Shown in pieces: positions 1 to 64,000 of a stretch of DNA of 64,000 nucleotides. This DNA comes from Actinomycetota bacterium (GTDB lineage Bacteria > Actinomycetota > Thermoleophilia > Gaiellales > Gaiellaceae). The notes beneath the pieces are model-generated. The model was not told where the DNA came from. It saw only the letters and a list, made by a program, of their open reading frames with translations, and did not search any database. The DNA lies in NCBI GenBank assembly GCA_004366385.1, contig ML178782.1:62001-126000 (forward strand), read 5' to 3'. How positions within the stretch are numbered: the stretch's first letter is position 1; each line of letters starts with the position of its first letter. Position numbers and translations under genes: made by a program.

Positions 1-767
1 ACGAGCGGCGACGGCGCACGCGCCTCGATCGCGAGGAAGAGCATGAGGAGGGCGGCCGAGGCGCCGAGCAGGCCGAGCGTGCGCGCGGCCGTCCACCCGA
101 CCTCGTTCCCGTTCACGATCGCGTACACGGCCAGCATCAGCGAGGCCGTCACGGTCACCGCGCCGGCGACGTCGAGCCTCGTCTCGCGTGCGCCGCCGCG
201 CGTCGCCGGGATGAACGCGAGGCTGAGCGCGATCACGGCGATGCCGACGGGCACGTTCACGAGGAAGATCCAGTGCCAGCTCAGGAGATCGGTGAGGACG
301 CCGCCCGCGAGCACGCCGATCGACCCGCCGCCCGCGGCCACGAAGCCGATGACGCCCATCGCCTTCGCCCGCTCACCGGGCTCCGTGAACAGGGTCATGA
401 TCAGCGCGAGCGCGACGGCGGCGACGACCGCGGCGCCGAGACCCTGGATCGCCCGCGCCGCGACGAGCATCGCCTGCGAGGCCGCGAGCCCGCACGCGAG
501 CGACGCGATCGTGAAGAGCGCGATCCCGCCGAGGAAGAGCCGCCGCTGGCCGTACAGGTCGCCGAGCCGGCCGCCGAGCAGCAGGAACCCCCCGAACGTG
601 AGCGTGTACGCGTTCACGACCCACGCGAGCGAGCTCTCGCCGAAGCCCAGGTCGGCCCTGATCGACGGCAGCGCGACGCCGACGATGGTCACGTCGAGGA
701 CGATCATGAGGTCGCCCAGGCAGAGGACGATCAGGGCCAGCCAGCGGGTTCGGGAGTCGAGGGTCAT
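1..767 (-). CDS. MFS drug efflux transporter, DHA2/EmrB-like (C-terminus outside window)
   Basis: Proton-driven efflux pump of the inner membrane. Reading the complement from ATG at 767 gives an open frame to the left edge, about 255 codons of an expected 450-500. It begins MTLDSRTRWLALIVLC and continues through successive hydrophobic helices. Visible family features are WVVNAYTLTFGG in the second helix region, the loop 2-3 signature RLGDLYGQRR, and ARAIQGLGAA in helix 5, all typical of EmrB/QacA-type (14-TM) transporters. It is divergent from the hydrolase at 842, with 74 bases between the starts. Substrate cannot be inferred. The 3' end is missing only because the window stops. Confidence 0.88.
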   Translation of the reverse strand, partial: MTLDSRTRWLALIVLCLGDLMIVLDVTIVGVALPSIRADLGFGESSLAWVVNAYTLTFGGFLLLGGRLGDLYGQRRLFLGGIALFTIASLACGLAASQAMLVAARAIQGLGAAVVAAVALALIMTLFTEPGERAKAMGVIGFVAAGGGSIGVLAGGVLTDLLSWHWIFLVNVPVGIAVIALSLAFIPATRGGARETRLDVAGAVTVTASLMLAVYAIVNGNEVGWTAARTLGLLGASAALLMLFLAIEARAPSPL

Positions 768-841
768 CGCAGTCCGTTCGCGGTCGGTCTCGGACGTGCA
801 GACCCGGTCGCGGCACGAAACTCATCGGCCGGGCTGCGAGC

Positions 842-1459
842 ATGTCGCGCATGGACGTCATCGAGCTCGAGACGCCCCACGGGCCGGCCCGCGCCCACCT
901 CTCCCGCGTGGACGACCCGGTCGCGACGCTCGTCCTCGGCCACGGAGCCGGAGGGGGCGTGCATGCGCCCGACCTCGAGGCCGCCCGCCTCGCGGCGCGC
1001 GGGCGCGGCTGGACGGTCGCGCTCGTCGAGCAGCCCTACCGGGTTGCCGGCCGTCGCAGCTCCCCGCCGACGGCGCACCTCGACGCCGCCTGGATCGCGG
1101 TCGTGTCGCACCTCCAGGCCGTCCTCGGGCCGCTCGTCGTGACGGGAGGGCGCTCGGCCGGCGCGCGCGTCGCCTGCCGGACCGCGGAGGCGACGTCCGC
1201 CGCCGGCGTCCTCTGTCTCGCGTTCCCGCTCCAGCCGCCCGCACGTGCGGGGAAGGAGCTCGGGCCGAGCCGGCTGCCGGAGCTCGACGCCGTCACGGTC
1301 GAGACGCTCGTCGTCCAGGGCGAGCGCGACCGCTTCGGCATCCCGCCGCCCGGCCCGCACCGCGAGGTCGTCGTCATCCGCGGCGACCACGGCCTGAAGA
1401 CCGACCTGCCTGCGCTCGCCGAGGCCGTCGGGCGCTGGATCGCGCGCATCGCGAGCTGA
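842..1459 (+). CDS. alpha/beta hydrolase of the KANL3/Tex30 (dienelactone hydrolase-like) type
   Basis: A 205-residue cytoplasmic hydrolase. LVLGHGAGGG near residue 30 is the oxyanion region, and GGRSAGAR near residue 102 is the nucleophile elbow (G-R-S-A-G). VVQGERDRF carries the likely catalytic Asp, and RGDHGLK carries the likely catalytic His. This order and size match the KANL3/Tex30 family. The ATG at 842 is used; an ATG nine bases downstream (MDVIELE) is an equally possible start. The gene is divergent from the MFS pump. The substrate is unknown. Confidence 0.8.
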   Translation: MSRMDVIELETPHGPARAHLSRVDDPVATLVLGHGAGGGVHAPDLEAARLAARGRGWTVALVEQPYRVAGRRSSPPTAHLDAAWIAVVSHLQAVLGPLVVTGGRSAGARVACRTAEATSAAGVLCLAFPLQPPARAGKELGPSRLPELDAVTVETLVVQGERDRFGIPPPGPHREVVVIRGDHGLKTDLPALAEAVGRWIARIAS

Positions 1460-1508
1460 CCGCGCCGCGCCGACAAAGCGCCGGGGGGGACCAGCGTCCC
1501 CCACCGGC

Positions 1509-3803
1509 TCAGGCTTCGCTCGGCTCGGGCCCGGCCCGGCCGCGCTCCGCGCCGACCTCGTACTCGCCGTCGTGGGGCGGCTCGATCGTGATGTTCGGGA
1601 GCAGCTTGTCGAGCCAGCGCGGGATGTACCACGTCTTCTCGCCGAGCCACGTGAAGAAGGCCGGCACGAGCGTCATGCGCACGACGAGCGCGTCCGTGAG
1701 GATCGCGACCGCGAGCAGCAGGCCGAACTCCTTTGAGATCCGGTCGGCGGTGAGGATGAACGCCGCGAAGACGGTGCCCATGATCAGCGCAGCCGCGACC
1801 ACGACGCGCCCGATCGCGGCGATCCCGTGCTCGACCGCCTCGCGCGTGTTCAGGCCGTGGACGTGCTCCTCCCGGATGCGGCTCATGAGGAAGACCATGT
1901 AGTCCATCGAGAGTCCGAACAGGATCGCGAAGGCGATCGGCGGCACGAACGTCTCGATCGGGCCGGTGCGGTCGAGCCCCATGAGCGAGAGCAGATACCC
2001 CTCCTGGAAGACGAGCGTGAGCACGCCGAAGCCGACGAATGCGGACAGGATCGTCGTCACCGCTGCGGTCAGCGAGACCACGATCGACCGGAACGCCATC
2101 GCGAGCACGATGAACGTGACCCCGACGATGTAGAGCAGGAACAGCGGCAGCCGCTCCATGATCCGGTCGCCGATGTCGATGAACGCCGCGTTCAGGCCCG
2201 AGACGTAGACGACCGCCTCGCTGCCCTCGGTCGCGGCGGGCACGACCTCGCCGCGCAGCCGGTCGACGAGCTGCTCGGTCTCCTCGTCCTGCGGCGCCGA
2301 GTCCGGCGTCACGAAGACGATCGCGACGGTCTCCTCGTCGTTGAACTGCGGCTCGCCGGCCGAGGCGACCCCCGCGAGGTTCCGAACGCCCTCGTACACG
2401 CGCTGCGGCGCCTCTGCGTCGCCGCGCACGTCGACGACGATCGGGATCGGGCCGTTGAAGCCCGGGCCGAAGCCTGCCGCGAGCAGGTCGTACGCGCGGC
2501 GCGCGGTCTGCTCGGTCGGCTGGGTGCCCTGGTCGGAGGCACCGAGCCGGACGAGCGCCGAGCTCGACGCGAGCAGAAGCCCCGTGAGCAGGAGCACGAC
2601 GAAGATCGGCTTGTGGTTGCGCGTCACGAACCGCCCCCAGCGCGCGATGACGGTCTTCTCGCGCGCTTCCTCGGAGTCGTCGAGCGGCCGCAGGAACGGC
2701 ACCTTCAGCCGGTCGACCTTGTGCCCGAGCAGCCGCAGGACGGAGATGAGCAGCGAGTTCGCGATCAGCACCGTGGTGAGGACGCCGAGCGCCGACCCGA
2801 TGCCCAGCTTCGTCACGAAGTCGAGCCCGAAGAACGCGAGGCCGGAGACCGAGATCGCGACCGTGAGCCCGGCGAACATCGTTGCGCGGCCCGCAGACGC
2901 GCCGGCCTCGGCTGCCGCGTCGGTCGGGGAGAGCCCCTCGTGCAGCAGCTGGCGGAAGCGGGTGACGATGAACAGCGAGTAGTCGATCCCGACGCCGAGC
3001 CCGATCATCGACACGAGCAGCGGCGTGACCGTATTCACAGCGGTGAAGCCGGCGATGATGAAGAGCAGGAAGAACGCGCTCATGACCGCCGTGACGGCGA
3101 GAAAGATCGGGATGCTCGCGGCGACGAACGTGCGGAAGACGATCAGCAGCACGATCAGCGCGGCGAGCAGCCCGAGGATCTCCTGGATTCCCTGCTCGAT
3201 CGGCGGGAACTCGGCGTCGCCGTTGAACTCGGCCTGGATCCCCGCCGGCTCGACCGTCTCGCGCACGGCCTCCTGCACGGCCACGACGCGCTCGCGGCTC
3301 TCGTCGTAGATCACGCGGTCGAACTGGGCCTCGGCGTAGGCGATCCGCCCGTCGTCCGAGAACGTGTTCTCGTCGAACGGGTCGCCGACGCTCGTGATGC
3401 CGGTCTCGCCCTCCGGCGCTTCCTCGGTGGGGGCGAACTCGTCGGTCTCGAGCCTTGCGATCGCGGCGGCGATCGCGGCCTTCCGCTCGGACGTGTCCAG
3501 GCGCTCGCCCTCGGGGGCGGCGAAGACGAGGTTCAGGATCCCGCCCTGCTTCTCCGCGAACTCGGCCTCGATGAGGTCGGTCGCCCGCTGCGTGTCGGAG
3601 CCCGGGATCTCGAACTCGTCCTTCAGGCTCCCGCCGATCGTCATGACGAGGACGATCAGGGCCGCGATGATCCCGATCCACGTCACGACGACGCGCCACG
3701 GGTGCTCCGCACAGTGCCGCATCCAGCGCGCCAGCGCCCCCGTCGAGAGGCGCTCGTGAGCCGCTCGCCGCTCTCTGTCGTTCCCGATCCCGTGCTCCGT
3801 CAT
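1509..3803 (-). CDS. MMPL/RND-family transporter
   Basis: A 764-residue inner-membrane transporter of the MMPL branch of the RND superfamily. There are two homologous halves, each with one helix, a large extracytoplasmic loop and a bundle of five helices. The proton-relay Asp positions are visible as GVGIDYSLFIV in the first half and GLSMDYMVFLMSR in the second. The longer open frame would start at 3962, but MTEHGIGNDRE at 3803 is preceded by GGAGG about 12 bases upstream and is the better start. MMPL proteins export lipids or hydrophobic compounds in actinobacteria; the cargo here cannot be read from sequence. Confidence 0.9.
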   Translation of the reverse strand: MTEHGIGNDRERRAAHERLSTGALARWMRHCAEHPWRVVVTWIGIIAALIVLVMTIGGSLKDEFEIPGSDTQRATDLIEAEFAEKQGGILNLVFAAPEGERLDTSERKAAIAAAIARLETDEFAPTEEAPEGETGITSVGDPFDENTFSDDGRIAYAEAQFDRVIYDESRERVVAVQEAVRETVEPAGIQAEFNGDAEFPPIEQGIQEILGLLAALIVLLIVFRTFVAASIPIFLAVTAVMSAFFLLFIIAGFTAVNTVTPLLVSMIGLGVGIDYSLFIVTRFRQLLHEGLSPTDAAAEAGASAGRATMFAGLTVAISVSGLAFFGLDFVTKLGIGSALGVLTTVLIANSLLISVLRLLGHKVDRLKVPFLRPLDDSEEAREKTVIARWGRFVTRNHKPIFVVLLLTGLLLASSSALVRLGASDQGTQPTEQTARRAYDLLAAGFGPGFNGPIPIVVDVRGDAEAPQRVYEGVRNLAGVASAGEPQFNDEETVAIVFVTPDSAPQDEETEQLVDRLRGEVVPAATEGSEAVVYVSGLNAAFIDIGDRIMERLPLFLLYIVGVTFIVLAMAFRSIVVSLTAAVTTILSAFVGFGVLTLVFQEGYLLSLMGLDRTGPIETFVPPIAFAILFGLSMDYMVFLMSRIREEHVHGLNTREAVEHGIAAIGRVVVAAALIMGTVFAAFILTADRISKEFGLLLAVAILTDALVVRMTLVPAFFTWLGEKTWYIPRWLDKLLPNITIEPPHDGEYEVGAERGRAGPEPSEA

Positions 3804-3895
3804 GGGGTCAGCCCCCTCCTCCCGGATTCGCCTTCGGTCCTGCTGGTTCGACTCGACGACGAGCTCCCCCTCAGCGGTCGCCGCATTTGTTCCGT

Positions 3896-3911
3896 CGCGG
3901 CGCAAGCCGCG
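3896..3911 (-). terminator. short GC hairpin after the LLM oxidoreductase gene
   Basis: CGCGGC and GCCGCG arms (6 bp) enclose a GCAA loop, just past the stop codon of the gene ending at 3916 on the minus strand. There is no U-tract. It may act as a weak intrinsic terminator; the call rests on position and symmetry only. Confidence 0.35.
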
Positions 3912-3915
3912 TGTT

Positions 3916-4815
3916 CTAGCAGTTGAGGCGCGGGAGGACGCGGTCGCACACCAGATCGACACCGCCGGGTGTCGTTCGGCCCTGCGGGGTGCCGAGCTCG
4001 ACGCGGTCGGCGCCGGCTTCCCACAGCTCGACGACGCGCTCGGCTACCTCCTCCGGCGTGCCCGCGATGCAGAAGCTCTCGAGCGGGCGCTCGGCCGGAG
4101 CGAGGGTCGGGTCGTGACGGGCGACGACGTCGACATACGGGCCGACGACCTCGCGCGCCCGCTCGCGCGCCCGGTCGCCGTCCTCGTCCACCACGGTCAC
4201 GCAGCCCGTGACGAGCCTCACCCGGTCGTTGCCGATCCATTCGCGGACGAGCGGCAGCAGCTCCGGGTTGGCGGTACCGCCGACCTTGACCTCGTCGGCG
4301 ACCGAGCCCGCCCAGCGCAGCGTCTGCGGCCCCCAGCTGCCGACCGACAGCGGCACCCGGTCGCGGACGCGCGGGTAGGCGAGCGTCGCCCCGGGCGCGA
4401 GCGTGAAGTGCTCGCCCTCGAAGCCCGCGTCGTCGCCGGCGAGCAGCGCGCGGATCACGGCGACCGCCTCCTGCAGAGCCGCCAGCGGCCGCTCCTCCTC
4501 GATGCCGACCTGATCGAGCCACGCGCCCTTCGCGAGCCCGAGGTACGCGCGCCCTCCCGAGACCGAGTCGAGGAACGCGATCTGGCCTGCGATCTCGTAC
4601 GGGTGCAGCGTGAACGGGTTGAGCGCGGCCGGCCCGAGACGGATCCGCTCCGTCACGCGCGCCATGAGCAGCAGCGGCCCGATCGCGGGCTGGTACAGGA
4701 GGTCGTGGAAGACCGAGAGGACGTCGAGGCCCGCGGCCTCGGCCCGGCGCGCGATCGCCTCGTACTCGTGCGGGGCCAGGTCCGTCCGGAGACCGATGCC
4801 GAGCTCGCGGGCTAC
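3916..4815 (-). CDS. LLM-class F420-dependent oxidoreductase (start codon unclear)
   Basis: A TIM-barrel bacterial luciferase-like oxidoreductase of about 300 residues, in a family that uses coenzyme F420 or FMN. The sequence starts ELGIGLRTDLAPHEYEAIA, which is the usual first strand and helix. It continues with RIRLGPAALNPFTLHP, LDSVSGGRAYLGLAKG and SVGSWGPQTLRWAG, all characteristic of the family. No ATG, GTG or TTG lies in frame near this N-terminus: the first upstream candidate is TTG at 5142, before the next gene, and the first internal Met would remove the first barrel strand. A GAGGAG sequence sits five bases before the GTA codon at 4815, so initiation probably occurs there or at a nearby non-standard codon. 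The coordinate is a best estimate. Confidence 0.82.
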   Translation of the reverse strand, partial: VARELGIGLRTDLAPHEYEAIARRAEAAGLDVLSVFHDLLYQPAIGPLLLMARVTERIRLGPAALNPFTLHPYEIAGQIAFLDSVSGGRAYLGLAKGAWLDQVGIEEERPLAALQEAVAVIRALLAGDDAGFEGEHFTLAPGATLAYPRVRDRVPLSVGSWGPQTLRWAGSVADEVKVGGTANPELLPLVREWIGNDRVRLVTGCVTVVDEDGDRARERAREVVGPYVDVVARHDPTLAPAERPLESFCIAGTPEEVAERVVELWEAGADRVELGTPQGRTTPGGVDLVCDRVLPRLNC

Positions 4816-5126
4816 GTGAGCTCCTCGGTGACGAGCGTCCGCTCGCCGATCCGCTCGATGCGCATGATCACGCGCTCGTCGGGGTCGGGGCAGGCGACGA
4901 GACTGTCGCGCTCGAGCCAGTCCTCGCCGGGGAGCCGTCGCATCTTCGCCGGGATGAGCGGGAGCACGGCCTGCAGCGCGAACAGGCAGAAGTGCCGTCC
5001 CTCGGGGATGCGGACTCGGCTCGACTCCGTCACCTCGAACCAGTCGCCGACCTCGAGCCCGCAGACCGAGCGGCCCTCGATCCGCTCCACGGTCACGCGC
5101 ACGTCGTAGAGGCGCATCTCCGTCAC
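4812..5126 (-). CDS. TIGR04076 family protein
   Basis: A 104-residue cytoplasmic protein of unknown function. VRVTVERIEGRSVCGLEVGD, FEVTESSRVRIPEGRHFCLF and the ending with paired hydrophobic strands fit the TIGR04076 family of small actinobacterial and archaeal proteins, in which the conserved Cys residues (VCGLEVGD, HFCLFAL, LVACPDPDE) may bind metal. It starts with GTG at 5126 or ATG at 5117. Its stop codon TAG touches the start region of the downstream F420-type oxidoreductase, so the two are probably translated together. Confidence 0.7.
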   Translation of the reverse strand: MTEMRLYDVRVTVERIEGRSVCGLEVGDWFEVTESSRVRIPEGRHFCLFALQAVLPLIPAKMRRLPGEDWLERDSLVACPDPDERVIMRIERIGERTLVTEELT

Positions 5127-5182
5127 GGGCGCGAGCGTACAAGCGGCGATGAGTTGCGGTCGAGCGCGCGGTCTATGCGTCG

Positions 5183-5479
5183 ATGGGCGTCGAAGGGCCG
5201 CAATCCGTGGTGTTCTCGATCCGCGGCCCCATCGCCCGCGCCGACCTCGACGGACTCACCGGCCGCGTCTGCGCGCTCCTCCGCGAGGCGGGCGCCGGAG
5301 GCGTGGCCGTGTGTGACGTCGCCGGCGTGGAGCCGGACGCGGTGACGGTGGACGCGCTCTGCCGCCTCCAGCTGGGCGCGCACCGGGCCGGCTGCTGCGT
5401 GCGGCTCCGGAACGCGTCGGCGGACCTCGTCGAGCTCGTGGAGCTCATGGGTCTCGCAGACGCTCTCTGCGACCGATGA
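5183..5479 (+). CDS. STAS-domain protein (MlaB-like)
   Basis: A 98-residue single STAS domain. The strand-helix order and the closing segment NASADLVELVELMGLADALC match MlaB-type STAS proteins. The position where SpoIIAA-type antagonists carry a phosphorylatable Ser is TVDALCRLQLGAH, which lacks the DSA motif, so it is probably not a classical anti-anti-sigma factor. It begins with ATG at 5183 and ends 52 bases before the VOC gene, so the two may be cotranscribed. Confidence 0.65.
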   Translation: MGVEGPQSVVFSIRGPIARADLDGLTGRVCALLREAGAGGVAVCDVAGVEPDAVTVDALCRLQLGAHRAGCCVRLRNASADLVELVELMGLADALCDR

Positions 5480-5485
5480 GATCGG

Positions 5486-5503
5486 CGGTCTGACACGGTC
5501 TGA
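5486..5503 (+). repeat. direct repeat CGGTCTGA x2 before the VOC gene
   Basis: Two identical copies of CGGTCTGA start at 5486 and 5496, a 10-bp period placing them on one face of the helix, 29 bases before the start of the VOC gene. They may be a small operator or chance. Confidence 0.3.
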
Positions 5504-5531
5504 AGTGAGACAAGCGACAAGGAGGCTGGAG

Positions 5532-5963
5532 ATGGCACGCATGCTCTTCCCGAACCTGGCCGTGCAGGATCTCGACCGCTCGGTCGCGTTCTTCACCGAG
5601 CTCGGGTTCGAGTTCGACCCACGCTTCACGGACGACACGGCGACCGCGATGGTCGTGAACGAACAGGCGACCGTGATGCTCCTCACCCGCGAGAAGTTCG
5701 CGGAGTTCACGACGAGGGAGCTCGCCGACCCGGCCACGCAGACCGAGGCGATCATCGCGCTCTCCGCCGACAGCCGCGAGGACGTCGACGCGTTCGCGGA
5801 CAAGGCGCTCGCGTCCGGCGGGTCGCCCGCGAAGGAGCCGATGGACCTCGGCTTCATGTACGGGCGGAGCTTCCACGACCCCGACGGGCACCACTGGGAG
5901 ATCTTCTGGATGGACCCCGCGGCGCTCGAGCGGATGTCGGCCGAGGCGGACGTGGCGGCGTAG
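5532..5963 (+). CDS. VOC family protein (glyoxalase/bleomycin resistance fold)
   Basis: A 143-residue vicinal-oxygen-chelate protein. FPNLAVQDLDRSVAFFTELG is the typical first beta-alpha unit, and SFHDPDGHHWEIFWMDP is the typical metal-site end of the fold (His and Glu ligands). ATG at 5532 is preceded by AAGGAGG with an 8-base spacer; the in-frame GTG at 5505 is less likely. The gene converges on the sigma-factor gene with five bases between stops. Such proteins bind small hydrophobic ligands or detoxify electrophiles; the substrate is unknown. Confidence 0.85.
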   Translation: MARMLFPNLAVQDLDRSVAFFTELGFEFDPRFTDDTATAMVVNEQATVMLLTREKFAEFTTRELADPATQTEAIIALSADSREDVDAFADKALASGGSPAKEPMDLGFMYGRSFHDPDGHHWEIFWMDPAALERMSAEADVAA

Positions 5964-5968
5964 GCGGG

Positions 5969-6958
5969 CTACGCGTCGAGCTCGAGCGGCAGCCCGAACA
6001 GCGGGAACAGGCGCTGGACGTCGAGGAAGAAGGTGAAGTCGACGATCTTCCCGTCCTCGATCTCGAGCACCTGGAGCGCCCACGGCTCATACCCGGCGCC
6101 CGTCTCGCTCGGCTTGTACTGGCCGAACGCGGGCGCGCCGTTCGCGCTCTCGACCGAGACAACCCGGGACCCGCGGCAGCCGCCGCCGGGGCCGATCCAC
6201 CACGTGAGGATGTCGTCGCGCCCGGCGAGCCACATGTCGAACGGCGGCATCGACTGCGTCGCATCCTCGTGGATCAGCTCGGTGAGCGCGTCCATGTCGT
6301 ACGCCTCGAAGGCCGCGACGTAGCGCGCGAGCAGCTCCTCGTCGGCCGCGTCGACCGAGGGCGACGTCGTCGCGGGCTCGATCCTCCGCTCCTCGAGCGT
6401 CGCCCGCGCCCGCTGGAGCGCGCTGTTCACCGAGGCGACGCTCGTCTCGAGCAGCTCCGCGACCTCGGACGCCTGCCAGCGCAGCACCTCGCAGAGGACG
6501 AGCACGGCGCGCTGCCGCGGCGGCAGGTGCTGGAGCGCGGCGACGAACGCGAGCCGCACCGTCTCGCGCGCCTCGGTGACCGCCGCGGGGTCGCCGTCCG
6601 GCACGACGCGCCCGTCGGGCATCGGCTCGAGCCACGGGATCTCCGGCGTGCGCAGGTTCTCCGCGACAGGCTCGCTCGCCGGGCCGAGGTCGATCGGCCG
6701 CGCGCGCCGCTTCCGGCCCTCGAGCATGTCGAGGCACACGTTCGTCGCGATCCGGTAGAGCCAGGAGCGAAGCGTGGAGCGTCCCTCGAAGCGGTCGAAC
6801 GAGCGCCAGGCGCGGATGAACGTCTCCTGCACCGCGTCCTCGGCGTCGACCGAGCCGAGCATGCGGTAGCAGTAGGCGGTCAGCTCGATCCGGTGCTGCT
6901 CGAGCTGCTGCTCGACGGGAGCGGACGCGGCGGAGGCTGGGCTCTGCACCCGAGCCAT
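5969..6958 (-). CDS. ECF-type RNA polymerase sigma factor with C-terminal SnoaL-like domain (SigG-like)
   Basis: A 329-residue sigma-70-family factor. Region 2 reads YCYRMLGSVDAEDAVQETFIR followed by STLRSWLYRIATNVCLD. Region 4 reads LPPRQRAVLVLCEVLRWQAS and SVASVNSALQRARATL. From about residue 200 to the end a SnoaL/NTF2-like domain follows (LARYVAAFEAYDMDALTELI). This sigma2-sigma4-SnoaL order is that of SigG-like and related ECF groups, where the extra domain replaces a separate anti-sigma factor. ATG at 6958 (MARVQSP) is preferred over the in-frame start at 6982. It is divergent from the PAP2 gene with 68 bases between. Confidence 0.88.
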   Translation of the reverse strand: MARVQSPASAASAPVEQQLEQHRIELTAYCYRMLGSVDAEDAVQETFIRAWRSFDRFEGRSTLRSWLYRIATNVCLDMLEGRKRRARPIDLGPASEPVAENLRTPEIPWLEPMPDGRVVPDGDPAAVTEARETVRLAFVAALQHLPPRQRAVLVLCEVLRWQASEVAELLETSVASVNSALQRARATLEERRIEPATTSPSVDAADEELLARYVAAFEAYDMDALTELIHEDATQSMPPFDMWLAGRDDILTWWIGPGGGCRGSRVVSVESANGAPAFGQYKPSETGAGYEPWALQVLEIEDGKIVDFTFFLDVQRLFPLFGLPLELDA

Positions 6959-7026
6959 CGTACGGAACGCGAGGAGGGTCACGCAGGCGCGGGCCGGGCC
7001 CGGACCGGCAGGATGGCTCGCAGCGC

Positions 7027-7899
7027 ATGACCGAGCCTCCGAGCCAGCAGGACGGGCGTGGGCCCGCCGCCGCGCGGCCGGGCAGGATCGACGGCAGCCT
7101 GCGGCACGGCCTCCTGCGCGAGGCGTTCCTCGTCGCGGCCGCGATCGTCGCGTACTTCGTCGTCCGCAACATCAGCGCAGGCGGGGCACGGGACGCGTTC
7201 GCGAACGCACGCCGCCTCGTCGACCTCGAGGAGCGGCTCGGGATCGCCTGGGAGGACGCGATCCAGGGCGTCGTCACGAGCAGCGAGACGCTCGTCACCC
7301 TGACGAACTGGGTCTACATCTGGTTCCACTGGCCGGTGATCATCGCGACCGCGGTCGCGCTGTACCTGTACCGCCGGCGCCGCTACCTCATCTTCCGCAA
7401 CGCGCTGTTCGTCTCCGGCGCGATCGGGTTCCTGTTCTTCGCCCTCTTCCCGGTCGCGCCGCCCAGGCTCATGGATCTCGGCCTCGTCGACACCGTGACG
7501 GAGCAGTCGCGCTCGTACCGCGCGCTGCAGCCGCCGGGCCTGACGAACCAGTACGCCGCCTTCCCGAGCCTGCACGTGGGCTGGAACATCGCGGTCGGGA
7601 TCGTCCTCTTCACGGCCGCGAGCAGCCTCGCGGTGCGCACGTTCGCCGTCGTCTCGCCGCTCGCGATGGCGATCGCGGTGGTGGCGACCGCGAACCACTT
7701 CGTCATCGACGTCTTCGCCGGGCTCGCGGTCGTGCTCGTCGGGCTCGCCGTGGCGCTCGCGATCGACCGCTGGAGAGGCCCGGCTACACTGAGCCGCGGT
7801 GGAGTCGACGCCCGCCACGACGCCGCGAGCGGGCCTTCGTCGCCCGTTCCTCGTCGCGCACCGGGCGGGGAACCGTCTCGACAGCCTCCGCGCGGCTGA
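7027..7899 (+). CDS. PAP2-superfamily membrane phosphatase/transferase
   Basis: A 290-residue polytopic membrane protein. Phosphatase motif elements are visible as FPSLHVGWN (central His) and ATANHFVIDVFAGLAV (C-terminal catalytic His and Asp). The arrangement resembles the inositol-phosphotransferase/Aur1-like branch more than PgpB. Five or six hydrophobic helices are evident. The last 100 bases overlap the start of the GDPD gene in another frame. Together with the GDPD and flippase-like genes it forms a probable lipid-headgroup operon. Confidence 0.8.
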   Translation: MTEPPSQQDGRGPAAARPGRIDGSLRHGLLREAFLVAAAIVAYFVVRNISAGGARDAFANARRLVDLEERLGIAWEDAIQGVVTSSETLVTLTNWVYIWFHWPVIIATAVALYLYRRRRYLIFRNALFVSGAIGFLFFALFPVAPPRLMDLGLVDTVTEQSRSYRALQPPGLTNQYAAFPSLHVGWNIAVGIVLFTAASSLAVRTFAVVSPLAMAIAVVATANHFVIDVFAGLAVVLVGLAVALAIDRWRGPATLSRGGVDARHDAASGPSSPVPRRAPGGEPSRQPPRG

Positions 7900-8491
7900 G
7901 CGCCACGGCGACGCGCTCGTCGAGGCCGACGTGCGCCTCTTCCGCGGCCGGCTCGAGATCCGTCACCTGAAGACGCTCGGCCCGCTCCCGATCCTCTGGG
8001 ACCGCTGGGAGCTCGCCGCCCCGTGGCGGCCGCGCCTGGAGCTGGCCGCACTCCTCGACGCGGTCTCCCCCCGGACCGAGCTCGTCCTGGACCTCAAGGG
8101 CCGCGACAAGCGCGTGGCGACACACGTGCTCGAAGCGCTCGACCCGCACCTCGGGCGCCGCCGCTTCACGGTGTGCGCGCGGCACTGGAGCCTCCTCGAC
8201 GTCTTCCACGGCCGGCCGGTGCGCCGGATGCAGTCGATCGGCAGCGCCCGCCAGCTCCGCAGGCTGCTGCGGCGCTTCGCCGGCGAGCGGCTCGACGGGG
8301 TCTCGATCCACGAGCGCCTCCTGAACGCGGAGAGCGTCGCGTCGCTGCGGGAGATCGCGGACGTGATCATGACCTGGCCGGTGAACCGGCCGGAGCGGGC
8401 CCGCGAGCTGCTCCGGCTCGGCGTGACCGGGCTCATCACCGACGAGCTCGCCGGCCTCGCGGGCGCCGGCGTCCCGGAGCCGGCGCGGTGA
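7799..8491 (+). CDS. glycerophosphodiester phosphodiesterase family protein
   Basis: A 230-residue GDPD-like TIM barrel. VAHRAGNRLDSL supplies the first catalytic His, ALVEADVRLFRGRLEIRH supplies the acidic metal ligands and second His, and TELVLDLKGRDK carries the later conserved Lys/Asp strand. DVIMTWPVNRPERARELLRL and GVTGLITDEL are the usual C-terminal barrel strands. The canonical HD of the second motif is HL here, so catalytic competence is less sure. It starts with GTG at 7799 inside the 3' end of the PAP2 gene, and its TGA overlaps the GTG of the next gene. Confidence 0.78.
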   Translation: MESTPATTPRAGLRRPFLVAHRAGNRLDSLRAAERHGDALVEADVRLFRGRLEIRHLKTLGPLPILWDRWELAAPWRPRLELAALLDAVSPRTELVLDLKGRDKRVATHVLEALDPHLGRRRFTVCARHWSLLDVFHGRPVRRMQSIGSARQLRRLLRRFAGERLDGVSIHERLLNAESVASLREIADVIMTWPVNRPERARELLRLGVTGLITDELAGLAGAGVPEPAR

Positions 8492-9405
8492 ACGTCGTCG
8501 AGGCGGTCGGCGAGGAGCTCGCCGCGGTCGCCGGGCACGTCGACAACCTCGACGGGCGCTTTCTCGCGCTCGCGCTGATGCTCCAGCTCGCCGCGCTCGC
8601 GCTCCGCGCGCTCACGTGGCGGAACGTCCTCGCAGCCGCCTACCCCGACCGGAAAGTGCCCGTGCTCGGAGTCGGCTGCGCGTACGCGGCGGGCATGGCC
8701 GCCAACGCCGTCCTCCCCGCGCGGGGCGGCGAGGGCGTGAAGATCGCGCTCGCGCGGACGCAGGTGCCGGGCTCGAGCATCCCGACCATCGCCGCCTCGC
8801 TCTCGGTCGTCCTGCTCCTCGACGCGTGCATCGGCGGGATCCTCGTCGGCGTGCTCTGGAGCACCGGCGTGCTCCCCTCGCTGCCCGCGCTCCCGCACGT
8901 CGGCGTCCTGCCGCTCGCGGCGGCCGCCGCGGGGCTCGCGCTCGTCGCACTCGCCTTCACCGCGCGCCGGATCGGCCCCGCGCTGCGCCGCGCAGCCGTG
9001 GCCGCCGCGCAGGGCCTCGCCATCCTCCGCAGCCCCGCGCGCTACGCACGAACCGTGCTCCCGTTCCAGCTCGCCGCGTGGGGATGCCGGATCGGCGTCG
9101 TGTTCTTCGTGCTCACGGCCTTCCGGGTCGACGCCGGGCTCGAGACCGCGGCGCTGATCGTGGTGCTGAACGGCGCCTCGACCGCCGTCCCCGTCCCCGG
9201 CGGCGCCGGAACGCAGCAGGTGCTCGCGACCTACGCGCTCCAGGGCATGCTCTCGGCGGCGGCCGCCGTGTCGCTCTCGGTGAGCATGCAGGTCGGCGTG
9301 ACGATGGTGAACACGACGGTCGGGCTCGTCGCCGTGATGCTCCTGTTCCGGACCGCGCGGCCGATCGCGTCGCTGCGGGCCGCGAGCTGGACGCGCGAGG
9401 GCTGA
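8488..9405 (+). CDS. UPF0104/LPG-synthase-like flippase-domain membrane protein
   Basis: A 305-residue polytopic protein of the lysylphosphatidylglycerol synthase transmembrane (UPF0104) family. AANAVLPARGGEGVKIALA is the family's conserved N-x-LP-x-R-G-G-E segment, and STAVPVPGGAGTQQVL is the second signature loop. Seven or eight hydrophobic helices follow one another. GTG at 8488 overlaps the TGA of the GDPD gene, indicating translational coupling. Members without a synthase domain are thought to move or sense lipids. A second, 5'-truncated member lies at 46383. Confidence 0.82.
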   Translation: MNVVEAVGEELAAVAGHVDNLDGRFLALALMLQLAALALRALTWRNVLAAAYPDRKVPVLGVGCAYAAGMAANAVLPARGGEGVKIALARTQVPGSSIPTIAASLSVVLLLDACIGGILVGVLWSTGVLPSLPALPHVGVLPLAAAAAGLALVALAFTARRIGPALRRAAVAAAQGLAILRSPARYARTVLPFQLAAWGCRIGVVFFVLTAFRVDAGLETAALIVVLNGASTAVPVPGGAGTQQVLATYALQGMLSAAAAVSLSVSMQVGVTMVNTTVGLVAVMLLFRTARPIASLRAASWTREG

Positions 9406-9410
9406 GGACG

Positions 9411-10175
9411 ATGCCGTACGCGACCGTCGGCGATCTCGAGCTCTACCACGAGGAGCCGGGTCGCGAGGACGGGCAGCCGCTCGTCCTGCTCCACGGCGCC
9501 GGGGGGACGATCGACGACCCTGTCGGCGGTTGGGCCGGGCTCATGCCGTCCTTCGCGGAGGAGTACCGCGTCGTCGCCGTCGAGCACCGCGGCCACGGGC
9601 GCACGACGAACCCGGCCGGCTTCATGTCCTTCGAGCAGCTCGGCGACGACATCGGCGGGCTGATCGAGCAGCTCGGGATCGCGCCCGCGCACGTCGCCGG
9701 GATCAGCGACGGCGGCGTGGTCGCGCTCGACCTCGCGCTCCGCCGCCCGCAGCTCACGCGCTCGATCGTCGTGCTCGGCGCGAACCACTCGACGCACGAC
9801 GGCCTCGCCGACTACGCGGCCTCACTCGACCCGGACGCGCTCGAAGAGGCGCACCCCGAGGCCGCGGCCGCATTCGCCGCCCGCCACGACCAGGGCAAGG
9901 AGCCCGGCTGGTGGAAGACGCTCATGCGCCAGATCGTCGAGAACAACACGCACAACCCGACGTGGACGCCGGAGGACCTGAACCGCATCTCCTGCCCGAC
10001 GCTGCTGATCGCGGGCGAGAACGACCCGTTCGCCCCGACCGACCAGATGACGACGATGAAGCGCGAGATCCCGGGCGCAGAGTGGCTGATCGTGAACCAC
10101 GCGGGCCACCCGGTGCACTTCGAGCACCCGGAGATCGTCGGCCCGCGGATCCTCGACTTCCTCGGCCGGAACTAA
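9411..10175 (+). CDS. alpha/beta-fold hydrolase
   Basis: A 254-residue cytoplasmic hydrolase. LVLLHGAGGTIDDP is the oxyanion-hole segment, and AGISDGGVVAL holds the nucleophile Ser. GENDPFAPTDQM holds the acid and VNHAGHPVHFEHPE the His. It starts with ATG at 9411, six bases after the flippase-like gene, and is the last gene of the run that began with PAP2. Its stop overlaps that of the convergent DUF427 gene. Substrate unknown. Confidence 0.85.
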   Translation: MPYATVGDLELYHEEPGREDGQPLVLLHGAGGTIDDPVGGWAGLMPSFAEEYRVVAVEHRGHGRTTNPAGFMSFEQLGDDIGGLIEQLGIAPAHVAGISDGGVVALDLALRRPQLTRSIVVLGANHSTHDGLADYAASLDPDALEEAHPEAAAAFAARHDQGKEPGWWKTLMRQIVENNTHNPTWTPEDLNRISCPTLLIAGENDPFAPTDQMTTMKREIPGAEWLIVNHAGHPVHFEHPEIVGPRILDFLGRN

Positions 10176-10618
10176 CTCTTGAACGGGCCTTCGACCTCGG
10201 ACGTGATCCAGCCGCCGTAGAAGTCGCCCGGCTGCGGCTCGACGCGCTCGTCGTCGAGGAAGCAGGCGTCGACCCGGCCGGGATAGAACGCGACCCAGTC
10301 TCGGATCGGGTCGAAGCCGGGGAGCGGGTCGCGGTACGTCCACGCGGCGCGCTCCGCCCGCACGCCGCCCGCGACCGCGTCGTAGTAGTCGGCCGTCCCC
10401 TTCCACTCGCAGAACGTCGTGCGCCCGCCCGCGGGCTCGAGCACCCCTTCGCGGACGTCCTCGAGCGCGACGTAGTACACGGGTGGATGGCTGGTCTCGA
10501 GCACGCGCTGCGAGCGGCCCGTGTCGACGATCGTCTCGCCGCCGAGGACGACGCGGATCCGCCGCTCGCTCGGCTCGACGCGCGGCGGGCGCGGGTACTC
10601 CCAGACGGACTCGGCCAT
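10172..10618 (-). CDS. DUF427 domain-containing protein
   Basis: A 148-residue protein. TIVDTGRSQRVLETSHPPVY, FCEWKGTADYYD and AWTYRDPLPGFDPIRDWVAF are hallmark DUF427 strands; the family is a small beta-tent fold of unknown function. ATG at 10618. The 3' end overlaps the convergent hydrolase gene by four bases. Confidence 0.88.
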   Translation of the reverse strand: MAESVWEYPRPPRVEPSERRIRVVLGGETIVDTGRSQRVLETSHPPVYYVALEDVREGVLEPAGGRTTFCEWKGTADYYDAVAGGVRAERAAWTYRDPLPGFDPIRDWVAFYPGRVDACFLDDERVEPQPGDFYGGWITSEVEGPFKS

Positions 10619-10634
10619 AAGGCCATCGTGCCTG

Positions 10635-11798
10635 TCAGACGTACTCCTCGCTGCGGAGCCCGGCGAGGCGGCGATCGACCCGGCGCTCGCGTTCGGAGTC
10701 GGGGAGGAACCAGCGCTCGGCGATCGCGGTCGGGACGACGGCCGAGAGGACGACGACGGTGACGAGGAGCGAGAACTGGGTCGTGTCGATGATCCCCGCC
10801 TCGAGGCCGAAGAGCGCCGAGATCGTCCCGAAGGTCAGGCCCGTGCTCATGAGCAGCGTCGTGAACGCGCCGTGGCGGCGGTCGGCGCGCCGCGCGAGCG
10901 GGTACACGAGGCCGAGCTTGGGGATCATCTTCGCCGCCAGCAGAACGAACAGCAGCCCCAGGTTCCCGACAACGGCGCCCAGCGAGACGTTCAAGCCGCT
11001 GCGCACGAAGAAGAACGGGGTCAGGAACGCGAACGCGACCACGCGCAGCCGCTTCTGCTCCTCCCGGTGCTCCTGGTAGTGCCTGCTCATCACCAGCCCG
11101 AGGACGAACGCGGGGAGCACGGCGTGGCCGTTCGAGACGTCGGCCAGCACCATGAGCACGAGCAGACAGAGGAAGACGAGCTTGATCTCGGGCTCGATCA
11201 CGCGGTCGCCGTAGCGGCCGAAGAACCACGGTGCGAGCCGCGGCAGCCCGAGGATCAGCCCCAGCGACACGGCCAGGAACAGCGGGAACCACGCGTTCGG
11301 CGTGACGAAGATCGCGGACAGCGCGAGCGCGGTGCAGAGATCGGTGACGAACGTCGCGCTCATCAGCAGCTTCCCGACGTTCGTCCCCGTGAGGCCGCGC
11401 TCGACGAGGACCGCGTACACGACCGCGAGCGACGTCGTGGACAGCGCCGTGCCGGCGATCAGCGACGCGCGGCCCGACCAGTCGAGCAGGAGATAGGCGA
11501 CCCCGGACGCGACGAGGAACGGCCCGACGAACGAGACGACCCCGATCCCGACGGACGCCTCCAAGCGCCGCCGCATGAACTTCGGGTCGACCTCCATGCC
11601 CGCGAGGAACGTGAGCACGATGGCCGCGAACCCCGCGATGAAGTCGAGCCAGTCCTGGGTCTCGAGGCCGAGCAGGTTCCCGGCGACGACGCCGAACGTG
11701 AGCTCCACGAGGGCGACAGTGATCCCGAGCTCGACGGAGACGATGCTGGCGAGCAGCACGACCACCGCCAGGACTGCTGCGAGTTGGATGGGCTCCAC
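10635..11798 (-). CDS. cation:proton antiporter (CPA2/KefB-like membrane domain)
   Basis: A 387-residue polytopic antiporter, about the length of a membrane domain without the RCK/TrkA-N regulatory part. LTFLAGMEVDPKFMRRRLEA, GTALSTTSLAVVYAVLVERG and PAFVLGLVMSRHYQEHREEQ are typical CPA2 segments; the T-S pair in STTSLAVV is where CPA2 proteins bind the ion. GTG at 11798 has AGGAGG eight bases upstream. It exchanges Na+ or K+ for H+ across the inner membrane. A short upstream region separates it from the divergent MmcQ pair. Confidence 0.88.
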   Translation of the reverse strand: MEPIQLAAVLAVVVLLASIVSVELGITVALVELTFGVVAGNLLGLETQDWLDFIAGFAAIVLTFLAGMEVDPKFMRRRLEASVGIGVVSFVGPFLVASGVAYLLLDWSGRASLIAGTALSTTSLAVVYAVLVERGLTGTNVGKLLMSATFVTDLCTALALSAIFVTPNAWFPLFLAVSLGLILGLPRLAPWFFGRYGDRVIEPEIKLVFLCLLVLMVLADVSNGHAVLPAFVLGLVMSRHYQEHREEQKRLRVVAFAFLTPFFFVRSGLNVSLGAVVGNLGLLFVLLAAKMIPKLGLVYPLARRADRRHGAFTTLLMSTGLTFGTISALFGLEAGIIDTTQFSLLVTVVVLSAVVPTAIAERWFLPDSERERRVDRRLAGLRSEEYV

Positions 11799-11911
11799 CG
11801 GTACGGCCTCCTGTGCTCGAGGGAACGTCGGTAGAGGCCATCAGCTCCCGGAGGAGCGGTTGAGCGCGAGCCTCATCGCGCGAGCCGGCACTGTAGCGGA
11901 GGGCTAGCCTG

Positions 11912-12271
11912 ATGCACATGGCCGGCTGGGAGACCGTCCGCGAGATCGCGTCCGCGCTCCCGGGCGCCGAGGAGGGCGTGACCTACGGCAAGCCGGCGTT
12001 CAAGGTCGGCGGCAGGCTCTTCGCGTGGATGAGCCCGTCCAGCGACGCGCCCGCGGATGCGCTCGCGCTCCGCGTCGATCCGGACGAGAAGCCGCTCGTC
12101 ATCGCCTCCGACCCGGACGTGTTCTTCGAGACGCCGCACTACGCCGGGCACCCGATCGTCCTCGTCCACCTGGACACGGTCGACCGCGCGACCCTCGCCG
12201 ACCGGATCGAGGATTCCTGGCTCCTGCGGGCGCCGAAGCGGCTCGTCGCCGAGTACACGGCTGACGCCTGA
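11912..12271 (+). CDS. MmcQ/YjbR family protein, first tandem copy
   Basis: A 119-residue protein. VREIASALPGAEEGVTYGKP, AFKVGGRLFAWM and VFFETPHYAGHPIVLVHL are the YjbR/MmcQ fold, a CyaY-like DNA-binding domain of uncertain role. It starts with ATG at 11912 or 11918. The stop TGA shares a base with the ATG of the next gene, a homologue in the same order, so this is a tandem duplication. Confidence 0.85.
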   Translation: MHMAGWETVREIASALPGAEEGVTYGKPAFKVGGRLFAWMSPSSDAPADALALRVDPDEKPLVIASDPDVFFETPHYAGHPIVLVHLDTVDRATLADRIEDSWLLRAPKRLVAEYTADA

Positions 12272-12618
12272 TGGCCGGCCTCGACACCGTCCGCGAGCTC
12301 GTCTCCTCCTTCCCGGAGGTGGAGGAGTCGGGCGAAGGCCGCGCAGGCTGGCGCGTTCGCGGGAAGCTGTTCGCCTGGGAGGCGCGCGAGCGGGACGGTG
12401 GCGGCCTCGCCGTGCGCGTCGACCGCGACGAGAAGCAGCTCATCCTCGACGCCGACCCCGGCGTCTACTTCACGAGCCCGCACTACCACGGCTACCCGGC
12501 CGTGCAGATCAGGCTCGAGGCGATCGAGCGCGAGGAGTTGCACGCGCGGCTCGAGGACGCGTGGCTGATCCAGGCGCCGAAGCGGCTCGCCGCGTCCTAC
12601 GTGGCCGAGAACGACTGA
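12271..12618 (+). CDS. MmcQ/YjbR family protein, second tandem copy
   Basis: A 115-residue paralogue of the preceding gene with the same layout: TVRELVSSFPEVEESGEG, WRVRGKLFAWEAR, VYFTSPHYHGYPAVQIRL, and the shared ending W-L-x-x-APKRLxAxY. The two copies have diverged, with the acidic-charged N-terminus changed most, so the duplication is old. The start overlaps the previous stop as TGATG. It converges on the HIT gene and overlaps it by about 20 bases. Confidence 0.85.
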   Translation: MAGLDTVRELVSSFPEVEESGEGRAGWRVRGKLFAWEARERDGGGLAVRVDRDEKQLILDADPGVYFTSPHYHGYPAVQIRLEAIEREELHARLEDAWLIQAPKRLAASYVAEND

Positions 12619-13025
12619 CGCAGTGCCGCGGCTGTCTCGTCGAGCTCGGCACGCGGCCGGATCGAGTAGTCGTCCGGAAGCCGCAGCCCGAAGCCGTCGC
12701 CCTCGTACCGCGGGATCACATGCAGGTGCACGTGGAAGACCTCCTGCCCGGCCGCCTCGCCGTCCGCGAGGAACAGGTTGACTCCCTCGCAGCGGAGCGA
12801 GGACGCGCGCAGCGCAGCCGCGACCCGCTGCCCCGCGACGAACACCTCCGCGCCGTCCTCCGGGTCGAGGTCGGCGAGGTACGTCGCGTGCGTGCGCGGC
12901 ACCACGAGCACGTGCCCGCGCACGACCGGCTGGATGTCCATGAACGTGACCGTCCGCTCCGCCTCCTCCACGACGGACACCTCTCCGTCGCCCGCGACGA
13001 GCCGGCAGAAGAGGCAGTCGCTCAC
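12597..13025 (-). CDS. HIT family protein
   Basis: A 142-residue histidine-triad nucleotide hydrolase or transferase. CLFCRLVAGD near the N-terminus has the Cys pair of bacterial HIT proteins, RGHVLVVPRTHATYLADL is the central strand, and VFHVHLHVIPRYEGD contains the catalytic triad H-x-H-x-H. GTG at 13025 overlaps the TGA of the upstream S10 peptidase gene, so the two are coupled. Confidence 0.92.
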   Translation of the reverse strand: MSDCLFCRLVAGDGEVSVVEEAERTVTFMDIQPVVRGHVLVVPRTHATYLADLDPEDGAEVFVAGQRVAAALRASSLRCEGVNLFLADGEAAGQEVFHVHLHVIPRYEGDGFGLRLPDDYSIRPRAELDETAAALRQSFSAT

Positions 13026-14533
13026 GCGGTCGCGTCGGCCACGAACGCGGCGATCGCGTCCGTGAACTCGCGCCTGCTCGACTCCCACGCGTAGAACATG
13101 TGCCCGCCGCCGAAGTGGCGCACGGTGAGGCGCTCGGCCATCTGCGGGTCGAGGCGCATGAGGTTCCGCAGGCGGTCGCTCGCGTAGTACGGCGTGATCA
13201 GGTCGAAGCGGCCGTGCGTGACGAACGCCTGCATGTGCGGGTTCAGCGCCATCCCGTAGCGGAAGTCGTCCGTCGCGCCGGGCGGCGCGGCGAACGCGTG
13301 GTGCTCGGTGTCGTTCTTCCAGGCCGTGTTCACCTCGTACGAGAGCAGCGTGTACTCGCGGTCGGTCTCGACCCCGATCTCGGAACGGAGCATGCGGTTC
13401 ACGGCCATCGTGTACGCGGGGCTGATCCCCGAGAGCGTCGGATCCGGCCAGGCGAAGCCGTCCCGGTCCGGGAACGGGTCGGTCGCCGTGATCGTCGTGT
13501 CGTAGACGCCGAGGATCTTCCGCTGGTCGCGCAACAGCTCCCGCGCGAAGGTGATGATCGAGACACGGCCCTCCGCGCGCTGCACGAGCTCGAGCGGGAG
13601 GCCGATGAGGTCGGCGAGCCGCTCGAGGATCCGATCCCGCTCCTTCGCCGGCATGGACGCGCCACGCGTGAGGAACGCGGTGTAGTCGCCGGTCGCGAAC
13701 TCCTCGGCCTCGCGGAAGACCTTGTTGAGCGCCGCGCCCTTGCGGAACGCGCGCGAGCGGCCGTGGTGCACCGCCGCCGCGGCCATCGTGGGGACGCGGT
13801 CGATCCAGCCGAGAACCTCGTAGTCGGTCGGCTGGAGGCCCGTGATCTCGAGCGCCGGCGAGATGAGGATCGCGCCGTTCAGGCCGACGCCGGCGGTCTC
13901 CTGGAGCGAGCGCGCGAGCCGCCCCACGCGGTAGCCGCCGTAGCTCTCGCCGGCGATGAAGACGGGCGAGCCCCAGCGGTCGTGCTCGGAGAGCCAGCGG
14001 CTCACGAGCTCGCAGATCGACTCGAGGTCGCGCTTGTAGCCGAAGTACTCCTTCGGGTCGGCCGCGTCCTCGGGCGGCTTCGCCTCGCTCTTCGTGTCGC
14101 CCTTCTTCTCGGGCTCGATGACGCGGCTGAAGCCCGTCCCGATGGGGTCGACGAAGACGATGTCGGTGAAGGCCAGCCACGAGGACTCGTTCTCGACGAG
14201 CTTCGGGGGCATCGCGGGCAGCGTCCCGTCGGCGGGGAAGTCGATCCGCTGCGGGCCGACCGCACCCATGTGCAGGTACGCCGACGAGGCGCCCGGGCCG
14301 CCGTTGAAGACGAAGGTCACGGGACGGTCGCGGTCGCCGTCTCCGGCGACGTACGCGACCGAGAACATCTCGGCCGCGGGCTTCTCCTTCTTCCGGAGCA
14401 CCGTCCACTTGGCGGTGGCCGAGTACTCGATCGCCTTCTTGCCGCGGCCCCAGCGCGCCGTCGTCTCGGCCCCGGCGGGCGGCTCGTGGTCGCGCTTGGC
14501 CTCGCTCTTCTCGTTCGTCGTCTGCTCGCTCAT
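13022..14533 (-). CDS. S10-family serine carboxypeptidase
   Basis: A 503-residue peptidase. PVTFVFNGGPGASSAYLHMG is the oxyanion region, FIAGESYGGYRVG holds the nucleophile Ser, FVTHGRFDLITPYY the Asp and HFGGGHMFYAWES the His. The N-terminus from ATG at 14533 (MSEQTTNEKSEAKRDHEPP) is hydrophilic with no signal peptide, so the protein appears cytoplasmic. S10 enzymes remove C-terminal residues from peptides. It is transcribed with the HIT gene. Confidence 0.9.
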   Translation of the reverse strand: MSEQTTNEKSEAKRDHEPPAGAETTARWGRGKKAIEYSATAKWTVLRKKEKPAAEMFSVAYVAGDGDRDRPVTFVFNGGPGASSAYLHMGAVGPQRIDFPADGTLPAMPPKLVENESSWLAFTDIVFVDPIGTGFSRVIEPEKKGDTKSEAKPPEDAADPKEYFGYKRDLESICELVSRWLSEHDRWGSPVFIAGESYGGYRVGRLARSLQETAGVGLNGAILISPALEITGLQPTDYEVLGWIDRVPTMAAAAVHHGRSRAFRKGAALNKVFREAEEFATGDYTAFLTRGASMPAKERDRILERLADLIGLPLELVQRAEGRVSIITFARELLRDQRKILGVYDTTITATDPFPDRDGFAWPDPTLSGISPAYTMAVNRMLRSEIGVETDREYTLLSYEVNTAWKNDTEHHAFAAPPGATDDFRYGMALNPHMQAFVTHGRFDLITPYYASDRLRNLMRLDPQMAERLTVRHFGGGHMFYAWESSRREFTDAIAAFVADATA

Positions 14534-14631
14534 GGGCGCGCACGCTACCGACTTCCCCGCATCCGGTCGCGGATCACTCCCGATGGCGGAACCCGGACGC
14601 GGTGCGAGCGTGGCCGCAGCGGAGGCACACG

Positions 14632-14949
14632 ATGGGCGAGATCGCAGCGAAGAAGAAACGGAAGACGCCAGCACCCGCCCCCGGGTCGTTCTTCTTCGCG
14701 CTCATGGCCGGGCTGTGGGGCTCGTTCGTGACGCTGCTCGCGGCATCACCGGAGTCGCTCGACGACGCATACGAGTGGCTCCGCGGCCTCGCGCTCGTGT
14801 GGGAGATCGCGATGTGGATTCTCACGCTCCCCTGGACGCTCGCGTACCTCGTCTACGAGACGTCGTGGGCCCACTGGCTCCGCGTCCTCCTCGTCGCGCT
14901 GTTCGTCCTCGTCCACCTGTCGGTCTCGGCGCCGCGAGCGCGACGCTGA
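14632..14949 (+). CDS. small two-helix membrane protein, unknown function
   Basis: A 105-residue protein with a basic N-terminus (MGEIAAKKKRKTPAPAPG) and about three hydrophobic stretches: FFFALMAGLWGSFVTLLA, WEIAMWILTLPWTLAYLVY and LRVLLVALFVLVHL. ATG at 14632 has GGAGG seven bases upstream. No family is recognised. It is divergent from the S10 gene and 19 bases before the DUF4389 gene. Confidence 0.6.
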   Translation: MGEIAAKKKRKTPAPAPGSFFFALMAGLWGSFVTLLAASPESLDDAYEWLRGLALVWEIAMWILTLPWTLAYLVYETSWAHWLRVLLVALFVLVHLSVSAPRARR

Positions 14950-14968
14950 GGCGGGGAGCCGTGTAAGA

Positions 14969-16396
14969 GTGTCGTTGCCGCAGATGGACGCCCGGCAGGC
15001 ATACCCGGTACGGCTCGAGGGCGAGCTCGACGCGAAGCTCTCCCGCTGGCTCTGGCTCGTCAAGTGGCTGCTCGCGATCCCGCACTACATCGTGCTCGCG
15101 TTCCTGTGGCTCGCGTACTTCGCGCTGACGGTGGTCGCGTTCTTCGCGGTCCTCTTCACCGGCCGCTACCCGCGCGGGATCTTCGCGTTCAACCTCGGCG
15201 TGCTGCGCTGGACGTGGCGCGTCGGGTTCTACACGTACGCGGCGCTCGGCACCGACCGCTACCCGCCGTTCACGCTCGACGACGTCCCCGACTACCCCGC
15301 GCGGCTCGACATCGCCTACCCGGAGCGGCTCTCGCGCGGGCTCGTGCTCGTGAAGTGGTGGCTGCTCGCCATCCCGCACTACGTCGTCCTCGGTCTCTTT
15401 CTCGGCGGCGCGAGCTACACGGTGGCGAAGACGACGGGCTGGGTGTGGGGCTTCGGCTTCCAGACCGGGCTCATCGGCTTCCTCGTGCTCGTCGCAGGCG
15501 TCGTGCTCCTCTTCCGGACGACGTATCCGCGCGGCGTCTTCGACCTCGTCCTCGGGCTCGACCGCTGGGTCGCACGCGTCGTCGCGTACGCCGGGCTCAT
15601 GACCGACGAGTACCCGCCCTTCCGGCTCGACCAGGGCGGCGCCGACCCGGCCGGGATCGCGCCGGGCGCGCCGGCCGAGGTCGTCCCCTCCGAGCCCGCC
15701 GCCGCGGAGACTGCAGGTGCGGCGCCGAGCGGCGGCCGCGCCGGGCGCATCGTCCTCGTCGTCCTCGGCAGCATCGCGGCGATCCTCGCGTTCGGGCTGC
15801 TCACGGGCGGCTGCGCGCTCGTCGGCGTCGACCGCATCGCCCGCGACGACGACGGCTTCCTGATGTCCCCGACCGAGGACCTGAGGACGTCGACGTACGC
15901 GATCGTGTCCGACCGGGCCGAGCTGGACACCGACGGGGCGGAGTGGGCGCTCGAGACGTTCCTCGGCACCGTCCGAGTCCGGGCGGAGAGCGAGACCGGG
16001 CGGGAGATCTTCATCGGCATCGGGCGGGAGCGGGAGGTCGCCGCGTACCTCGGCCAGGTCGAGCGAGACGTCGTCAGCGGCCTCGACTTCGACGGCGATC
16101 CCGAGTACGAGCGCCGACCGGGCCGAGCCCCGAGGACGGAGCCGGTGAACACGTTCTGGGCGGCGTCGGCGTCCGGAACCGGCGAGGTGACGCTCGACTG
16201 GGAGCCCGAGGATGGCGACTGGCGCGTGGTGCTGATGAACGCGGACGGGTCGCGAGGGGTGTCCGCGGACGTCTCGATCGGCGCCGAGCTCGACCCGCTC
16301 CTCTGGATCGGGATCGGCCTCCTCGTCGCGGGCGGCCTGCTCGCCGCCGCCGCGGCCCTCGCGATCACCTTCGGCGTGCGCCACGGCCGGACGTAG
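14969..16396 (+). CDS. DUF4389 domain-containing membrane protein
   Basis: A 475-residue membrane protein with two DUF4389 repeats. Each has the pattern YPxRLxxxxxxxLSRxLxxxKWxLAIPHY, seen near residues 12-36 and 110-135. Each is followed by helices and TGRYPRGIF or TTYPRGVFDLVLG. A further helix (about 265-285) precedes a C-terminal domain of about 150 residues and a final helix. GTG at 14969 or ATG at 14984. It is probably cotranscribed with the CPBP gene three bases downstream. Function unknown. Confidence 0.85.
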   Translation: MSLPQMDARQAYPVRLEGELDAKLSRWLWLVKWLLAIPHYIVLAFLWLAYFALTVVAFFAVLFTGRYPRGIFAFNLGVLRWTWRVGFYTYAALGTDRYPPFTLDDVPDYPARLDIAYPERLSRGLVLVKWWLLAIPHYVVLGLFLGGASYTVAKTTGWVWGFGFQTGLIGFLVLVAGVVLLFRTTYPRGVFDLVLGLDRWVARVVAYAGLMTDEYPPFRLDQGGADPAGIAPGAPAEVVPSEPAAAETAGAAPSGGRAGRIVLVVLGSIAAILAFGLLTGGCALVGVDRIARDDDGFLMSPTEDLRTSTYAIVSDRAELDTDGAEWALETFLGTVRVRAESETGREIFIGIGREREVAAYLGQVERDVVSGLDFDGDPEYERRPGRAPRTEPVNTFWAASASGTGEVTLDWEPEDGDWRVVLMNADGSRGVSADVSIGAELDPLLWIGIGLLVAGGLLAAAAALAITFGVRHGRT

Positions 16397-16399
16397 GGC

Positions 16400-17140
16400 G
16401 TGCCGGCCGGCGACGAGACGCCCGTTTCCCCGGATCAGCACTCGCTCGCGCGCTCGATCGCCCTCCACCTCCTGCCCGGCGTGGCGCTCGGGGTCTTCGT
16501 CCTGGTCGCCGCCCAGTGGCTGCCGGCGGTCGTCGCGCTCCTCGTCGGCATCGGCCTGGTGATCGTCCCACTCGAGCTCGGCTACCTCCTGTACCAGGCG
16601 AGGCGCCGCAACGGGTCGTGGTCCATGGAGGGCGTCATCCTCTACCGTGAGCGTCACCCGGCGCGGACGGTCGCGCTCTGGGCCGTCCCGCTCGTGTTGT
16701 GGGCGAGCGTGATCTTCGTGGTCTCGATCGCGGTGCTGGACGACTGGATCGTCGACACGCTCTTCTCCTGGTACCCGGAGTCGATCCGCGAGCTCGCGAG
16801 CTTCGAGGACGACGACGACCCGGCCACGTGGGTGCTCGTCGTCCTCTTCGCGCTCGCGTTCCTGCTCAACGGCTTCGTCGGGCCGGTGACGGAGGAGCTG
16901 TACTTCCGCGGGCACCTGCTCCCGCGGATCGACCGCTTCCGCCGCGGCGCGCCCGTACTCAACGCCGTGCTCTTCTCGCTGTACCACGTCTGGACGCCGT
17001 GGCAGAACCCGGCCCGGATCGTCGCGCTCCTGCCCTGGATCTACAGGGTCTGGAGAAAGCGCTCGCTCGCGCTCTCGCTCGCCGTGCACCTCGCCATCAA
17101 CAACCTGTTCCTGCTCCTCGTGCTCGTCGCGTTCCTCTGA
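16400..17140 (+). CDS. CPBP-family intramembrane metalloprotease
   Basis: A 246-residue polytopic protein. VTEELYFRGHLLPRI is the EExxxR catalytic motif of CPBP (Abi/Rce1-like) glutamic proteases, SLYHVWTPWQNP is the second motif with His, and LAVHLAINNLFLL is the third with His and Asn. It starts with GTG at 16400. Members process prenylated or membrane peptides or act in immunity and secretion; the substrate here is unknown. Confidence 0.87.
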   Translation: MPAGDETPVSPDQHSLARSIALHLLPGVALGVFVLVAAQWLPAVVALLVGIGLVIVPLELGYLLYQARRRNGSWSMEGVILYRERHPARTVALWAVPLVLWASVIFVVSIAVLDDWIVDTLFSWYPESIRELASFEDDDDPATWVLVVLFALAFLLNGFVGPVTEELYFRGHLLPRIDRFRRGAPVLNAVLFSLYHVWTPWQNPARIVALLPWIYRVWRKRSLALSLAVHLAINNLFLLLVLVAFL

Positions 17141-17171
17141 CGCGGCCCCGTCGACCCGAAAGGAGGGGCTC

Positions 17172-17705
17172 GTGAAGACCGCCGTCGCCACGCTCGCCTC
17201 GCTCGCCGCCCTCGTCCTCCTCGTCACCGCCTCCTCCGCGCCGTCGGCCCCATCGTCGCCGGCGGCGTCCGCCGCACCCGCGCGGCTGTTCAACCCGCCG
17301 CAGGTGCTCTGGCACTACGGCTACGTCCGCTCGCTGACGCCCACGGGCTCGCGCTACCTGCTCCGCTTCGACCCGGCGCTGTGGCTCGGAGGCGTGACCG
17401 CGAACCGAGCCGCCGAGGAGGACAAGGTCGTCAAGCCGGGCGAGGGCGTCCCGAACGACTACTACGTCCGGAACGAGAGCAAGCGCGCGCTGACCTTCCT
17501 CGTGCCAGGCGGAGCGAAGGCGACCGTGATCACGACGTCGGGCGGCCTCCGTTCGACGCGGGTGCCGGTCTCCGAGCTCGCGCAGATCGTGAAGGGGAAG
17601 AACCCGAAGGGGCGCGCGCTCATGGCTCGGAGCAACCACCTCGGGTTCTGGATCGCCGTCTCGGTGGACAAGGTGCGCTCACTCGATCAGCAGTACCAGC
17701 CGTGA
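17172..17705 (+). CDS. secreted protein of unknown function
   Basis: A 177-residue protein with a clear signal peptide (MKTAVATLASLAALVLLVTA then a Ser/Ala/Pro-rich stretch). The mature part has YVRSLTPTGSRYLLRFDPAL, NDYYVRNESKRALTFLV and FWIAVSVDKVRSLDQQYQP. No family is recognised. GTG at 17172 has AAAGGAGGGG upstream. The ordered, mostly beta-type mature region suggests a small periplasmic or cell-surface domain. Confidence 0.65.
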   Translation: MKTAVATLASLAALVLLVTASSAPSAPSSPAASAAPARLFNPPQVLWHYGYVRSLTPTGSRYLLRFDPALWLGGVTANRAAEEDKVVKPGEGVPNDYYVRNESKRALTFLVPGGAKATVITTSGGLRSTRVPVSELAQIVKGKNPKGRALMARSNHLGFWIAVSVDKVRSLDQQYQP

Positions 17706-17714
17706 TCGTGCGCA

Positions 17715-17748
17715 CGACCGGGAATCCCCAAGCGGGGATTCCCGGTCG
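17715..17748 (+). terminator. strong hairpin, 15-bp perfect stem
   Basis: Arms at 17715-17729 and 17734-17748 pair perfectly over 15 bp around an AAGC loop, ten bases after the stop of the secreted protein gene. There is no U-run, as is common for GC-rich actinobacterial terminators. Confidence 0.65.
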
Positions 17749-17865
17749 CGCGGTCGAGCGAAGGACCTGAAGGCGGCCGCTGGCGCGCGGCCGCAATCGC
17801 ACCGGTCCATCTGGGTGCGCGGGGTAGCGCGCGCCACCGCGTACCCGTCACAATGCGCCGGGGTG

Positions 17866-19800
17866 ATGGCGCAGGTTCTCGACACCTTGGAGGCCGCACG
17901 CGCGGCCGCGTCCGATCAGCAGTGGCGCGCGGCGTACGTGTCGTTCTCGACGCTGGGCGAACGCGAGCTCGCGCCCGAGGACCTCGAGACCTACGCGGAG
18001 GCCGCCTGGTGGAACGGGCAGCTCGACGAGGCGATCTCGCTCCGGGAGCGCGCCCACGCGGAGTACACCGCCGCCGGCGACCCGCTCGGCGCCGCGCGCA
18101 TGGCGCTCGTCCTGGCCTGGGACTACGAGGGCCGCGGGTCGTTCGCGGTCTCCAACGGCTGGCTCGCGAGCGCGGAGCGGATCCTCGACGGGCTCCCGGA
18201 AGCCCCGGAGCACGGCCGGCTGCTGCTGTTGAAGGGGATCGCCGCGCTCTTCGCCGAGGGCGACCTCGAGCGGGCGGTGGAGCTGTTCGAGGAGACGTTC
18301 GAGCTCGCTTCACGCGTCGGCGACCGCGACGTCCAGATGCTCGCGCTCTCGGGGAAGGGGCGCGCGTTCATCAAGGCCGGGGAGATCGAGCGCGGGCTCG
18401 CGCTGCTCGACGAGGCGACGGCGTCGGCGATGTGCGGCGACATCCGGCCGCACGCGGCCGGGCTCGTCTACTGCGTCACGATCAGCTCCTGCCAGGACCT
18501 CGGCGACGTGCGCAGGGCCGCGGAGTGGACGGAGGCGGCGAACCGCTGGTGCGACCGGCTCGACGTCACCGGCTTCCCCGGCGCGTGCCGGATCCACCGC
18601 GCGGAGGTGCTCCGGATCCGCGGCGACTGGCCCGCAGCGGAGGCGCAGGCGTTGGCGGCATGCGAGGAGCTCCTCGACTTCGACCGCTCGATCACCGCCG
18701 GCGGCCACTACGAGATCGGGGAGATCAGGAGGCGGCAGGGGAACTTCGCCGGCGCGGAGGAGGCCTACCGGGTCTCGAACGAGCTGGGCCGTGACCCGCA
18801 GCCGGGCCTCGCGCTCCTCCGGCTGGCCGAGGGCAAGGTCGACGCGGCGACGGCGGGCATCACGCGGGCGCTCGACGAGACGACGGATCCGCTCTCGCGA
18901 CTACGCAGGCTGCCGGCGCGGGTCGAGATCGCGATCGCAGCCGGCGACCTCAGAGCTGCCCGGGCGGCGGCGGACGAGATGGAGGGGATCATCGACTCGT
19001 ACAAGATCGGCGAGCGGCGAGCGGCTGCGTTCGACGCGCTCCTGCACTTCGCGCGCGGCCGCATCCTGCTCGCCGAGGGCGACTCCGAGGGCGCGGCGAG
19101 CGCGCTCAAGCGGGCGCGCGACGAGTGGCAGGGTGTCGGGGCGCCGTACGAGACCGCGCAGGCGCGGCTCACGCTCGGGATCGCGTTCCGGCGGCTCGGC
19201 GACGAGCATGCGGCGGCGGCGGAGCTGGAGGGCGCGCTCGGCGCGTTCGAGCGGCTCGGCGCGAAGCTCGACGAGGCGCGCGCACAGGAGCTCCTCGGCC
19301 GCGTCGAGGCGCGGCGCACGTTCCTCTTCACCGACATCGTCGACTCGACCAAGCTCGCGCAGACGCTCGGCGACGACAAGTGGCAGCGGCTGCTGGCGCG
19401 GCACGACGAGCTCGCCGGGCAGGCGATCGCCGAGAGCGGCGGCGAGGTCGTGAAGCAGACGGGCGACGGGTTCTTCGCGTCGTTCGACAACCCGCGGGCG
19501 GCGCTCGACGCGGCGGTCGCGATGCAGCGCGCGCTCGCGGCGGAGATCATCGCGCCGGACGTGCGGATCGGAGTGCATGCGGGCGGCGCGTTCCGGACCG
19601 GCGCGGACGGTGCCGACTACGGCGGTCAGGGAGTGCACGTCGCGGCGCGGGTGGGTGCGGCGGCGCGCGGCGGCGAGATCCTCGCCAGCGCGGACACGGT
19701 CGACGGCGTGGGCGGCTCGTTCCGGCTCTCGCAGCCGCGGACGGAGACGCTGAAGGGCGTCGCCGAGCCCGTCGACCTCGTCTCCGTCGACTGGCACTAG
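17866..19800 (+). CDS. TPR-repeat protein with C-terminal class III nucleotide cyclase domain
   Basis: A 644-residue protein. Residues 1-480 are helical TPR-like repeats (for example ARMALVLAWDYEGRGSF and AYRVSNELGRDPQPGLALLR). The last 160 residues are a class III cyclase domain. FLFTDIVDSTKLAQ has the first metal Asp, VVKQTGDGFFASF the second, and GVHVAARVGAAARGGEILAS is the dimerisation-site helix. The transition-state Asn of the usual V-N-x-A-A-R motif is His here while the Arg is kept, so activity may be altered. ATG at 17866 is preferred; GTG at 17863 overlaps it. It probably senses a partner through the TPRs and makes or binds cAMP/cGMP. Confidence 0.85.
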   Translation: MAQVLDTLEAARAAASDQQWRAAYVSFSTLGERELAPEDLETYAEAAWWNGQLDEAISLRERAHAEYTAAGDPLGAARMALVLAWDYEGRGSFAVSNGWLASAERILDGLPEAPEHGRLLLLKGIAALFAEGDLERAVELFEETFELASRVGDRDVQMLALSGKGRAFIKAGEIERGLALLDEATASAMCGDIRPHAAGLVYCVTISSCQDLGDVRRAAEWTEAANRWCDRLDVTGFPGACRIHRAEVLRIRGDWPAAEAQALAACEELLDFDRSITAGGHYEIGEIRRRQGNFAGAEEAYRVSNELGRDPQPGLALLRLAEGKVDAATAGITRALDETTDPLSRLRRLPARVEIAIAAGDLRAARAAADEMEGIIDSYKIGERRAAAFDALLHFARGRILLAEGDSEGAASALKRARDEWQGVGAPYETAQARLTLGIAFRRLGDEHAAAAELEGALGAFERLGAKLDEARAQELLGRVEARRTFLFTDIVDSTKLAQTLGDDKWQRLLARHDELAGQAIAESGGEVVKQTGDGFFASFDNPRAALDAAVAMQRALAAEIIAPDVRIGVHAGGAFRTGADGADYGGQGVHVAARVGAAARGGEILASADTVDGVGGSFRLSQPRTETLKGVAEPVDLVSVDWH

Positions 19801-20540
19801 CCGCACAGCGCCGGAGGTCGCCCCAGGAAACGGAGCGTCCCGCGGCACAGCCCGAGCGCGGCGCGGCGCTGGTACACGGCGGTGGCGAGCAGGCGATCGT
19901 CGGTCGGGTTCGTCATGAAGCCCATCTCGACGAGGATCACCGGGACGTCGGCCCAGTTGAAGCCGGTGAAGTCGCTTCGCTCGTGCAGGCCGCGGTCGGG
20001 GAAGCCGAGCGCACGGACGAGCTCTCTCTGGACGAGGCCCGCCGCGCGTTTGCTGGGCGCGTAGACGTCGTCCGTCCAGCCGCGACGGAGTGCGGGGTAC
20101 AGCGTGTGGGTGCCCCGCGCGCGGCGGTCGGCGAGCCCGTCGGCGTGGATGCGGAGGAAGAGCTTCGCGCGGGCGCGGTTCGCGATGCGGGCGCGGGCGA
20201 TGTTCCCCATGCTCGTGCCGGAGGTGGTGGTGCGCGTCATGACGACGCGGACGCCGGCGCGGCGCAGCAGCGTGCGGAGGCGGAGGCCGACGCGGAGGTT
20301 GAGCTCGGCCTCGGTCAGGCCGGAGACGACGCCACGCGTCCCGCCCCCGTCCTTGATCTTCAGCGTGGACGAGCCGGGGCCGATGGGCTCCTGCTCGAGG
20401 TTGGCGCGCAGGTCGTGCCCGGGATCGACGACGACGACGGGCGTCGCGCCCGGCGCCGCCGCGGCGGCGGGGAGCCACGCGACCAGCGCGACCAGGGCGA
20501 CGAGCCAGGCGCTGGGGAACGATTGTCGCACTCTTGTCAC
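19797..20540 (-). CDS. N-acetylmuramoyl-L-alanine amidase (amidase_3)
   Basis: A secreted zinc amidase of about 248 residues that cleaves between MurNAc and the stem peptide. VVVDPGHD holds the first zinc His, RIHADGLADRRARGTHTLYP the second His, and VILVEMGFMTNPTDDRLL the catalytic Glu. A signal peptide follows the start (SAWLVALVALVAWLPAAAAA). The open frame reaches 20588, but that extension runs through a palindrome (20566-20586); GTG at 20540 or 20531 gives a normal signal peptide. No strong ribosome site is visible. Its stop overlaps that of the convergent cyclase gene by four bases. Confidence 0.88.
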   Translation of the reverse strand: MTRVRQSFPSAWLVALVALVAWLPAAAAAPGATPVVVVDPGHDLRANLEQEPIGPGSSTLKIKDGGGTRGVVSGLTEAELNLRVGLRLRTLLRRAGVRVVMTRTTTSGTSMGNIARARIANRARAKLFLRIHADGLADRRARGTHTLYPALRRGWTDDVYAPSKRAAGLVQRELVRALGFPDRGLHERSDFTGFNWADVPVILVEMGFMTNPTDDRLLATAVYQRRAALGLCRGTLRFLGRPPALCG

Positions 20541-20565
20541 GAACACCACCGTCCGCGGCGGACAG

Positions 20566-20586
20566 GTCCAGGGTCTGACCCCGGAC
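20566..20586. repeat. 21-nt imperfect palindrome around GGGTCTGACCC
   Basis: GTCC-A-GGGTC-T-GACCC-C-GGAC, with one A/C mismatch, lies upstream of the amidase start. It resembles REP-type extragenic palindromes or an operator. Only one copy was noticed in the window. Confidence 0.4.
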
Positions 20587-20667
20587 ATGTCTCTCTCGCG
20601 CGATTGGCACGCACTTGTTGCACTCTGCCCCGGGGCCTCGGCCGCTGCTCCGCCTCGCTCGAGAAGG

Positions 20668-21306
20668 CTAGAGAACGACGAGGGTGACGGCGACGAACTG
20701 CGTGGCCGCGGCTGCGACCACGAGGACGTGGAACACCTCGTGGAAGCCGAAGGTCGCCGGGAACGGATCGGGCCAATGCGTCGCGTACGCGACCGCGCCC
20801 AGCGTGTAGAGCACGCCCCCCACCACGACGAGCACCGCTGACGCGAGGTTCACCTCCGTGAAGAGCTGCGGCGCCGCGATCACGCCCACCCAGCCGACGA
20901 GGAGGTAGACGGGCGCGGTCACCCACTTCGGCGCGTCGATCCAGCTCACGTTGAGGGCGACCCCGAGCGCCGCCCCACCCCACACGCAGGCGAGCACGAC
21001 CGCCGGCAGGACGCCGCTGAACGCCAGGAGCGCGAAGGGCGTGTATGTGCCGGCGATGAAGAGAAAGATCATCGAGTGGTCGACCCGGCGCGCCCACGCA
21101 CGGGCCCGCGCCGACCTCCACGGAGCCCGATGGTAGAGCGCGCTCGCGCCGAACATCGCTGCCAGCGCGATCGCGTACACCGCGCCGGCGAACCGGGCGC
21201 GTGCACCCTCCGCGAGCGCGACGAGCGCGACCCCGCCCGCGAGGGCCGCGAAGAACGCGTACTGGTGGAAGACGCCCCGCAGCAACGGCTTGGCCGGAAG
21301 GCTCAT
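20668..21306 (-). CDS. trhA: TrhA/hemolysin III family membrane protein (PAQR)
   Basis: A 212-residue seven-helix protein. GASALYHRAPW, DHSMIFLFIAGTYTPFALL and FGFHEVFHVLVVAAA carry the metal-binding His/Ser/Asp set of the PAQR/hemolysin III family. Bacterial members (TrhA) work in membrane-lipid homeostasis rather than haemolysis. It is read away from the amidase gene and stands just after the DUF192 gene. Confidence 0.9.
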   Translation of the reverse strand: MSLPAKPLLRGVFHQYAFFAALAGGVALVALAEGARARFAGAVYAIALAAMFGASALYHRAPWRSARARAWARRVDHSMIFLFIAGTYTPFALLAFSGVLPAVVLACVWGGAALGVALNVSWIDAPKWVTAPVYLLVGWVGVIAAPQLFTEVNLASAVLVVVGGVLYTLGAVAYATHWPDPFPATFGFHEVFHVLVVAAAATQFVAVTLVVL

Positions 21307-21340
21307 CCCGCGATTGTGCCGACGTCCGCGGGCGCGCGCG

Positions 21341-21826
21341 TCATCGCGCCCGCTCGAGCAGCCGGCTCAGCGCGTCCGGGGGCCCGAGCCTCTGCGCCCG
21401 CCGCGAGTCCCCCGCAGGGAGCTCGAGTGCGAACCGGTACCGCTTCCGGGGGAGGTAGACCGGGCACTCCTCCACCGTGCAGGGCCTCATGGAGAGGCGC
21501 CGGACGCGCACGCCGTTGGAGTCGAAGAAGACGATCGAGAGCGGCACGAGCGTGTTCTTCATCCAGAACCCGCCGCCCGTGTCGGCCGGGAACACGAACA
21601 ACATCCCGTCCGCAGGCGCCCGCTTCCGGAACATGAGCCCGCGCCCGCGAGCCCGCGGGGTCAGCGCGAGCTCCGGCCGGAGCGGCTTGCCGTCGAGCTG
21701 GAGCTTGGCGCGAACGACTTCGGGCCGCCCCTCGGCGTGCCGCACACCCTCCCCGATTGCGCCGACGCCGACCACGGCCACGGCCACGAGCACGGCGATC
21801 ACACCGGGACGGCGCACGACGAACAC
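21341..21826 (-). CDS. DUF192 domain-containing exported protein
   Basis: A 161-residue protein with one N-terminal hydrophobic segment (VIAVLVAVAVVGVGAIG) that would export or anchor it. LTPRARGRGLMFRKRAPADG, MLFVFPADTGGGFWMKNTLV and PLSIVFFDSNGVRV are the DUF192 signature. The fold is a small beta barrel of unknown role. It reads in the same direction as the TrhA gene 34 bases downstream and is divergent from the sigma gene at 21944. Confidence 0.85.
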   Translation of the reverse strand: MFVVRRPGVIAVLVAVAVVGVGAIGEGVRHAEGRPEVVRAKLQLDGKPLRPELALTPRARGRGLMFRKRAPADGMLFVFPADTGGGFWMKNTLVPLSIVFFDSNGVRVRRLSMRPCTVEECPVYLPRKRYRFALELPAGDSRRAQRLGPPDALSRLLERAR

Positions 21827-21943
21827 GGTACGCGGACCCGTCGAGCCGCATTCCTTCGAACGAGGGCTGACGGCCGAGCCTCGAGCGGACGAGCCCGAAG
21901 TCGACGCCGAGTGACCCGGCGTCTACCATCGACTGTCGCCGAC

Positions 21944-22522
21944 GTGACCACGACGAGACCCTTCGAGCTCGTCCTCTCCGCGGCGCGGCAGGGCGAGGAG
22001 TGGGCACTGACCTCCCTCTACCGGCGACTCCAGCCCGGGCTCCTCGGCTACCTCCGCTCGCAACGCCCGGACGCCGCGGAGGACCTCGCGTCCGAGACGT
22101 GGATCACGGTCGCGCGCGGCCTCGCGAGCTTCAAGGGCGGCGAGGACGAGTTCCGCCGCTGGGTGTTTGCAACTGCGCGGCGCCGCCTGCTCGACCTCGT
22201 GCGCGCGGAGAGCCGCCGGCCGCGCACCGTCCCGGAAGCGGCGGTCGCGGGTGCGCCCGTCCCCGTGTCGCCTGACGCCGAGACCGAGGTGCTCCAGGGG
22301 CTCGCGACCCGCCGAGTCCTTCAGCACCTCGCCTCGCTGTCGCCCTCCGAGGTCGAGGTCGTCCTCCTCCGAGTCGTCGCTGGGCTCTCGACCGAGGACG
22401 TGGCCTCGATCACCGGACGCACGTCCGTCTCCGTCCGTGTCCTTCAGCATCGCGCGCTGCGCAGGCTGGCGAAGCTCGTGAGCACGACCGTCGTAACGAT
22501 TCAGGGCCGGCTGGCGTTGTAG
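21944..22522 (+). CDS. ECF-type RNA polymerase sigma factor
   Basis: A 192-residue sigma factor. Region 2 is EEWALTSLYRRLQPGLLGYL, RPDAAEDLASETWITVARGL and FRRWVFATARRRLLDLVRAE. Region 4 is LSPSEVEVVLLRVVAGLSTE and GRTSVSVRVLQHRALRRLA. GTG at 21944 begins VTTTRPFELVL. Four bases separate its stop from the next gene, which has the layout of a membrane anti-sigma factor. A paralogue with a frameshift lies at 42647, and similarity between the two loci continues past the sigma stop codons. Confidence 0.9.
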   Translation: MTTTRPFELVLSAARQGEEWALTSLYRRLQPGLLGYLRSQRPDAAEDLASETWITVARGLASFKGGEDEFRRWVFATARRRLLDLVRAESRRPRTVPEAAVAGAPVPVSPDAETEVLQGLATRRVLQHLASLSPSEVEVVLLRVVAGLSTEDVASITGRTSVSVRVLQHRALRRLAKLVSTTVVTIQGRLAL

Positions 22523-22526
22523 GGAC

Positions 22527-23474
22527 ATGCGGCGCTTCGACAGAAACCGAGACGACAAGATCCTCGACGGGGCCGAGCGGCCGGAGGGCTACGAGGAGGT
22601 AGGCGACCTGCTCGACGGCCTTCGCGCCCTGCGCACCGACCTGGATCCCGACACGGAGGTCGAGACAGTGCGTGCGATGAAGAACGAGCTCGGGAGGTCG
22701 GGTGAGAGCAGTTCCACCGCACGGCGCAGGCGTTTCAGGCCGATCGCAGTCGCGATCGCGATCGTGGCAGTGGCGCTGGCCGGTACGGCGAGCGCGGCAG
22801 TCGCGGGGAGCCCGGTCTCCATCCCGGGCGTGCCGACCGCGGAGCCCAGCGAGATGGCGCGGGCGGTGCTCGAGCGCTTGGGCATCCAGCAGCGAACGGA
22901 CGAGGAGGACGCGGAAGCGGACCGCCTCGACCGCGAGAAGGACGAGGCCGAGCGCCAGGCCGAGGAGGCCGAGCGCCAGGCAGAGCAGGAGGAGAGGGGC
23001 GACCAGGAGCTGCCAGGGCCTGCCAAGGAGGGGATGGATCAGGCGAAGAAGAACTCCGACGAGGCGAAGACATTCGCGACGTCGATGCAGGCATGGGCGA
23101 TGTGCGTGGCGAGCAAGGCGCCACAGCACAAGTCCTCCGAGGGCGAGTTCGACCCGGTGGCGGCGTGCGGGCCGAAGCCGACGAACAAGGGCGGCCTCGG
23201 AACCGACGACGACCCGGCCGAGGAGGCCGAGGACCCGGAGCGCAGAGGGCCTCCGCCGACGGCCGGACCTCCCCCGAACGCCGGTCCGCCGCCTGGGGTC
23301 GGGCCGAACAAGAGCAACGGATCCTCGGGCAAGCCCGGGCCTCCGCCCGGCGCCGGGCCCCCGCCCGGAGCAGGACCTCCGCCGGGCATCGGGCCTCCAC
23401 CCGGAGCGGGCCCTCCGCCAGGAGTCGGCCCCGGCTTCGGCGGCGGAGGCGACGACCCGCCGGAAGAGCCGTAG
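22527..23474 (+). CDS. putative membrane anti-sigma factor with extracellular Pro/Gly repeat tail
   Basis: A 315-residue protein with a cytoplasmic N-terminus of about 70 residues (YEEVGDLLDGLRALRTDLDP), one membrane helix (PIAVAIAIVAVALAGTASAA) and a charged coiled-coil stretch (about 130-155). A segment with two Cys residues follows (WAMCVASKAPQ, DPVAACGPKP), then from about 240 a tail of PPPGAGPPPG-type repeats. The layout and the position four bases after the sigma gene suggest an anti-sigma factor whose tail sits in the cell wall. No zinc-binding HxxxCxxC motif is present, so it is not a typical ZAS protein. The repeats are coding. Confidence 0.65.
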   Translation: MRRFDRNRDDKILDGAERPEGYEEVGDLLDGLRALRTDLDPDTEVETVRAMKNELGRSGESSSTARRRRFRPIAVAIAIVAVALAGTASAAVAGSPVSIPGVPTAEPSEMARAVLERLGIQQRTDEEDAEADRLDREKDEAERQAEEAERQAEQEERGDQELPGPAKEGMDQAKKNSDEAKTFATSMQAWAMCVASKAPQHKSSEGEFDPVAACGPKPTNKGGLGTDDDPAEEAEDPERRGPPPTAGPPPNAGPPPGVGPNKSNGSSGKPGPPPGAGPPPGAGPPPGIGPPPGAGPPPGVGPGFGGGGDDPPEEP

Positions 23475-23494
23475 AGGGGACGGCTCGGTCGGAC

Positions 23495-23522
23495 GCGAGA
23501 CCCGCCGGAAGGCGGGTCTCGC
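23495..23522. terminator. bidirectional hairpin between convergent genes
   Basis: A 12-bp perfect stem around a GGAA loop, between the anti-sigma gene and the convergent sulfite-oxidase-like gene. It could serve both strands. Confidence 0.65.
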
Positions 23523-23534
23523 CGCGTTCCAGCG

Positions 23535-24593
23535 CTACTCCACGACGGTGACGGCCACGCGCTGCACCGCGTTGTTCGCGTAGCCGCCGAGGTTCCACGG
23601 CGGCTCGAGCGGCTGCACGGTCCCGGACTCGTCACGCGCGCGGCAGCAGAGCTCGCGCTCGCCCGGACGCGCGTCCCACGTGCAGCGCCACGTCCGCCAG
23701 GCCCAGCGCCCGAGCGCCGCCGGGCCGAGCTCCGCCTCCGCCCACGTGACGCCGCCGTCGTCGGAGACCTCCACGCCCGCGACCTCCGCCTCCCCCGACC
23801 ACGCGCGGCCTTCGAGCACGTGCTCTCCCGCGCGAACCACCCGCGCGCGCGTCGCGAACTCGGGGATCCCCGGCGGGATCATCAGCGCGCGCACCTGGAT
23901 GCGGTCGACCGGGATCCCCTCCTCGTCCTCCTCGCGGCGCAGCCTGTACGAGCGCCGCTGCTGGTAGCCGTCGAACGGCTCGGCCAGCACCGTCACGCGG
24001 GCGAGCCACTTCACGCTCGTCATGCCGTACCAGCCGGGGACGAGGAGCCGGAGCGGGAACCCGTGCTGCGGCGGGAGCGGCACACCGTTCACCTCGTACG
24101 CGAGGAGCACGTCCTCGTGCAGCGCATCGTCGAGCGGGAGGCTGCGCGCGTAGTCCTGCTCCTCCTCGCCCTCTACGCCGCGGTCGAGCCCTGTGAACAG
24201 CACCTCGACGGCCGCTTCGGCAGCGCCGGCCTCGTCGAGCAGGGACCGCAGGGGGACTCCGCGCCAGCGCGCCGTCCCGACCGCCTCCAGCAGCCACGGC
24301 TGGCTGACGACGTGCGGCTCGAGGAGCGCGCGGCCGTTCCCCGCACACTCCATCGTCGCTACCACCTCCCGCGCCGGGCGCGCCCGCAGCTCGTCCAGCG
24401 AGAGCGAGAGCGGCGCCCCCACGAGACCGTCGAGCTCGAGCCGCCACGCGGCCGGGTCGACCTCGGGGATGTCGTAGTGGATCAGGAGGTAGTGCAGCCC
24501 GACCGGCGTGAGGTCCCAGCGCAGCGCCTCGAGCGGGAGCCCGTGGTTCCGCGCCGCGAGCTGGAGCTCCTCGAGGCTGATCTCGCCGCCCAC
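23535..24593 (-). CDS. sulfite oxidase-like molybdopterin oxidoreductase
   Basis: A 352-residue enzyme. EVVATMECAGNGRALLEP contains the Cys that coordinates molybdenum, GVPLRSLLDEAG and PGWYGMTSVKWLARV are further molybdopterin-domain segments, and the last 120 residues (AGEHVLEGRAWSG, VSDDGGVTWAEAELG) form the dimerisation domain. No haem domain or signal peptide is seen, so it is a cytoplasmic sulfite-oxidase-fold protein of the bacterial type. GTG at 24593. The electron acceptor and true substrate are unknown. Confidence 0.9.
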   Translation of the reverse strand: MGGEISLEELQLAARNHGLPLEALRWDLTPVGLHYLLIHYDIPEVDPAAWRLELDGLVGAPLSLSLDELRARPAREVVATMECAGNGRALLEPHVVSQPWLLEAVGTARWRGVPLRSLLDEAGAAEAAVEVLFTGLDRGVEGEEEQDYARSLPLDDALHEDVLLAYEVNGVPLPPQHGFPLRLLVPGWYGMTSVKWLARVTVLAEPFDGYQQRRSYRLRREEDEEGIPVDRIQVRALMIPPGIPEFATRARVVRAGEHVLEGRAWSGEAEVAGVEVSDDGGVTWAEAELGPAALGRWAWRTWRCTWDARPGERELCCRARDESGTVQPLEPPWNLGGYANNAVQRVAVTVVE

Positions 24594-24648
24594 CGCGCCA
24601 CCGTACTACGGGCGCCGCCCCCGCGGTGAAGCGTCGTAGGATCGCTGC

Positions 24649-25623
24649 GTGGAGCAGCGGGAGCTCGGTCGCAGCGGGATCGCGGTCACGCGCATCGTCC
24701 TCGGCTGCGGGAACTTCGGCGGCGTCGGTTCCGCTCCCGCGTTCTTCGGACAGGGCATCCCGCGCGACGAGGCGATGCAGATCATGGACGCGGCCTGGGA
24801 GCTCGGGATCCGCACGTTCGACACCGCGGACGCGTACGGCGGCGGCCGGAGCGAGACGTGGATCGGGGAGTGGCTCGCGGGGAAGGGCCCGGCGGTGCGC
24901 GACGAGATCACGATCCAGACGAAGACGTTCAACCCGGTCGCGGAGGGCGCCGACCGCGGACTCGCGGCGGCCCGCATCGCGCGGCAGGTCGACACGAGCC
25001 TCGCACGGCTCGGGGTGGAGCGCGTCGGCCTCTACCTCGCGCACGCGTTCGACCCGGACACGCCGCAGGAGGAGACGCTGCGCGCGTTCGACTCGCTCGT
25101 CCGCGCGGGCAAGGCCGGCGCGGTCGGCGCCTCGAACTTCACCGCCGAGCAGCTCGCGGAGGCGGTCGAGATCTCGGAGCTGGAGGGCCTTGCGCGATAC
25201 GAGCTCGTCCAGAACTCGTTCTCGCTGCTCGACCGCGACGATGCGGAGACCGTGTTCCCCGTCTGCCGCGAGCACGGTCTCGCGTACGAGGCGTTCGGGC
25301 CGCTCGCAGGCGGCTGGCTCACGGGGAAGTACCGGCGCGGCGAGGCGTACGCGGAGGGCTCGCGGATGGCGCAGCGGCCGGAGGCGTACCGCCGCTTCGA
25401 GGACGACCGCGTCTTCGACGGGCTCGAGGCGCTCGAGCTCCAGGCGCTCGGCCGCGGCGTCTCGATGGCGGGGCTCGCGCTCGGGTGGCTCCTCGGCGAG
25501 GAGGAGGTGACGGCCGTCGTCGTCGGGCCGACCCGCGTCGAGTACCTCCACCCGGTGCGCGAGGCGCTCTCGCTCGACCTCGGCCCGGAGGAGCACGAGC
25601 ACCTGCGAGGCTTGTTCGCGTGA
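24649..25623 (+). CDS. aldo/keto reductase
   Basis: A 324-residue NADPH-dependent oxidoreductase. FDTADAYGGGRSETWIGEWL holds the catalytic Asp and Tyr, ITIQTKTF the Lys, and RVGLYLAHAFDPDTPQEE the His. GAVGASNFTAEQLAEAVEI and VVVGPTRVEYLHPVREAL are the cofactor-binding strands. GTG at 24649. Its TGA overlaps the GTG of the ornithine cyclodeaminase-like gene. The gene order (AKR, OCD, PLP lyase) suggests amino-acid or keto-acid metabolism. Confidence 0.9.
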   Translation: MEQRELGRSGIAVTRIVLGCGNFGGVGSAPAFFGQGIPRDEAMQIMDAAWELGIRTFDTADAYGGGRSETWIGEWLAGKGPAVRDEITIQTKTFNPVAEGADRGLAAARIARQVDTSLARLGVERVGLYLAHAFDPDTPQEETLRAFDSLVRAGKAGAVGASNFTAEQLAEAVEISELEGLARYELVQNSFSLLDRDDAETVFPVCREHGLAYEAFGPLAGGWLTGKYRRGEAYAEGSRMAQRPEAYRRFEDDRVFDGLEALELQALGRGVSMAGLALGWLLGEEEVTAVVVGPTRVEYLHPVREALSLDLGPEEHEHLRGLFA

Positions 25624-26582
25624 GGGTCCTCTCCGAGCACGACGTCCGCGAGCTGCTCGACATGGAGTCGTGCGTCGCGGCGATGGAGGAGGTGCTCGCG
25701 GCGCTCGCGCGCGGCGAGCTCTACAACCCGCTCCGCTCGATCGCCCGCCCGCCCGGCGCCGAGAACCTCCTCGGGCTCATGCCCGCCCACCGCGGCGGCG
25801 ACTCCCCCGCCTTCGCGCTGAAGGAGATCGTGGTCGCGCCGGGCAACCCGGCGCGCGGGCTCGACACGCACATGGGCGCGGTGCTCCTCCACGACGGCGA
25901 GACGGGAGAGCTCGTCGCGCTCGCGAACGCTGCGCCGATCACCGAGATCCGGACGGCCGCCGTCTCGGGCGTGGCCACGCGGGCGCTCGCGCGCCGCGAC
26001 GCACAGCGTGTCGCGATCCTCGGCGCAGGCGCGCAGGCGCGCGGTCACGTGGACGCCATGCGGGCCGTGCTCGACGACCCCGAGATCCGCATCTGGGCCC
26101 GTCGCCTCGAGGCGGCCGAGGAGCTGGCCGGCGAGGTCGGCGCGACGGTCGCCCCGTCGGCGGACGCGGCGCTCTTCGGCGCCGAGGTCGTCTGCACGAC
26201 GACCGGCGCGACCGAGCCGATCGTCGAGAAGCGCTGGCTCTCGCCGGGCGCGCACGTGAACGCGGTCGGGTCGTGCTTCCCGACCACCCGCGAGCTCGAC
26301 ACCGAGACGGTCGCCTCCGCGGCGTTCTTCACCGACCGCCGCGAGTCGTGCCTGAACGAGGCCGGCGACTACATCCTCGCCGCGGCCGAGGGCGCCGTCG
26401 GGCCCGAGCACATCCGGGCTGAGCTCGGCGAGGTGCTCGCCGGGATGCACCCGGGCCGCCGCAGCGAGGACGAGCTCACGGTGTTCGAGTCGCTCGGGAT
26501 CGCAGTCGAGGACCTCGCCTCGGCGGAGCTGATCCTGCGCCGCGCGCGCGAGCGCGACGTCGGAGTCGAGGTCGAGCTCTGA
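25620..26582 (+). CDS. ornithine cyclodeaminase/mu-crystallin family protein
   Basis: A 320-residue NAD(P)-binding enzyme. LLDMESCVAAMEEVLAALAR begins the substrate domain, ALKEIVVAPGNPARGLDTHM carries the substrate Lys, RVAILGAGAQARGHVDAM is the Rossmann nucleotide loop, and HVNAVGSCFPTTRELDTET the later conserved segment. Family members deaminate ornithine, reduce cyclic imines or act on alanine. GTG at 25620 overlaps the AKR stop; its own stop is overlapped by the start of the PLP lyase. Confidence 0.88.
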   Translation: MRVLSEHDVRELLDMESCVAAMEEVLAALARGELYNPLRSIARPPGAENLLGLMPAHRGGDSPAFALKEIVVAPGNPARGLDTHMGAVLLHDGETGELVALANAAPITEIRTAAVSGVATRALARRDAQRVAILGAGAQARGHVDAMRAVLDDPEIRIWARRLEAAEELAGEVGATVAPSADAALFGAEVVCTTTGATEPIVEKRWLSPGAHVNAVGSCFPTTRELDTETVASAAFFTDRRESCLNEAGDYILAAAEGAVGPEHIRAELGEVLAGMHPGRRSEDELTVFESLGIAVEDLASAELILRRARERDVGVEVEL

Positions 26583-27544
26583 TCCCGCTCGACGAGATCG
26601 AGAAGGCGCGCGAGCGGATCTCGACCGTCGTCGACCACACGCCGCTCGTCCGCCTCCACCTCGACGACGCACCCGCCGAGATCTGGCTCAAGCTCGAGAG
26701 CCTGCAGCCGATCGGCTCCTTCAAGCTCCGCGGCGCCGCGAACGCGATCCTCTCCGCGCCGCGCTCGGAGCTCGTGCGCGGCGTCGTCACGACGAGCACC
26801 GGGAACATGGCGCAGGGCGTCGCGTACATGGCGCGCTCGCTCGGCGTGCCGGCGACGATCGTCGTCCCCGACAACGCATCGGCCACGAAGCTGGAGGCGG
26901 TCGAGCGCATGGGCGGTTCGATCGTCCGCGTGCCGTGGGAGCGGTGGTGGGCCGCGGTCGAGTCGGGCAGCCCGAAGGAGGCGGCCGAGGAGATCGAGGG
27001 CTTCTTCGTCCATCCCGTCCGCGACCTGCCGGTGATGGCGGGGAACGGGACGATCGGGCTCGAGCTCGTCGAGCAGCTGGACGGGATCGACGCGGTGCTG
27101 ATAGATTGGGGCGGCGGCGGGCTGACGACCGGGATCGCGAGCGCGCTGCGGGGACTGTCGCAGGCGACGAAGGTCTGTGTCTGCGAGCCGGACACCGGCG
27201 CGCCGGTGACTGCGGCGCTGGCGAACGACGGCGTCGCGGTGCCGGTCCCGTTCACGCCCTCGTTCGTCGACGGCGCCGGGTCGGGCTCGCTGCTGCCGGA
27301 GATGTGGGAGCACGCGCGGCCGCTCGTCTCGGGGTCGTTTCCGATCTCGCTCGAGGAGACGGCGGCGGCGGTGAAGCTGCTCCTGGAGCGAGGCCGCATC
27401 GTGGCGGAGGGCGCGGCCGCGCTGCCCGTTGCGGCAGCTCTCTCCGGCGCGGCAGGAGGCGGCCGGATCGTCTGCATCGTCTCGGGCGGGAACATCGACT
27501 CGTCCCGGCTCGCCGAGATCCTCGCCGGCCGAGTCCCGGACTAG
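26579..27544 (+). CDS. PLP-dependent threonine/serine dehydratase-like lyase, probable CTG start
   Basis: A 321-residue fold-type II PLP enzyme. TPLVRLHLDDAPAEIWLKLE, GSFKLRGAANAIL (PLP Lys) and TTSTGNMAQGVAYMARSLG (substrate loop) are the threonine dehydratase signatures, and DWGGGGLTTGIASAL binds the phosphate. The first ATG/GTG/TTG codon in frame is GTG at 26774, which would delete the PLP Lys. In-frame coding of the correct sequence starts at CTG 26579, whose last bases form the upstream TGA (CTGA overlap). Initiation at CTG is the simplest reading. The product would be ammonia and a 2-keto acid. Confidence 0.85.
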   Translation: MIPLDEIEKARERISTVVDHTPLVRLHLDDAPAEIWLKLESLQPIGSFKLRGAANAILSAPRSELVRGVVTTSTGNMAQGVAYMARSLGVPATIVVPDNASATKLEAVERMGGSIVRVPWERWWAAVESGSPKEAAEEIEGFFVHPVRDLPVMAGNGTIGLELVEQLDGIDAVLIDWGGGGLTTGIASALRGLSQATKVCVCEPDTGAPVTAALANDGVAVPVPFTPSFVDGAGSGSLLPEMWEHARPLVSGSFPISLEETAAAVKLLLERGRIVAEGAAALPVAAALSGAAGGGRIVCIVSGGNIDSSRLAEILAGRVPD

Positions 27545-27546
27545 CG

Positions 27547-27963
27547 CTAGAAGCGGCGCTGGCTCTCGCGGCTGAGGAAGAAGCCGCGGCCGTCTCGGTT
27601 CCGGCACGTGAGCCCGGCCGAGCGCGAGACGCACGTGATCCCTGCCCGGCGCCAGGTCCGCCCGTGCGGGAGCACGCGGACGTCCGTCCCGATGTTGCCG
27701 AGCACGAACCGGACGCGCGCCGGCCCGCGCGGCCGCATCCACCACGACCGCTGACCCTTCGTGGGCGAGCTCTCCGAGAACACGACGCAGGAGATCCCCG
27801 GCTCGCCGGAGATCGGCACGCCTCGGTTGCAGACGATGTTCCCGGACGGCATCTCGAAGCCGAACCAGCTGACCGGCTTCGCGCCGGGCCCCGCGCTCGA
27901 GGCCGAGACGGGCGCGAGCGCGCACGCGGCGGTCGCGGCGGCGGCGGCTGCGAGGCGGCTCAC
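27547..27963 (-). CDS. exported DUF6636-like protein
   Basis: A 138-residue protein with a signal peptide (VSRLAAAAAATAACALAPVS). The mature part begins WFGFEMPSGNIVCNRGVP, the PSGNIxC pattern of DUF6636-like secreted proteins. Four Cys residues (IVCN, ISCVV, ITCVS, LTCRN) could form two disulfides. GTG at 27963. It converges on the PLP lyase gene, two bases away, and is divergent from the AlkZ-type gene. Function unknown. Confidence 0.6.
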   Translation of the reverse strand: MSRLAAAAAATAACALAPVSASSAGPGAKPVSWFGFEMPSGNIVCNRGVPISGEPGISCVVFSESSPTKGQRSWWMRPRGPARVRFVLGNIGTDVRVLPHGRTWRRAGITCVSRSAGLTCRNRDGRGFFLSRESQRRF

Positions 27964-28020
27964 GCGTCCGACCGTACAACAGGGACGGGACGGCGGCCCG
28001 TCGTCGTTAGGTTCCGCCAG

Positions 28021-29157
28021 GTGAAGACGATCTCGCTCACGGCGCTCCGATGGCTCGCGATCGCGGCTCAGGGGTACGCCCCGCGCGCCCGCTCCGGCAC
28101 CCGCCGCGAGGTCGAGGACGCGATCCGCCGGCTCTCCTGCGTCCAGCTCGACTCGATCACCGCCGTCGAGCGCAGCCACCGGATCGCGCTCGGCTCACGG
28201 GTCGGCGCGTACCCGCGCGAGACCGTCTCGCGCCTCCTCTCCCAGGGCCGGATCTTCGAGTACTGGGCGCACGAGGCCTGTCTGATCCCGGCGGAGGAGT
28301 GGCCGCTCTTCCGCGCCGCGATGACGAACCACCACCCGTGGCGCGGCGACGTGCTCGCACAGCACCCCGAGCTCGCGGACGAGGTGCGCGCGGCGATCCG
28401 CGAGCGCGGGCCGCTCGCGTCGCGCGACTTCGAGGGCCGGGGCGGGGGCGGGATGTGGAACTGGAAGCCGGCGAAAGTGATGCTGGAGGCGCTCTGGAAC
28501 GCGGGCGAGGTCGTGATCGCCGGGCGCGTGCGCGGGTTCCAGCGGCTGTACGACCTGCCCGAGCGCGTTCTCCCGCACGAGGTGCTGGAGGCACCGGTGC
28601 CGGACGAGGCCACTCGGCTTCGCGAGCTCACGGTGCGCGCAGTGCGGGCGCGGGGCGCGCTCACCGAGGCGGCCGTCGTCGAGCACTGGCGGCTGCGCGG
28701 CGGCGCCGCCCGCATCCGCCCGCACGCGGACGAGCTGGTGGCCGAAGGCGTGCTCGAGCGGCTCGCAGTCGAGGACGGCGGCGCTCCGGTGCTCGTCCCC
28801 GCGGGCGCGCCGCTCGACCCGCCGCGCCCATCCGCGCCCGTGCTCCTATCGCCGTTCGACAACCTGCTCTGGGACCGCCCGTTCGCGCGCCGCGTCTTCG
28901 GCTTCCACCACGTGATCGAGGTGTACAAGCCCGCGCCGCAGCGGCAGTTCGGCTACTACGTCCTCCCCTTCCTCTGGCGCGACCGGATCGCCGGCCGGGC
29001 CGACGTGAAGTCCGAGCGCAGCGAGGGGGCCCTCGTCGTCCGAGCACTCCATCTCGAGCCGGGCGTCCGCCGGTCGGGCGCACTCGACGACGCCTTCGAG
29101 CGGGCGCTCGACCGCCTGCGCCGCGTCGCGGGCCTCGAGTCCGTCGTGATGCCGTGA
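28021..29157 (+). CDS. AlkZ/YcaQ-type DNA glycosylase
   Basis: A 378-residue member of the HTH_42/AlkZ family of winged-helix glycosylases that remove alkylated bases and unhook interstrand crosslinks. RLSCVQLDSITAVERSHRI contains the QxD catalytic motif. WAHEACLIPAEEWPLFRAAM, LSPFDNLLWDR and EVYKPAPQRQFGYYVLPFLW are family strands. GTG at 28021. A second member follows 174 bases later, separated by two palindromic repeats. Confidence 0.85.
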   Translation: MKTISLTALRWLAIAAQGYAPRARSGTRREVEDAIRRLSCVQLDSITAVERSHRIALGSRVGAYPRETVSRLLSQGRIFEYWAHEACLIPAEEWPLFRAAMTNHHPWRGDVLAQHPELADEVRAAIRERGPLASRDFEGRGGGGMWNWKPAKVMLEALWNAGEVVIAGRVRGFQRLYDLPERVLPHEVLEAPVPDEATRLRELTVRAVRARGALTEAAVVEHWRLRGGAARIRPHADELVAEGVLERLAVEDGGAPVLVPAGAPLDPPRPSAPVLLSPFDNLLWDRPFARRVFGFHHVIEVYKPAPQRQFGYYVLPFLWRDRIAGRADVKSERSEGALVVRALHLEPGVRRSGALDDAFERALDRLRRVAGLESVVMP

Positions 29158-29192
29158 GAACGTGGTCGGCCGCGAACCGCGCCGTACTCGAG

Positions 29193-29217
29193 CCCAAGTT
29201 ACAAGTTGTCACTTGGG
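29193..29217. repeat. palindromic repeat, copy A (inverted orientation)
   Basis: Contains the complement of the shared core CAACTTGTAACTTGG. The 25-nt unit is an imperfect palindrome with 7-bp outer arms CCCAAGT/ACTTGGG and inner ACAA/TTGT, broken by a T/C mismatch and a central G. Its reverse complement matches copy C (34775) over 23 bases. Confidence 0.75.
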
Positions 29218-29296
29218 CCTCCGTCCTCCAGCCCGATCCCGTGCCGCAGCGCGACATCGCGACAGTCGGCAGGCCACGCCACCCGCTGTTCAACGC

Positions 29297-29317
29297 AGGT
29301 TGCAACTTGTAACTTGG
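29297..29317. repeat. palindromic repeat, copy B
   Basis: Shares CAACTTGTAACTTGG and the preceding TG with copy D at 34830. It lies 15 bases before the start of the second AlkZ-type gene, so it could affect that gene's expression. Confidence 0.7.
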
Positions 29318-29331
29318 CGTCCTCTCGCGAC

Positions 29332-30351
29332 ATGTCCCGAGCGACTGGATCCGTGAGGCTCGTCTCGGCCGAGGAGGCGCGGCGGATCGCGGTTCGCGCG
29401 CAGGCGCTCGACGGCTCGGCGACGAGCGTGCTCGACACCGTTCGCCGCCTCGGCTTCCTCCAGATCGACCCGATCTCCACGGTCGCGCCAGCGCAGCACC
29501 TCGTGCTCTTCAGCAGGCTCGGCCCAGGATACGACCCGGCCGAGCTCGACCGGCTGCTCTGGGACGAGCGGGCGCTCTTCGAGCACGCTGCGTACATCCG
29601 CCCGCTCGAGGATCTGCCCCTCGTGCGGGCACGCATGCGCAGGCGGCGGGGGAAGTACGCGTGGGAGCGGCGCGGCGACGAGCTCCTGCGCGAGCACGCC
29701 GCCTTCAAGCGTTACCTCCTGCGTGAGCTGGAGCGGGACGGGCCGCTGCTGTCACGCGAGATCGCGGAGCATGCGAAGACGCCGCGCGGGAGCCATCGCT
29801 GGTGGGGGAACCGCCAGGTCGCGCTGATGCTGGAGATCCTCGAGGGGAAAGGGGTCGTCGCGGTCGCGGGCCGCCGGAACGGCCAGCGGCTGTGGGATCT
29901 CGCCGAGCGGCGGTGGCCGCCGGAGACCGTGCGGGTGCCGCTGCGCGATGCGGAGCGCGCGCTGGCCGAGAAGCGGTTCCGCGCGCTCGGCGTCCGGTTG
30001 ACGAAGCAGGGCTGGGAGGCGCACCCTGAGGCGAAGGCCGGACCTGTGCCCGACCGCGCGACGCTCCTCTCCCCGTTCGACCGGCTCGTCCACGACCGCG
30101 ACCGCGCGGAGGCGCTGTGGGGCTTCCGCTACCGGCTCGAGATGTTCGTGCCCAAGGCGAAGCGCGAGTACGGCTACTACGTGCTGCCGCTCCTCGTGGG
30201 CGACCGTCTCGTCGGCCGCGTCGAGCCGCACTTCGACCGGGAGACACGGGAGCTCGAGGTGCTCGGCGCCTGGGGCGATACGACGCGTGCGGACGAGGCG
30301 CTCGCGAGCCTGGCGACGTGTCTCGGCGCCGAGCGCGTCGTCGGAACATAA
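29332..30351 (+). CDS. AlkZ/YcaQ-type DNA glycosylase, second copy
   Basis: A 339-residue paralogue of the gene at 28021. RRLGFLQIDPISTVAPAQHL carries QxD, AAYIRPLEDLPLVRARM and LLSPFDRLVHDRDRAEALWG parallel the first copy, and KREYGYYVLPLLVGDRLVGR closes the family pattern. Identity between the copies is low by eye, so they are not a recent duplication. ATG at 29332 (MSRATG) or GTG at 29353. Confidence 0.82.
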   Translation: MSRATGSVRLVSAEEARRIAVRAQALDGSATSVLDTVRRLGFLQIDPISTVAPAQHLVLFSRLGPGYDPAELDRLLWDERALFEHAAYIRPLEDLPLVRARMRRRRGKYAWERRGDELLREHAAFKRYLLRELERDGPLLSREIAEHAKTPRGSHRWWGNRQVALMLEILEGKGVVAVAGRRNGQRLWDLAERRWPPETVRVPLRDAERALAEKRFRALGVRLTKQGWEAHPEAKAGPVPDRATLLSPFDRLVHDRDRAEALWGFRYRLEMFVPKAKREYGYYVLPLLVGDRLVGRVEPHFDRETRELEVLGAWGDTTRADEALASLATCLGAERVVGT

Positions 30352-30354
30352 AAA

Positions 30355-30371
30355 CCGGTGTCAGACACCGG
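30355..30371 (+). repeat. REP-like palindrome CCGGTGTCAGACACCGG
   Basis: A 17-nt perfect palindrome with central A, three bases after the second AlkZ stop. Its exact reverse complement occurs at 30504. It may act as a transcription terminator or REP sequence. Confidence 0.75.
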
Positions 30372-30503
30372 TCTTGTCAAGTGGCCTTCGTGCCGACTTC
30401 GTGTCAACTCGTCCACAGGCGCTGGCCCGCGAAGCGGCTTGGCGAGCATGTTCAGGCCGTAACGGACCTGTCCTCCGCTTGCCGGGCGCTAACGCGCCCA
30501 ACC
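30372..30503. other. sequence between inverted REP-like palindromes; no gene
   Basis: 132 bases with no convincing reading frame. It includes the hairpin GGGCGC-TAAC-GCGCCC at 30484-30499. The pair of inverted palindromes with an inner hairpin has the form of a BIME/REP element. Confidence 0.5.
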
Positions 30504-30520
30504 CCGGTGTCTGACACCGG
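30504..30520 (-). repeat. REP-like palindrome CCGGTGTCTGACACCGG (inverted copy)
   Basis: The exact reverse complement of the copy at 30355, in the leader of the cystathionine gamma-synthase gene, 22 bases before its start. Confidence 0.75.
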
Positions 30521-30542
30521 CGTCTCAGTAGCATCCGACCTC

Positions 30543-31670
30543 GTGGAGTTCGAGACCCGCGCGATTCACGTCGGCCAGGAGCCGGACGAGGCCACCGGCG
30601 CGATCACGACCCCGATCTACCAGACGTCCACGTTCGTTCAGGAGGCCGTGGGCGTCCACAAGGGGTACGACTACGCACGGGTCGCGAACCCGACCCGCAC
30701 CGCGCTCCAGGAGTGCCTCGCCTCGCTCGAAGGAGCGGCGCACGGGCACGCGTTCTCCTCCGGGCTCGGCGCCTCGACGACGCTGATGCACCTCCTCCAC
30801 CCGGGCGATCGCGTCGTCTCGGTGAACGACGTCTACGGCGGGATCTACCGAATGTTCACGCAGGTATACGAGCCGAAGGGATACGAGTTCACGTTCCTCT
30901 CCGCGGAGGAGGTCTCGACCGGCCTCGCGGAGCACCTGGACGAGCGCGTGAAGCTCGTCTGGCTCGAGTCGCCGACGAACCCGCTGCTCAACGTCGTCGA
31001 CATCCGCGCCGCCGCCGAGGCTGCGCACGCGGCCGGCGCGCTCGTCGTCGTCGACAACACGTTCGCGACCCCCTATCTCCAGCAGCCGCTCGCGCTCGGC
31101 GCCGACCTCGTCCTCCACTCCACGACGAAGTACCTCGGCGGCCACTCCGACGTCGTCGGCGGCTTCGTCGCGACGAACGACGACGCCCTGTCGGAGAACC
31201 TCGCCTTCCTCCAGAAGTCGCTCGGCGCCGTCCCCGGCCCGTTCGACTCCTGGCTCGTGCTGCGCGGGCTCAAGACGCTCGCCGTCCGGATGGACCGCCA
31301 CTGCCGGAACGCGGCCGTCGTCGCCGAGCACTTCGACCGGCACCCGAAGGTCGAGCGCGCCCTGTACCCCGGGCTCCCGAACCACCCGGGCCACGAGCTC
31401 GCCGCCCGGCAGATGCGGCACTTCGGCGGGATGGTGTCGCTTCTCGTCGGAAGCGAGAAGGAGGCGATCGCAACCGTAGCCCGCACGAAGGTCTGGAAGC
31501 TCGCGGAGAGCCTCGGCGGCGTCGAGAGCCTCATCGAGCAGCCCGCGCGCATGACGCACGCGTCCACCGCGGAGGCGCCGTTCGCGGTGCCGGGCAACCT
31601 CATCCGGCTGTCGGTCGGGATCGAGGCGGCCGAAGACCTCGTCGAAGACCTCGAGCAGGCGCTCCGCTGA
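30543..31670 (+). CDS. metB: cystathionine gamma-synthase (Cys/Met PLP enzyme)
   Basis: A 375-residue PLP enzyme that joins an activated homoserine to cysteine in methionine synthesis. TRAIHVGQEPDEATGAITTP, YDYARVANPTRTALQECLAS and HSTTKYLGGHSDVVGGFVAT (PLP Lys) are diagnostic, as is the C-terminal LSVGIEAAEDLVEDLEQAL. GTG at 30543. A lyase or O-acetylhomoserine sulfhydrylase role is possible, as the family is hard to split by eye. The MBL hydrolase follows after one base. Confidence 0.88.
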   Translation: MEFETRAIHVGQEPDEATGAITTPIYQTSTFVQEAVGVHKGYDYARVANPTRTALQECLASLEGAAHGHAFSSGLGASTTLMHLLHPGDRVVSVNDVYGGIYRMFTQVYEPKGYEFTFLSAEEVSTGLAEHLDERVKLVWLESPTNPLLNVVDIRAAAEAAHAAGALVVVDNTFATPYLQQPLALGADLVLHSTTKYLGGHSDVVGGFVATNDDALSENLAFLQKSLGAVPGPFDSWLVLRGLKTLAVRMDRHCRNAAVVAEHFDRHPKVERALYPGLPNHPGHELAARQMRHFGGMVSLLVGSEKEAIATVARTKVWKLAESLGGVESLIEQPARMTHASTAEAPFAVPGNLIRLSVGIEAAEDLVEDLEQALR

Positions 31671-31671
31671 G

Positions 31672-32550
31672 ATGACCACGCTCGCGAGCGCCCAGCCGAT
31701 CGACCTGCACCACATCGACGAGCGCGTCATCGGCGTCTACCTCCTGGAGACGCTCGACGGCCCGGCGCTGTTCGACTGCGGCCCGACGAGCTGCCTCCCG
31801 TACCTCAAGGCCGGGCTCGCCGACCGCGGCCTCGACCTGACCGACCTCCGCCACCTGCTCCTCTCCCACATCCACCTCGACCATGCAGGCGCCGCGGGGG
31901 TCCTCGTCCGCCAGAACCCGTGGCTCCAGGTGCACGTGTCCGAGGTCGGCGCGCCGCACCTCGCCGACCCCACGCGGCTGGAGGCGAGCGCGCGGCGGCT
32001 GTACGGGATGAGCTTCGACTCGCTCTGGGGCGAGCTCGCACCCGTGCCGGACTCGAACCTGCACCCGGTCGGCGACCGCCTGCTCGGGCTCGAGGTCATC
32101 CCGACTCCCGGCCACGCGTGGCACCACGTCTCGTACCTCGACGCCGACGGAACGCTGTACGCGGGCGACGCGGCCGGAGTCCGCATCGCGCCCGGCCGCT
32201 TCGTGCTGCCGCCGTGCCCGCCGCCCGAGATCGACCTCGAGGCGTGGGAGCAGTCCATCGAGGAGATCGAGCGCCGCTCGCCCGGCCGTCTCGCGCTCAT
32301 CCACTTCGGCGCGTTCGACGACGTCCCCGAGCACCTCGCCGCCCTGCGCGAGACGCTGCGCACGTGGTCCGAGCGCGTGGAGGACGGGATGGACGAGGAG
32401 ACCTTCGTCGCCGCCGGCCGCTACGACATCGAGCAGGTCGACCCGGAGCTCGTCGCGGGCTACGACGAGGCCGCCCCGCTCTGGCACCACTTCCGCGGCC
32501 TCGACCGCTACTGGCGAAAACGCCGCGAGACGACTGCCTGGACCGAGTAG
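31672..32550 (+). CDS. MBL-fold metallo-hydrolase
   Basis: A 292-residue metallo-beta-lactamase-fold enzyme. LLLSHIHLDHAGAAGVLVRQ is the zinc motif HxHxDH, PTPGHAWHHVSYLDADGTLY supplies the next His, LYAGDAAGVRIAP the bridging Asp, and ALIHFGAFDD the last His. ATG at 31672, one base after the cystathionine gamma-synthase stop, so cotranscription is likely. Reaction unknown. Confidence 0.87.
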   Translation: MTTLASAQPIDLHHIDERVIGVYLLETLDGPALFDCGPTSCLPYLKAGLADRGLDLTDLRHLLLSHIHLDHAGAAGVLVRQNPWLQVHVSEVGAPHLADPTRLEASARRLYGMSFDSLWGELAPVPDSNLHPVGDRLLGLEVIPTPGHAWHHVSYLDADGTLYAGDAAGVRIAPGRFVLPPCPPPEIDLEAWEQSIEEIERRSPGRLALIHFGAFDDVPEHLAALRETLRTWSERVEDGMDEETFVAAGRYDIEQVDPELVAGYDEAAPLWHHFRGLDRYWRKRRETTAWTE

Positions 32551-32554
32551 GCGC

Positions 32555-32911
32555 CTACGAAGGCGCCGCGTGCGCCTCGAGGTCCGCGAGCGAGACGAAC
32601 TCGAGCGCGGACGCGTGCGTCGCCCCCAGCACGACGGGAGGCGCGGCGCCCGCCTCGAGCGCCTCCTGCCAGCGCGCCGCGACGACGCACCAGCGGTCGC
32701 CGGGCCGGAGCCCGGGGAAGAGCCACTGCGGCTGCGGCGTGGACAGGTCGTTCCCGACAGCGCGCGAGAACTCGAGGAACTCCTCCGTCATCACCGCGCA
32801 CACCGAGTGGAACCCCGGGTCGCGGCCCTCGGTGCGGCAGTAGCCGTCGCGGAAGAATCCGGTCACCGGGTCGAACGAGCAGGGCTCGAGGTCGCCGCCG
32901 AGGACGTTCAA
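32555..32911 (-). CDS. DUF2237 family protein
   Basis: A 118-residue protein. NVLGGDLEPCSFDPVTGFFR, DGYCRTEGRDPGFHSVCAVM and TEEFLEFSRAVGNDLSTPQP are the DUF2237 signature with conserved Cys residues. It starts with TTG at 32911, which has GGGGAGG nine bases upstream and overlaps the TGA of the upstream gene (TTGA). Function unknown; the conserved Cys/Asp pattern suggests a ligand or metal site. Confidence 0.85.
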   Translation of the reverse strand: MNVLGGDLEPCSFDPVTGFFRDGYCRTEGRDPGFHSVCAVMTEEFLEFSRAVGNDLSTPQPQWLFPGLRPGDRWCVVAARWQEALEAGAAPPVVLGATHASALEFVSLADLEAHAAPS

Positions 32912-33375
32912 CCGCGCGCCTCCCCGGGAGCGCGCCGCGCCATCTCGGTGTAGAGGTACTCGAAGTGCTCGTAGAGGCGCGGGTCGTCGGACCTCGCGCG
33001 CGCCTCCTCGACCACGGGCTCGACCTTCTCCCACAGCTGGCGAGCGGAGTTCCCGAGAAGCGCGTCGACGAGCTCGAAGTCGATCAGGCCTCGCCGCAGC
33101 AGGACACCGACCTGGTCGTAGAAGGTGAAGAGGTAGGTGCCCACGTGGCGCTGGCCTTCGAGAGCTCCGAGCAGCGCGTCGTAGTCGTGGGTATCGGCCC
33201 AGTAGACGGTGTGGAACGCCCGCTGGAACTCGAGCGAGTCGAACGTCGCGTAGAGCCGCAGAACGAGGTCGGCCCTCCGCGCGTACGTCTGGTTCCGGAT
33301 CTGGAAGCTGTAGTAGATGCTGGCCGCGACGACGCTTGCGGCGGCGAGGATCACGGAGGCGGTCGCGATGCTCAT
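32908..33375 (-). CDS. membrane-anchored DUF4760-like protein
   Basis: A 155-residue protein with one N-terminal helix (ASVILAAASVVAASIYYSFQ) followed by a cytoplasmic helical domain with LRLYATFDSLEFQRAFHTVY and GTYLFTFYDQVGVLLRRGLI. This pattern is like DUF4760 proteins of unknown role. ATG at 33375 is chosen; GTG at 33396 is also possible. Its stop is overlapped by the TTG of the DUF2237 gene. Confidence 0.55.
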   Translation of the reverse strand: MSIATASVILAAASVVAASIYYSFQIRNQTYARRADLVLRLYATFDSLEFQRAFHTVYWADTHDYDALLGALEGQRHVGTYLFTFYDQVGVLLRRGLIDFELVDALLGNSARQLWEKVEPVVEEARARSDDPRLYEHFEYLYTEMARRAPGEARG

Positions 33376-33435
33376 GCGTGCCGCCCCGGTCGCCACGTCG
33401 CGGACGCGTCCCCGTCCATTCGAGCGCGACTCTAG

Positions 33436-34740
33436 CTATGCCCACCCCGTCACGAGCCAGCGGCCGCGTCTGAAGCGGGCGGCCATCAGCGCGAGGCGCA
33501 CGAGGATGAGAACGACGAGCGCGGCCCACACGCCGCGGATCCCCCAGTCGCCCGCGAGCGTCGCGAGCAGCAGGCCTGCGCACGCGGCGAACGCCACCAC
33601 CATCGAGATCGCCAGGAACGGCCCGTCGCCGGCGCCGATGAGGATCCCGTCGAGCGCGAACACCGCCCCGTTCAGCGGCTGCATGAGCGCGAAGAGCGGC
33701 CACAGGAGCGCGGCCTCGGCCAGCACCGACGCGTCGCCGGTGAAGATCCGCGGCAGCACTCCCGCGAGCGCGAGCATCGCGACCGTGAACGCCCCGCCGA
33801 CCGCCACCGAGAGCCAGATCATCCGCGAGCTCGCCGCGTACGCGCGCTCGGATCGCCCGGCTCCCAGCTCCCTCCCCACGATGATCTGCCCCGCGATCGC
33901 GATCGAGTCGAGGACGAGCGCGAGGAAGATGAAGAGCTGGAACGCGATCTGATGCGCGCCGATCGCGGCCTCGCCGGATCTCGTCGCCACCGCCCCGGCC
34001 AGGACGAACGAGCCCATGAGCGCGCTCGTCCGGATGAAGATCCACTTCCCGAGCGAGAGGACGCGCCGCGCTAGCGCGAGGCTCGGCCTCGCCTCCCGCC
34101 GCTCGAGCCCCCGGAGCACGGCGACGACGAACGCGGCCCCCATCCCGAGCTGCGCGAGCGCCGTGCTCCAAGCCGCGCCCTCGATCCCCCAGCCGAAGCC
34201 GTACACGAAGATCACCTCGAGGATCACGTTCACGACGTTCGCGGCGATCACGATGACGAGGGGCGTCCGCAAATCGGCGATCCCACGTAGGTAGCCCTGG
34301 CCGCCGAGGGCGAGGAACGCGGCGGGGAAGCCGATCGCCGCGATGCGGAGGTACGTGACCGCGTAGTCGGCCGCCTGGCCCTCGCCGCCGACGAGCGCGA
34401 CGAGCGGCTCCGCGAAGAGCGCGATGAGCGCCGAGACGGCGATCCCGAACGCGAGCGAGAGCCACAGCGCCTGCGCCCCGAGCCGGCGCGCGACCTCTCG
34501 CTCCCCCGCACCGCCCGCGCGCGCGACCTGCGCCGTCGTCCCGTACTGGAGGAAGTTGAAGATCGCGAACGCGCCGCCCAGCATCACGGCCGCGATCCCG
34601 AGCGCCGCGAGCTGCGGGCGGCCGAGGTGGCCGACGATCGCGGTGTCGACGAGGAGGTAGAGCGGCTCGGCCGCGAGCGCACCGAGCGCCGGGAGCGCGA
34701 GCTTGAGGATCTCGCGGTCGTACGACGAGCGGAGCCTCAT
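33436..34740 (-). CDS. MATE-family efflux transporter (DinF-like)
   Basis: A 434-residue, twelve-helix multidrug/Na+ or H+ antiporter. PALGALAAEPLYLLVDTAIV, GHLGRPQLAALGIAAVML and GQGYLRGIADLRTPLVIVIA are the DinF-branch N-terminal half, and GAHQIAFQLFIFLALVLDSI the second half. ATG at 34740 is preferred; the open frame to 34833 crosses repeat copy C. Two palindromic repeats stand upstream. Confidence 0.9.
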   Translation of the reverse strand: MRLRSSYDREILKLALPALGALAAEPLYLLVDTAIVGHLGRPQLAALGIAAVMLGGAFAIFNFLQYGTTAQVARAGGAGEREVARRLGAQALWLSLAFGIAVSALIALFAEPLVALVGGEGQAADYAVTYLRIAAIGFPAAFLALGGQGYLRGIADLRTPLVIVIAANVVNVILEVIFVYGFGWGIEGAAWSTALAQLGMGAAFVVAVLRGLERREARPSLALARRVLSLGKWIFIRTSALMGSFVLAGAVATRSGEAAIGAHQIAFQLFIFLALVLDSIAIAGQIIVGRELGAGRSERAYAASSRMIWLSVAVGGAFTVAMLALAGVLPRIFTGDASVLAEAALLWPLFALMQPLNGAVFALDGILIGAGDGPFLAISMVVAFAACAGLLLATLAGDWGIRGVWAALVVLILVRLALMAARFRRGRWLVTGWA

Positions 34741-34774
34741 AGCACGGACAGGGCCGAGAGAGCCGTCCTCCGAC

Positions 34775-34799
34775 GCCAAGTGACAACTTGTAACTTGGC
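34775..34799. repeat. palindromic repeat, copy C
   Basis: Contains CAACTTGTAACTTGG with a symmetric left arm (GCCAAG, then TGACAACTTG). It is upstream of the MATE gene and about 5.6 kb from copies A and B. Confidence 0.75.
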
Positions 34800-34829
34800 A
34801 CGGAACTCGCCGCAGAGAGTCGGAAACCG

Positions 34830-34852
34830 CCAAGCTGCAACTTGTAACTTGG
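34830..34852. repeat. palindromic repeat, copy D
   Basis: Contains CTGCAACTTGTAACTTGG. It lies 54 bases, centre to centre, from copy C, in the gap between the MATE and GT4 genes. Confidence 0.75.
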
Positions 34853-34912
34853 GGACCCCTTCGGACCTGGCCGCGGCGCGGCCGGCGGCCGCGGACGGGC
34901 TCGAGAGCGAGC

Positions 34913-35959
34913 TCACGCGCCGGCCGTGGCCGCGATCGTCGCCTCGTAGGCCGCCACGTAGTCCGCGACCATGCGCTCTGTCGAGAAGCGCTCCTCGACC
35001 TCGGCGCGCAGCACCTCGGGGTCGAGCTTGTCTGCGAGCTCGAGGATCTCCGGCTCCTCCATCTCCCGGTAGTTGTCGACGAGGACGCCCGTGCGGCCGT
35101 GGTCGACGATCTCGGGGAAGGCGCCGCGGCGGGTCGCGATCACCGGCGTCCCGCACGCCATCGCCTCGATCACGACGAGCCCGAACGGCTCCTCCCAGTC
35201 GATCGGGTTGATCAACGCGCGCGCGCCCATGAGGAGCTCGACCTTGTCCGCGTGCCCGACCTCGCCGACGTACTCGAGCGAGCCGCCGAGGTGCGGGCGG
35301 ATGAACTCGTCGAAGTAGCGGATCTCGAGCGGCTCGCGGCACTTCGCGGCGATCTTCAGCGGCAGCCCCGTCTCGAGCGCCACCGCCAGCGCGCGGTGCG
35401 CCCCCTTGTCCGGGCTCATGCGCCCGAGGAAGAGCAGGTAATCGCCTCCGGTCTTCCGCCGGAAGGGATAGACGGAGAGGTCGAGCGCGTTCGGGCAGTT
35501 GGCGATCCAGGGCAGGTTCGGCTTCGGCCTGCGCTGGTTCATCGAGATGGAGATGAGCTTCGTCCGCGGCGCAAGCGAGATCACGTCCTCGTACATCCGG
35601 CCCGGCTGCCCGGTCAGCGGCCCGTGCACGGTGTGGCAGAAGGGCACGTCGACCAGGCCGCCGAACGCGAGCCCGAGCAGGCCCGTGTGGTCGTGCAGGA
35701 CGTCGAAGTCGCCGGGTCGCCGGAGCGCGTGCATCGTGTGCTGCATCTCCCAGTACGTGTGCCCGATCCACTCGCTCGGCGCGGTCTGAAACACGTACTC
35801 GAGCCGCGCCCGGGTCTGCGAGTCGCCCGAGGCGAAGAGCGTCACGTCGTGGCCGACGTCGACGAGCCCGTCGGCGAGCAGCGCGACGACGCGCTCGGTC
35901 CCCCCGTACGCCTGCGGAGGCACGGGGAACCAGCACGGACTGAGAATCCCGATTCGCAT
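34913..35959 (-). CDS. GT4-family glycosyltransferase
   Basis: A 348-residue GT-B glycosyltransferase. MRIGILSPCWFPVPPQAYGG is the N-terminal loop, LLFLGRMSPDKGAHRALAVA opens the nucleotide-sugar domain, and EEPFGLVVIEAMACGTPVIA contains the EX7E motif. ATG at 35959 shares a base with the TGA of the debranching-type gene. Placed after a glycogen-debranching-type enzyme, it may build or modify a glucan or a trehalose/glucosylglycerate-like product. Confidence 0.9.
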   Translation of the reverse strand: MRIGILSPCWFPVPPQAYGGTERVVALLADGLVDVGHDVTLFASGDSQTRARLEYVFQTAPSEWIGHTYWEMQHTMHALRRPGDFDVLHDHTGLLGLAFGGLVDVPFCHTVHGPLTGQPGRMYEDVISLAPRTKLISISMNQRRPKPNLPWIANCPNALDLSVYPFRRKTGGDYLLFLGRMSPDKGAHRALAVALETGLPLKIAAKCREPLEIRYFDEFIRPHLGGSLEYVGEVGHADKVELLMGARALINPIDWEEPFGLVVIEAMACGTPVIATRRGAFPEIVDHGRTGVLVDNYREMEEPEILELADKLDPEVLRAEVEERFSTERMVADYVAAYEATIAATAGA

Positions 35960-38001
35960 CAGACGCCTTCCGAGATCGTTACACGGCCGTTGTCGACCCC
36001 GATCGACCAGGTCCGGCCGAACGCGCGGACGGCCTCGACGCGCAGCCCCTCGAGCCAGCTCGGGAGCTCGTCCTCGACCGTGGTGACGAGCCGCTCGCGC
36101 GCGCGGTCGGGCTCTATCCCGAGGAGGACGCGGACGAGGAGGATCGGCGTGCCCGCAGCCCAGGCCTGGGGGCGGGCAGCCGTCGGGTAGGCGATCGGGA
36201 ACGGGGTCTCGTCGCGGGCGTAGCCGGCAAAGACCTCGGGAAGCGACCAGTCGAAGTGGCCGGCGGCCTCGATGAGCGCGCGCGAGACGCGGCGCGCAGG
36301 CTCGACGTGGCCGTGGCGCGCGAGCCCCCACGCCGCGAGCGCCGAGTCGTGTGGCCACACGGTGCCGTTGTGGTAGCTCAGCGGGTTGTAGGCCGCGTCG
36401 TCGCTCGACATCGTTCGGATCCCCCAGCCCGACCAGAGCCCCTCGCCGAGGAGCTGGTCGACGACGGTCGCGACCCGCTCGGGCCCCACGATCCCGCTCC
36501 AGAGCAGGTGCCCCATGTTGGAGCAGCGCGCGTCGACCTTCTGCTTCTGGCCGTCGAGGGCGAGCGCGTAGAAGCCGCCCCGCTCCGGGACCCAGAATGC
36601 GTCCTCGAACCGCGCCTGGAGCGCAGCCGCCTCCGCCTCCAGCCGATCGGCGAGCGCGCGGTCGCGCCACACCTCTCGCGCGATCTCTGCGAGTCCGAGC
36701 TTCGCGGCGTACACGTATCCCTGCACCTCGACCGGCGCGATCGGCGCGTCGGCCAGGCGCCCGTCGTGGAAGCGCTGGGAGTCGCCGGAGTCCTTCCACG
36801 ACTGGTTCGCGAGGCCGCCGTCCGCACGGCGCGCGTACTCGACGAAGCCGTCGCCGTCGGAGTCGCCGTAGCGGTCGATCCACTCGAGCGCGCGCAGCGC
36901 CGGCTCGTGCAGGCGGGTGGCGAGCCCGGTGTCGTCCGTCCAGCGCCACGTCTCCGAAAGGAGCACGAGGAACAGCGGCGTCGAGTCGATCGAGCCGAAG
37001 TAGCGCGAGAACCAGAGGTCCGCGGCGCGGCCGTGGCGCACCTCGTGGACGATCTTCCCCGGCTCGGCGTCGATCTCCGGGTCCTCCTCCTCGGCCTGGA
37101 GCTCCGCGAGCGCGTCCAGCGCGCCGGTCGCGAGCTCGGGCCCGAGCAGCAGCGTCTGGAGCGAGGTGACCGCCGTGTCGCGACCGAACACGGTCATGAA
37201 CCACGGCATCCCGGCCGCGAACAGCGGGTGGCGGTTGTCACCCGAGCGCATGCGCAGCGCGCCGAGGTCGTCGATCGAGCGGTCGAACGCGCGGCGGAGG
37301 CTCTCCCAGCCGCCGCGCACGCGCGGGACCCGCAGCGTCCAGGCCGCGGCGACGTCCGCGCGCGTCTCCCGCTCCTCCTCGAGCCCCTCGGCCGCGGCGT
37401 GGGCGTGGTCGAGCGTGGGAAGCGCCTCGAGGCTGACCGTCCAGCGCTCGTGCGCGCCGAGCGCGAGCCGGAACGAGACCTCGCCGTGCGCGAGCTCGAA
37501 CGGCTCAGAGATGGCGACGCGCGTGCGCAGCTCGCCGCCCGCGTCCGCGATCACCACGCGCTGCTCCTCCTGCGTCGCCGGCGCGAGCGGCGGCAGCTCG
37601 GGCGCGTGCAGCGGGTCCCCGAGCGCGAAGTCGTACTGCTTCACCGAGATGATGTCCGCGAAGTCGGCGCCGACGTCGAGCGAGAGGTCGAGCTCGAGGC
37701 GCTCCATCGTCTCGTTCCGAACGGTGATCCGCTCCTGGAGGCCCGTGCCGACGAAGCGCTCGCGCGCGACCGAGAGCGCGTCGTGCGGGAGCCCGTTCAC
37801 GGGCGGGTTGCGGAGGTAGAACGCCGCCGCGTAGTGGCCGACCCGGCCCGAGGAGAGCAGCAGCGGCCGCTCGCCCTCGATCCGCAGCACGAGCCGCGAG
37901 AGGAAGCGCGTGTCGTGCGCGAAGAACCCGCTCGTCTCGGCGGCGATGTCGCCGCGGTCGTCCGAGATGCAGAACGTCGACCCCTCGAGGACCGTGAGCA
38001 T
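35959..38001 (-). CDS. amylo-alpha-1,6-glucosidase/glycogen-debranching family
   Basis: A 680-residue protein. The N-terminal GDE_N_bis domain (FCISDDRGDIAAETSGFFAH, RFLSRLVLRIEGERPLLL) takes about 200 residues. The C-terminal (alpha/alpha)6 barrel has GMPWFMTVFGRDTAVTSLQT, DGDGFVEYARRADGGLANQS and NPLSYHNGTVWPHDSALAA. Such enzymes act on alpha-1,6 branches or related glucosides. The stop touches the GT4 start and the SDR gene lies two bases upstream, so the three form one operon. Confidence 0.9.
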   Translation of the reverse strand: MLTVLEGSTFCISDDRGDIAAETSGFFAHDTRFLSRLVLRIEGERPLLLSSGRVGHYAAAFYLRNPPVNGLPHDALSVARERFVGTGLQERITVRNETMERLELDLSLDVGADFADIISVKQYDFALGDPLHAPELPPLAPATQEEQRVVIADAGGELRTRVAISEPFELAHGEVSFRLALGAHERWTVSLEALPTLDHAHAAAEGLEEERETRADVAAAWTLRVPRVRGGWESLRRAFDRSIDDLGALRMRSGDNRHPLFAAGMPWFMTVFGRDTAVTSLQTLLLGPELATGALDALAELQAEEEDPEIDAEPGKIVHEVRHGRAADLWFSRYFGSIDSTPLFLVLLSETWRWTDDTGLATRLHEPALRALEWIDRYGDSDGDGFVEYARRADGGLANQSWKDSGDSQRFHDGRLADAPIAPVEVQGYVYAAKLGLAEIAREVWRDRALADRLEAEAAALQARFEDAFWVPERGGFYALALDGQKQKVDARCSNMGHLLWSGIVGPERVATVVDQLLGEGLWSGWGIRTMSSDDAAYNPLSYHNGTVWPHDSALAAWGLARHGHVEPARRVSRALIEAAGHFDWSLPEVFAGYARDETPFPIAYPTAARPQAWAAGTPILLVRVLLGIEPDRARERLVTTVEDELPSWLEGLRVEAVRAFGRTWSIGVDNGRVTISEGV

Positions 38002-38003
38002 GG

Positions 38004-38735
38004 CTACGAGGGACGGCGCACGATCCGGCCGCCGCTCGACTGCGCGAGGGCCTTGACGACGACCTCGTCGACGTTCACGTGCGGGGGGCGGGTGAGCGCG
38101 AAGAGGACGCAGTCGGCGACGTCGTCGGGTGTGAGCGGGTCGACGTTCTCGTACACGGCCTTCGCCCGCTCGGCGTCGCCCTTGAAGCGGACGAGCGAGA
38201 ACTCGGTCTCGGTGAGGCCGGCGTCCACGGTGGTGACGCGGATGTCGCGGCCGAGCAGGTCCTCGCGCAGGCCGTACACGAACCCGCGCAGCCCGAACTT
38301 GGCCGCGACGTACGACGCGGCGTTCTCGTACGCCTGCCGGCCGGCGACGGAGCCGGTGAAGAGGATGTGGCCGCCGTCGCGGACGTGCGGGAGGCAGAGC
38401 CGCGTCATGCGCAGCACGCCGTCGACGTTCGTGTGCAGCACGGTCGCCTCGTCCTCCTCGTTCGACTCCCAGAACGGGTAGCGGCCGAGCGCGAGGCCCG
38501 CGTTGTTGTAGAGGATGTCGAGGCCGCCGAGCTCGGCGACGGCGCGGCCGACGAACGCCGCGGACGACTCCTCGTCGGTCACGTCGAGCGGGAGCGCGAG
38601 GTCGGCCTCGATCCGCTCGACCCGCCGCGCGCCGCCGACGACCCTCACGCCCGCCTCGCGCAGCTTGCGCACGGTCGCGGCGCCGATGCCGCTGGAGGCG
38701 CCGGTGACGATCGCGGTCCTGCCCTGGAGGTTCAT
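38004..38735 (-). CDS. SDR-family oxidoreductase
   Basis: A 243-residue short-chain dehydrogenase. IVTGASSGIGAATVRKL binds the nucleotide, LDILYNNAGLALGR the central strand, and ASYVAAKFGLRGFVYGLRED the catalytic YxxxK. SVAGRQAYEN supplies the catalytic Ser region. ATG at 38735. It is the first gene of the debranching/GT4 operon, 32 bases downstream of the cyclophilin gene, and resembles YdfG-like broad hydroxyacid dehydrogenases. Confidence 0.9.
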   Translation of the reverse strand: MNLQGRTAIVTGASSGIGAATVRKLREAGVRVVGGARRVERIEADLALPLDVTDEESSAAFVGRAVAELGGLDILYNNAGLALGRYPFWESNEEDEATVLHTNVDGVLRMTRLCLPHVRDGGHILFTGSVAGRQAYENAASYVAAKFGLRGFVYGLREDLLGRDIRVTTVDAGLTETEFSLVRFKGDAERAKAVYENVDPLTPDDVADCVLFALTRPPHVNVDEVVVKALAQSSGGRIVRRPS

Positions 38736-38767
38736 CCGCGGGAGTGTAGGGCGAGAGACGAGAGGAC

Positions 38768-39220
38768 TTACGAGAGCTCGACGGACTCGATCGTGACCGG
38801 CGTCAGCGGGCGGTCGCGGCCGTCGCGCTCCACCATCGAGATCTTGTCGATGACGTCCTGCCCGGAGGTGACGCGCCCGAAGACCGTGTGCTTGCCGTCG
38901 AGCCACGGGGTCGCCTCCGCGGTGACGATGAAGAACTGCGAGCCGTTCGTGTTCGGCCCCGCGTTCGCCATCGCGAGCGCGCCGCGATCGACCTTGTGCT
39001 CGTTGAACTCGTCCTCGAACTGGTAGCCGGGGCCACCCGTGCCGGTGCCCTCGGGGCAGCCACCCTGGATCATGAAGTCCGGGATCACGCGGTGGAAGAT
39101 CAGCCCGTCGTAGAACCCGTCGGCCGCGAGCTTCGTGAAGTTCTCGACCGTCTTCGGGGCCTCGTCGGGATAGAGCTCGAGCTCGATCCGGCCCTCGCTG
39201 GTGTTCAGAGCTGCGTTCAT
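38768..39220 (-). CDS. cyclophilin-type peptidyl-prolyl isomerase
   Basis: A 150-residue cytoplasmic cyclophilin. [39 protein letters not shown] and [20 protein letters not shown] hold the catalytic Arg (FHR), the Phe/Gln set and the conserved Trp. There is no signal peptide. ATG at 39220; the in-frame extension to 39370 runs through the structured region upstream and is not used. Confidence 0.93.
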
Positions 39221-39246
39221 CGCGCGCACCCTACCCCAGTGGTGAG

Positions 39247-39365
39247 GTGGGGTGTACTGATCGGTGGCCCCCGTCTGGATCCCTCGAACGAGGGAACTTT
39301 CGGCCTGACGCCCCACAACGACGTCCTGACTCCCGATGATGCGGGATGCCGCCCGCTGTTCGGGC
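39247..39365 (+). ncRNA. candidate structured leader RNA (unassigned)
   Basis: The plus strand folds by eye into an outer 9-bp stem, 39247-39255 with 39308-39316 (one G-T wobble). This encloses CCCTCG-AA-CGAGGG at 39281-39294. Two short hairpins follow: TCCCG/CGGGA (39331-39346) and GCCCG/CGGGC (39351-39365). The region ends 36 bases before a small reading frame. It matches no riboswitch class known to me. It could be an attenuator or a protein-binding leader. Confidence 0.35.
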
Positions 39366-39400
39366 TGCACCCGAACCGACGAGGGAGAGGGGTGGGAAGG

Positions 39401-39595
39401 ATGGACAACGGCACCAACGGAGCGCGCGCGCTGACCGTCGAGCGAGGCGACGACGTCGAGGCCGCCGGGCTGTCGCAGGCGATTCGCGATCTGATCCTGT
39501 GGTTCACGGTGACGGACGGGGAAGGGACGCTCGATCGCGCGGCGTTCACGCGCCAGTCGCTCCCGCCGCCGGACGCACCGCCTCAGCCCTCCTGA
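39401..39595 (+). CDS. small protein of 64 residues, unknown
   Basis: [20 protein letters not shown] leads into [20 protein letters not shown] and a proline-rich end ([12 protein letters not shown]). ATG at 39401 follows a purine-rich run (GAGGGAGAGGGGTGGGAAGG), so translation is plausible. It converges on the P-loop gene, ten bases from its stop. No family is recognised. Confidence 0.45.
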
Positions 39596-39605
39596 CCGAC
39601 CGGGA

Positions 39606-40679
39606 TCAGCCGTCGAGCGCCCGCCGGAGGAGCAGGTCGAGCTCCGACTGGCCGTCGACGTCCAGCAGGTTCAGCGCGCGCGTCCCAGACAGCTTCTCGC
39701 AGAGCGCGACGCCGGCGGCCGTGGTCGTCGCCTTGCCCGCGACGACGTCGGGGACGACGCCGTGCGCGTCCGCCACGCCGACGACCGCGTACGGATCGGA
39801 CGCGCAGAGGATCCGGAAGCGGATGTGCTCGCGCAGCGCCTCCTCCGCGAGATCGACGTTGTAGGGCTCGAGCGGCGACGCGCCCGCCTCGCCGACGACG
39901 ACGTCGAGGTCGGCGCCCGCGAGGCTCGAGACCATGTGCGCGAGCGCCGCACGGTAGACGTCGGGCTCGCACACCGTGGAGGGCAGCCCCGCGTCGACGA
40001 AGTCGACGACGTGCGCGGTGCCCGCGTCCCGCATCGCGAGCGCATCGGCGTAGCGCGCGACCCCCGTCAGCTTCACGCCCCCGACCCGCAGGCCCCGGGC
40101 CGTCAGCAGCCGGACGGCGATCTTGGCCGTCGTCGTCTTGCCCGCGGACATCGACGTCCCGATGATCAGGATCACGGGCGCGTCGAGCTCCCGGCGCTCG
40201 AGCGGGAGCACGAAGTCGGACATCGTGAGCTTGCCGCCGTCCTCGAGGACGTGGCCGAGGTAGCGGAGCGGGATCACCTGCGGGAGCGACTGGGGTGCGA
40301 CCGACGTGCAGCGGCCGAACACTCCCGCGCGCGTGAGCGAGTCGAGCCGGAGGTCGTCGCCGACGTCACGCCAGTCCCCGACCGACTCGAGCGTCGCGAA
40401 CCGCGACCCGAGCGCCCCGACGAGCACGTCGCGCGGGAAGACCTCGGCCATGCGCCCGCTCGTCGACTCGACGGTGTGCGCGACCCCGGGGCGCTCGAGC
40501 ACGGTGGCCGCGACGAAGTCCCCGGTCGCCCACGACTTCCGCGGCAGCGCCTCGACCGAGCCGGAGCCGAGCCGCCCGGCGAGGTCGGCGATCCGGGTGA
40601 CGCTCGCGAAGACGACGTTCGCGCCGACGGGCGCCCAGGGGAAGGGCGCGGTGCGGGCCGGGGCGGCGGTCTCGTTCAC
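39606..40679 (-). CDS. P-loop NTPase, DUF1611/MobB-like, unknown role
   Basis: A 357-residue protein. The N-terminal 170 residues form a separate domain (RSTL-type strands such as [20 protein letters not shown]). The C-terminal half is a P-loop NTPase starting [40 protein letters not shown] and [20 protein letters not shown] give Walker B-like strands. The domain resembles DUF1611 and MobB-type NTPases, but the assignment is weak. GTG at 40679 overlaps the TGA of the M20 gene upstream. Confidence 0.6.
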
Positions 40680-41842
40680 GGCTCCACCTCCGCGGGGAGC
40701 AGCAGCAGGAGCGAGAGCAGCGCGGCCCGCTCGGGGAGGCTCGCGAGCACGACGTGCTCGTCGGGTGCGTGCGCCCCCTCGCCGACGGCGCCGAGCCCGT
40801 CGAGCGTCGCCGTGTACAGGCTCGTGATGTTCGCATCGGAGGCGCCGCCGACGGCTGCCTCCTGGAGCGCGAGCCCGATCTTCTCCCCCTCGGCCCGCGC
40901 CGCCTGCCACAGCGCCCGGTTCCGCGGGTTCGGCTCCAGCGGGAGCCGGCCGAAGCGGCCGCTGACCTCGACCGTGAGCCCCTCTCCGACGGGAGCGAGC
41001 GCCTTGAGCGAGCGCTCGACCTCCTCCGCCGCCTCGAGCGTGGGGACTCGCACGTCCACCTCGGCCCGCGCGACGGGCGCGACCACGTTCGGGCGCAGCC
41101 CGCCGTCGATGGTGCCGACGTTGACCGTGATCCCGCGCGTGGCGTCGTTCAGCGCGAAGAGCCGCTGCACCTGGTGGGAGAGCTCGAGGATCGCGCTCAC
41201 GCCCTCCTCCGGGTTCACGCCGGCGTGCGCCGCGCGCCCGCGGACGGTGACCGTGAAGCGGCCGGCGGACTTCCTCGCGGTCTTGAGCCGGCCCTCTCGC
41301 CCGTACGGTGGCTCGAGCACGAAGGCGCGCGCGGCGCCGGGCGAGAGCCGCTCGAGCGCGGCGCGCGACTCGACGCTCCCGATCTCCTCGTCCGTGTTCA
41401 CGAGGACGACCGGCGTCACCTCCGGCCGGAAGCCGCACTCGGCGAGCGCGCGCAGCGCGAAGAGGCCGACGACGAGCCCGCCCTTCATGTCGAACGCGCC
41501 CGGGCCGTGCGCGCGGCCGTCGTCGATCCCGACCCCGAGCTCGGCGGCGCTCCCGAGCGGCCAGACCGTGTCCACGTGCCCGACGACGAGCTGGTACGGC
41601 GCGTGCCGCCGCCGGTCGGCCGGCCGCGCGTAGAGCAGGCCGGCCGTCCGCCTGCCTGGACGCAGCCGCACGTCGAAGCCGATCTCGTGCAGCTCGTCCG
41701 CGAGCAGCGCGAGCGCGGGGCCGTGCGCCTCCGGGGCCATGCTCGGCGTCTCGGCATCGACCAGCCGGAGGAGGAGGTCCGCCATCTCCCCGCTCCGGTC
41801 GACGAGCCAGGCGTGCAGGAGCGCTGCGCCGGCCTCGTCCAT
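40676..41842 (-). CDS. M20-family metallopeptidase
   Basis: A 388-residue zinc peptidase of the CPG2/ArgE type. LVVGHVDTVWPLGSA holds the first zinc His and the Asp, PGAFDMKGGLVVGLFALRAL the bridging Asp, VVLVNTDEEIGSVESRAALE the Glu pair, and AVGGASDANITSLY the later Asp. ATG at 41842, two bases after the stop of the flavin reductase gene. The neighbours suggest it handles a small peptide or N-acylated amino acid. Confidence 0.9.
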   Translation of the reverse strand: MDEAGAALLHAWLVDRSGEMADLLLRLVDAETPSMAPEAHGPALALLADELHEIGFDVRLRPGRRTAGLLYARPADRRRHAPYQLVVGHVDTVWPLGSAAELGVGIDDGRAHGPGAFDMKGGLVVGLFALRALAECGFRPEVTPVVLVNTDEEIGSVESRAALERLSPGAARAFVLEPPYGREGRLKTARKSAGRFTVTVRGRAAHAGVNPEEGVSAILELSHQVQRLFALNDATRGITVNVGTIDGGLRPNVVAPVARAEVDVRVPTLEAAEEVERSLKALAPVGEGLTVEVSGRFGRLPLEPNPRNRALWQAARAEGEKIGLALQEAAVGGASDANITSLYTATLDGLGAVGEGAHAPDEHVVLASLPERAALLSLLLLLPAEVEP

Positions 41843-41844
41843 CG

Positions 41845-42456
41845 TCACACCCGGAAGTCGAAGGGGTAGGGGAAGGACAGGCTCTCGCGGACCTGGGCGA
41901 AGCGGCCCGGGCTCAGGTACGCGAGGAGCGGGGAGCCGGCGACGAGGTCGGCGTCGTCGCTGTCGGAGAGGCGCACCGTATCCGCGGCCGCCGCGGCGGC
42001 GACGATCCTCCCGACGACGAGGGCGCTGTCGTCGAACCCCTCGACGATCCGCTCGAGCTCGCACTCGAGGTGCAGGTAGCAGCCGTCGACGAGGACGCCG
42101 TCGACGCGGGTCGCGGGGAACGTGCGGAGCGCCGCGAGGGTCGGCTTGGAGGAGTCCTCGAGCCGGCCGCCCGCGGCGAGGCTCGCCTCGACGATCTGCG
42201 AGGGGCGCGGGAAGCTCACGGTGAACGCGCCGCGCGCCTCGGCGTTGCGGAGGGTCGCGTGCCGCCGCGAGCAGACGAAGCAGAAGCGGTTCTCCCAGCC
42301 GAGCGGCATGGCCAGATGCTTCGGCGCGAGGTCGGGGGTGCCGTCGTCCTCGAGCGTCCCGACGAGCACCAGCGGCGCGACGACGAAGACCTTGCTCCAG
42401 ATCGGCGTGTCGGTCGAGAGCACGACGAGGTCGGCGGGCAGCGCAGACGTCTCCAT
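41845..42456 (-). CDS. flavin reductase-like (DIM6/NTAB) protein
   Basis: A 203-residue FMN-binding split-barrel protein. FVVAPLVLVGTLEDDGTPDL, FCFVCSRRHATLRNAEARGA and FTVSFPRPSQIVEASLAAG are the flavin reductase domain. ATG at 42456 (METSALPADLVVLSTDTPI); the open frame to 42567 is not used. It heads an operon with the M20 peptidase and the P-loop NTPase. Confidence 0.85.
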   Translation of the reverse strand: METSALPADLVVLSTDTPIWSKVFVVAPLVLVGTLEDDGTPDLAPKHLAMPLGWENRFCFVCSRRHATLRNAEARGAFTVSFPRPSQIVEASLAAGGRLEDSSKPTLAALRTFPATRVDGVLVDGCYLHLECELERIVEGFDDSALVVGRIVAAAAAADTVRLSDSDDADLVAGSPLLAYLSPGRFAQVRESLSFPYPFDFRV

Positions 42457-42569
42457 GCCTCCATGCTGCGCGCCGCGAGCAGCCGAGACGAGCGAGCCGC
42501 CACCGATCCCGCTGCGTGGAAACCACTGATCCCCTGGACAGACCGGGCAGCCGCGCTCCGTCATCAAAC

Positions 42570-42610
42570 GCTAATGCCCGGCTTATCGAGCACTAAGGGG
42601 CCGGTGCTCT
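42570..42610 (+). promoter_or_regulatory. three 11-bp repeats upstream of the frameshifted sigma gene
   Basis: CTAATGCCCGG, CTTATCGAGCA and CTAAGGGGCCG start at 42571, 42582 and 42593, exactly 11 bp apart, followed by GTG. The block ends 37 bases before the sigma start. A matching block precedes the PKD gene (43540-43580). Confidence 0.6.
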
Positions 42611-42646
42611 CCTTTCGTGATGAGCGCCGGGCCCGGGTGACAGGCC

Positions 42647-43197
42647 GTGGAGGCCGACGTGCGGTTCGAGGGGATCCTCGCGGCGGCGCAAAGGGGCGAG
42701 GAGTGGGCGCTGGCCGCGCTCTACCGTCAGCTCCAGCCCCGCCTCGTCGGCTACCTCCGAAGCCAGCGCCCGGACGAGGCGAGGACATCGCGTCGGAGAC
42801 GTGGATCTCCGCGGCTCGCGGGCTGCACGGGTTCCGAGGGGACGAGAGCGACTTTCGCCGCTGGATCTTCGCCATCGCGCGGCGGCGCCTCATCGACGCC
42901 CAGCGCCGTGAGGCGCGGCGGCCGACGACGGTCCCGCTCCAGGACGAGGTCCTCTCCACGGTTCGCGGGGGGCCCGACGCGGCGAGCGAGGCGCTTGAGT
43001 CGCTCGCGGCGAAGCGCGCGCTCGAGCACATCGCCCTGCTGCCGCCCGCCGAGGCGGAGGTCGTGGCGCTCAGGGTGATCGCGGGGTTGCCGGCGACGGA
43101 CGTGGCGGCGATCACGGGCCGCCGGCCGGTCGCGGTCCGCGTCCTCCAGCATCGCGCGCTGAAGAGGCTGGCGAGCCTGCTCGAAGGATCGTCGTAA
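42647..43197 (+). pseudogene. ECF-type sigma factor with a single-base frameshift
   Basis: From GTG at 42647 the frame reads EEWALAALYRQLQPRLVGYL and RSQRPDEA. It then leaves the correct frame near 42779-42781, where one base is missing. The second frame continues EDIASETWISAARGLHGFRG, FRRWIFAIARRRLIDAQRRE, LPPAEAEVVALRVIAGLPAT and RPVAVRVLQHRALKRLASLL to a stop at 43197. The reconstructed protein (about 183 residues) closely parallels the intact factor at 21944. Either the gene is broken or a base was lost in sequencing. Confidence 0.88.
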
Positions 43198-43643
43198 CGG
43201 ATGCCGGCCCGCCGGCGATGTAGGCCATATGGGTGACCCACGTCCGAGCGACGTCACCGTGGAGCGACGCGCGCCGGGATCGACCCCGGCAGCCCCGCCG
43301 ACCGGCGCCGGACCGCCTGCCTCGGGTCGCCCGCTCCAACCACCCAGGCTTGCCTCTCATTCCTCCCCAACCGCGGGTCCCCCCGCGGCTCCCCGCCCGC
43401 GATGGAGGCACAGCTTCGATCGCGGGTTCCCCTGCGGGCGCGGGCCCGTCCCGCGCCCGCAGGGTCCCCACCACAACTGACCCTCCGGGCAGGACCGCCG
43501 GACCCTCACCCGATCGAGGTCGGGTCGGGATTAGCGCTCGCTAATCCGGAACTAATCACGGTCTAACGCGCCGGTGATAGGTCTCGACCTGAGGCCCAGG
43601 GGATAGACCGGAATGGTTTGGGCCCGGGAGGAGGGAGCGAACG
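43198..43643 (+). other. 446-base gap after the sigma pseudogene
   Basis: The first 45 bases resemble the sigma/anti-sigma junction at 22500-22540 (GTCGTAACG, then GTAGG and a start codon). An open frame at 43229-43480 begins MGDPRPSDVTVERRAPG and has a proline-rich middle (PPTGAGPPASG), perhaps the worn remains of the paralogous anti-sigma gene. The rest holds the palindrome GGATTAGCG-CT-CGCTAATCC (43528-43547) and the repeat block at 43540-43580. No clear gene is seen. Confidence 0.45.
43540..43580 (+). promoter_or_regulatory. three 11-bp repeats upstream of the PKD protein gene
   Basis: CTAATCCGGAA, CTAATCACGGT and CTAACGCGCCG start at 43541, 43552 and 43563, exactly 11 bp apart, followed by GTGATAGG. 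An inverted GGATTAGCG at 43528 adds a fourth half-site. The block is 64 bases before the PKD start and aligns with that at 42570-42610. Confidence 0.65.
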
Positions 43644-46382
43644 ATGCGTGTTGCTGCGGCTTGGAGTTCCGTCGTGTTGGGTCTGGCGTTGCTGGCGGGC
43701 CTGGTCCCTGGAAGCGTCACACCTGCGATCGCCAGCGATCCGGCGGTCACGTTCGTCACGCCCGACGACGGCGAGATCCTGGACGGCACCGTCCGGATCA
43801 GAGCCAACGTCAGCGGCGCGACGGCCTCCGGCGTGGAGTTCTTCTACCGCGCGCACGAGTCCGCGACGCCGGTCTCGCTCGGCGACGCGTCGTTCGACTC
43901 GAGCAGCGGCCTCTGGGTCCTCGACTGGGACACGAGGACGGTCGAGGACACGTTCAACATGATCGACACGGACGGCGACGGCGAGGCCGACACCAAGGTC
44001 AACATCACGAAGCCGCCGACCCACGACGAGCTGAGCGTCGAGGCCGATATCGGCGCCCCGGATCCCCTCACGAACGCGATCGACGTGCGCATCCAGAACA
44101 TGCTCACGGTGCGCTTCACGCTGCCCGACAACCAGGAGGACCTGAAGGGCTTCGAGGACCTCGAGGTCCTGCTCACGGGCGAGCACGAGGTCACGAGCGT
44201 CCGCTTCGACGTCTACGACATCGGAGCTGCGACGGTCGAGAACCCAGGCTGCGCGGATCCGAGGATGTTCGTCCCCTTCGGCGAGACCCTGCCGGATGCG
44301 GACCCGGGCAGGCAGTTCCAGCCGATCGAGAACCCGCACTACGGGCGACCGCTGGGCGCCCCCCTCTTCCCGTCGTGCGCCGAGCCTGAGCACGAGATCG
44401 GCGCGGCGCGGCCCGAAGGCTCGAAGCGCTGGGTCTACCGCGGCTGGGACACGACGACGATCCCCGACGGCACCTGGCTGCTCGTCGCCAGCGCGACGGA
44501 CAGCGAAGGCCGCACGGCGACGTACATGGTCGAGAGCTACATCGTCAACGACCTCAGGGTGATGATCACCGCGCCACGCGACGGCGCGACCGTCAGCCGC
44601 TTCGTCGCCCTCGAGGCGCGCACCAGCTCCGTGACGGGCGCCGACAACGCGCTCGCCGGAGGCCTGTGGCCGGCGACCGCCGTCGAGTTCGAGATCGACG
44701 GCACGGTCATCGACGCCACCGAGATCCCGAGCGGCAGCGGCCGCTGGCGGGCGGTCTGGACGGCGACGCCTTCGCACCCGGCCAGTACACGATCACGGCC
44801 ACGGCCACGAACGAGAACCCCAACGGCGCCGAGATCGCGATCGACTCCGTTGACGTGAGCCTCGTCGCAGCCGGCGCAGACCTCGAAGCCTTCTTCCCGT
44901 TCGACTGGTCGACCTGCACGTTGCAGGTCTGCTCGTTCCTCGACGGCTCGGGCGGCGGGCCGAACTGGTGGCTGTGGGAGTTCGGCGACGGGAACTCGTC
45001 CACCGAGCAGCTCCCGACGCACACGTACGCCGACCCCGGCGTGTACACGGTGAAGCTGACCGTGAGCAACGACGGCGGGACGACCACGGACTCCTACGAG
45101 CGCGTCATCCCGGTGGGCAACACGGCCGTCGTCGGTTTCAACCGGAACCCGCTCGTCGCCGGGGAGGAGCTGTACATCGACTGGACGTCCGCCTTCAAGA
45201 ACTTCGAGTACGTCGTGGGCTCGACCCTCGCCATCCCCGTGATGTGGGAGACCACCGAGGGAAGCGCCACGTTCAACTCACTGCCCGAGGCCGTCTGCGA
45301 CGACGACGACGAGACCTCCAACCAGCAGTGCGTCATCTTCACGCCCGAGGAGGCGATGGGCGAGGCGCCGACCGTGGTCGGCGCGGCCGAGAACGGGGTG
45401 CTCTTCACCATGAAGTTCACGAAGGTCCAGTTCCGCGGCGTCACGGACGTCTTCAAGGGCAAGGCCAACCTCCGCGTCCTCGTTGACGTCGACCTGGACG
45501 GCGACGACGTCGCCGACCAGACGAACCAGCTCGGCACGAACGTCGACGTCACGAACAGCGGCGTCGAGGGCGACGAAGGCCGGCTCGTCAAGATCATCTC
45601 GCCCTTCGAGGGCCAGTTCGTCGGCGGGATCGTCCCGGTCTCCGCCGGCGTCGTCAGCGCCTCGAGCGCGGACGAGGTCGAGTTCTTCGTCAACGGGGAC
45701 AGCATCGGCTCGGACGACGAGCCCAACGCGAACGGCACCTTTGCCGTGAAGTGGGATACGACCCTGGTCGCCGACGGCCCCTACGAGCTCACGGCCGTAG
45801 CGACCTTCGGAGACCTGGAGACGACCTCCGCTGTGCGGAACGTCAACGTCGAGAACACGCGTCCTCCGGATCCCGACGCGCCGGACGGCACCTTCGTCAC
45901 CGGCCGGACGAGCGACACGACGGGCCACTACCTCACGTTCCCGTACGAGCTGGAGGAGTTCGAGGAGGAAGAGGAGGGCGGCGGAGGCGGCGGCAAGGGC
46001 GGCCGGCCGAAGCAGGAGCCGAGCATCGAGTCTTCCGCGACCGCGGTCATCCTCGACGACAGCATCGAGGTCATCCCCGGTGGGACTGCCCCTGAAGGGG
46101 AGCCGGGGGCGGCGGCCTCATCGGCGGCGACGCGCTCGAGTTCGACATCCTGATCACCAACACGTCCGAGGACCCCGGCGCGGTCCTCACGGCCTACGCC
46201 TTCCAATCGAAGTTCAGCGAGTCGCCGGCCCTGGCAAGCCGCATCGGCGACAAGGCGTACTTCGGCGTGCTCGTGCCGGGCGCTCATCCGGCCGGCCCGC
46301 TGGCCTCCGTGAAGAAGAACGGCACCGCCCAGGGCCTCTTCACCGGCCGCTGGAAGGGCATCTGCATCAACAGCTCGACCGC
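43644..46382 (+). pseudogene. large secreted PKD/Ig-like domain protein, two frameshifts, no stop codon
   Basis: ATG at 43644 starts a signal peptide (AAWSSVVLGLALLAGLVPGS). An Ig-like region follows (FVTPDDGEILDGTVRIRANV), then a calcium-rich-looking DTDGDGEADTKVN, a PKD domain (WLWEFGDGNSSTEQLPTHTY), a second Ig-like domain (LVKIISPFEGQFVGG) and an acidic/Gly stretch. One base is missing near 44759 and another in the G run at 46105-46109. The third frame continues EFDILITNTSEDPGAVLTAY and KKNGTAQGLFTGRWKGICIN but never reaches its own stop before meeting the flippase gene. Products of this kind are cell-surface or secreted adhesins/structural proteins. Confidence 0.8.
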
Positions 46383-47105
46383 ATGCTGCCCTACGACGTC
46401 GGGGATGCCGCCTCGGCGTCGGCGCTCGAGACGCGGGGAGCGACGCTCGCGGAGGGCACGCGGGTCGTCTCGGTCCAGCGCCACTTCCTCTACTTCGAGA
46501 TCGCGTTCTTCGCGCTCGTCGGCCTGTACTACGTCGGCCTCACCTCCTGGATCGTGCAGCTCTTCGCCCCGGTCGCGATCCTCGTCGTCGCGTGGTTCCT
46601 CGTCCAGCCCTCGACGGCCACGCAGGCGGTCCGGCGGCGCCTCGCAGCCGTCAGGTCGGGTGCGCCCGGCACCGCCGTGGACACCCTGCGCACCTTCGCC
46701 CGGCGCCCGGCCACGCTCGTGGAGCTCATGCTCCTCTCGATCGCCGCGTTCCTGGTCGTGGACACGGCCGCGTACTTCATCGCCCAGGCCTTCACCGGCG
46801 AGATCGTCCTCCTGAACGCGACGGGGCCGCAGATCCTGATGGCGCTCGTGGCGGGCTACATCGCCCGTCTCGTGCCGTTGACACCGGGAGGCATCGGCCA
46901 GTTCGAGCTGGGATTCACGGCCGCGCTCTACGCGACCGGGATGGATCCGGCCGTGGCGGTGTCGATCGCGCTCCTCGTCAGCCTGGTGCGCTACCTCGCC
47001 GGAGGCCTGGTCTTCCTCTTCACCGTGCTCGCGTACCGGCTGGAGACCAGCCTCGCGCGAACGCTCGAGCTCGTCCGCGTGGCACGCCCCGGGGAGACGG
47101 CATGA
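46383..47105 (+). pseudogene. UPF0104/flippase-domain protein lacking its N-terminus
   Basis: From ATG at 46383 the frame encodes 240 residues: MLPYDVGDAASASALETRG, the equivalent of the LP-x-x-x-G segment at residue 70 of the full-length member at 8488. Then come helices and the second signature VPLTPGGIGQFELGFTAALY. About 65 residues expected before it are absent, and the preceding bases belong to the PKD gene. No ribosome site precedes the ATG. It ends with an ATGA overlap with the UPF0182 gene. A short protein might still be made, but it looks like a deletion product. Confidence 0.7.
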
Positions 47106-49885
47106 CGACGACTCCCACCGCTCCCGCCGTCGAGCCGGCCTCGCGCGACGGCCGACGGAAGCAAGCCGTCGTCCACGTGCCGTCACTCGGAATGCTGCTC
47201 GCGCGCGCCCTCGTGCTCGCGTACGCCGGGGCCGCCGTCTTCGTGGTCGACCGCGTCTTCGACCTGCTCATGGACTACTGGCTCCTCGACAGCCTCGGCT
47301 TCGCCGGCGTCTTCTGGACGAACTTCTGGACGAGCCTCGCGCTGTTCGCCTTCGGGTTCGTCGTCTTCGCAGCGGCCGTCGCAGCGCCGCTGCTCGTCTC
47401 CGGGGCGACGCAGCGCGTGCGCCGCCGCCGGACGCTCCAGGTCGCTGCGCTCGTCGGCCTCGCAGCCGGCTACCTGCTCGCGCGGCGCTTCCACGAGTTC
47501 CTGCTCCTCGTTCACGGCAAGTCGTTCGGCGAGCGGGACCCCGTCTTCGGGCTGGACGCGAGCTTCTACGTCTTCGACCTGCCCGCCTACCGGACGCTGG
47601 CCACGGTCGCCCTGCTCGCCGGCGGCGTGCTCCTCGTCTCGTCGCTCGTCCACGAGCTGCTGCGCCGCGACCGCGGCCGCGACGGACTGCTGCAGGCCCT
47701 GAGCGCGCCCACCTCGCTCGTCGCGCTCGGCGTGCTGGCAGTTGCGGGCGCCGCCGAGCTCTGGCTCGCACGCTATGGCCTGCTGGCGCGCGACAACGGC
47801 GACGAGCGGCGCGCCGAGATCTTCAGCGGGCCGAACTACATCGACGTGAACGGCTCGCTCTCGACGAAGAACCTGCTCGCGGTCGGAGCGGTCGCACTCC
47901 TCGTCGGTGTCGGCGCCGTCGTCTACCGGCTCGTCCGCCTCGCGGCCGCCGGCGGCCCGCCGCACGCCCGCGCCCTGCTCCTCGCCGCCGCGCCGGCGGT
48001 GGCGGGATACCTCGCCTTCTGGGGCCTCGTCGAGGTGCGCGACCAGACCCACGTCACGCCCAACGAGCCGGTCAACCAGCTTCCGTACATCCAGCACCAC
48101 CTCGACGCGACGAACGCCGCCTGGACGATGAACCAGGTCGAGGTCGTCCCCTTCGTCCCCAAGTCGGCCGACGCGCCGAGGCCGAGCGTCAACCGGCTCC
48201 TCGCGCATCCGACGTTCACCAACGCGCCCCTCTGGCCGGGCTACGTGTCCTCGTTCGAGCGGGTGGTCGACCCCGACTACGTGGACCGGATCGTCGCCGC
48301 GCGCGGGGACACGACGATCTACGGGCCGTCGCTGGACATGTTCCGCCAGCAGCAGAAGCTCCGCCCCTACTACGACTTCATGGACGTGGACACGACGCGC
48401 TACCGCGTCGACGGCGAGCCGGTGATGGTGGCAAGCGCGGTGCGCGAGCTTCCGCTCATCGAGCCGCAGCCATGGCTCGCCTGGTGGGGTCAGCGCTTCG
48501 TCATCTTCACCCACGGGCACGGCCTCGTCGCCGCCCCGACGAGCGGGATCTCGCCGCAGGGAGAGCCGACGTACGCGTCCGGCGCGCTCCCTCACCAGGC
48601 GCAAGCGGAGGCGCTCGAGCTCACCCAGCCCGGCGTGTACTACGGCGAGGGCTCGAGGACGATGGCGTTCAGCAACCTCGACGCGATCCGCGAGCACGAC
48701 TACCCCACGCCGCAGGATCGCGCGGAGACGTCCTTCCCGGACGACGTCGACGCCGGCGTCCGCATCGACAGCCTCCTCAAGCGCATCGTCTTCGGCTGGA
48801 GGAGCGGCTCGCTCCTGGACATCGTCTTCAGCGACCTCGTCACCGACTCGAGCCGCGTGCACTACGCGCGCTCACCGCTCGAGCGCGTGGCGAAGGTCGC
48901 ACCCTTCCTCTACCTGGACAGCAACCCCTTCGCCGTCGCCGCCGATGGGCGGATCGTGTGGATGGTCAACGGGCTCACGACGAGCGACCAGTACCCGTAC
49001 AGCGCCTTCGCGGAGCTCGGGGACAAGGCCGACCGGCGCACCCCGATCGCGCGCCCGACCCGCGTCGTGAACTACGCGCGGGACGCCGTGAAGATCACCG
49101 TCGACGCCTTCACAGGCGAGGTGGGGCTCTACGCGATCGCGGACGAGCCGATCACGCGCACGTGGGCCGCGATCTACCCGGACCTCTTCCGGCAGGCCGA
49201 CGCGATGCCGCCCGAGGTGCGGGAGCAGCTCCAGTACCCGGTTCAGCTCATGCACTCGATCTTCGACGACCTCTACATCTACTTCCACCAGACCGACCCG
49301 CTGACGTTCTTCAGCTGGGAGGACGTCTTCGACGACGCCGACGAGGTGAAAGGCGACCTCCTGGCCGAGGGCACGTCGGTGAGCTTCTCGATCGAGCCCT
49401 ACTACTGGATCGCGGAGACGGGCAAGGATCTGCCGGGATCGAGCGATCGCCACCAGTTCGCGCTCTCCGCGGTGTTCACCCCCGAGGGCGCCCGGAACCT
49501 GCGCGCGATCGCGACCGCCTACATGGACGGCCCCGACTACGGGAAGCTCTCGATCCTCCAGGTTCCGAAGGGCCGCTTCTTCCCCGGGCCCGAGCAGGCG
49601 GACGCGGCGATCGACCAGGACGCGTTCATCTCGCAGGAGATCAGCCTCTGGAACCGGCTCGGCCTGAACGTCATCCGCGGCCACACGACGCCGCTCGTCG
49701 TCGAGGGCGAGGTCTTCTACGTCGAGCCGCTCTTCATCAAGTCCGCGCAGAACCCGGTTCCGCAGCTGAAGCGCGTGGTCGTCGTCTTCCGCGGGAAGGC
49801 GGCGATGGGCGCCACGCTCGAGGAGGCCCTGCGGGCCGCTGTCGACGGCGACGAGGAACAGCCCTCGGCCGCGCGGACGCCCTGA
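47102..49885 (+). CDS. UPF0182 family membrane protein
   Basis: A 927-residue protein. The N-terminal third has about seven helices (LVLAYAGAAVFVVDRVFDLL, FWTNFWTSLALFAFGFVVFA, LLLAAAPAVAGYLAFWGLVE). The rest is a large extracytoplasmic domain with VRDQTHVTPNEPVNQLPYIQ, QPGVYYGEGSRTMAFSNLD, RIVWMVNGLTTSDQYPYSAF and YFHQTDPLTFFSWEDVFDD, all UPF0182 hallmarks. Length is about that of the family. ATG at 47102. Actinobacterial members are conserved, but their role is not settled. Confidence 0.93.
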   Translation: MTTTPTAPAVEPASRDGRRKQAVVHVPSLGMLLARALVLAYAGAAVFVVDRVFDLLMDYWLLDSLGFAGVFWTNFWTSLALFAFGFVVFAAAVAAPLLVSGATQRVRRRRTLQVAALVGLAAGYLLARRFHEFLLLVHGKSFGERDPVFGLDASFYVFDLPAYRTLATVALLAGGVLLVSSLVHELLRRDRGRDGLLQALSAPTSLVALGVLAVAGAAELWLARYGLLARDNGDERRAEIFSGPNYIDVNGSLSTKNLLAVGAVALLVGVGAVVYRLVRLAAAGGPPHARALLLAAAPAVAGYLAFWGLVEVRDQTHVTPNEPVNQLPYIQHHLDATNAAWTMNQVEVVPFVPKSADAPRPSVNRLLAHPTFTNAPLWPGYVSSFERVVDPDYVDRIVAARGDTTIYGPSLDMFRQQQKLRPYYDFMDVDTTRYRVDGEPVMVASAVRELPLIEPQPWLAWWGQRFVIFTHGHGLVAAPTSGISPQGEPTYASGALPHQAQAEALELTQPGVYYGEGSRTMAFSNLDAIREHDYPTPQDRAETSFPDDVDAGVRIDSLLKRIVFGWRSGSLLDIVFSDLVTDSSRVHYARSPLERVAKVAPFLYLDSNPFAVAADGRIVWMVNGLTTSDQYPYSAFAELGDKADRRTPIARPTRVVNYARDAVKITVDAFTGEVGLYAIADEPITRTWAAIYPDLFRQADAMPPEVREQLQYPVQLMHSIFDDLYIYFHQTDPLTFFSWEDVFDDADEVKGDLLAEGTSVSFSIEPYYWIAETGKDLPGSSDRHQFALSAVFTPEGARNLRAIATAYMDGPDYGKLSILQVPKGRFFPGPEQADAAIDQDAFISQEISLWNRLGLNVIRGHTTPLVVEGEVFYVEPLFIKSAQNPVPQLKRVVVVFRGKAAMGATLEEALRAAVDGDEEQPSAARTP

Positions 49886-49910
49886 TCGAACGGGGGGCGC
49901 ATTGCGGGAG

Positions 49911-49983
49911 TGGGCGGTAGAGGGCTTGAACCTCTGACCTCCTGCGTGTAAAGCAGGCGCTCTACCAACTGAGCTAACCGCCC
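49911..49983 (-). tRNA. tRNA-Val (anticodon TAC)
   Basis: The complement folds as a cloverleaf: acceptor GGGCGGT/ACCGCCC, D arm TAGCTCAGTTGGTAGAGC, anticodon stem CCTGC/GCAGG around a loop with TAC, and T arm with GGTTCAAG. The discriminator base is A and CCA is not encoded. A TATCCT box lies 12 bases upstream (49995-50000, complement) as a possible -10. Confidence 0.95.
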
Positions 49984-50016
49984 GGACGGCCCACAGGATA
50001 CGGCTCGCGGCTTAAC

Positions 50017-50045
50017 TTGCTCTGCGAACACACGTTCGCTAGAGT
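50017..50045 (+). promoter_or_regulatory. sigma-70 promoter with LexA/SOS box
   Basis: -35 TTGCTC at 50017-50022 and -10 TAGAGT at 50040-50045 with a 17-bp spacer. The spacer contains CGAACACACGTTCG at 50025-50038, a perfect match to the Gram-positive/actinobacterial LexA box CGAAC-RNRY-GTTYG. A repressor bound there would cover the whole core promoter. The AAA+ gene begins 36 bases after the -10. Confidence 0.85.
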
Positions 50046-50080
50046 CGCGCGCTCCGCCCGCGGCCCTGGAGGGAAGAGAG

Positions 50081-51415
50081 ATGGAGCGACTCGTCCGCAT
50101 GTCCGTCGACGAGCTGGAGGAGCTGGTGGCCGGCGAGGAGGGGGTGTACGAGCTCGACGAGGCCTCGTACCCGCCCTGCCTGAGACCGCGGACGGGGCCG
50201 ATCCGACTCAAGCGTCTCGCCCGCGGCGAGCTCAAGGTCGAGGTCGACAAGCGCGACGGGCGGATCGGAAGCTTCGAGCTCGACGTGCTCTTCACGAACG
50301 GCGTCAGCGTCTTCGGCGAGCCGTACTGGTTCGGGACGTTCCTGCGCGGCCCGGTCGCCGAGGCGTTCGGGATCGAGATCGAGCCGCACCCGACGCCTGC
50401 GCCCCGTTCAGCGCAGGCGATGGTCGAGGATCTGATGCCGGAAGCCCCGCGCTCGAGTGAGCCGGAGCCGCGCCGCCAGCCGAAGCGCCGGAGGGCTGTC
50501 CAGCCCCGCCCCGCCGAGCTCGCCCGTGCCCTCGCGAAGCGCGTCTCCGGGCAGGACGCCGCCGTGAGCCGAATCGCCGAGCTCGTCTCCGGCCAGCTCT
50601 CGAAGGTCGCGCCCGCGCGGCCGGAGAGCATGCTCCTGATCGGCCCGCACGGCTCCGGGAAGACGCGCGCGGTCGAGGCGCTCCCGGAGGTGCTCGCCGA
50701 AGCCGGCCACGCGGGCGCGCACGTCTTCCGGGTCGACTGCGGGCTCGCCGGCGGGTTCGACGCGAGCCGGCTCCTCGGCTCCGCGCCCGGGTACGTCGGC
50801 TACACCGAGTCGCCTCCGCTGCTCGAGGCGCTCGAGACCCGCAGCTGCATCCTGCTGCTCGACGAGATCGAGAAGGCGCACGACCGCGCCCATGAGGTGC
50901 TCCTCGGGCTGATCGCCGAGGGCCGCCTGGTCGCGCCCGACGGGCGGTCGGTCGAGGCGCCGGGGCTGGTCGTCGCGATGACGTCCGCCGACGGCGCCGA
51001 GGACCTCGAGCATGCGCTCGCGGAGGTGCCGCCGGGCTCGCGCGAGGAGGTCGACGCCTGCCGCACCCACCTCTTCCGGCAGGGCTGGCCCGAGGAGCTG
51101 ATCGGGCGCGTCGGCTCCTTCGTCGTCTTCGACCCGCCGCCGGAGACGTCGCTGCACGAGGCGGCCGAGCGCGCGATCCGGGAGCTCGCGGGCGAGTACG
51201 GGCTCGAGGTCGAGACGCTCCCGCCGGTGCTCGCGGACGTGGTGACCGACCTCGCAGATGCGAACGAGACAGGGCTGCGCGCGGTCACGCACGCGGCGCG
51301 CGACCTGCTCATGCAGGCGTTCGCGGACGCGGCGCGCGACGGGCTCGAAGGCCCGGTCGCGATCGACCCCGGCCCACCGCCGAAGGTGGAGGCGCTCCAG
51401 AAGAGCTTGCTCTAG
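50081..51415 (+). CDS. stand-alone ClpB-D2-like AAA+ ATPase with unknown N-terminal domain
   Basis: A 444-residue protein in three parts. Residues 1-105 are an unrecognised mixed alpha/beta domain (PRTGPIRLKRLARGELKVEV, VFGEPYWFGTFLRGPVAEAF). A basic Pro-rich linker follows (about 110-145), then an AAA_2 ATPase. LLIGPHGSGKTRAVEALPEV is Walker A, CILLLDEIEKAHDRAHEVLL Walker B, APGYVGYTESPPLLEALETR matches the ClpB-type pore region, and the equivalent of the NRID Arg finger is IGRVGSFVVFDP. The C-terminal small domain follows. Its promoter carries an SOS box. ATG at 50081 follows GGAGGGAAGAGAG. The sequence does not show whether it is an unfoldase, a protease partner or a DNA-linked ATPase. Confidence 0.82.
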   Translation: MERLVRMSVDELEELVAGEEGVYELDEASYPPCLRPRTGPIRLKRLARGELKVEVDKRDGRIGSFELDVLFTNGVSVFGEPYWFGTFLRGPVAEAFGIEIEPHPTPAPRSAQAMVEDLMPEAPRSSEPEPRRQPKRRRAVQPRPAELARALAKRVSGQDAAVSRIAELVSGQLSKVAPARPESMLLIGPHGSGKTRAVEALPEVLAEAGHAGAHVFRVDCGLAGGFDASRLLGSAPGYVGYTESPPLLEALETRSCILLLDEIEKAHDRAHEVLLGLIAEGRLVAPDGRSVEAPGLVVAMTSADGAEDLEHALAEVPPGSREEVDACRTHLFRQGWPEELIGRVGSFVVFDPPPETSLHEAAERAIRELAGEYGLEVETLPPVLADVVTDLADANETGLRAVTHAARDLLMQAFADAARDGLEGPVAIDPGPPPKVEALQKSLL

Positions 51416-51424
51416 GCTCGCGCC

Positions 51425-52543
51425 GTGCTCGACCGGAGGGAGGTCGCGGAGCTCGTCTCGCAGCTCGTCTCGATCGAGTCCGTGAACCCCACGCTCGTCC
51501 CAGGCGGCGCGGGCGAGGCCGAGGTCGGACGCTTCGTCGCGGACTGGCTCGAGCGGCACGGGCTCGAGACCGAGTACGAGGAGGTCGAGCCGGGACGGGC
51601 GAACGTCGTCGGGCGCGTGCGCGGGTCGGGTCGCGGGCGCACGCTGCTCCTGAACGCGCACCTGGACACGGTCGGGCTCGGCGGCCCGGACGGCGGGACG
51701 ACGCCGCGCGTCGACGGCGACCGGCTCTACGGGCGCGGCTCGTACGACATGAAGAGCGGGCTCGCGGCGATCATGCTCGCCGCCGCCCGCGCCCGCGACC
51801 TGCGCCTCGCGGGCGACGTCGTCGTGACCGCGGTCTCCGACGAGGAGGATCGCTCGCTCGGCTCCGAGCGGATCGCGGCGACCGTGCAGGCGGACGCGGC
51901 ACTCGTCACCGAGCCCACGGGCATGCGGCTCGCGATCGCGCACCGCGGCTTCCTCTGGCTCGAGCTGGAGACGCAGGGCGTCGCGGCACACGGCTCGCGC
52001 TACGACCTCGGCGTGGACGCGATCGCGCGGATGGGGCACGTGCTCGTCGCGCTGGAGAAACTGGACGCGGAGCTGCGCGCGGACGAGCCGGGGCACCCGC
52101 TCCTCGGCTACGCATCGCTGCACGCGTCGCTGATCGAGGGCGGGACCGAGCTCTCGACCTACCCCGACCGCTGCGTGCTGAAGATCGAGCGACGAACGCT
52201 CCCCGGCGAGACGGTCGAGGCGGTCGAGGCGCAGATCCGCGCAGCAGCGCCGGAGGCGGAGGTGCGGACGCTGTTCGTGCGCGAGCCGCTGGAGACGCCG
52301 CGCGACGCCGAGATCGTCGAGCGGCTGCTTGCGAACACCCAGCCTCTGCTCGGCCACGCGCCGGAGGTCGTGGGCGTGCCGTACTGGACGGACGCGGCGC
52401 TCTTCTCCGCGGCCGGGATCCCGTCCGTCGTCTTCGGCGTCGGCGGCGAGGGCGCGCACGCGGAGCCGGAGTGGGTCGACCTCGGCGACGTCGAGCGTGT
52501 GGCGGAGATCGTGCTCGCGACGATCGCGGACTTCTGCAAGTGA
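51425..52543 (+). CDS. M20-family metallopeptidase (ArgE/DapE-like)
   Basis: A 372-residue zinc amidohydrolase. LLLNAHLDTVGLGGPDGGTT has the first zinc His and the catalytic Asp, GRGSYDMKSGLAAIMLAAAR the bridging Asp, and TAVSDEEDRSLGSERIAATV the Glu pair. HRGFLWLELETQGVAAHGSR belongs to the dimerisation domain and PYWTDAALFSAAGIPSVVFG to the last metal motif. GTG at 51425, nine bases after the SOS-box gene, so it is likely cotranscribed and DNA-damage inducible. A different M20 protein is at 40676. Confidence 0.9.
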   Translation: MLDRREVAELVSQLVSIESVNPTLVPGGAGEAEVGRFVADWLERHGLETEYEEVEPGRANVVGRVRGSGRGRTLLLNAHLDTVGLGGPDGGTTPRVDGDRLYGRGSYDMKSGLAAIMLAAARARDLRLAGDVVVTAVSDEEDRSLGSERIAATVQADAALVTEPTGMRLAIAHRGFLWLELETQGVAAHGSRYDLGVDAIARMGHVLVALEKLDAELRADEPGHPLLGYASLHASLIEGGTELSTYPDRCVLKIERRTLPGETVEAVEAQIRAAAPEAEVRTLFVREPLETPRDAEIVERLLANTQPLLGHAPEVVGVPYWTDAALFSAAGIPSVVFGVGGEGAHAEPEWVDLGDVERVAEIVLATIADFCK

Positions 52544-52574
52544 GGGCGAGGCCGGCCTCGCCCTCACTTGCAGA
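52533..52574. terminator. 42-bp perfect palindrome across the M20 stop codon
   Basis: Arms 52533-52553 and 52554-52574 are exact reverse complements (21 bp, no loop; CCGG at the centre). The stop TGA of the M20 gene lies within the left arm. It sits between convergent genes and can form the same hairpin on both strands, so it is a likely bidirectional terminator. Confidence 0.75.
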
Positions 52575-52580
52575 GCTCCG

Positions 52581-52957
52581 TCAGCGGGACTTCAAGCGCT
52601 CGACCTCGCGGTCGATGTCCGCCTCAGTGGTCGGCCGATCGAAGTAGTAGGCGCGAAGACCGGCGATCGTGACGAGAACGCCGCCGATCAGGGCGACCCA
52701 GACGATCCACGGATCCCAGTCCCCTGAGTACCTCGGCCTCGAGCTCAGGTGCTCGGGCCAGCCGCCGGCGGACTCGTACTGCGTGACGATCCAGACGGGC
52801 GTGAGGACGAGCAGCGAGAGCGCGTAGATCGTGAGATAGAGCTTGAACTTGCGGATGTGCTCCAGGTGTCGGATCGCGAACTTCCGGAGCGTCCCGACCT
52901 CCGGACGAACCTCGAGTCCGAGGATTCACTGATGCCCGGGTCGACGTGGCGAGACAT
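52581..52957 (-). pseudogene. 2TM-domain membrane protein with a single-base frameshift
   Basis: ATG at 52957 begins MSRHVDPGISESSDS. The correct sequence then moves into another frame: EVRPEVGTLRKFAIRHLEHI, FKLYLTIYALSLLVLTPVWI, WIVWVALIGGVLVTIAGLRA, YYFDRPTTEADIDREVERLK. The stop is at 52581. The whole interval is 377 bases, one short of 126 codons, and a stop blocks the second frame just upstream. The two-helix layout with a C-terminal charged helix is like 2TM-domain proteins. A base was lost near 52912-52920 in the genome or the read. Confidence 0.7.
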
Positions 52958-53007
52958 GCTCGAGCCTTGACGGGGCTCTAGGCAATGCCCCCACAGAGGA
53001 GGTTCAG

Positions 53008-53292
53008 ATGTTCACCTACGTCGGGCTCTTCAGGCTCACGCCGGTTGCGCGGGAGCAGATCGAGAAGACCCCTGAGTACTTCGAGAAGATCCACGAGATC
53101 GTCGAGGCCGAGGGCGGCACCGTCGAGCGCTTCCTCGCGATCATGGGCCCGTGGGAGTACTTCGGCATCTTCGAGTATCCCGATCTCGAGGCCGCGTTCC
53201 GCGTCCTCGGCAAGATCGCGAAGCTCGAGGTGTTCGAGACCGAGACGTTCCCGGCCGAGGACGTCAAGCTCTTCTGGAAGGCGCTCGTCTAG
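53008..53292 (+). CDS. GYD domain-containing protein
   Basis: A 94-residue protein. FTYVGLFRLTPVAREQIEKT, VEAEGGTVERFLAIMGPWEY and FGIFEYPDLEAAFRVLGKIA match the GYD fold, a dimeric alpha/beta barrel-like domain of unknown role. ATG at 53008 has GGAGG seven bases upstream. It is followed by a tRNA gene on the other strand. Confidence 0.85.
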   Translation: MFTYVGLFRLTPVAREQIEKTPEYFEKIHEIVEAEGGTVERFLAIMGPWEYFGIFEYPDLEAAFRVLGKIAKLEVFETETFPAEDVKLFWKALV

Positions 53293-53373
53293 CGTCGTCG
53301 GGTTCCAGCGGACGCAACGTGGGCCGCCTCCGGGCGGCTCACGCCGTCTTGGCGGGAACGGCACCACTGATGA

Positions 53374-53446
53374 TGCCCCCAACGGGATTCGAACCCGTGC
53401 TGCCACCTTGAAAGGGTGGTGACCTAGGCCGCTAGTCGATGGGGGC
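53374..53446 (-). tRNA. tRNA-Glu (anticodon TTC)
   Basis: The complement folds with acceptor GCCCCCA/TGGGGGC, anticodon stem CCACC/GGTGG around TTC, and a T arm GGGTTCGAATCCC. No CCA is encoded. TACACT, nine bases upstream (53456-53461, complement), may be the -10; the same hexamer precedes tRNA-Lys. Confidence 0.95.
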
Positions 53447-53491
53447 CCGGCTCGGAGTGTAGAGGGGGCGCACGGCGCTACTCTGAGCCGC

Positions 53492-54025
53492 ATGACTGCG
53501 ACGGCCACGCCCGCCCACGTCCTCGGTCGGCTCGCCGACGAGCGGCGCCTCCGCGTGCTCGCGGCGGTCGCGCTCGGCGAGACGTCCGTCCCGGAGATCG
53601 CGGAGCGCGCCGGGCTCAGCGGCGACGAGACCGCCCGGGCGCTGGCGCAGCTCATGGGCGCGGGCATCGTCACGCAGGAGCCGAGTGGCCTCGAGGTCGA
53701 CTTCCGCGCGTTCTCGGAGGCCGCGCGCGCCGCCTCCACCCCGCGCCGCCGGCCGTCGCTCGACGATGCCACGCCCGAACAGGCGGCGGTGCTCCGCAAC
53801 TTCGTCGACGAGCACGGCCGGATCACCGCGCTCCCCGCACGCGAGGCGAAACGACGGCTCGTGCTCGAGTACGTCGCCGCGCGGTTCGAGCCCGGCCGCG
53901 AGTACGACGAGAAGCAGGTGAACGGCGTGCTGCTCGAGCTGTTCGACGACCCGGCGTCGCTACGCCGCTTCCTCGTCGACGAACAGCTGCTCGAGCGCGA
54001 GGCGGGCATCTACCGCCGCAGGTAG
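53492..54025 (+). CDS. DUF2087 transcriptional regulator with ArsR-like N-terminus
   Basis: A 177-residue DNA-binding protein. Residues 1-70 are a winged helix (LADERRLRVLAAVALGETSV, IAERAGLSGDETARALAQLM). Residues 95-170 are DUF2087 (AVLRNFVDEHGRITALPARE, GREYDEKQVNGVLLELFDDP, LRRFLVDEQLLEREAGIYRR). Domain order is that of actinobacterial HTH-DUF2087 proteins. ATG at 53492. The operator is unknown. Confidence 0.8.
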   Translation: MTATATPAHVLGRLADERRLRVLAAVALGETSVPEIAERAGLSGDETARALAQLMGAGIVTQEPSGLEVDFRAFSEAARAASTPRRRPSLDDATPEQAAVLRNFVDEHGRITALPAREAKRRLVLEYVAARFEPGREYDEKQVNGVLLELFDDPASLRRFLVDEQLLEREAGIYRRR

Positions 54026-54043
54026 CCGCCTACACTGCCCGCG

Positions 54044-54116
54044 CGGGCCGGTAGCTCAGCTGGTAGAGCAGGGGACTTTTAATCCCAAGGTCGCAGGTTC
54101 GATCCCTGCCCGGCCC
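54044..54116 (+). tRNA. tRNA-Lys (anticodon TTT)
   Basis: Cloverleaf with acceptor GGGCCGG/CCGGCCC, D arm TAGCTCAGCTGGTAGAGC, anticodon stem GGGAC with TTT in the loop, and T arm GCAGGTTCGATCCCTGC. The discriminator is A. TACACT at 54030-54035 is a likely -10. Confidence 0.95.
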
Positions 54117-54189
54117 ACTCGCGAAGCGAGTTGTCCCGGCGAAGCCGGGACCAGTGGAGGGGGTCTGGGGGAACCGGGAGGTTCCCCCA
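54116..54189 (+). terminator. three successive hairpins after tRNA-Lys
   Basis: Stems at 54116-54130 (6 bp, GAA loop), 54132-54150 (8 bp, GAA loop) and 54164-54189 (11 bp, GGGA loop). There is no U-tract. Together they may stop transcription or protect the tRNA 3' end. Confidence 0.5.
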
Positions 54190-54259
54190 GCCGTGCGGAG
54201 GGGCGCGCCAGACCCGCCCGCCGCGCGCGCTGTCGGCCTCCGCTGCGTACGATCCGTCC

Positions 54260-54868
54260 GTGCACGAGGTTCGGGCGGGCATCTGGCACTGGGAAGCGCG
54301 GCATCCGGAGTGGAACGAGCGGCAGTGGTGGGGACCGCTCGTGTCGTCGTACGCGATCGACGCCGGCGGGCGCCTCGTGCTCTTCGACCCGCTCTCGCCG
54401 CCGGCCGAGCTCGACACGTGGGCGCAGGAGCGGGAGACCGCGATCGTCCCGAGCTGCCCCTGGCACCGGCGTGACGCCGAGACCCTGGCGGGCCGCTACG
54501 GCGCGCCGCTGTACGTGCCGCCGCCCGACGAGGGCGATCCGAGCCCCGTGGACGGAACCGTGTTCAGGGAGGGCGACCGGCTGCCGGTCGGCGTCGAGGC
54601 GTTCCCGGGGATGGAGCCGAACGACCTCGTGCTCTGGGTCGAGAGCCACGGGGCGCTCGTCGCCGGGGACACGCTCCAGGACCGCGGCGCCGGCCTCCAG
54701 TTCCTCGGCGACCTCCCGAACAACGTCCCCCCGGAGCTCGCCGTCGACGCGGAGCAGGCCCGCGCGCGCATGCAGCCGCTGCTCGCGCTCCCCGTCGAGG
54801 TCGTCCTGCCCACGCACGGTGCACCCACGGGCCGTGCCGCGCTCGAGGCCGCGCTCGAGGCCGGCTAG
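54260..54868 (+). CDS. MBL-fold hydrolase with degenerate metal motif
   Basis: A 202-residue MBL-fold protein. Its N-terminal strand order (SSYAIDAGGRLVLFDPLSPP) and VESHGALVAGDTLQDRGAGL are clear. The usual HxHxDH is replaced by SCPWHRRDAETLAGRYGAPL, and the closing VLPTHGAPTGRAALEAALEA keeps one His. It therefore probably binds metal weakly or not at all. GTG at 54260. It converges with the deacetylase, five bases apart. Confidence 0.75.
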   Translation: MHEVRAGIWHWEARHPEWNERQWWGPLVSSYAIDAGGRLVLFDPLSPPAELDTWAQERETAIVPSCPWHRRDAETLAGRYGAPLYVPPPDEGDPSPVDGTVFREGDRLPVGVEAFPGMEPNDLVLWVESHGALVAGDTLQDRGAGLQFLGDLPNNVPPELAVDAEQARARMQPLLALPVEVVLPTHGAPTGRAALEAALEAG

Positions 54869-54872
54869 GGCG

Positions 54873-56105
54873 CTACGGCGTCGCAGTCCGGACGGCATCC
54901 GCGACTACGACACCACGACCGGGCGCCACCCGCGACACGCGGACCGACGGCCGATCCCCCGCCTGCAGCGGGAACACGCCGAGCGACACCCAGCTGCCGC
55001 CGTTCCGCCGCTGGTCGACTCGGACGACCCGTGGCCCCGCGACGGTCTCGACCACGAACGGCGTCGCGGCGTTGTTGCGGGTGCCTGCCGGCCACCAGGC
55101 CGACACGCGGTACGTGGAGGTCTGCGGCACGAGCACGCGGAACCGCGCCGGCGCCGGGTGAGCAGCAGGCTGCGCGTACCGGAAAGTCGAGCCGAACGCC
55201 GACGCGCGCGCTCCTCCCACCCAACCAGGCTCCGCGGTAAAGCGCGGCGATCGATCGTCGACCGTCTGCCGGTAGACGGCTGCGAAGCGAAAGAGGTCGA
55301 CGAAGCGGTAGCCGCGACCGCGCAGCGCCGAGATGACTCCCGGAAGGGCTGACGCGTCGAGCGTCGTCCCGTCGTTCGCCGCGCCGAGGTGCATGAGCAC
55401 GATCGCCCCGGGCCGGGCAGCATCGAGGACACGCGCGCGCACCGACGCCGCCGACCGGCCTGCGGCCGCGCCCTGCCAGCCGAGCGTGTCGACTGTCCAT
55501 CGGATCGCCCCGTAGCCCATCCCGTTCACGACTGCGATCGTGCGCGCGTTCCGGTCGCCGTACGGGAAGCGGAAGAGCGGGGCGGGATCGGCCTTCGTCG
55601 CGCGGCGGATCGCGGTCGCGCCGCCGACGATCTCGTCGCGGACGCGAGCGTCGGAGAGCGGGGTCAGGTGCGGATGCGTGCGCGTGTGGTTCCCGACGGC
55701 GTGACTCGCGGCGATCCTCCGTGCCGTCCCCGGGTAGCGGTCGACCCACTGCCCGCAGAGGAAGAACGTCGCCGGTACCTGCTCACGCACCAGCGTCTGC
55801 AGAATCGGCGCCGCGCCGCGGTCGTCGCCACAGGCGTCGAAGGTGAGCGCGATCACGCGGCTCGAGGTCGGAATGCGCTCCCACTCGGTGCCGAGGAGCC
55901 TCGGGGAGACGCGATGCACCACGGCGGAAGCGACCGGCTGCGTGCTCCCGTCCGCCTCGACCGGCGGCTCCTGCGGCGCCGTGCGCGTCTCCGGAAGCTC
56001 ACCGCTCCCGGCCGAGCACGCAGCCGCGACGAACGCGACGGCGAGCACCGCTGCCGGCCGCCCGTCCACGGTGGGAAGCATCGCGGCAGCACGCCCTTCG
56101 CGCAT
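54873..56105 (-). CDS. polysaccharide deacetylase lipoprotein with C-terminal CBM-like domain
   Basis: A 410-residue exported protein. The N-terminus has a lipobox (AFVAAACSAG). The NodB domain (about 85-280) has VIALTFDACGDDRGAAPILQ with the metal/catalytic Asp, HAVGNHTRTHPHLTPLSDAR with the His pair, PLFRFPYGDRNARTIAVVNG and AIVLMHLGAAND. Residues 300-410 resemble a golvesin/xanthan-lyase-type carbohydrate-binding domain (TSTYRVSAWWPAGTRNN, VVVADAVRTATP). It probably deacetylates peptidoglycan or a related polymer at the cell surface. The start may be ATG or the Met at 56081. Confidence 0.88.
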   Translation of the reverse strand: MREGRAAAMLPTVDGRPAAVLAVAFVAAACSAGSGELPETRTAPQEPPVEADGSTQPVASAVVHRVSPRLLGTEWERIPTSSRVIALTFDACGDDRGAAPILQTLVREQVPATFFLCGQWVDRYPGTARRIAASHAVGNHTRTHPHLTPLSDARVRDEIVGGATAIRRATKADPAPLFRFPYGDRNARTIAVVNGMGYGAIRWTVDTLGWQGAAAGRSAASVRARVLDAARPGAIVLMHLGAANDGTTLDASALPGVISALRGRGYRFVDLFRFAAVYRQTVDDRSPRFTAEPGWVGGARASAFGSTFRYAQPAAHPAPARFRVLVPQTSTYRVSAWWPAGTRNNAATPFVVETVAGPRVVRVDQRRNGGSWVSLGVFPLQAGDRPSVRVSRVAPGRGVVVADAVRTATP

Positions 56106-56164
56106 CGGCGCATACCGGGATCGGGCGCGCGGGTTTCTACCGCCCGCTTGCTAGCGTCAGCGGC

Positions 56165-56548
56165 GTGGAGCGCTGGCATCTTCCCTCGATCGAGGCGGAC
56201 GGGAAGCGGGAGCCGCGTGTCCTCTTCTCCGGCCCGGACTGCCGCGCGGTCGTGTTCGACCTGAACGCGGGCGACGAGCTCGGCGACCACCGCTTGCACG
56301 AGCACGCGGTGGTGCAGGTCGTGTCGGGCCGGCTCGGTATCACGCTCTCCGGCGAGGAGCTCGAGTGCGAGGCGGGGATGCTCATGACCTTCGTGGCCGG
56401 GGAGACGCGCAGCGTCCGCGCCCTCGAGCCGTCCCGGCTCCTGCTGCTCCTCACGCCCTGGCCCGGAGACGGCCACTTCCCCGAGGGCGAGGACACCGAT
56501 CCGGGCCGCATGCCCGCGAACGCGACCGCGCCGCCGCTCGGCGAGTGA
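56165..56548 (+). CDS. cupin domain-containing protein
   Basis: A 127-residue single cupin barrel. DLNAGDELGDHRLHEHAVVQ and VVSGRLGITLSGEELECEAG are motif 1 with its His set, and GMLMTFVAGETRSVRALEPS is the motif 2 region. GTG at 56165. The metal and function are unknown. It is divergent from the deacetylase. Confidence 0.8.
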   Translation: MERWHLPSIEADGKREPRVLFSGPDCRAVVFDLNAGDELGDHRLHEHAVVQVVSGRLGITLSGEELECEAGMLMTFVAGETRSVRALEPSRLLLLLTPWPGDGHFPEGEDTDPGRMPANATAPPLGE

Positions 56549-56580
56549 GGAGAGCCCGGGCCGGGCGGCCCGGGCTCTCC
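56549..56580. terminator. 14-bp stem hairpin between convergent genes
   Basis: Arms at 56549-56562 and 56567-56580 pair perfectly around a GGGC loop, directly at the cupin stop and seven bases from the amidase stop. Confidence 0.75.
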
Positions 56581-56587
56581 GGTCTAC

Positions 56588-58345
56588 CTACGGCGCCGGG
56601 TTCGGGGCGCCGGGGAACAGGTCGTCCCCGATCGTCGGGATGAACTGCGGCGGGACGCGCACTTTCGTCGCCTGCTCGTAGTCGTAGGCGAGGCCGATCA
56701 GCTTCGGCTCGTCCCAGCGGCCGCCGATGAACGTGATCCCGATCGGCAGCCCCGGGTGCTTGGGGTGCTTCTTGCACCGGCTCGAGCCGTAGTGGCCTCG
56801 CGACTGCTTCTTCTTGCACGCCTCGGGCTGACCGAGGTAGCCGGCGGGCACCGTGATGTCGGCGTAGCCCGACACCGCAGCGGCCGAGGACGAGAACACG
56901 AAGTACTCGAAGTGGCCGTCGAGGTCACCCTCCTCCGGGTTGTCGTTGTTCGGCCAGGCCGGCCCGTTCGTCAGGGCCACGATCGCGTCGAGGTCGTTCT
57001 CGGCCATGAGGTCGTCGATCTCCTGCTGGACCGGCGGCGTCACGCCGGCACGGATGTCGGCGCACTCCTGGTCACGGCCGTTCGTGTCCTCGGCGAGCTC
57101 GAACACGGCGTCGTCCCAGGGGCCTTCCAGCTCGGGATTGGCCTGGTTGAACGCGATCAGCTCGGCGAGGGTCTGCGGGTACGGGTCGCCGGTCACCGGG
57201 TTCGTGCCGACGGCGTACTTCTGGAGGTACGCCGCGATGTCGGTCTTGTACTCGCACAGGAGCGCGTCGAACTCGCCGGCGGTCGCCGACAGGTCGATGT
57301 CCATCCCCTCGATGACCGTGGCGCCCTCCTTCTTGAGAGCCTTGACCGCCTCGTCGAGGATCGGCTCGATCACCGGCCCGGTCAGGTCACGATCGACGAA
57401 GGTGCCTTCACGCCAGACGCCGATCCGGGCGCCCTTGAGCGCCTTCTTGTCGAGGAACTTCGTGTAGTCGGCGAAGGCCTCGTCGGTCTGGTCCTCGGTC
57501 GCGGCGTCCTGCGGGTCGACTCCGATGGCAGCCCCGAGGAGCACGGCAGCGTCCGTCACGTTGCGGGCGATCGGGCCGGCCGTGTCCTGGTCGGCGCTGA
57601 TCGGGACGATGCCTGTGCGGCTCCACAGCCCGAGCGTGGGCTTGATCCCGACGACGCCGTTGGCGCCGGACGGGCACACGATCGAGCCGTCCGTCTCCGT
57701 GCCGACGGCCGCGACGGCGAGGTCCGCAGCCGCCACGACGGCGGAGCCGGAGCTCGAGCCGCACGGGTTGCGATCGAGGACGTAGGGCATGCTCCCCTGG
57801 CCGCCGATCCCGCTCCAGCCGCTCGACGGAAAACCGGACCGGAAGTTGGCCCACTCGGACAGGTTCGCCTTGCCGATGATGAGCGCGCCGGCGGCCTTCA
57901 GGCGCGCGGTGATGAACGCGTCACTCGGCGTGCTCCCGGCGAGCGCCCAGGAGCCGGCCGTCGTCGGCATGCCGGTGGTGTTGATGATGTCCTTGACGAT
58001 GATCGGGATCCCGAGCAGCGGTCGCTTGTCGCCCTTGCGCCGCGCCTTGTCGGCCGCCCGCGCGTCGGCGAGGGCCGTCGGGCTGACCGTGATCACCGCG
58101 TTGAGCTTCGGGTTCAGCTGCTTGATGCGCTTGAGGTAGAAGCTCGTCAGCTCGACCGAGCTCAGCCGGCCCTTGTTCATCAGCTTCTGGAGCTCCGGGA
58201 TCGTCGTCTGGTCGACGTCGATGCCCTCGACCTTGGTCTTCGTCGGGTCGCCCCCGAGGCCGAAGTGCGCCGCCGCGCCGGACACTCCGAGCACGAGGGC
58301 CAGCAGGGTCGCCAGGACAAGGGAGCGCCGCAGTCGGCTGCTCAT
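56588..58345 (-). CDS. exported amidase signature-family protein
   Basis: A 585-residue protein with a signal peptide (LRRSLVLATLLALVLGVSGA). The Ser-cisSer-Lys triad is visible: Lys in PIIVKDIINTTGMPTTAG, the cis-Ser in NPCGSSSGSAVVAAADLAVA, and the nucleophile in GTETDGSIVCPSGANGVVGI. A C-terminal insert includes KKKQSRGHYGSSRCKKHP with two Cys residues. ATG at 58345 has GAGGAGG seven bases upstream and overlaps the stop of a small upstream frame (ATGA). The amide substrate is unknown; it acts outside the cytoplasm. Confidence 0.9.
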   Translation of the reverse strand: MSSRLRRSLVLATLLALVLGVSGAAAHFGLGGDPTKTKVEGIDVDQTTIPELQKLMNKGRLSSVELTSFYLKRIKQLNPKLNAVITVSPTALADARAADKARRKGDKRPLLGIPIIVKDIINTTGMPTTAGSWALAGSTPSDAFITARLKAAGALIIGKANLSEWANFRSGFPSSGWSGIGGQGSMPYVLDRNPCGSSSGSAVVAAADLAVAAVGTETDGSIVCPSGANGVVGIKPTLGLWSRTGIVPISADQDTAGPIARNVTDAAVLLGAAIGVDPQDAATEDQTDEAFADYTKFLDKKALKGARIGVWREGTFVDRDLTGPVIEPILDEAVKALKKEGATVIEGMDIDLSATAGEFDALLCEYKTDIAAYLQKYAVGTNPVTGDPYPQTLAELIAFNQANPELEGPWDDAVFELAEDTNGRDQECADIRAGVTPPVQQEIDDLMAENDLDAIVALTNGPAWPNNDNPEEGDLDGHFEYFVFSSSAAAVSGYADITVPAGYLGQPEACKKKQSRGHYGSSRCKKHPKHPGLPIGITFIGGRWDEPKLIGLAYDYEQATKVRVPPQFIPTIGDDLFPGAPNPAP

Positions 58346-58464
58346 CGTGTGACCTCCTCGATCGTGTGACGGCACGCCTGCGCCCGATCGGCCAGGCGTG
58401 CGACGAACGTCCTCCGGTCGGGCCTCCGCTCGCCTCCGGCCGGTACGGCATCGGTCTCGCCCAT
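58342..58464 (-). CDS. 40-residue upstream small protein coupled to the amidase
   Basis: ATG at 58464 has AGGAGGGGG seven bases upstream, and the frame ends in a TGA overlapping the amidase ATG. The peptide (MGETDAVPAGGERRPDR, then VARLADRAQACRHTIEEVTR) is hydrophilic and basic with one Cys. Strong ribosome site, exact overlap and a good promoter before it argue that it is translated. It could be a leader peptide or a partner. Confidence 0.55.
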   Translation of the reverse strand: MGETDAVPAGGERRPDRRTFVARLADRAQACRHTIEEVTR

Positions 58465-58578
58465 GAGTCTCCCCCTCCTGTCGCTGGCGGGCTGACCCCG
58501 GTCGCGCCCAGGAGGACATCGCACCCGAATCGGCTCCTCGGGGGGAGCCCGCAAGCCCTGCGCGAGACCGGCGACCCG

Positions 58579-58607
58579 ACCCTACGACCTCGTGTCCGAC
58601 ATGTCAA
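58579..58607 (-). promoter_or_regulatory. consensus sigma-70 promoter for the small ORF-amidase unit
   Basis: On the minus strand -35 TTGACA (58602-58607) and -10 TAGGGT (58579-58584) with a 17-bp spacer. It lies about 110 bases before the small frame and 230 before the amidase. The remaining leader shows no strong fold by eye. Confidence 0.7.
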
Positions 58608-58622
58608 CCAATGAGAACGAGT

Positions 58623-58639
58623 CGCTCAGTTGCTGAGCG
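58623..58639 (-). terminator. hairpin after the thioredoxin-like gene
   Basis: CGCTCAG and CTGAGCG (7 bp) around TTG, seven bases past the stop of the minus-strand thioredoxin-like gene, followed by a T-containing stretch (TTCTCATTGG). A probable terminator for the stress cluster. Confidence 0.55.
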
Positions 58640-58645
58640 TACGGG

Positions 58646-58954
58646 CTATCCGGCGTCGATGTGCGGGCGGATCAGCTCGTCGATCTCACGGCCCGTCGAG
58701 CGCCCCTCGAGCCGGCCCACGACCCTGCCCTGGTCCACGAGCAGGAGCGCGGGCGCCGAGCCCACGCCGAGCGAGCGCACCGACTCCGGGTGCTCGTCGG
58801 CGTCGAGGTGCACGACCCGCAGCTTGCGTCGCTGCGTCACCTCGACCCAGGCGACGAGGCTCTCCATCCTCCGCGACGCACCGGAGCGCCGGCTCTGGAC
58901 GAACACCAGCGTCGGCAGGCGCACGCCGCTCCGGGAACGCCTCACGGAGCTCAT
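58646..58954 (-). CDS. thioredoxin-like protein without the CxxC motif
   Basis: A 102-residue thioredoxin-fold protein. VHLDADEHPESVRSLGVGSA, PALLLVDQGRVVGRLEGRST and GREIDELIRPHIDAG are the second half of the fold with the cis-Pro. The active-site position reads LVFVQSRRSGASRRMESLVA, with no Cys where CxxC should be, so it cannot do dithiol exchange. It may bind a peptide or partner instead. ATG at 58954 (MSSVRRSRS); an in-frame start at 58996 is less likely. Confidence 0.7.
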   Translation of the reverse strand: MSSVRRSRSGVRLPTLVFVQSRRSGASRRMESLVAWVEVTQRRKLRVVHLDADEHPESVRSLGVGSAPALLLVDQGRVVGRLEGRSTGREIDELIRPHIDAG

Positions 58955-59006
58955 GCAGGAGATGTGCCCTCGATCCGGCTCCGCGAAACGCGGCACCGGG
59001 TGAGCG

Positions 59007-59378
59007 CTACGGCGCCTGCGGCTCGTCGGGCTTCGCGAGCCGCACGGTCATCCACTCGGCGCCGTCGCGGGTCGCGGAGTCCACGCCGTCGACGAGCCTG
59101 GACACGACCCGCTTGAGCCCGCGGTCGCTCGAGCTGCCCGGGCGCAGCGGGCCGACGGACACCGCGAGCGAGCCCTCGCCCGCGACGACCGACACCGTCG
59201 CCTCCTCCCCCTCGACCGCCTCGAGCAGGCTGAGGATCGCAAGCTGGAGGTCGTCCATCCGCTCGTAGGGGAGGTCGAACCTCGTGCCGATCCCGCCGAG
59301 GACGAGCGTCGGGACCGCCCGGAAGCGGTCGTCGGCCGGGAGCGTGAGCGTGATCGTGTCGATCGAGCCGTCGAGCAT
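59007..59378 (-). CDS. RsbW/HATPase-like protein with degenerate ATP site
   Basis: A 123-residue GHKL-like domain. ITLTLPADDRFRAVPTLVLG and YERMDDLQLAILSLLEAVEG follow the SpoIIAB/RsbW pattern, but the N-box Asn and the DxGxG motif are not evident (SLAVSVGPLRPGSSSDRG). It may bind a sigma or STAS partner without kinase activity. ATG at 59378. It lies 64 bases after a STAS gene and before the thioredoxin-like gene on the same strand. Confidence 0.65.
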   Translation of the reverse strand: MLDGSIDTITLTLPADDRFRAVPTLVLGGIGTRFDLPYERMDDLQLAILSLLEAVEGEEATVSVVAGEGSLAVSVGPLRPGSSSDRGLKRVVSRLVDGVDSATRDGAEWMTVRLAKPDEPQAP

Positions 59379-59442
59379 GGTCTCGGCTACGAGTCTGCCC
59401 GACGAGGCAGACCCGTGCCGCCCGCTGCCCGTGCGATCGCCG

Positions 59443-59832
59443 TCACGCACCGTCCGCCGCCCCCGGCCCGGCCGCACGCAGCGCCTCCTCGCGAGTCTCG
59501 TAGAGCGGCAGCACGCGGTCGAGCAGCGTGATCTCGAAGACCCGGCGCACCTCGGCGCGCGGCGCGACGAGGCACATGCGTGCTCCCCGCTCACGCGTCC
59601 GCTTCATCGCGCCGAGCAGCACGCCGAGGGCCATCGAGTCGACGAACGTCGTCGCCGAGAGGTCGATCACGAGGCCGCTCGCGCCCTCCTCGACGACCGA
59701 CGCGATCGCGTCGCGCAGCTCGGGCGCGACGTGCAGGTCGGCCTCGCCGGCCACGGACAAGACGACCGTCCCGGGAGCGGGCGCCTCGACTCGGAGCTCG
59801 ATCCTGCCGAGCTCGCTCGCTGCCTCGTACAT
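59443..59832 (-). CDS. STAS-domain anti-anti-sigma factor
   Basis: A 129-residue RsbV/SpoIIAA-like protein. VVLSVAGEADLHVAPELRDA and GLVIDLSATTFVDSMALGVL contain the phosphorylatable Ser (DSM); KRTRERGARMCLVAPRAEVR and EITLLDRVLPLYETREEALR close the fold. ATG at 59832 lies very near a SigB-type promoter, so the transcript may be almost leaderless. Confidence 0.88.
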   Translation of the reverse strand: MYEAASELGRIELRVEAPAPGTVVLSVAGEADLHVAPELRDAIASVVEEGASGLVIDLSATTFVDSMALGVLLGAMKRTRERGARMCLVAPRAEVRRVFEITLLDRVLPLYETREEALRAAGPGAADGA

Positions 59833-59843
59833 CGCCGTCCGGA

Positions 59844-59869
59844 ATACCCGGCGCCCCGGCCGGCGAAAC
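59844..59869 (-). promoter_or_regulatory. SigB-type promoter before the STAS gene
   Basis: On the minus strand GTTTCG (59864-59869), 14-bp spacer, GGGTAT (59844-59849). This matches the GTTT-N12-15-GGGTAT pattern of SigB/SigF factors. The start codon is 12 bases downstream. Confidence 0.7.
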
Positions 59870-59901
59870 ATGGCGAACCGCGGGCGTATGCTGCTGCGCG
59901 C

Positions 59902-60252
59902 ATGTCGTCGTTCGAGCTCGAGAGACAGGAGGGGGAGGGGGACGGGCTCGTGCTCGTGGCGCTCACCGGCGAGCTCGACCTGACGAACGCCCGCGCCCTC
60001 GAGCTCCGGCTCCGTGAAGCCGCTCCGAAGGAGGCCCGGCTCGTGGTCGACCTGAACGGCGTGTCGTTCCTGGACAGCGCCGCGCTGCACGTGCTCTTCG
60101 GGCAGGCCCGGTCGCGCGGGCGCGGCGGGCTGGCGTTCCTCGTCGAGCCGGGTGCTCTCGTGGCACGCACGCTGGAGATCGCGGGGCTGCCGCAGGCCGC
60201 ACCCACGGGCGCCTCGCTCGAGGCCCTCCCGCCGGCGAGCCCGACCGGATAG
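59902..60252 (+). CDS. STAS-domain anti-anti-sigma factor
   Basis: A 116-residue SpoIIAA-like protein. LVLVALTGELDLTNARALEL and RLVVDLNGVSFLDSAALHVL carry the phosphorylatable Ser; AFLVEPGALVARTLEIAGLP closes it. ATG at 59902. It is convergent with the RsbW gene and divergent from the other STAS gene, so the two antagonists are controlled separately. Confidence 0.88.
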   Translation: MSSFELERQEGEGDGLVLVALTGELDLTNARALELRLREAAPKEARLVVDLNGVSFLDSAALHVLFGQARSRGRGGLAFLVEPGALVARTLEIAGLPQAAPTGASLEALPPASPTG

Positions 60253-60267
60253 CGGGCGCGGCGTATC

Positions 60268-60693
60268 TCAGCTCGCCGCGCCGGAGAGGTGCTTCGTCAT
60301 CCGGACGACCGTCCCGCGGCCGTCGGCACCCCGTCCGACCTCGAGCTCGTCGACGATGGTCCCGATGATCGTCATGCCCATCCCGCTCTCGAGCGGGGCG
60401 GTCGCCGGCACGGGGCGCGCGGCGCCATTCGCATCGATGCCCACCCCCTGGTCCTCGACGATCATCACCAGCCGGTCGTCGCCGACGACGAAGGCGAGGC
60501 CGACAGGGCCGGGCTCACCCCCGTACGCGTGGCGCACGGCGTTCCCGCACGCCTCGGTGACGGCGAGCTTGAGGTCGGCGACCTCCTCGTCCTCGAGCCG
60601 CAGCTGCCGGGCGACGCCGGAGAGCGCGAGCCGCGCGAGGAGCAGGTAGTCCGGCCGCGCGGGGAACGACAAGCGCACGACGCTCTCACTCAT
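60268..60693 (-). CDS. RsbW-like anti-sigma factor kinase
   Basis: A 141-residue GHKL ATPase. LKLAVTEACGNAVRHAYGGE is the N-box, LVMIVEDQGVGIDANGAARP the G1 box, and LESGMGMTIIGTIVDELEVG the G2 box. It should bind the SigB-like factor and phosphorylate STAS antagonists. It overlaps the 3' end of the sigma gene by eight bases and is cotranscribed with it. Confidence 0.92.
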   Translation of the reverse strand: MSESVVRLSFPARPDYLLLARLALSGVARQLRLEDEEVADLKLAVTEACGNAVRHAYGGEPGPVGLAFVVGDDRLVMIVEDQGVGIDANGAARPVPATAPLESGMGMTIIGTIVDELEVGRGADGRGTVVRMTKHLSGAAS

Positions 60694-61441
60694 CGTCCGA
60701 GATCTCCTCGATCCGCCCGCGCATGGTCGCGAGCGCCCGCCGGAGCAGGCGCGACACGTGCATCTGGGAGATGCCGATCTCGGCGGCGATCTGCGACTGC
60801 GTCATCTCCTCGAAGAATCGCAGCTCGACAATCCGGCGCTCGCGGTCGTCGAGCGCGTCCAGCCCGGCCGCGACGAGCGCGCCGTCCTCGACGTCCGCGT
60901 AGCCCGCCTCCTCCGAGCCGAGCCGGTCAGCGAGGCTGTCGTCGCCCTCGTCGTCGAACGGCGCGTGCAGCGAGCGGGTCGAGTAGGCGTTGGACGAGTC
61001 GAGCGCGTCGATCACGTCCTCCTCCTCGACCCCGGTCGCGTGCGCGAGCTCGGCGATGGTGGGCGAGCGCCCGAGCTCGGCCGTCAGCTCGTCCAGCGTG
61101 CGCGAGAGCCGCAGCGACAGCTCCTTGAGCCGGCGCGGCACGTGCATCGCCCAGGCCTTGTCGCGGAAGTGCCGCCGGATCTCGCCGACGATCGTCGGAA
61201 CCGCGTAGCTCGAGAACTCGACGCCCCGATCGACGTCGAAGCGGTCGACCGCCTTGATGAGGCCGACGGAGCCGACCTGGACGAGGTCCTCGAGCGGCTC
61301 GCCGCGCCCGGCGTAGCGGGCGGCGAGCGCGCGCACCAGCGGCATCAGCTCCACGAGGGCGAGCTCACGCGCGCTCGCGTCGCCCTCGCGATGGTAGGCC
61401 ACCAGGAGTGACTCGACGGATCGGCTCATCACGGTGCTCAT
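60686..61441 (-). CDS. SigB/SigF-family general stress sigma factor
   Basis: A 251-residue sigma factor. LMPLVRALAARYAGRGEPLE, LVQVGSVGLIKAVDRFDVDR and GVEFSSYAVPTIVGEIRRHF are regions 2.1-2.4, KAWAMHVPRRLKELSLRLSR region 3, and LDALDDRERRIVELRFFEEM with QSQIAAEIGISQMHVSRLLR region 4. ATG at 61441; Met at 61429 or the in-frame start at 61465 are possible. A SigB-type promoter lies 100 bases upstream, so it probably drives its own gene. Confidence 0.92.
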   Translation of the reverse strand: MSTVMSRSVESLLVAYHREGDASARELALVELMPLVRALAARYAGRGEPLEDLVQVGSVGLIKAVDRFDVDRGVEFSSYAVPTIVGEIRRHFRDKAWAMHVPRRLKELSLRLSRTLDELTAELGRSPTIAELAHATGVEEEDVIDALDSSNAYSTRSLHAPFDDEGDDSLADRLGSEEAGYADVEDGALVAAGLDALDDRERRIVELRFFEEMTQSQIAAEIGISQMHVSRLLRRALATMRGRIEEISDDE

Positions 61442-61540
61442 GGATCCCGACGCCGCTGCTGGCACCGAGGACGCGCCGGGCCCAGGCCAGGAGAGTATGC
61501 GCCCGAGGCGCGCGCCGAGTGCTCGCTCACCGCGTGTCTC

Positions 61541-61566
61541 GTACCCGAGCCACAGCCGGCCGAAAC
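61541..61566 (-). promoter_or_regulatory. SigB-type promoter before the SigB-like gene
   Basis: On the minus strand GTTTCG (61561-61566), 14-bp spacer, GGGTAC (61541-61546). Supports autoregulation of the sigma factor. Confidence 0.65.
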
Positions 61567-61600
61567 CCGTTCGTGCCCTGCCTGAGGCGACGCGCCGTAG

Positions 61601-61630
61601 GAGCAGAGGGGCCCGCAGGCCCCTCTGCTC
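61601..61630 (-). terminator. hairpin after the SRPBCC gene
   Basis: Arms 61601-61613 and 61618-61630 pair over 13 bp around CGCA, 21 bases past the SRPBCC stop on the minus strand. A stop here would keep SRPBCC transcription out of the sigma operon. Confidence 0.7.
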
Positions 61631-61651
61631 CCCCAGCCGACCGGAGCCTCG

Positions 61652-62134
61652 CTACGGCCACCGGGTGTCGTCCTCGACGACGCGGCCGGACTCGATCGAG
61701 CCGCGCCAGGCGCCGGATGCGTGCCGGCGGCTCTCGACGAGGTCGCGGAAGCGCTCGAGGTCGTCCTCGACCTGCCCGCCGTCCATGCCGAGCAGCGCGC
61801 CCAGGGTCTCCTTCACGCCCTCGGGCTCGTACTCCATCTCGACCGTCACGCGCGTGCCCTTGTCGATCGGCTCGAACTCGACGCGGCCCTTCGAGGGCAC
61901 ACCCTCGAGCGAGCGCCAGGCGATCACGCGATCGGGCTTCTGCTCGACGATCTCGGCCTTCCACTGGTGACGCTCGCCGCCGACCTCGGCCGTCCAGCGA
62001 ACGTGCTTGTCGTCGAGCTGCTTCACGTCGACGATCCCCTCCATGAACTCGGGGAACTCCTCGAACTGTGTCCACTGGTCGTAGGCGACGGACACAGGGA
62101 CCTCGACGTCGATCGACTTCTCGATCGTGGCCAT
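61652..62134 (-). CDS. SRPBCC-family protein
   Basis: A 160-residue START/Bet v1-like fold. KSIDVEVPVSVAYDQWTQFE, FPEFMEGIVDVKQLDDKHVR and GRVEFEPIDKGTRVTVEMEY are typical of bacterial polyketide-cyclase/SRPBCC proteins. The C-terminal LERFRDLVESRRHASGAWRG is a helix with a basic end. ATG at 62134. A SigB-type promoter lies upstream, so it is probably a stress-induced ligand-binding protein. Confidence 0.87.
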   Translation of the reverse strand: MATIEKSIDVEVPVSVAYDQWTQFEEFPEFMEGIVDVKQLDDKHVRWTAEVGGERHQWKAEIVEQKPDRVIAWRSLEGVPSKGRVEFEPIDKGTRVTVEMEYEPEGVKETLGALLGMDGGQVEDDLERFRDLVESRRHASGAWRGSIESGRVVEDDTRWP

Positions 62135-62173
62135 GCTTCACCTCGCTTGGTCGCTTGCTTCGTCCCTCTGCGA

Positions 62174-62198
62174 TTGCCCGGCGCCTCGACGTGCAAAC
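62174..62198 (-). promoter_or_regulatory. SigB-type promoter before the SRPBCC gene
   Basis: On the minus strand GTTTGC (62193-62198), 13-bp spacer, GGGCAA (62174-62179), with a start site expected about 33 bases before the ATG. Confidence 0.55.
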
Positions 62199-62275
62199 AT
62201 GCGTCCGAGTGCTTCGTGCGGCAGCCGCCCCGACGACGGCGCGCCGCCTCCCCGTCAGCGACGGAAGGAGCTGAG

Positions 62276-62620
62276 ATGAACCGACGGATCACGGTCGTCC
62301 TCCTGGCTCTCGTGCTCGGCCTGGGGGCCGCCGCGTGCGGCGGCGGGGACGACAACGGGACGGACACGACCCCCGACGGGACGGTGAACGAGGCGGGCAA
62401 GGCCGTCTTCGTCGCCAACTGCGGCACCTGCCACACGCTCTCCGACGCGGGGACGACCGGGACGATCGGGCCGGGCCTCGACGACATCGCGCTCTCCGAA
62501 GCCGCGATCGAGGAGCAGGTGCGCGAAGGAGGCGGCGGGATGCCGGCCTTCGAGGGCCAGCTCGACGACCAGGAGATCACGGACGTCGCCGAGTACGTGG
62601 TGGACGCGTCGCAACCCTGA
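62276..62620 (+). CDS. cytochrome c lipoprotein
   Basis: A 114-residue exported haem protein. A lipobox (LGLGAAACGG) follows a short hydrophobic segment. VFVANCGTCHTLSDAG binds haem c (CxxCH) and GGGMPAFEGQLDDQEITDVA supplies the axial Met. ATG at 62276 has AAGGAG seven bases upstream. It is a cell-surface electron carrier, divergent from the SRPBCC gene. Its electron partner is not in the window. Confidence 0.92.
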   Translation: MNRRITVVLLALVLGLGAAACGGGDDNGTDTTPDGTVNEAGKAVFVANCGTCHTLSDAGTTGTIGPGLDDIALSEAAIEEQVREGGGGMPAFEGQLDDQEITDVAEYVVDASQP

Positions 62621-62625
62621 GCCGC

Positions 62626-63792
62626 TCAGGCGTCCTCGAGCACTGACGCCGCGGCCGGGGTGGGCGCGCGCGAGCCGCGCCGGAGGTGCGCGAGCACGGT
62701 CGCGAGCGCGGCCGTGATCGGCACCGCGAGCAGCGCTCCGACGATCCCCCAGAGAACGGCTCCGGCACCGACCGCGAGCACGATCACCGCGGGGTGCAGG
62801 CGCACCGAGCGGCCGACGATCACCGGCTGGAGGACGTTGCCCTCGAGCTGCTGGACGAGGAGGACGACGCCGAGCACGGCGAGCGCCGTCAGCGGTCCCT
62901 TGGCCACGAGCGCGACGAGGACGGCGAGCAGGCCGGCCACCGTCGCGCCCACGATCGGGATGAAACCGCCGACGAACGTGAGCAGTGCGAGGGGGAGGAC
63001 GAGCGGGACGCCGAGCAGGTAGAGGCCGATCCCGATGCCGACCGCGTCGACCAGCGAGACGATCGCGGTGCCCCGGATGAACCCGGCGAGCACGTCGCGG
63101 ACGTCGCGGCCGATCGTCGTCCACTCCGCCCGTCGATGCGACGGCAGGAAGCCGCAGATCCACCGCCACATCCGGTCGCCGTCCTTGAGGAAGAAGAACG
63201 CGAGCACGAGCGAGAGGACGATCCCCGCGACGACCTCGACGGCAACCTGCGCGCCGTTCCAGGCACCGAGGAGAAATCCCGGGAACGCGCCGCGAGCGCG
63301 GGCCTCGGCGGACTCGAAGAGGCGGTCCACCTCTCTCTCCGAGAGCGAGAGCGGGCCCTGCACGAGCCAGGAGCGGACGCCGTCGATCCACTCGTCCGCG
63401 TTCACGTCCAGGCTGCGGACGTCCTCCACGGCCGGAGGGAGGACGAGCCAGCCCGCGACCGCGAGCGATCCCAGAAGAGCGATCAGCATCGCGAGCGCGG
63501 CCAGGGACGGCGGCACGCCGCGAGCGCGGAGCCTCCGCGAGCCCGGCGAGAGCGCGCATGCGAGCAGCACGGCGACGAGCGTCCCGACGAGCACGACCTG
63601 GAGCCGCTCGAGGAGCAGCACCGCCGCCACGACGGCCGCGCCGACGACGAGCAGGCGCCAGCTCACCGCCGCGGCCAGCTCGAGCGACCGCGGAACGTGC
63701 ACGCGTGGTCGCTCGCCGCTCGCCGCAGCCGGCGGCGGGTGGAGGCGCACGGCCGCGCCGGCAGCCTCGCGCCTCGCGGGCTCACGCTGCAT
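62626..63792 (-). CDS. AI-2E family (YdiK/PerM-like) membrane protein
   Basis: A 388-residue polytopic protein. LLLERLQVVLVGTLVAVLLA, VLSLVLAFFFLKDGDRMWRW, LPLALLTFVGGFIPIVGATV and QQLEGNVLQPVIVGRSVRLH are AI-2E transporter signatures. The name comes from autoinducer-2 export in E. coli, but most members have other or unknown cargo. The N-terminal 40 residues before the first helix are Pro/Arg-rich. It converges on the cytochrome gene. Confidence 0.9.
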   Translation of the reverse strand: MQREPARREAAGAAVRLHPPPAAASGERPRVHVPRSLELAAAVSWRLLVVGAAVVAAVLLLERLQVVLVGTLVAVLLACALSPGSRRLRARGVPPSLAALAMLIALLGSLAVAGWLVLPPAVEDVRSLDVNADEWIDGVRSWLVQGPLSLSEREVDRLFESAEARARGAFPGFLLGAWNGAQVAVEVVAGIVLSLVLAFFFLKDGDRMWRWICGFLPSHRRAEWTTIGRDVRDVLAGFIRGTAIVSLVDAVGIGIGLYLLGVPLVLPLALLTFVGGFIPIVGATVAGLLAVLVALVAKGPLTALAVLGVVLLVQQLEGNVLQPVIVGRSVRLHPAVIVLAVGAGAVLWGIVGALLAVPITAALATVLAHLRRGSRAPTPAAASVLEDA

Positions 63793-63801
63793 GCGAGGGG
63801 C

Positions 63802-63828
63802 ATGCCCACTCGAGGGGGCACCCGAAAC
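63802..63828 (-). promoter_or_regulatory. possible SigB-type promoter before the AI-2E gene
   Basis: On the minus strand GTTTCG (63823-63828), 15-bp spacer, GGGCAT (63802-63807). The spacer is one base longer than the best examples and the ATG is only ten bases downstream, so the true start may be later or the site may be chance. Confidence 0.35.
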
Positions 63829-63888
63829 CGCGTCGGACGGGGCGGCGGAGTAGAGTCGCGCCCGAACGTCTCGGAAGGGAGGGCGGGA

Positions 63889-64000
63889 ATGGCCGACTAC
63901 ACGATCGTGCGACTCGAGGACGTGGACGACGTGCTGGGCGACTACCCGGGCGAGATGCGCATGCTCACCGCCGCGCTCGACGCCGAGCAGGTCGCGCTCA
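63889..64000 (+). CDS. cupin domain-containing protein (cut by right edge)
   Basis: ATG at 63889 starts MADYTIVRLEDVDDVLGDYP and GEMRMLTAALDAEQVAL, the N-terminal strand of cupin proteins that continue into an HxH metal site. GGAAGGGAGGGCGGGA precedes the ATG. Only 37 codons are visible. It is divergent from the AI-2E gene. Confidence 0.7.
   Translation, partial: MADYTIVRLEDVDDVLGDYPGEMRMLTAALDAEQVAL

Follow-up and report, generated by a model that had tools for sequence, protein, structure and literature searches.

A predicted LexA operator in front of a single-ring Clp/Hsp100-type ATPase gene

To leave the SOS state, bacteria must remove damage-induced proteins, a task that general proteases perform in well-studied species. 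Single-ring Clp unfoldases of the ClpX type consist of one AAA+ ring and a small N-domain, and LysM proteins of the YneA type are SOS-induced division inhibitors. The LexA protein of Streptomyces venezuelae binds the sequence tCGAAC-N4-GNNCGa (PMC9380542). A palindrome of the same type, in the same promoter position as described in the accessible part of that study (PMC9380542), precedes an AAA+ ATPase gene in the 64-kb stretch of DNA analyzed here (the window). We consider LexA control of this gene very likely because of the operator sequence, the company of a box in front of lexA itself, and the recurrence of the box before the only relative of the ATPase found. A literature search that covered few subscription papers returned no account of an ATPase of such build under SOS control.

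The LexA box and its counterparts in related genomes

The LexA box (SOS box) CGAACACACGTTCG was located by exact sequence match at positions 50025–50038 of the forward strand, 42 bp upstream of the ATPase start. It lies within the 17-bp spacer between TTGCTC (50017–50022) and TAGAGT (50040–50045), which form a putative forward-strand promoter (50017–50045) overlapping the box. On re-reading, the sequence of the box, its coordinates, and its fit to CGAAC-RNRY-GTTYG were exactly as an earlier note on this DNA had claimed, as were the coordinates and spacing of the flanking hexamers. Counted by hand, TTGCTC matches the sigma-70 consensus TTGACA at 3/6 positions and TAGAGT matches TATAAT at 4/6, and a promoter scan of 49800–52700 returned nothing above its threshold. 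The promoter is therefore plausible by position, not by strength, and only the spacing remains of the "consensus-spaced promoter" described before. A GGAGG motif is found 8 bases upstream of the start ATG at 50081.

The window box is part of a larger set. In its own genome (2.73 Mb, 63 contigs, 97% complete), CGAACN4GTTCG occurs nine times and the reversed control pattern not at all. Seven of the nine sites, the window box included, carry an RNRY core, and the other six of these lie before or touch the starts of SOS-type genes. One box precedes the start of lexA (L006; Pfam LexA_DNA_bind, 2.3e-25); the host thus encodes LexA under the same operator type. This locus, part of which reads N, also gave a partial Peptidase_S24 match (2.6e-12). 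Single boxes are found at uvrA (UvrA_inter, 1.5e-38), at dinB (IMS, 4.7e-51), and at the gene for an exonuclease-GIY-YIG protein (RNase_T, 5.4e-32), and two at the gene for a LysM mini-protein on contig 30 (LysM, 5.9e-12). The latter two are 10 bp apart, and the likely start codon falls within the nearer one. dinB and its box reside on contig 35 (58628), just outside the window and 3.4 kb ahead of its first base. recA is not among the genes identified at boxes that match this exact pattern.

Across the genus, family, and order, 41 genomes with the own one among them contain the pattern 438 times and the control pattern 110 times, and the forward count exceeds the control in 41/41. Since the control pattern is that frequent, about a quarter of such sites may have arisen by chance. 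We read 42 box groups, drawn from the 438 sites minus the nine of the own genome. For 29 groups the loci were chosen automatically, it seems by taking whichever site was listed first for a genome; the other 13 come from three genomes, in which sites were selected by their cores. Repeat sites were dropped. SOS or replication/division-type genes adjoined 27 of the 34 groups with an RNRY-type core on either strand and one of the eight groups without it (ssb); this tally relies on sequence motifs instead of Pfam, with a motif list drawn up after reading the loci, and is therefore descriptive and no test. The 27 comprise lexA (8), LysM mini-proteins (5), imuB/dinB (4), mraZ, sigma factor, dnaB, and SPL-like radical SAM genes (2 each), and exonuclease and ssb (1 each). 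A further two RNRY-type groups (L191, L252) are LysM genes by eye, and five are unnamed.

The box-bearing LysM mini-protein recurs in the order (L002/L250, L176, L177, L187, L191, L252, L257, L267), mostly with tandem boxes and with a single one at L176, and it resembles the YneA-type SOS division inhibitors. In relatives, genes assigned by motif to mraZ, a sigma factor, and dnaB also have LexA-type boxes before them (L178, L266, L181, L262, L184, L201), a hint that LexA may be tied to division and replication genes of the order. The order-wide set, with its tandem-box LysM mini-protein, mraZ, dnaB, and sigma factor, offers a testable map of the DNA-damage response.

The ATPase and its relative in another genus

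The ATPase gene (50081–51415, forward strand) encodes 444 amino acids, arranged as an N-domain (about 1–105), a linker, and a Clp/ClpB-D2-type AAA module (about 146–420). Residues of about 146–372 correspond to the ClpB-D2-type module (PF07724, 8.2e-17; ClpB1 chain, 8.1e-25). Walker A (GPHGSGKT, 188–195), a GYVG pore loop (237–240), and Walker B (LLLDE, 258–262) are present, and R343 occupies the arginine-finger place. The sensor-1 Asn of ClpB is replaced by Ala 303, and the ATPase activity may therefore be low. A pattern scan of the AAA module for ClpP loops returned only LGL at 275, after Walker B, and no IGF-type loop. At the thresholds applied, searches of Pfam, NCBIfam, PADLOC, and PHROGs gave no match to the N-terminal 105 residues; the PHROGs and PADLOC matches cover the AAA part only, those of PADLOC being weak. 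AlphaFold predictions for the full-length protein and for the N-domain alone had mean pLDDT values of 39 and 45, too poor for use. Judged by its sequence, the protein is a single-ring Clp/Hsp100-type ATPase. Its previous description as "ClpB-D2-like" fits residues of about 146–372 and omits the separate N-terminal domain of about 105 residues.

The only full-protein relative found is encoded on contig 37 of G069 (locus L135), a genome from another genus of the family. The BLASTP alignment begins at residue 21, covers most of the N-domain, and gives 29% over 391 columns; over residues 131–221 the figure is 46%. CGAACATCTGTTCG lies 47 bp before the ATG of L135, flanked by TTGCGC and TAGGGT, which stand 18 bp apart. 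In a footprint comparison of these two sequences, CGAACA and GTTCGCTAG are letter-for-letter identical in the window and L135 promoters. Divergent from L135 lies a comEA-type gene, whose product has SLBB and helix-hairpin-helix domains, instead of tRNA-Val. The box thus holds the same promoter position among different neighbors and therefore seems to travel with the ATPase rather than with the location. The earlier note had suggested looking for the site upstream of orthologues; it is present in 1/1 relative found, a small sample. This box, together with the box regulon of the own genome, supports the claim of LexA control made there.

A search with the promoter pattern, set to a spacer one base longer than that of the window site, which accordingly lies outside the pattern, matched the G069 site and five others. 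Three of the five have a radical-SAM or HhH-GPD gene downstream (Pfam for two; HhH-GPD below the cut-off), one has a response regulator by eye, and one has no nameable gene.

The L135 copy lacks 48 residues (222–227 and 237–278 in window numbering), including the pore loop and Walker B, and its ORF (4904–6187) runs in frame at the C-terminus into an AidB_N match at the contig end, through a fusion or an assembly error. Because of the lost residues and the AidB_N tail, we take this copy to be damaged or misassembled.

No relative beyond G069 was detected by a protein search of 101 family genomes, by an N-part search of 129 order genomes, or by searches of 349 class genomes, one with a two-row profile and one with the N-domain; these sets overlap, and each includes the own genome. 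In the profile search of the class, the two sequences scored 842 and 509 bits and the next best candidate 115 (four candidates scored per genome). G069 scores there by construction, its row being part of the profiles; it was first found in the family and order searches. An N-domain search of 396 genomes of a phylum draw (own genome included) found no relative. Searches of genome_contigs, plasmids, and viruses gave no full-length relative among the matches listed: the best-listed plasmid hits, the 46 loci from viruses, and the 80 retained from genome_contigs are AAA-part matches, nearly all starting at about residue 141, the exceptions among the viral loci being two from residue 91 and one from residue 128.

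Weak N-domain matches from the order search were treated as chance after inspection of 6 of the 13 fetched loci (L042, L044, L048, L052, L053, and L054, out of L042–L054; E 0.0016–0.05 for the six). Visual inspection suggests a beta-lactamase-like frame for L044, a repeat-type one for L048, and a TruB-like one for L053; the others are short and unsupported. Further weak N-domain matches occurred in nine class genomes and five phylum genomes (E 2e-4 to 0.01).

Genomic setting and alternative explanations

Divergent from the ATPase gene lies tRNA-Val(tac) (49910–49983, reverse strand), the left edge of a presumed inserted block, and 3,390 bp from it tRNA-Glu(ttc) (53374–53446, reverse strand). 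The two tRNA genes are 2–48 bp apart in 3/4 genus relatives with a close tRNA-Val(tac) (G018, G067, G039), which have tRNA-Lys(ttt) beyond tRNA-Glu. In the window, the ATPase, M20, and GYD-domain genes lie between tRNA-Val and tRNA-Glu, and a DUF2087 gene lies in the 598 bp from tRNA-Glu to tRNA-Lys, so that two protein-gene blocks (3,390 and 598 bp) split the array (49910–54118). The simplest reading is that the gene block arrived by insertion into the tRNA array, and the ATPase gene probably came with the block now between tRNA-Val and tRNA-Glu. Against insertion, the fourth relative (G061) shows no tRNA-Glu within the 3 kb examined, the orientation differs in G018, and a repeat search identified no flanking repeat.

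Such a setting would also suit an accessory or selfish gene (mobile-element, defense, or toxin-like) that has a real operator and uses LexA as an alarm, outside the repair programme. The very patchy distribution agrees with this explanation, a relative occurring outside the own genome in 1/348 class genomes and 0/395 genomes of the phylum draw, and so do the compactness of the tRNA array in most genus relatives, the condition of the L135 copy, and the weak AAA-core matches in PADLOC. However, the Pfam-tested neighbors are UPF0182, M20, GYD, and DUF2087, with no integrase, transposase, or known defense gene among them, and the GC content of the gene (0.74) fits that of the window (0.72). We regard such an alarm-driven role as rather unlikely, albeit worth keeping in mind.

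The gene after the ATPase encodes an M20 (ArgE/DapE-like) metallohydrolase of 372 amino acids (51425–52543, forward strand), whose GTG start follows the ATPase stop by 9 bases. Its catalytic and dimerization domains are both present (PF01546, 9.5e-29; PF07687, 6.6e-17). A near-perfect hairpin (52527–52580; 27-nt arms, 93% complementary, −52.4 kcal/mol, z −7.2) overlaps the M20 stop. It has no T-run, and a scan for T-tailed terminators gave no hits, this hairpin included. The 9-base gap and the hairpin at the end of the pair make a two-gene transcript ending at this hairpin likely. The hairpin may serve as a transcript end on either strand.

This arrangement (same strand, short gap, common hairpin end) could indicate that the ATPase and M20 proteins act as one SOS-induced module, for example by unfolding substrates and then cleaving small acyl or peptidyl groups. 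In 15/40 relatives, M20 orthologues with E values of no more than 1e-60 were found, at 20 loci in all, and neither the ATPase nor the box was found at any of the 20 in the sequence available per locus, which was mostly 1.5 kb upstream, about 0.6–1.3 kb at L162, L164, and L165, and none at L159. Even in G069, the best M20 gene sits on another contig than L135, with both ATPase and box absent within 1.5 kb. A joint SOS function of the pair, for which the earlier note had predicted induction by DNA damage, thus finds no backing, and we consider such a module improbable. In this genome, M20 appears to be a passenger within the two-gene unit.

A chance palindrome without LexA binding is less probable still. 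In the window, CGAACRNRYGTTCG occurs once, which amounts to two strand hits for a palindrome; dinucleotide-preserving shuffles gave a mean of 0.05 strand hits, and 1/100 of them reached at least two. Support for the box is moderate when judged from the window alone. The weak hexamers also fit a chance origin, as do the two own-genome sites without an RNRY core (L007, L009), which look like chance, one lying inside a coding frame and the other beside an envelope-polysaccharide-type gene by eye. Against chance stand the RNRY core of the window box, its promoter position, the other boxes of the own genome, and the recurrence before L135.

Finally, the box also lies 42–55 bp upstream of the 5′ end of tRNA-Val in the 97-bp divergent spacer, but an operator mainly for this tRNA gene, parted from its former neighbor tRNA-Glu by the arrival of the block, is the least credible explanation, since box and promoter are laid out alike in L135 next to a comEA-type gene and CGAACN4GTTCG is absent from 13 other tRNA loci read, including four of tRNA-Val(tac).

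Proposed function and relation to known systems

Taken as a whole, the explanation we favor, with modest confidence, is that of a LexA-controlled accessory single-ring Clp/Hsp100-type ATPase acting as a protein remodeler. LexA bound to the operator overlapping the promoter would block RNA polymerase, and RecA-driven LexA cleavage upon DNA damage would derepress the ATPase gene. The operator suggests both steps by established SOS biology, and the ATPase is probably switched on upon DNA damage. M20 would be co-transcribed as a passenger. Because the module is of the Clp type, the ATPase ring would be expected to thread proteins via its GYVG pore loop, with the N-domain selecting the client. In this way, the enzyme could dismantle or recycle either proteins located on damaged DNA or clients induced by the damage. 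It would remodel these instead of feeding ClpP, since the pattern scan revealed no IGF-type ClpP loop.

A Clp-type ATPase under LexA would be a dedicated, damage-timed remodeler. More tentatively, and in our view less probably than not, the protein may be an undescribed SOS effector with a client-binding N-domain, made only upon damage and spread between related lineages together with its LexA promoter, which takes apart or clears particular proteins to end the SOS response. Under this bolder proposal, taken as one, its targets would be repair enzymes that have stalled, or else the LysM division inhibitor induced by damage.

The closest described systems each share part of these features. Compared with S. 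venezuelae, the window operator fronts a gene for which the accessible part of the published study (PMC9380542) yielded no counterpart, and binding by the host LexA is predicted. With the general layout of the ClpX type the ATPase shares the single-ring build with a small N-domain; it appears to differ in the ClpP loop, no IGF-type loop being seen by pattern, and its N-domain has no Pfam match. The likeness to the second ring of ClpB/Hsp104 (AAA-2) is an alignment over ATPase residues of about 146–369, with Walker A, Walker B, the GYVG pore loop, and the arginine finger in common. Whereas ClpB/Hsp104 has two AAA modules, the ATPase has one within its 444 amino acids, carries Ala rather than Asn at the sensor-1 position, and stays far from the NCBIfam ClpB equivalog cut-off (107.3 vs. 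1232.1 bits). The counterpart of the YneA type, the LysM mini-protein, belongs to the box set of the own genome as a gene separate from the ATPase, of which its product is a conceivable client.
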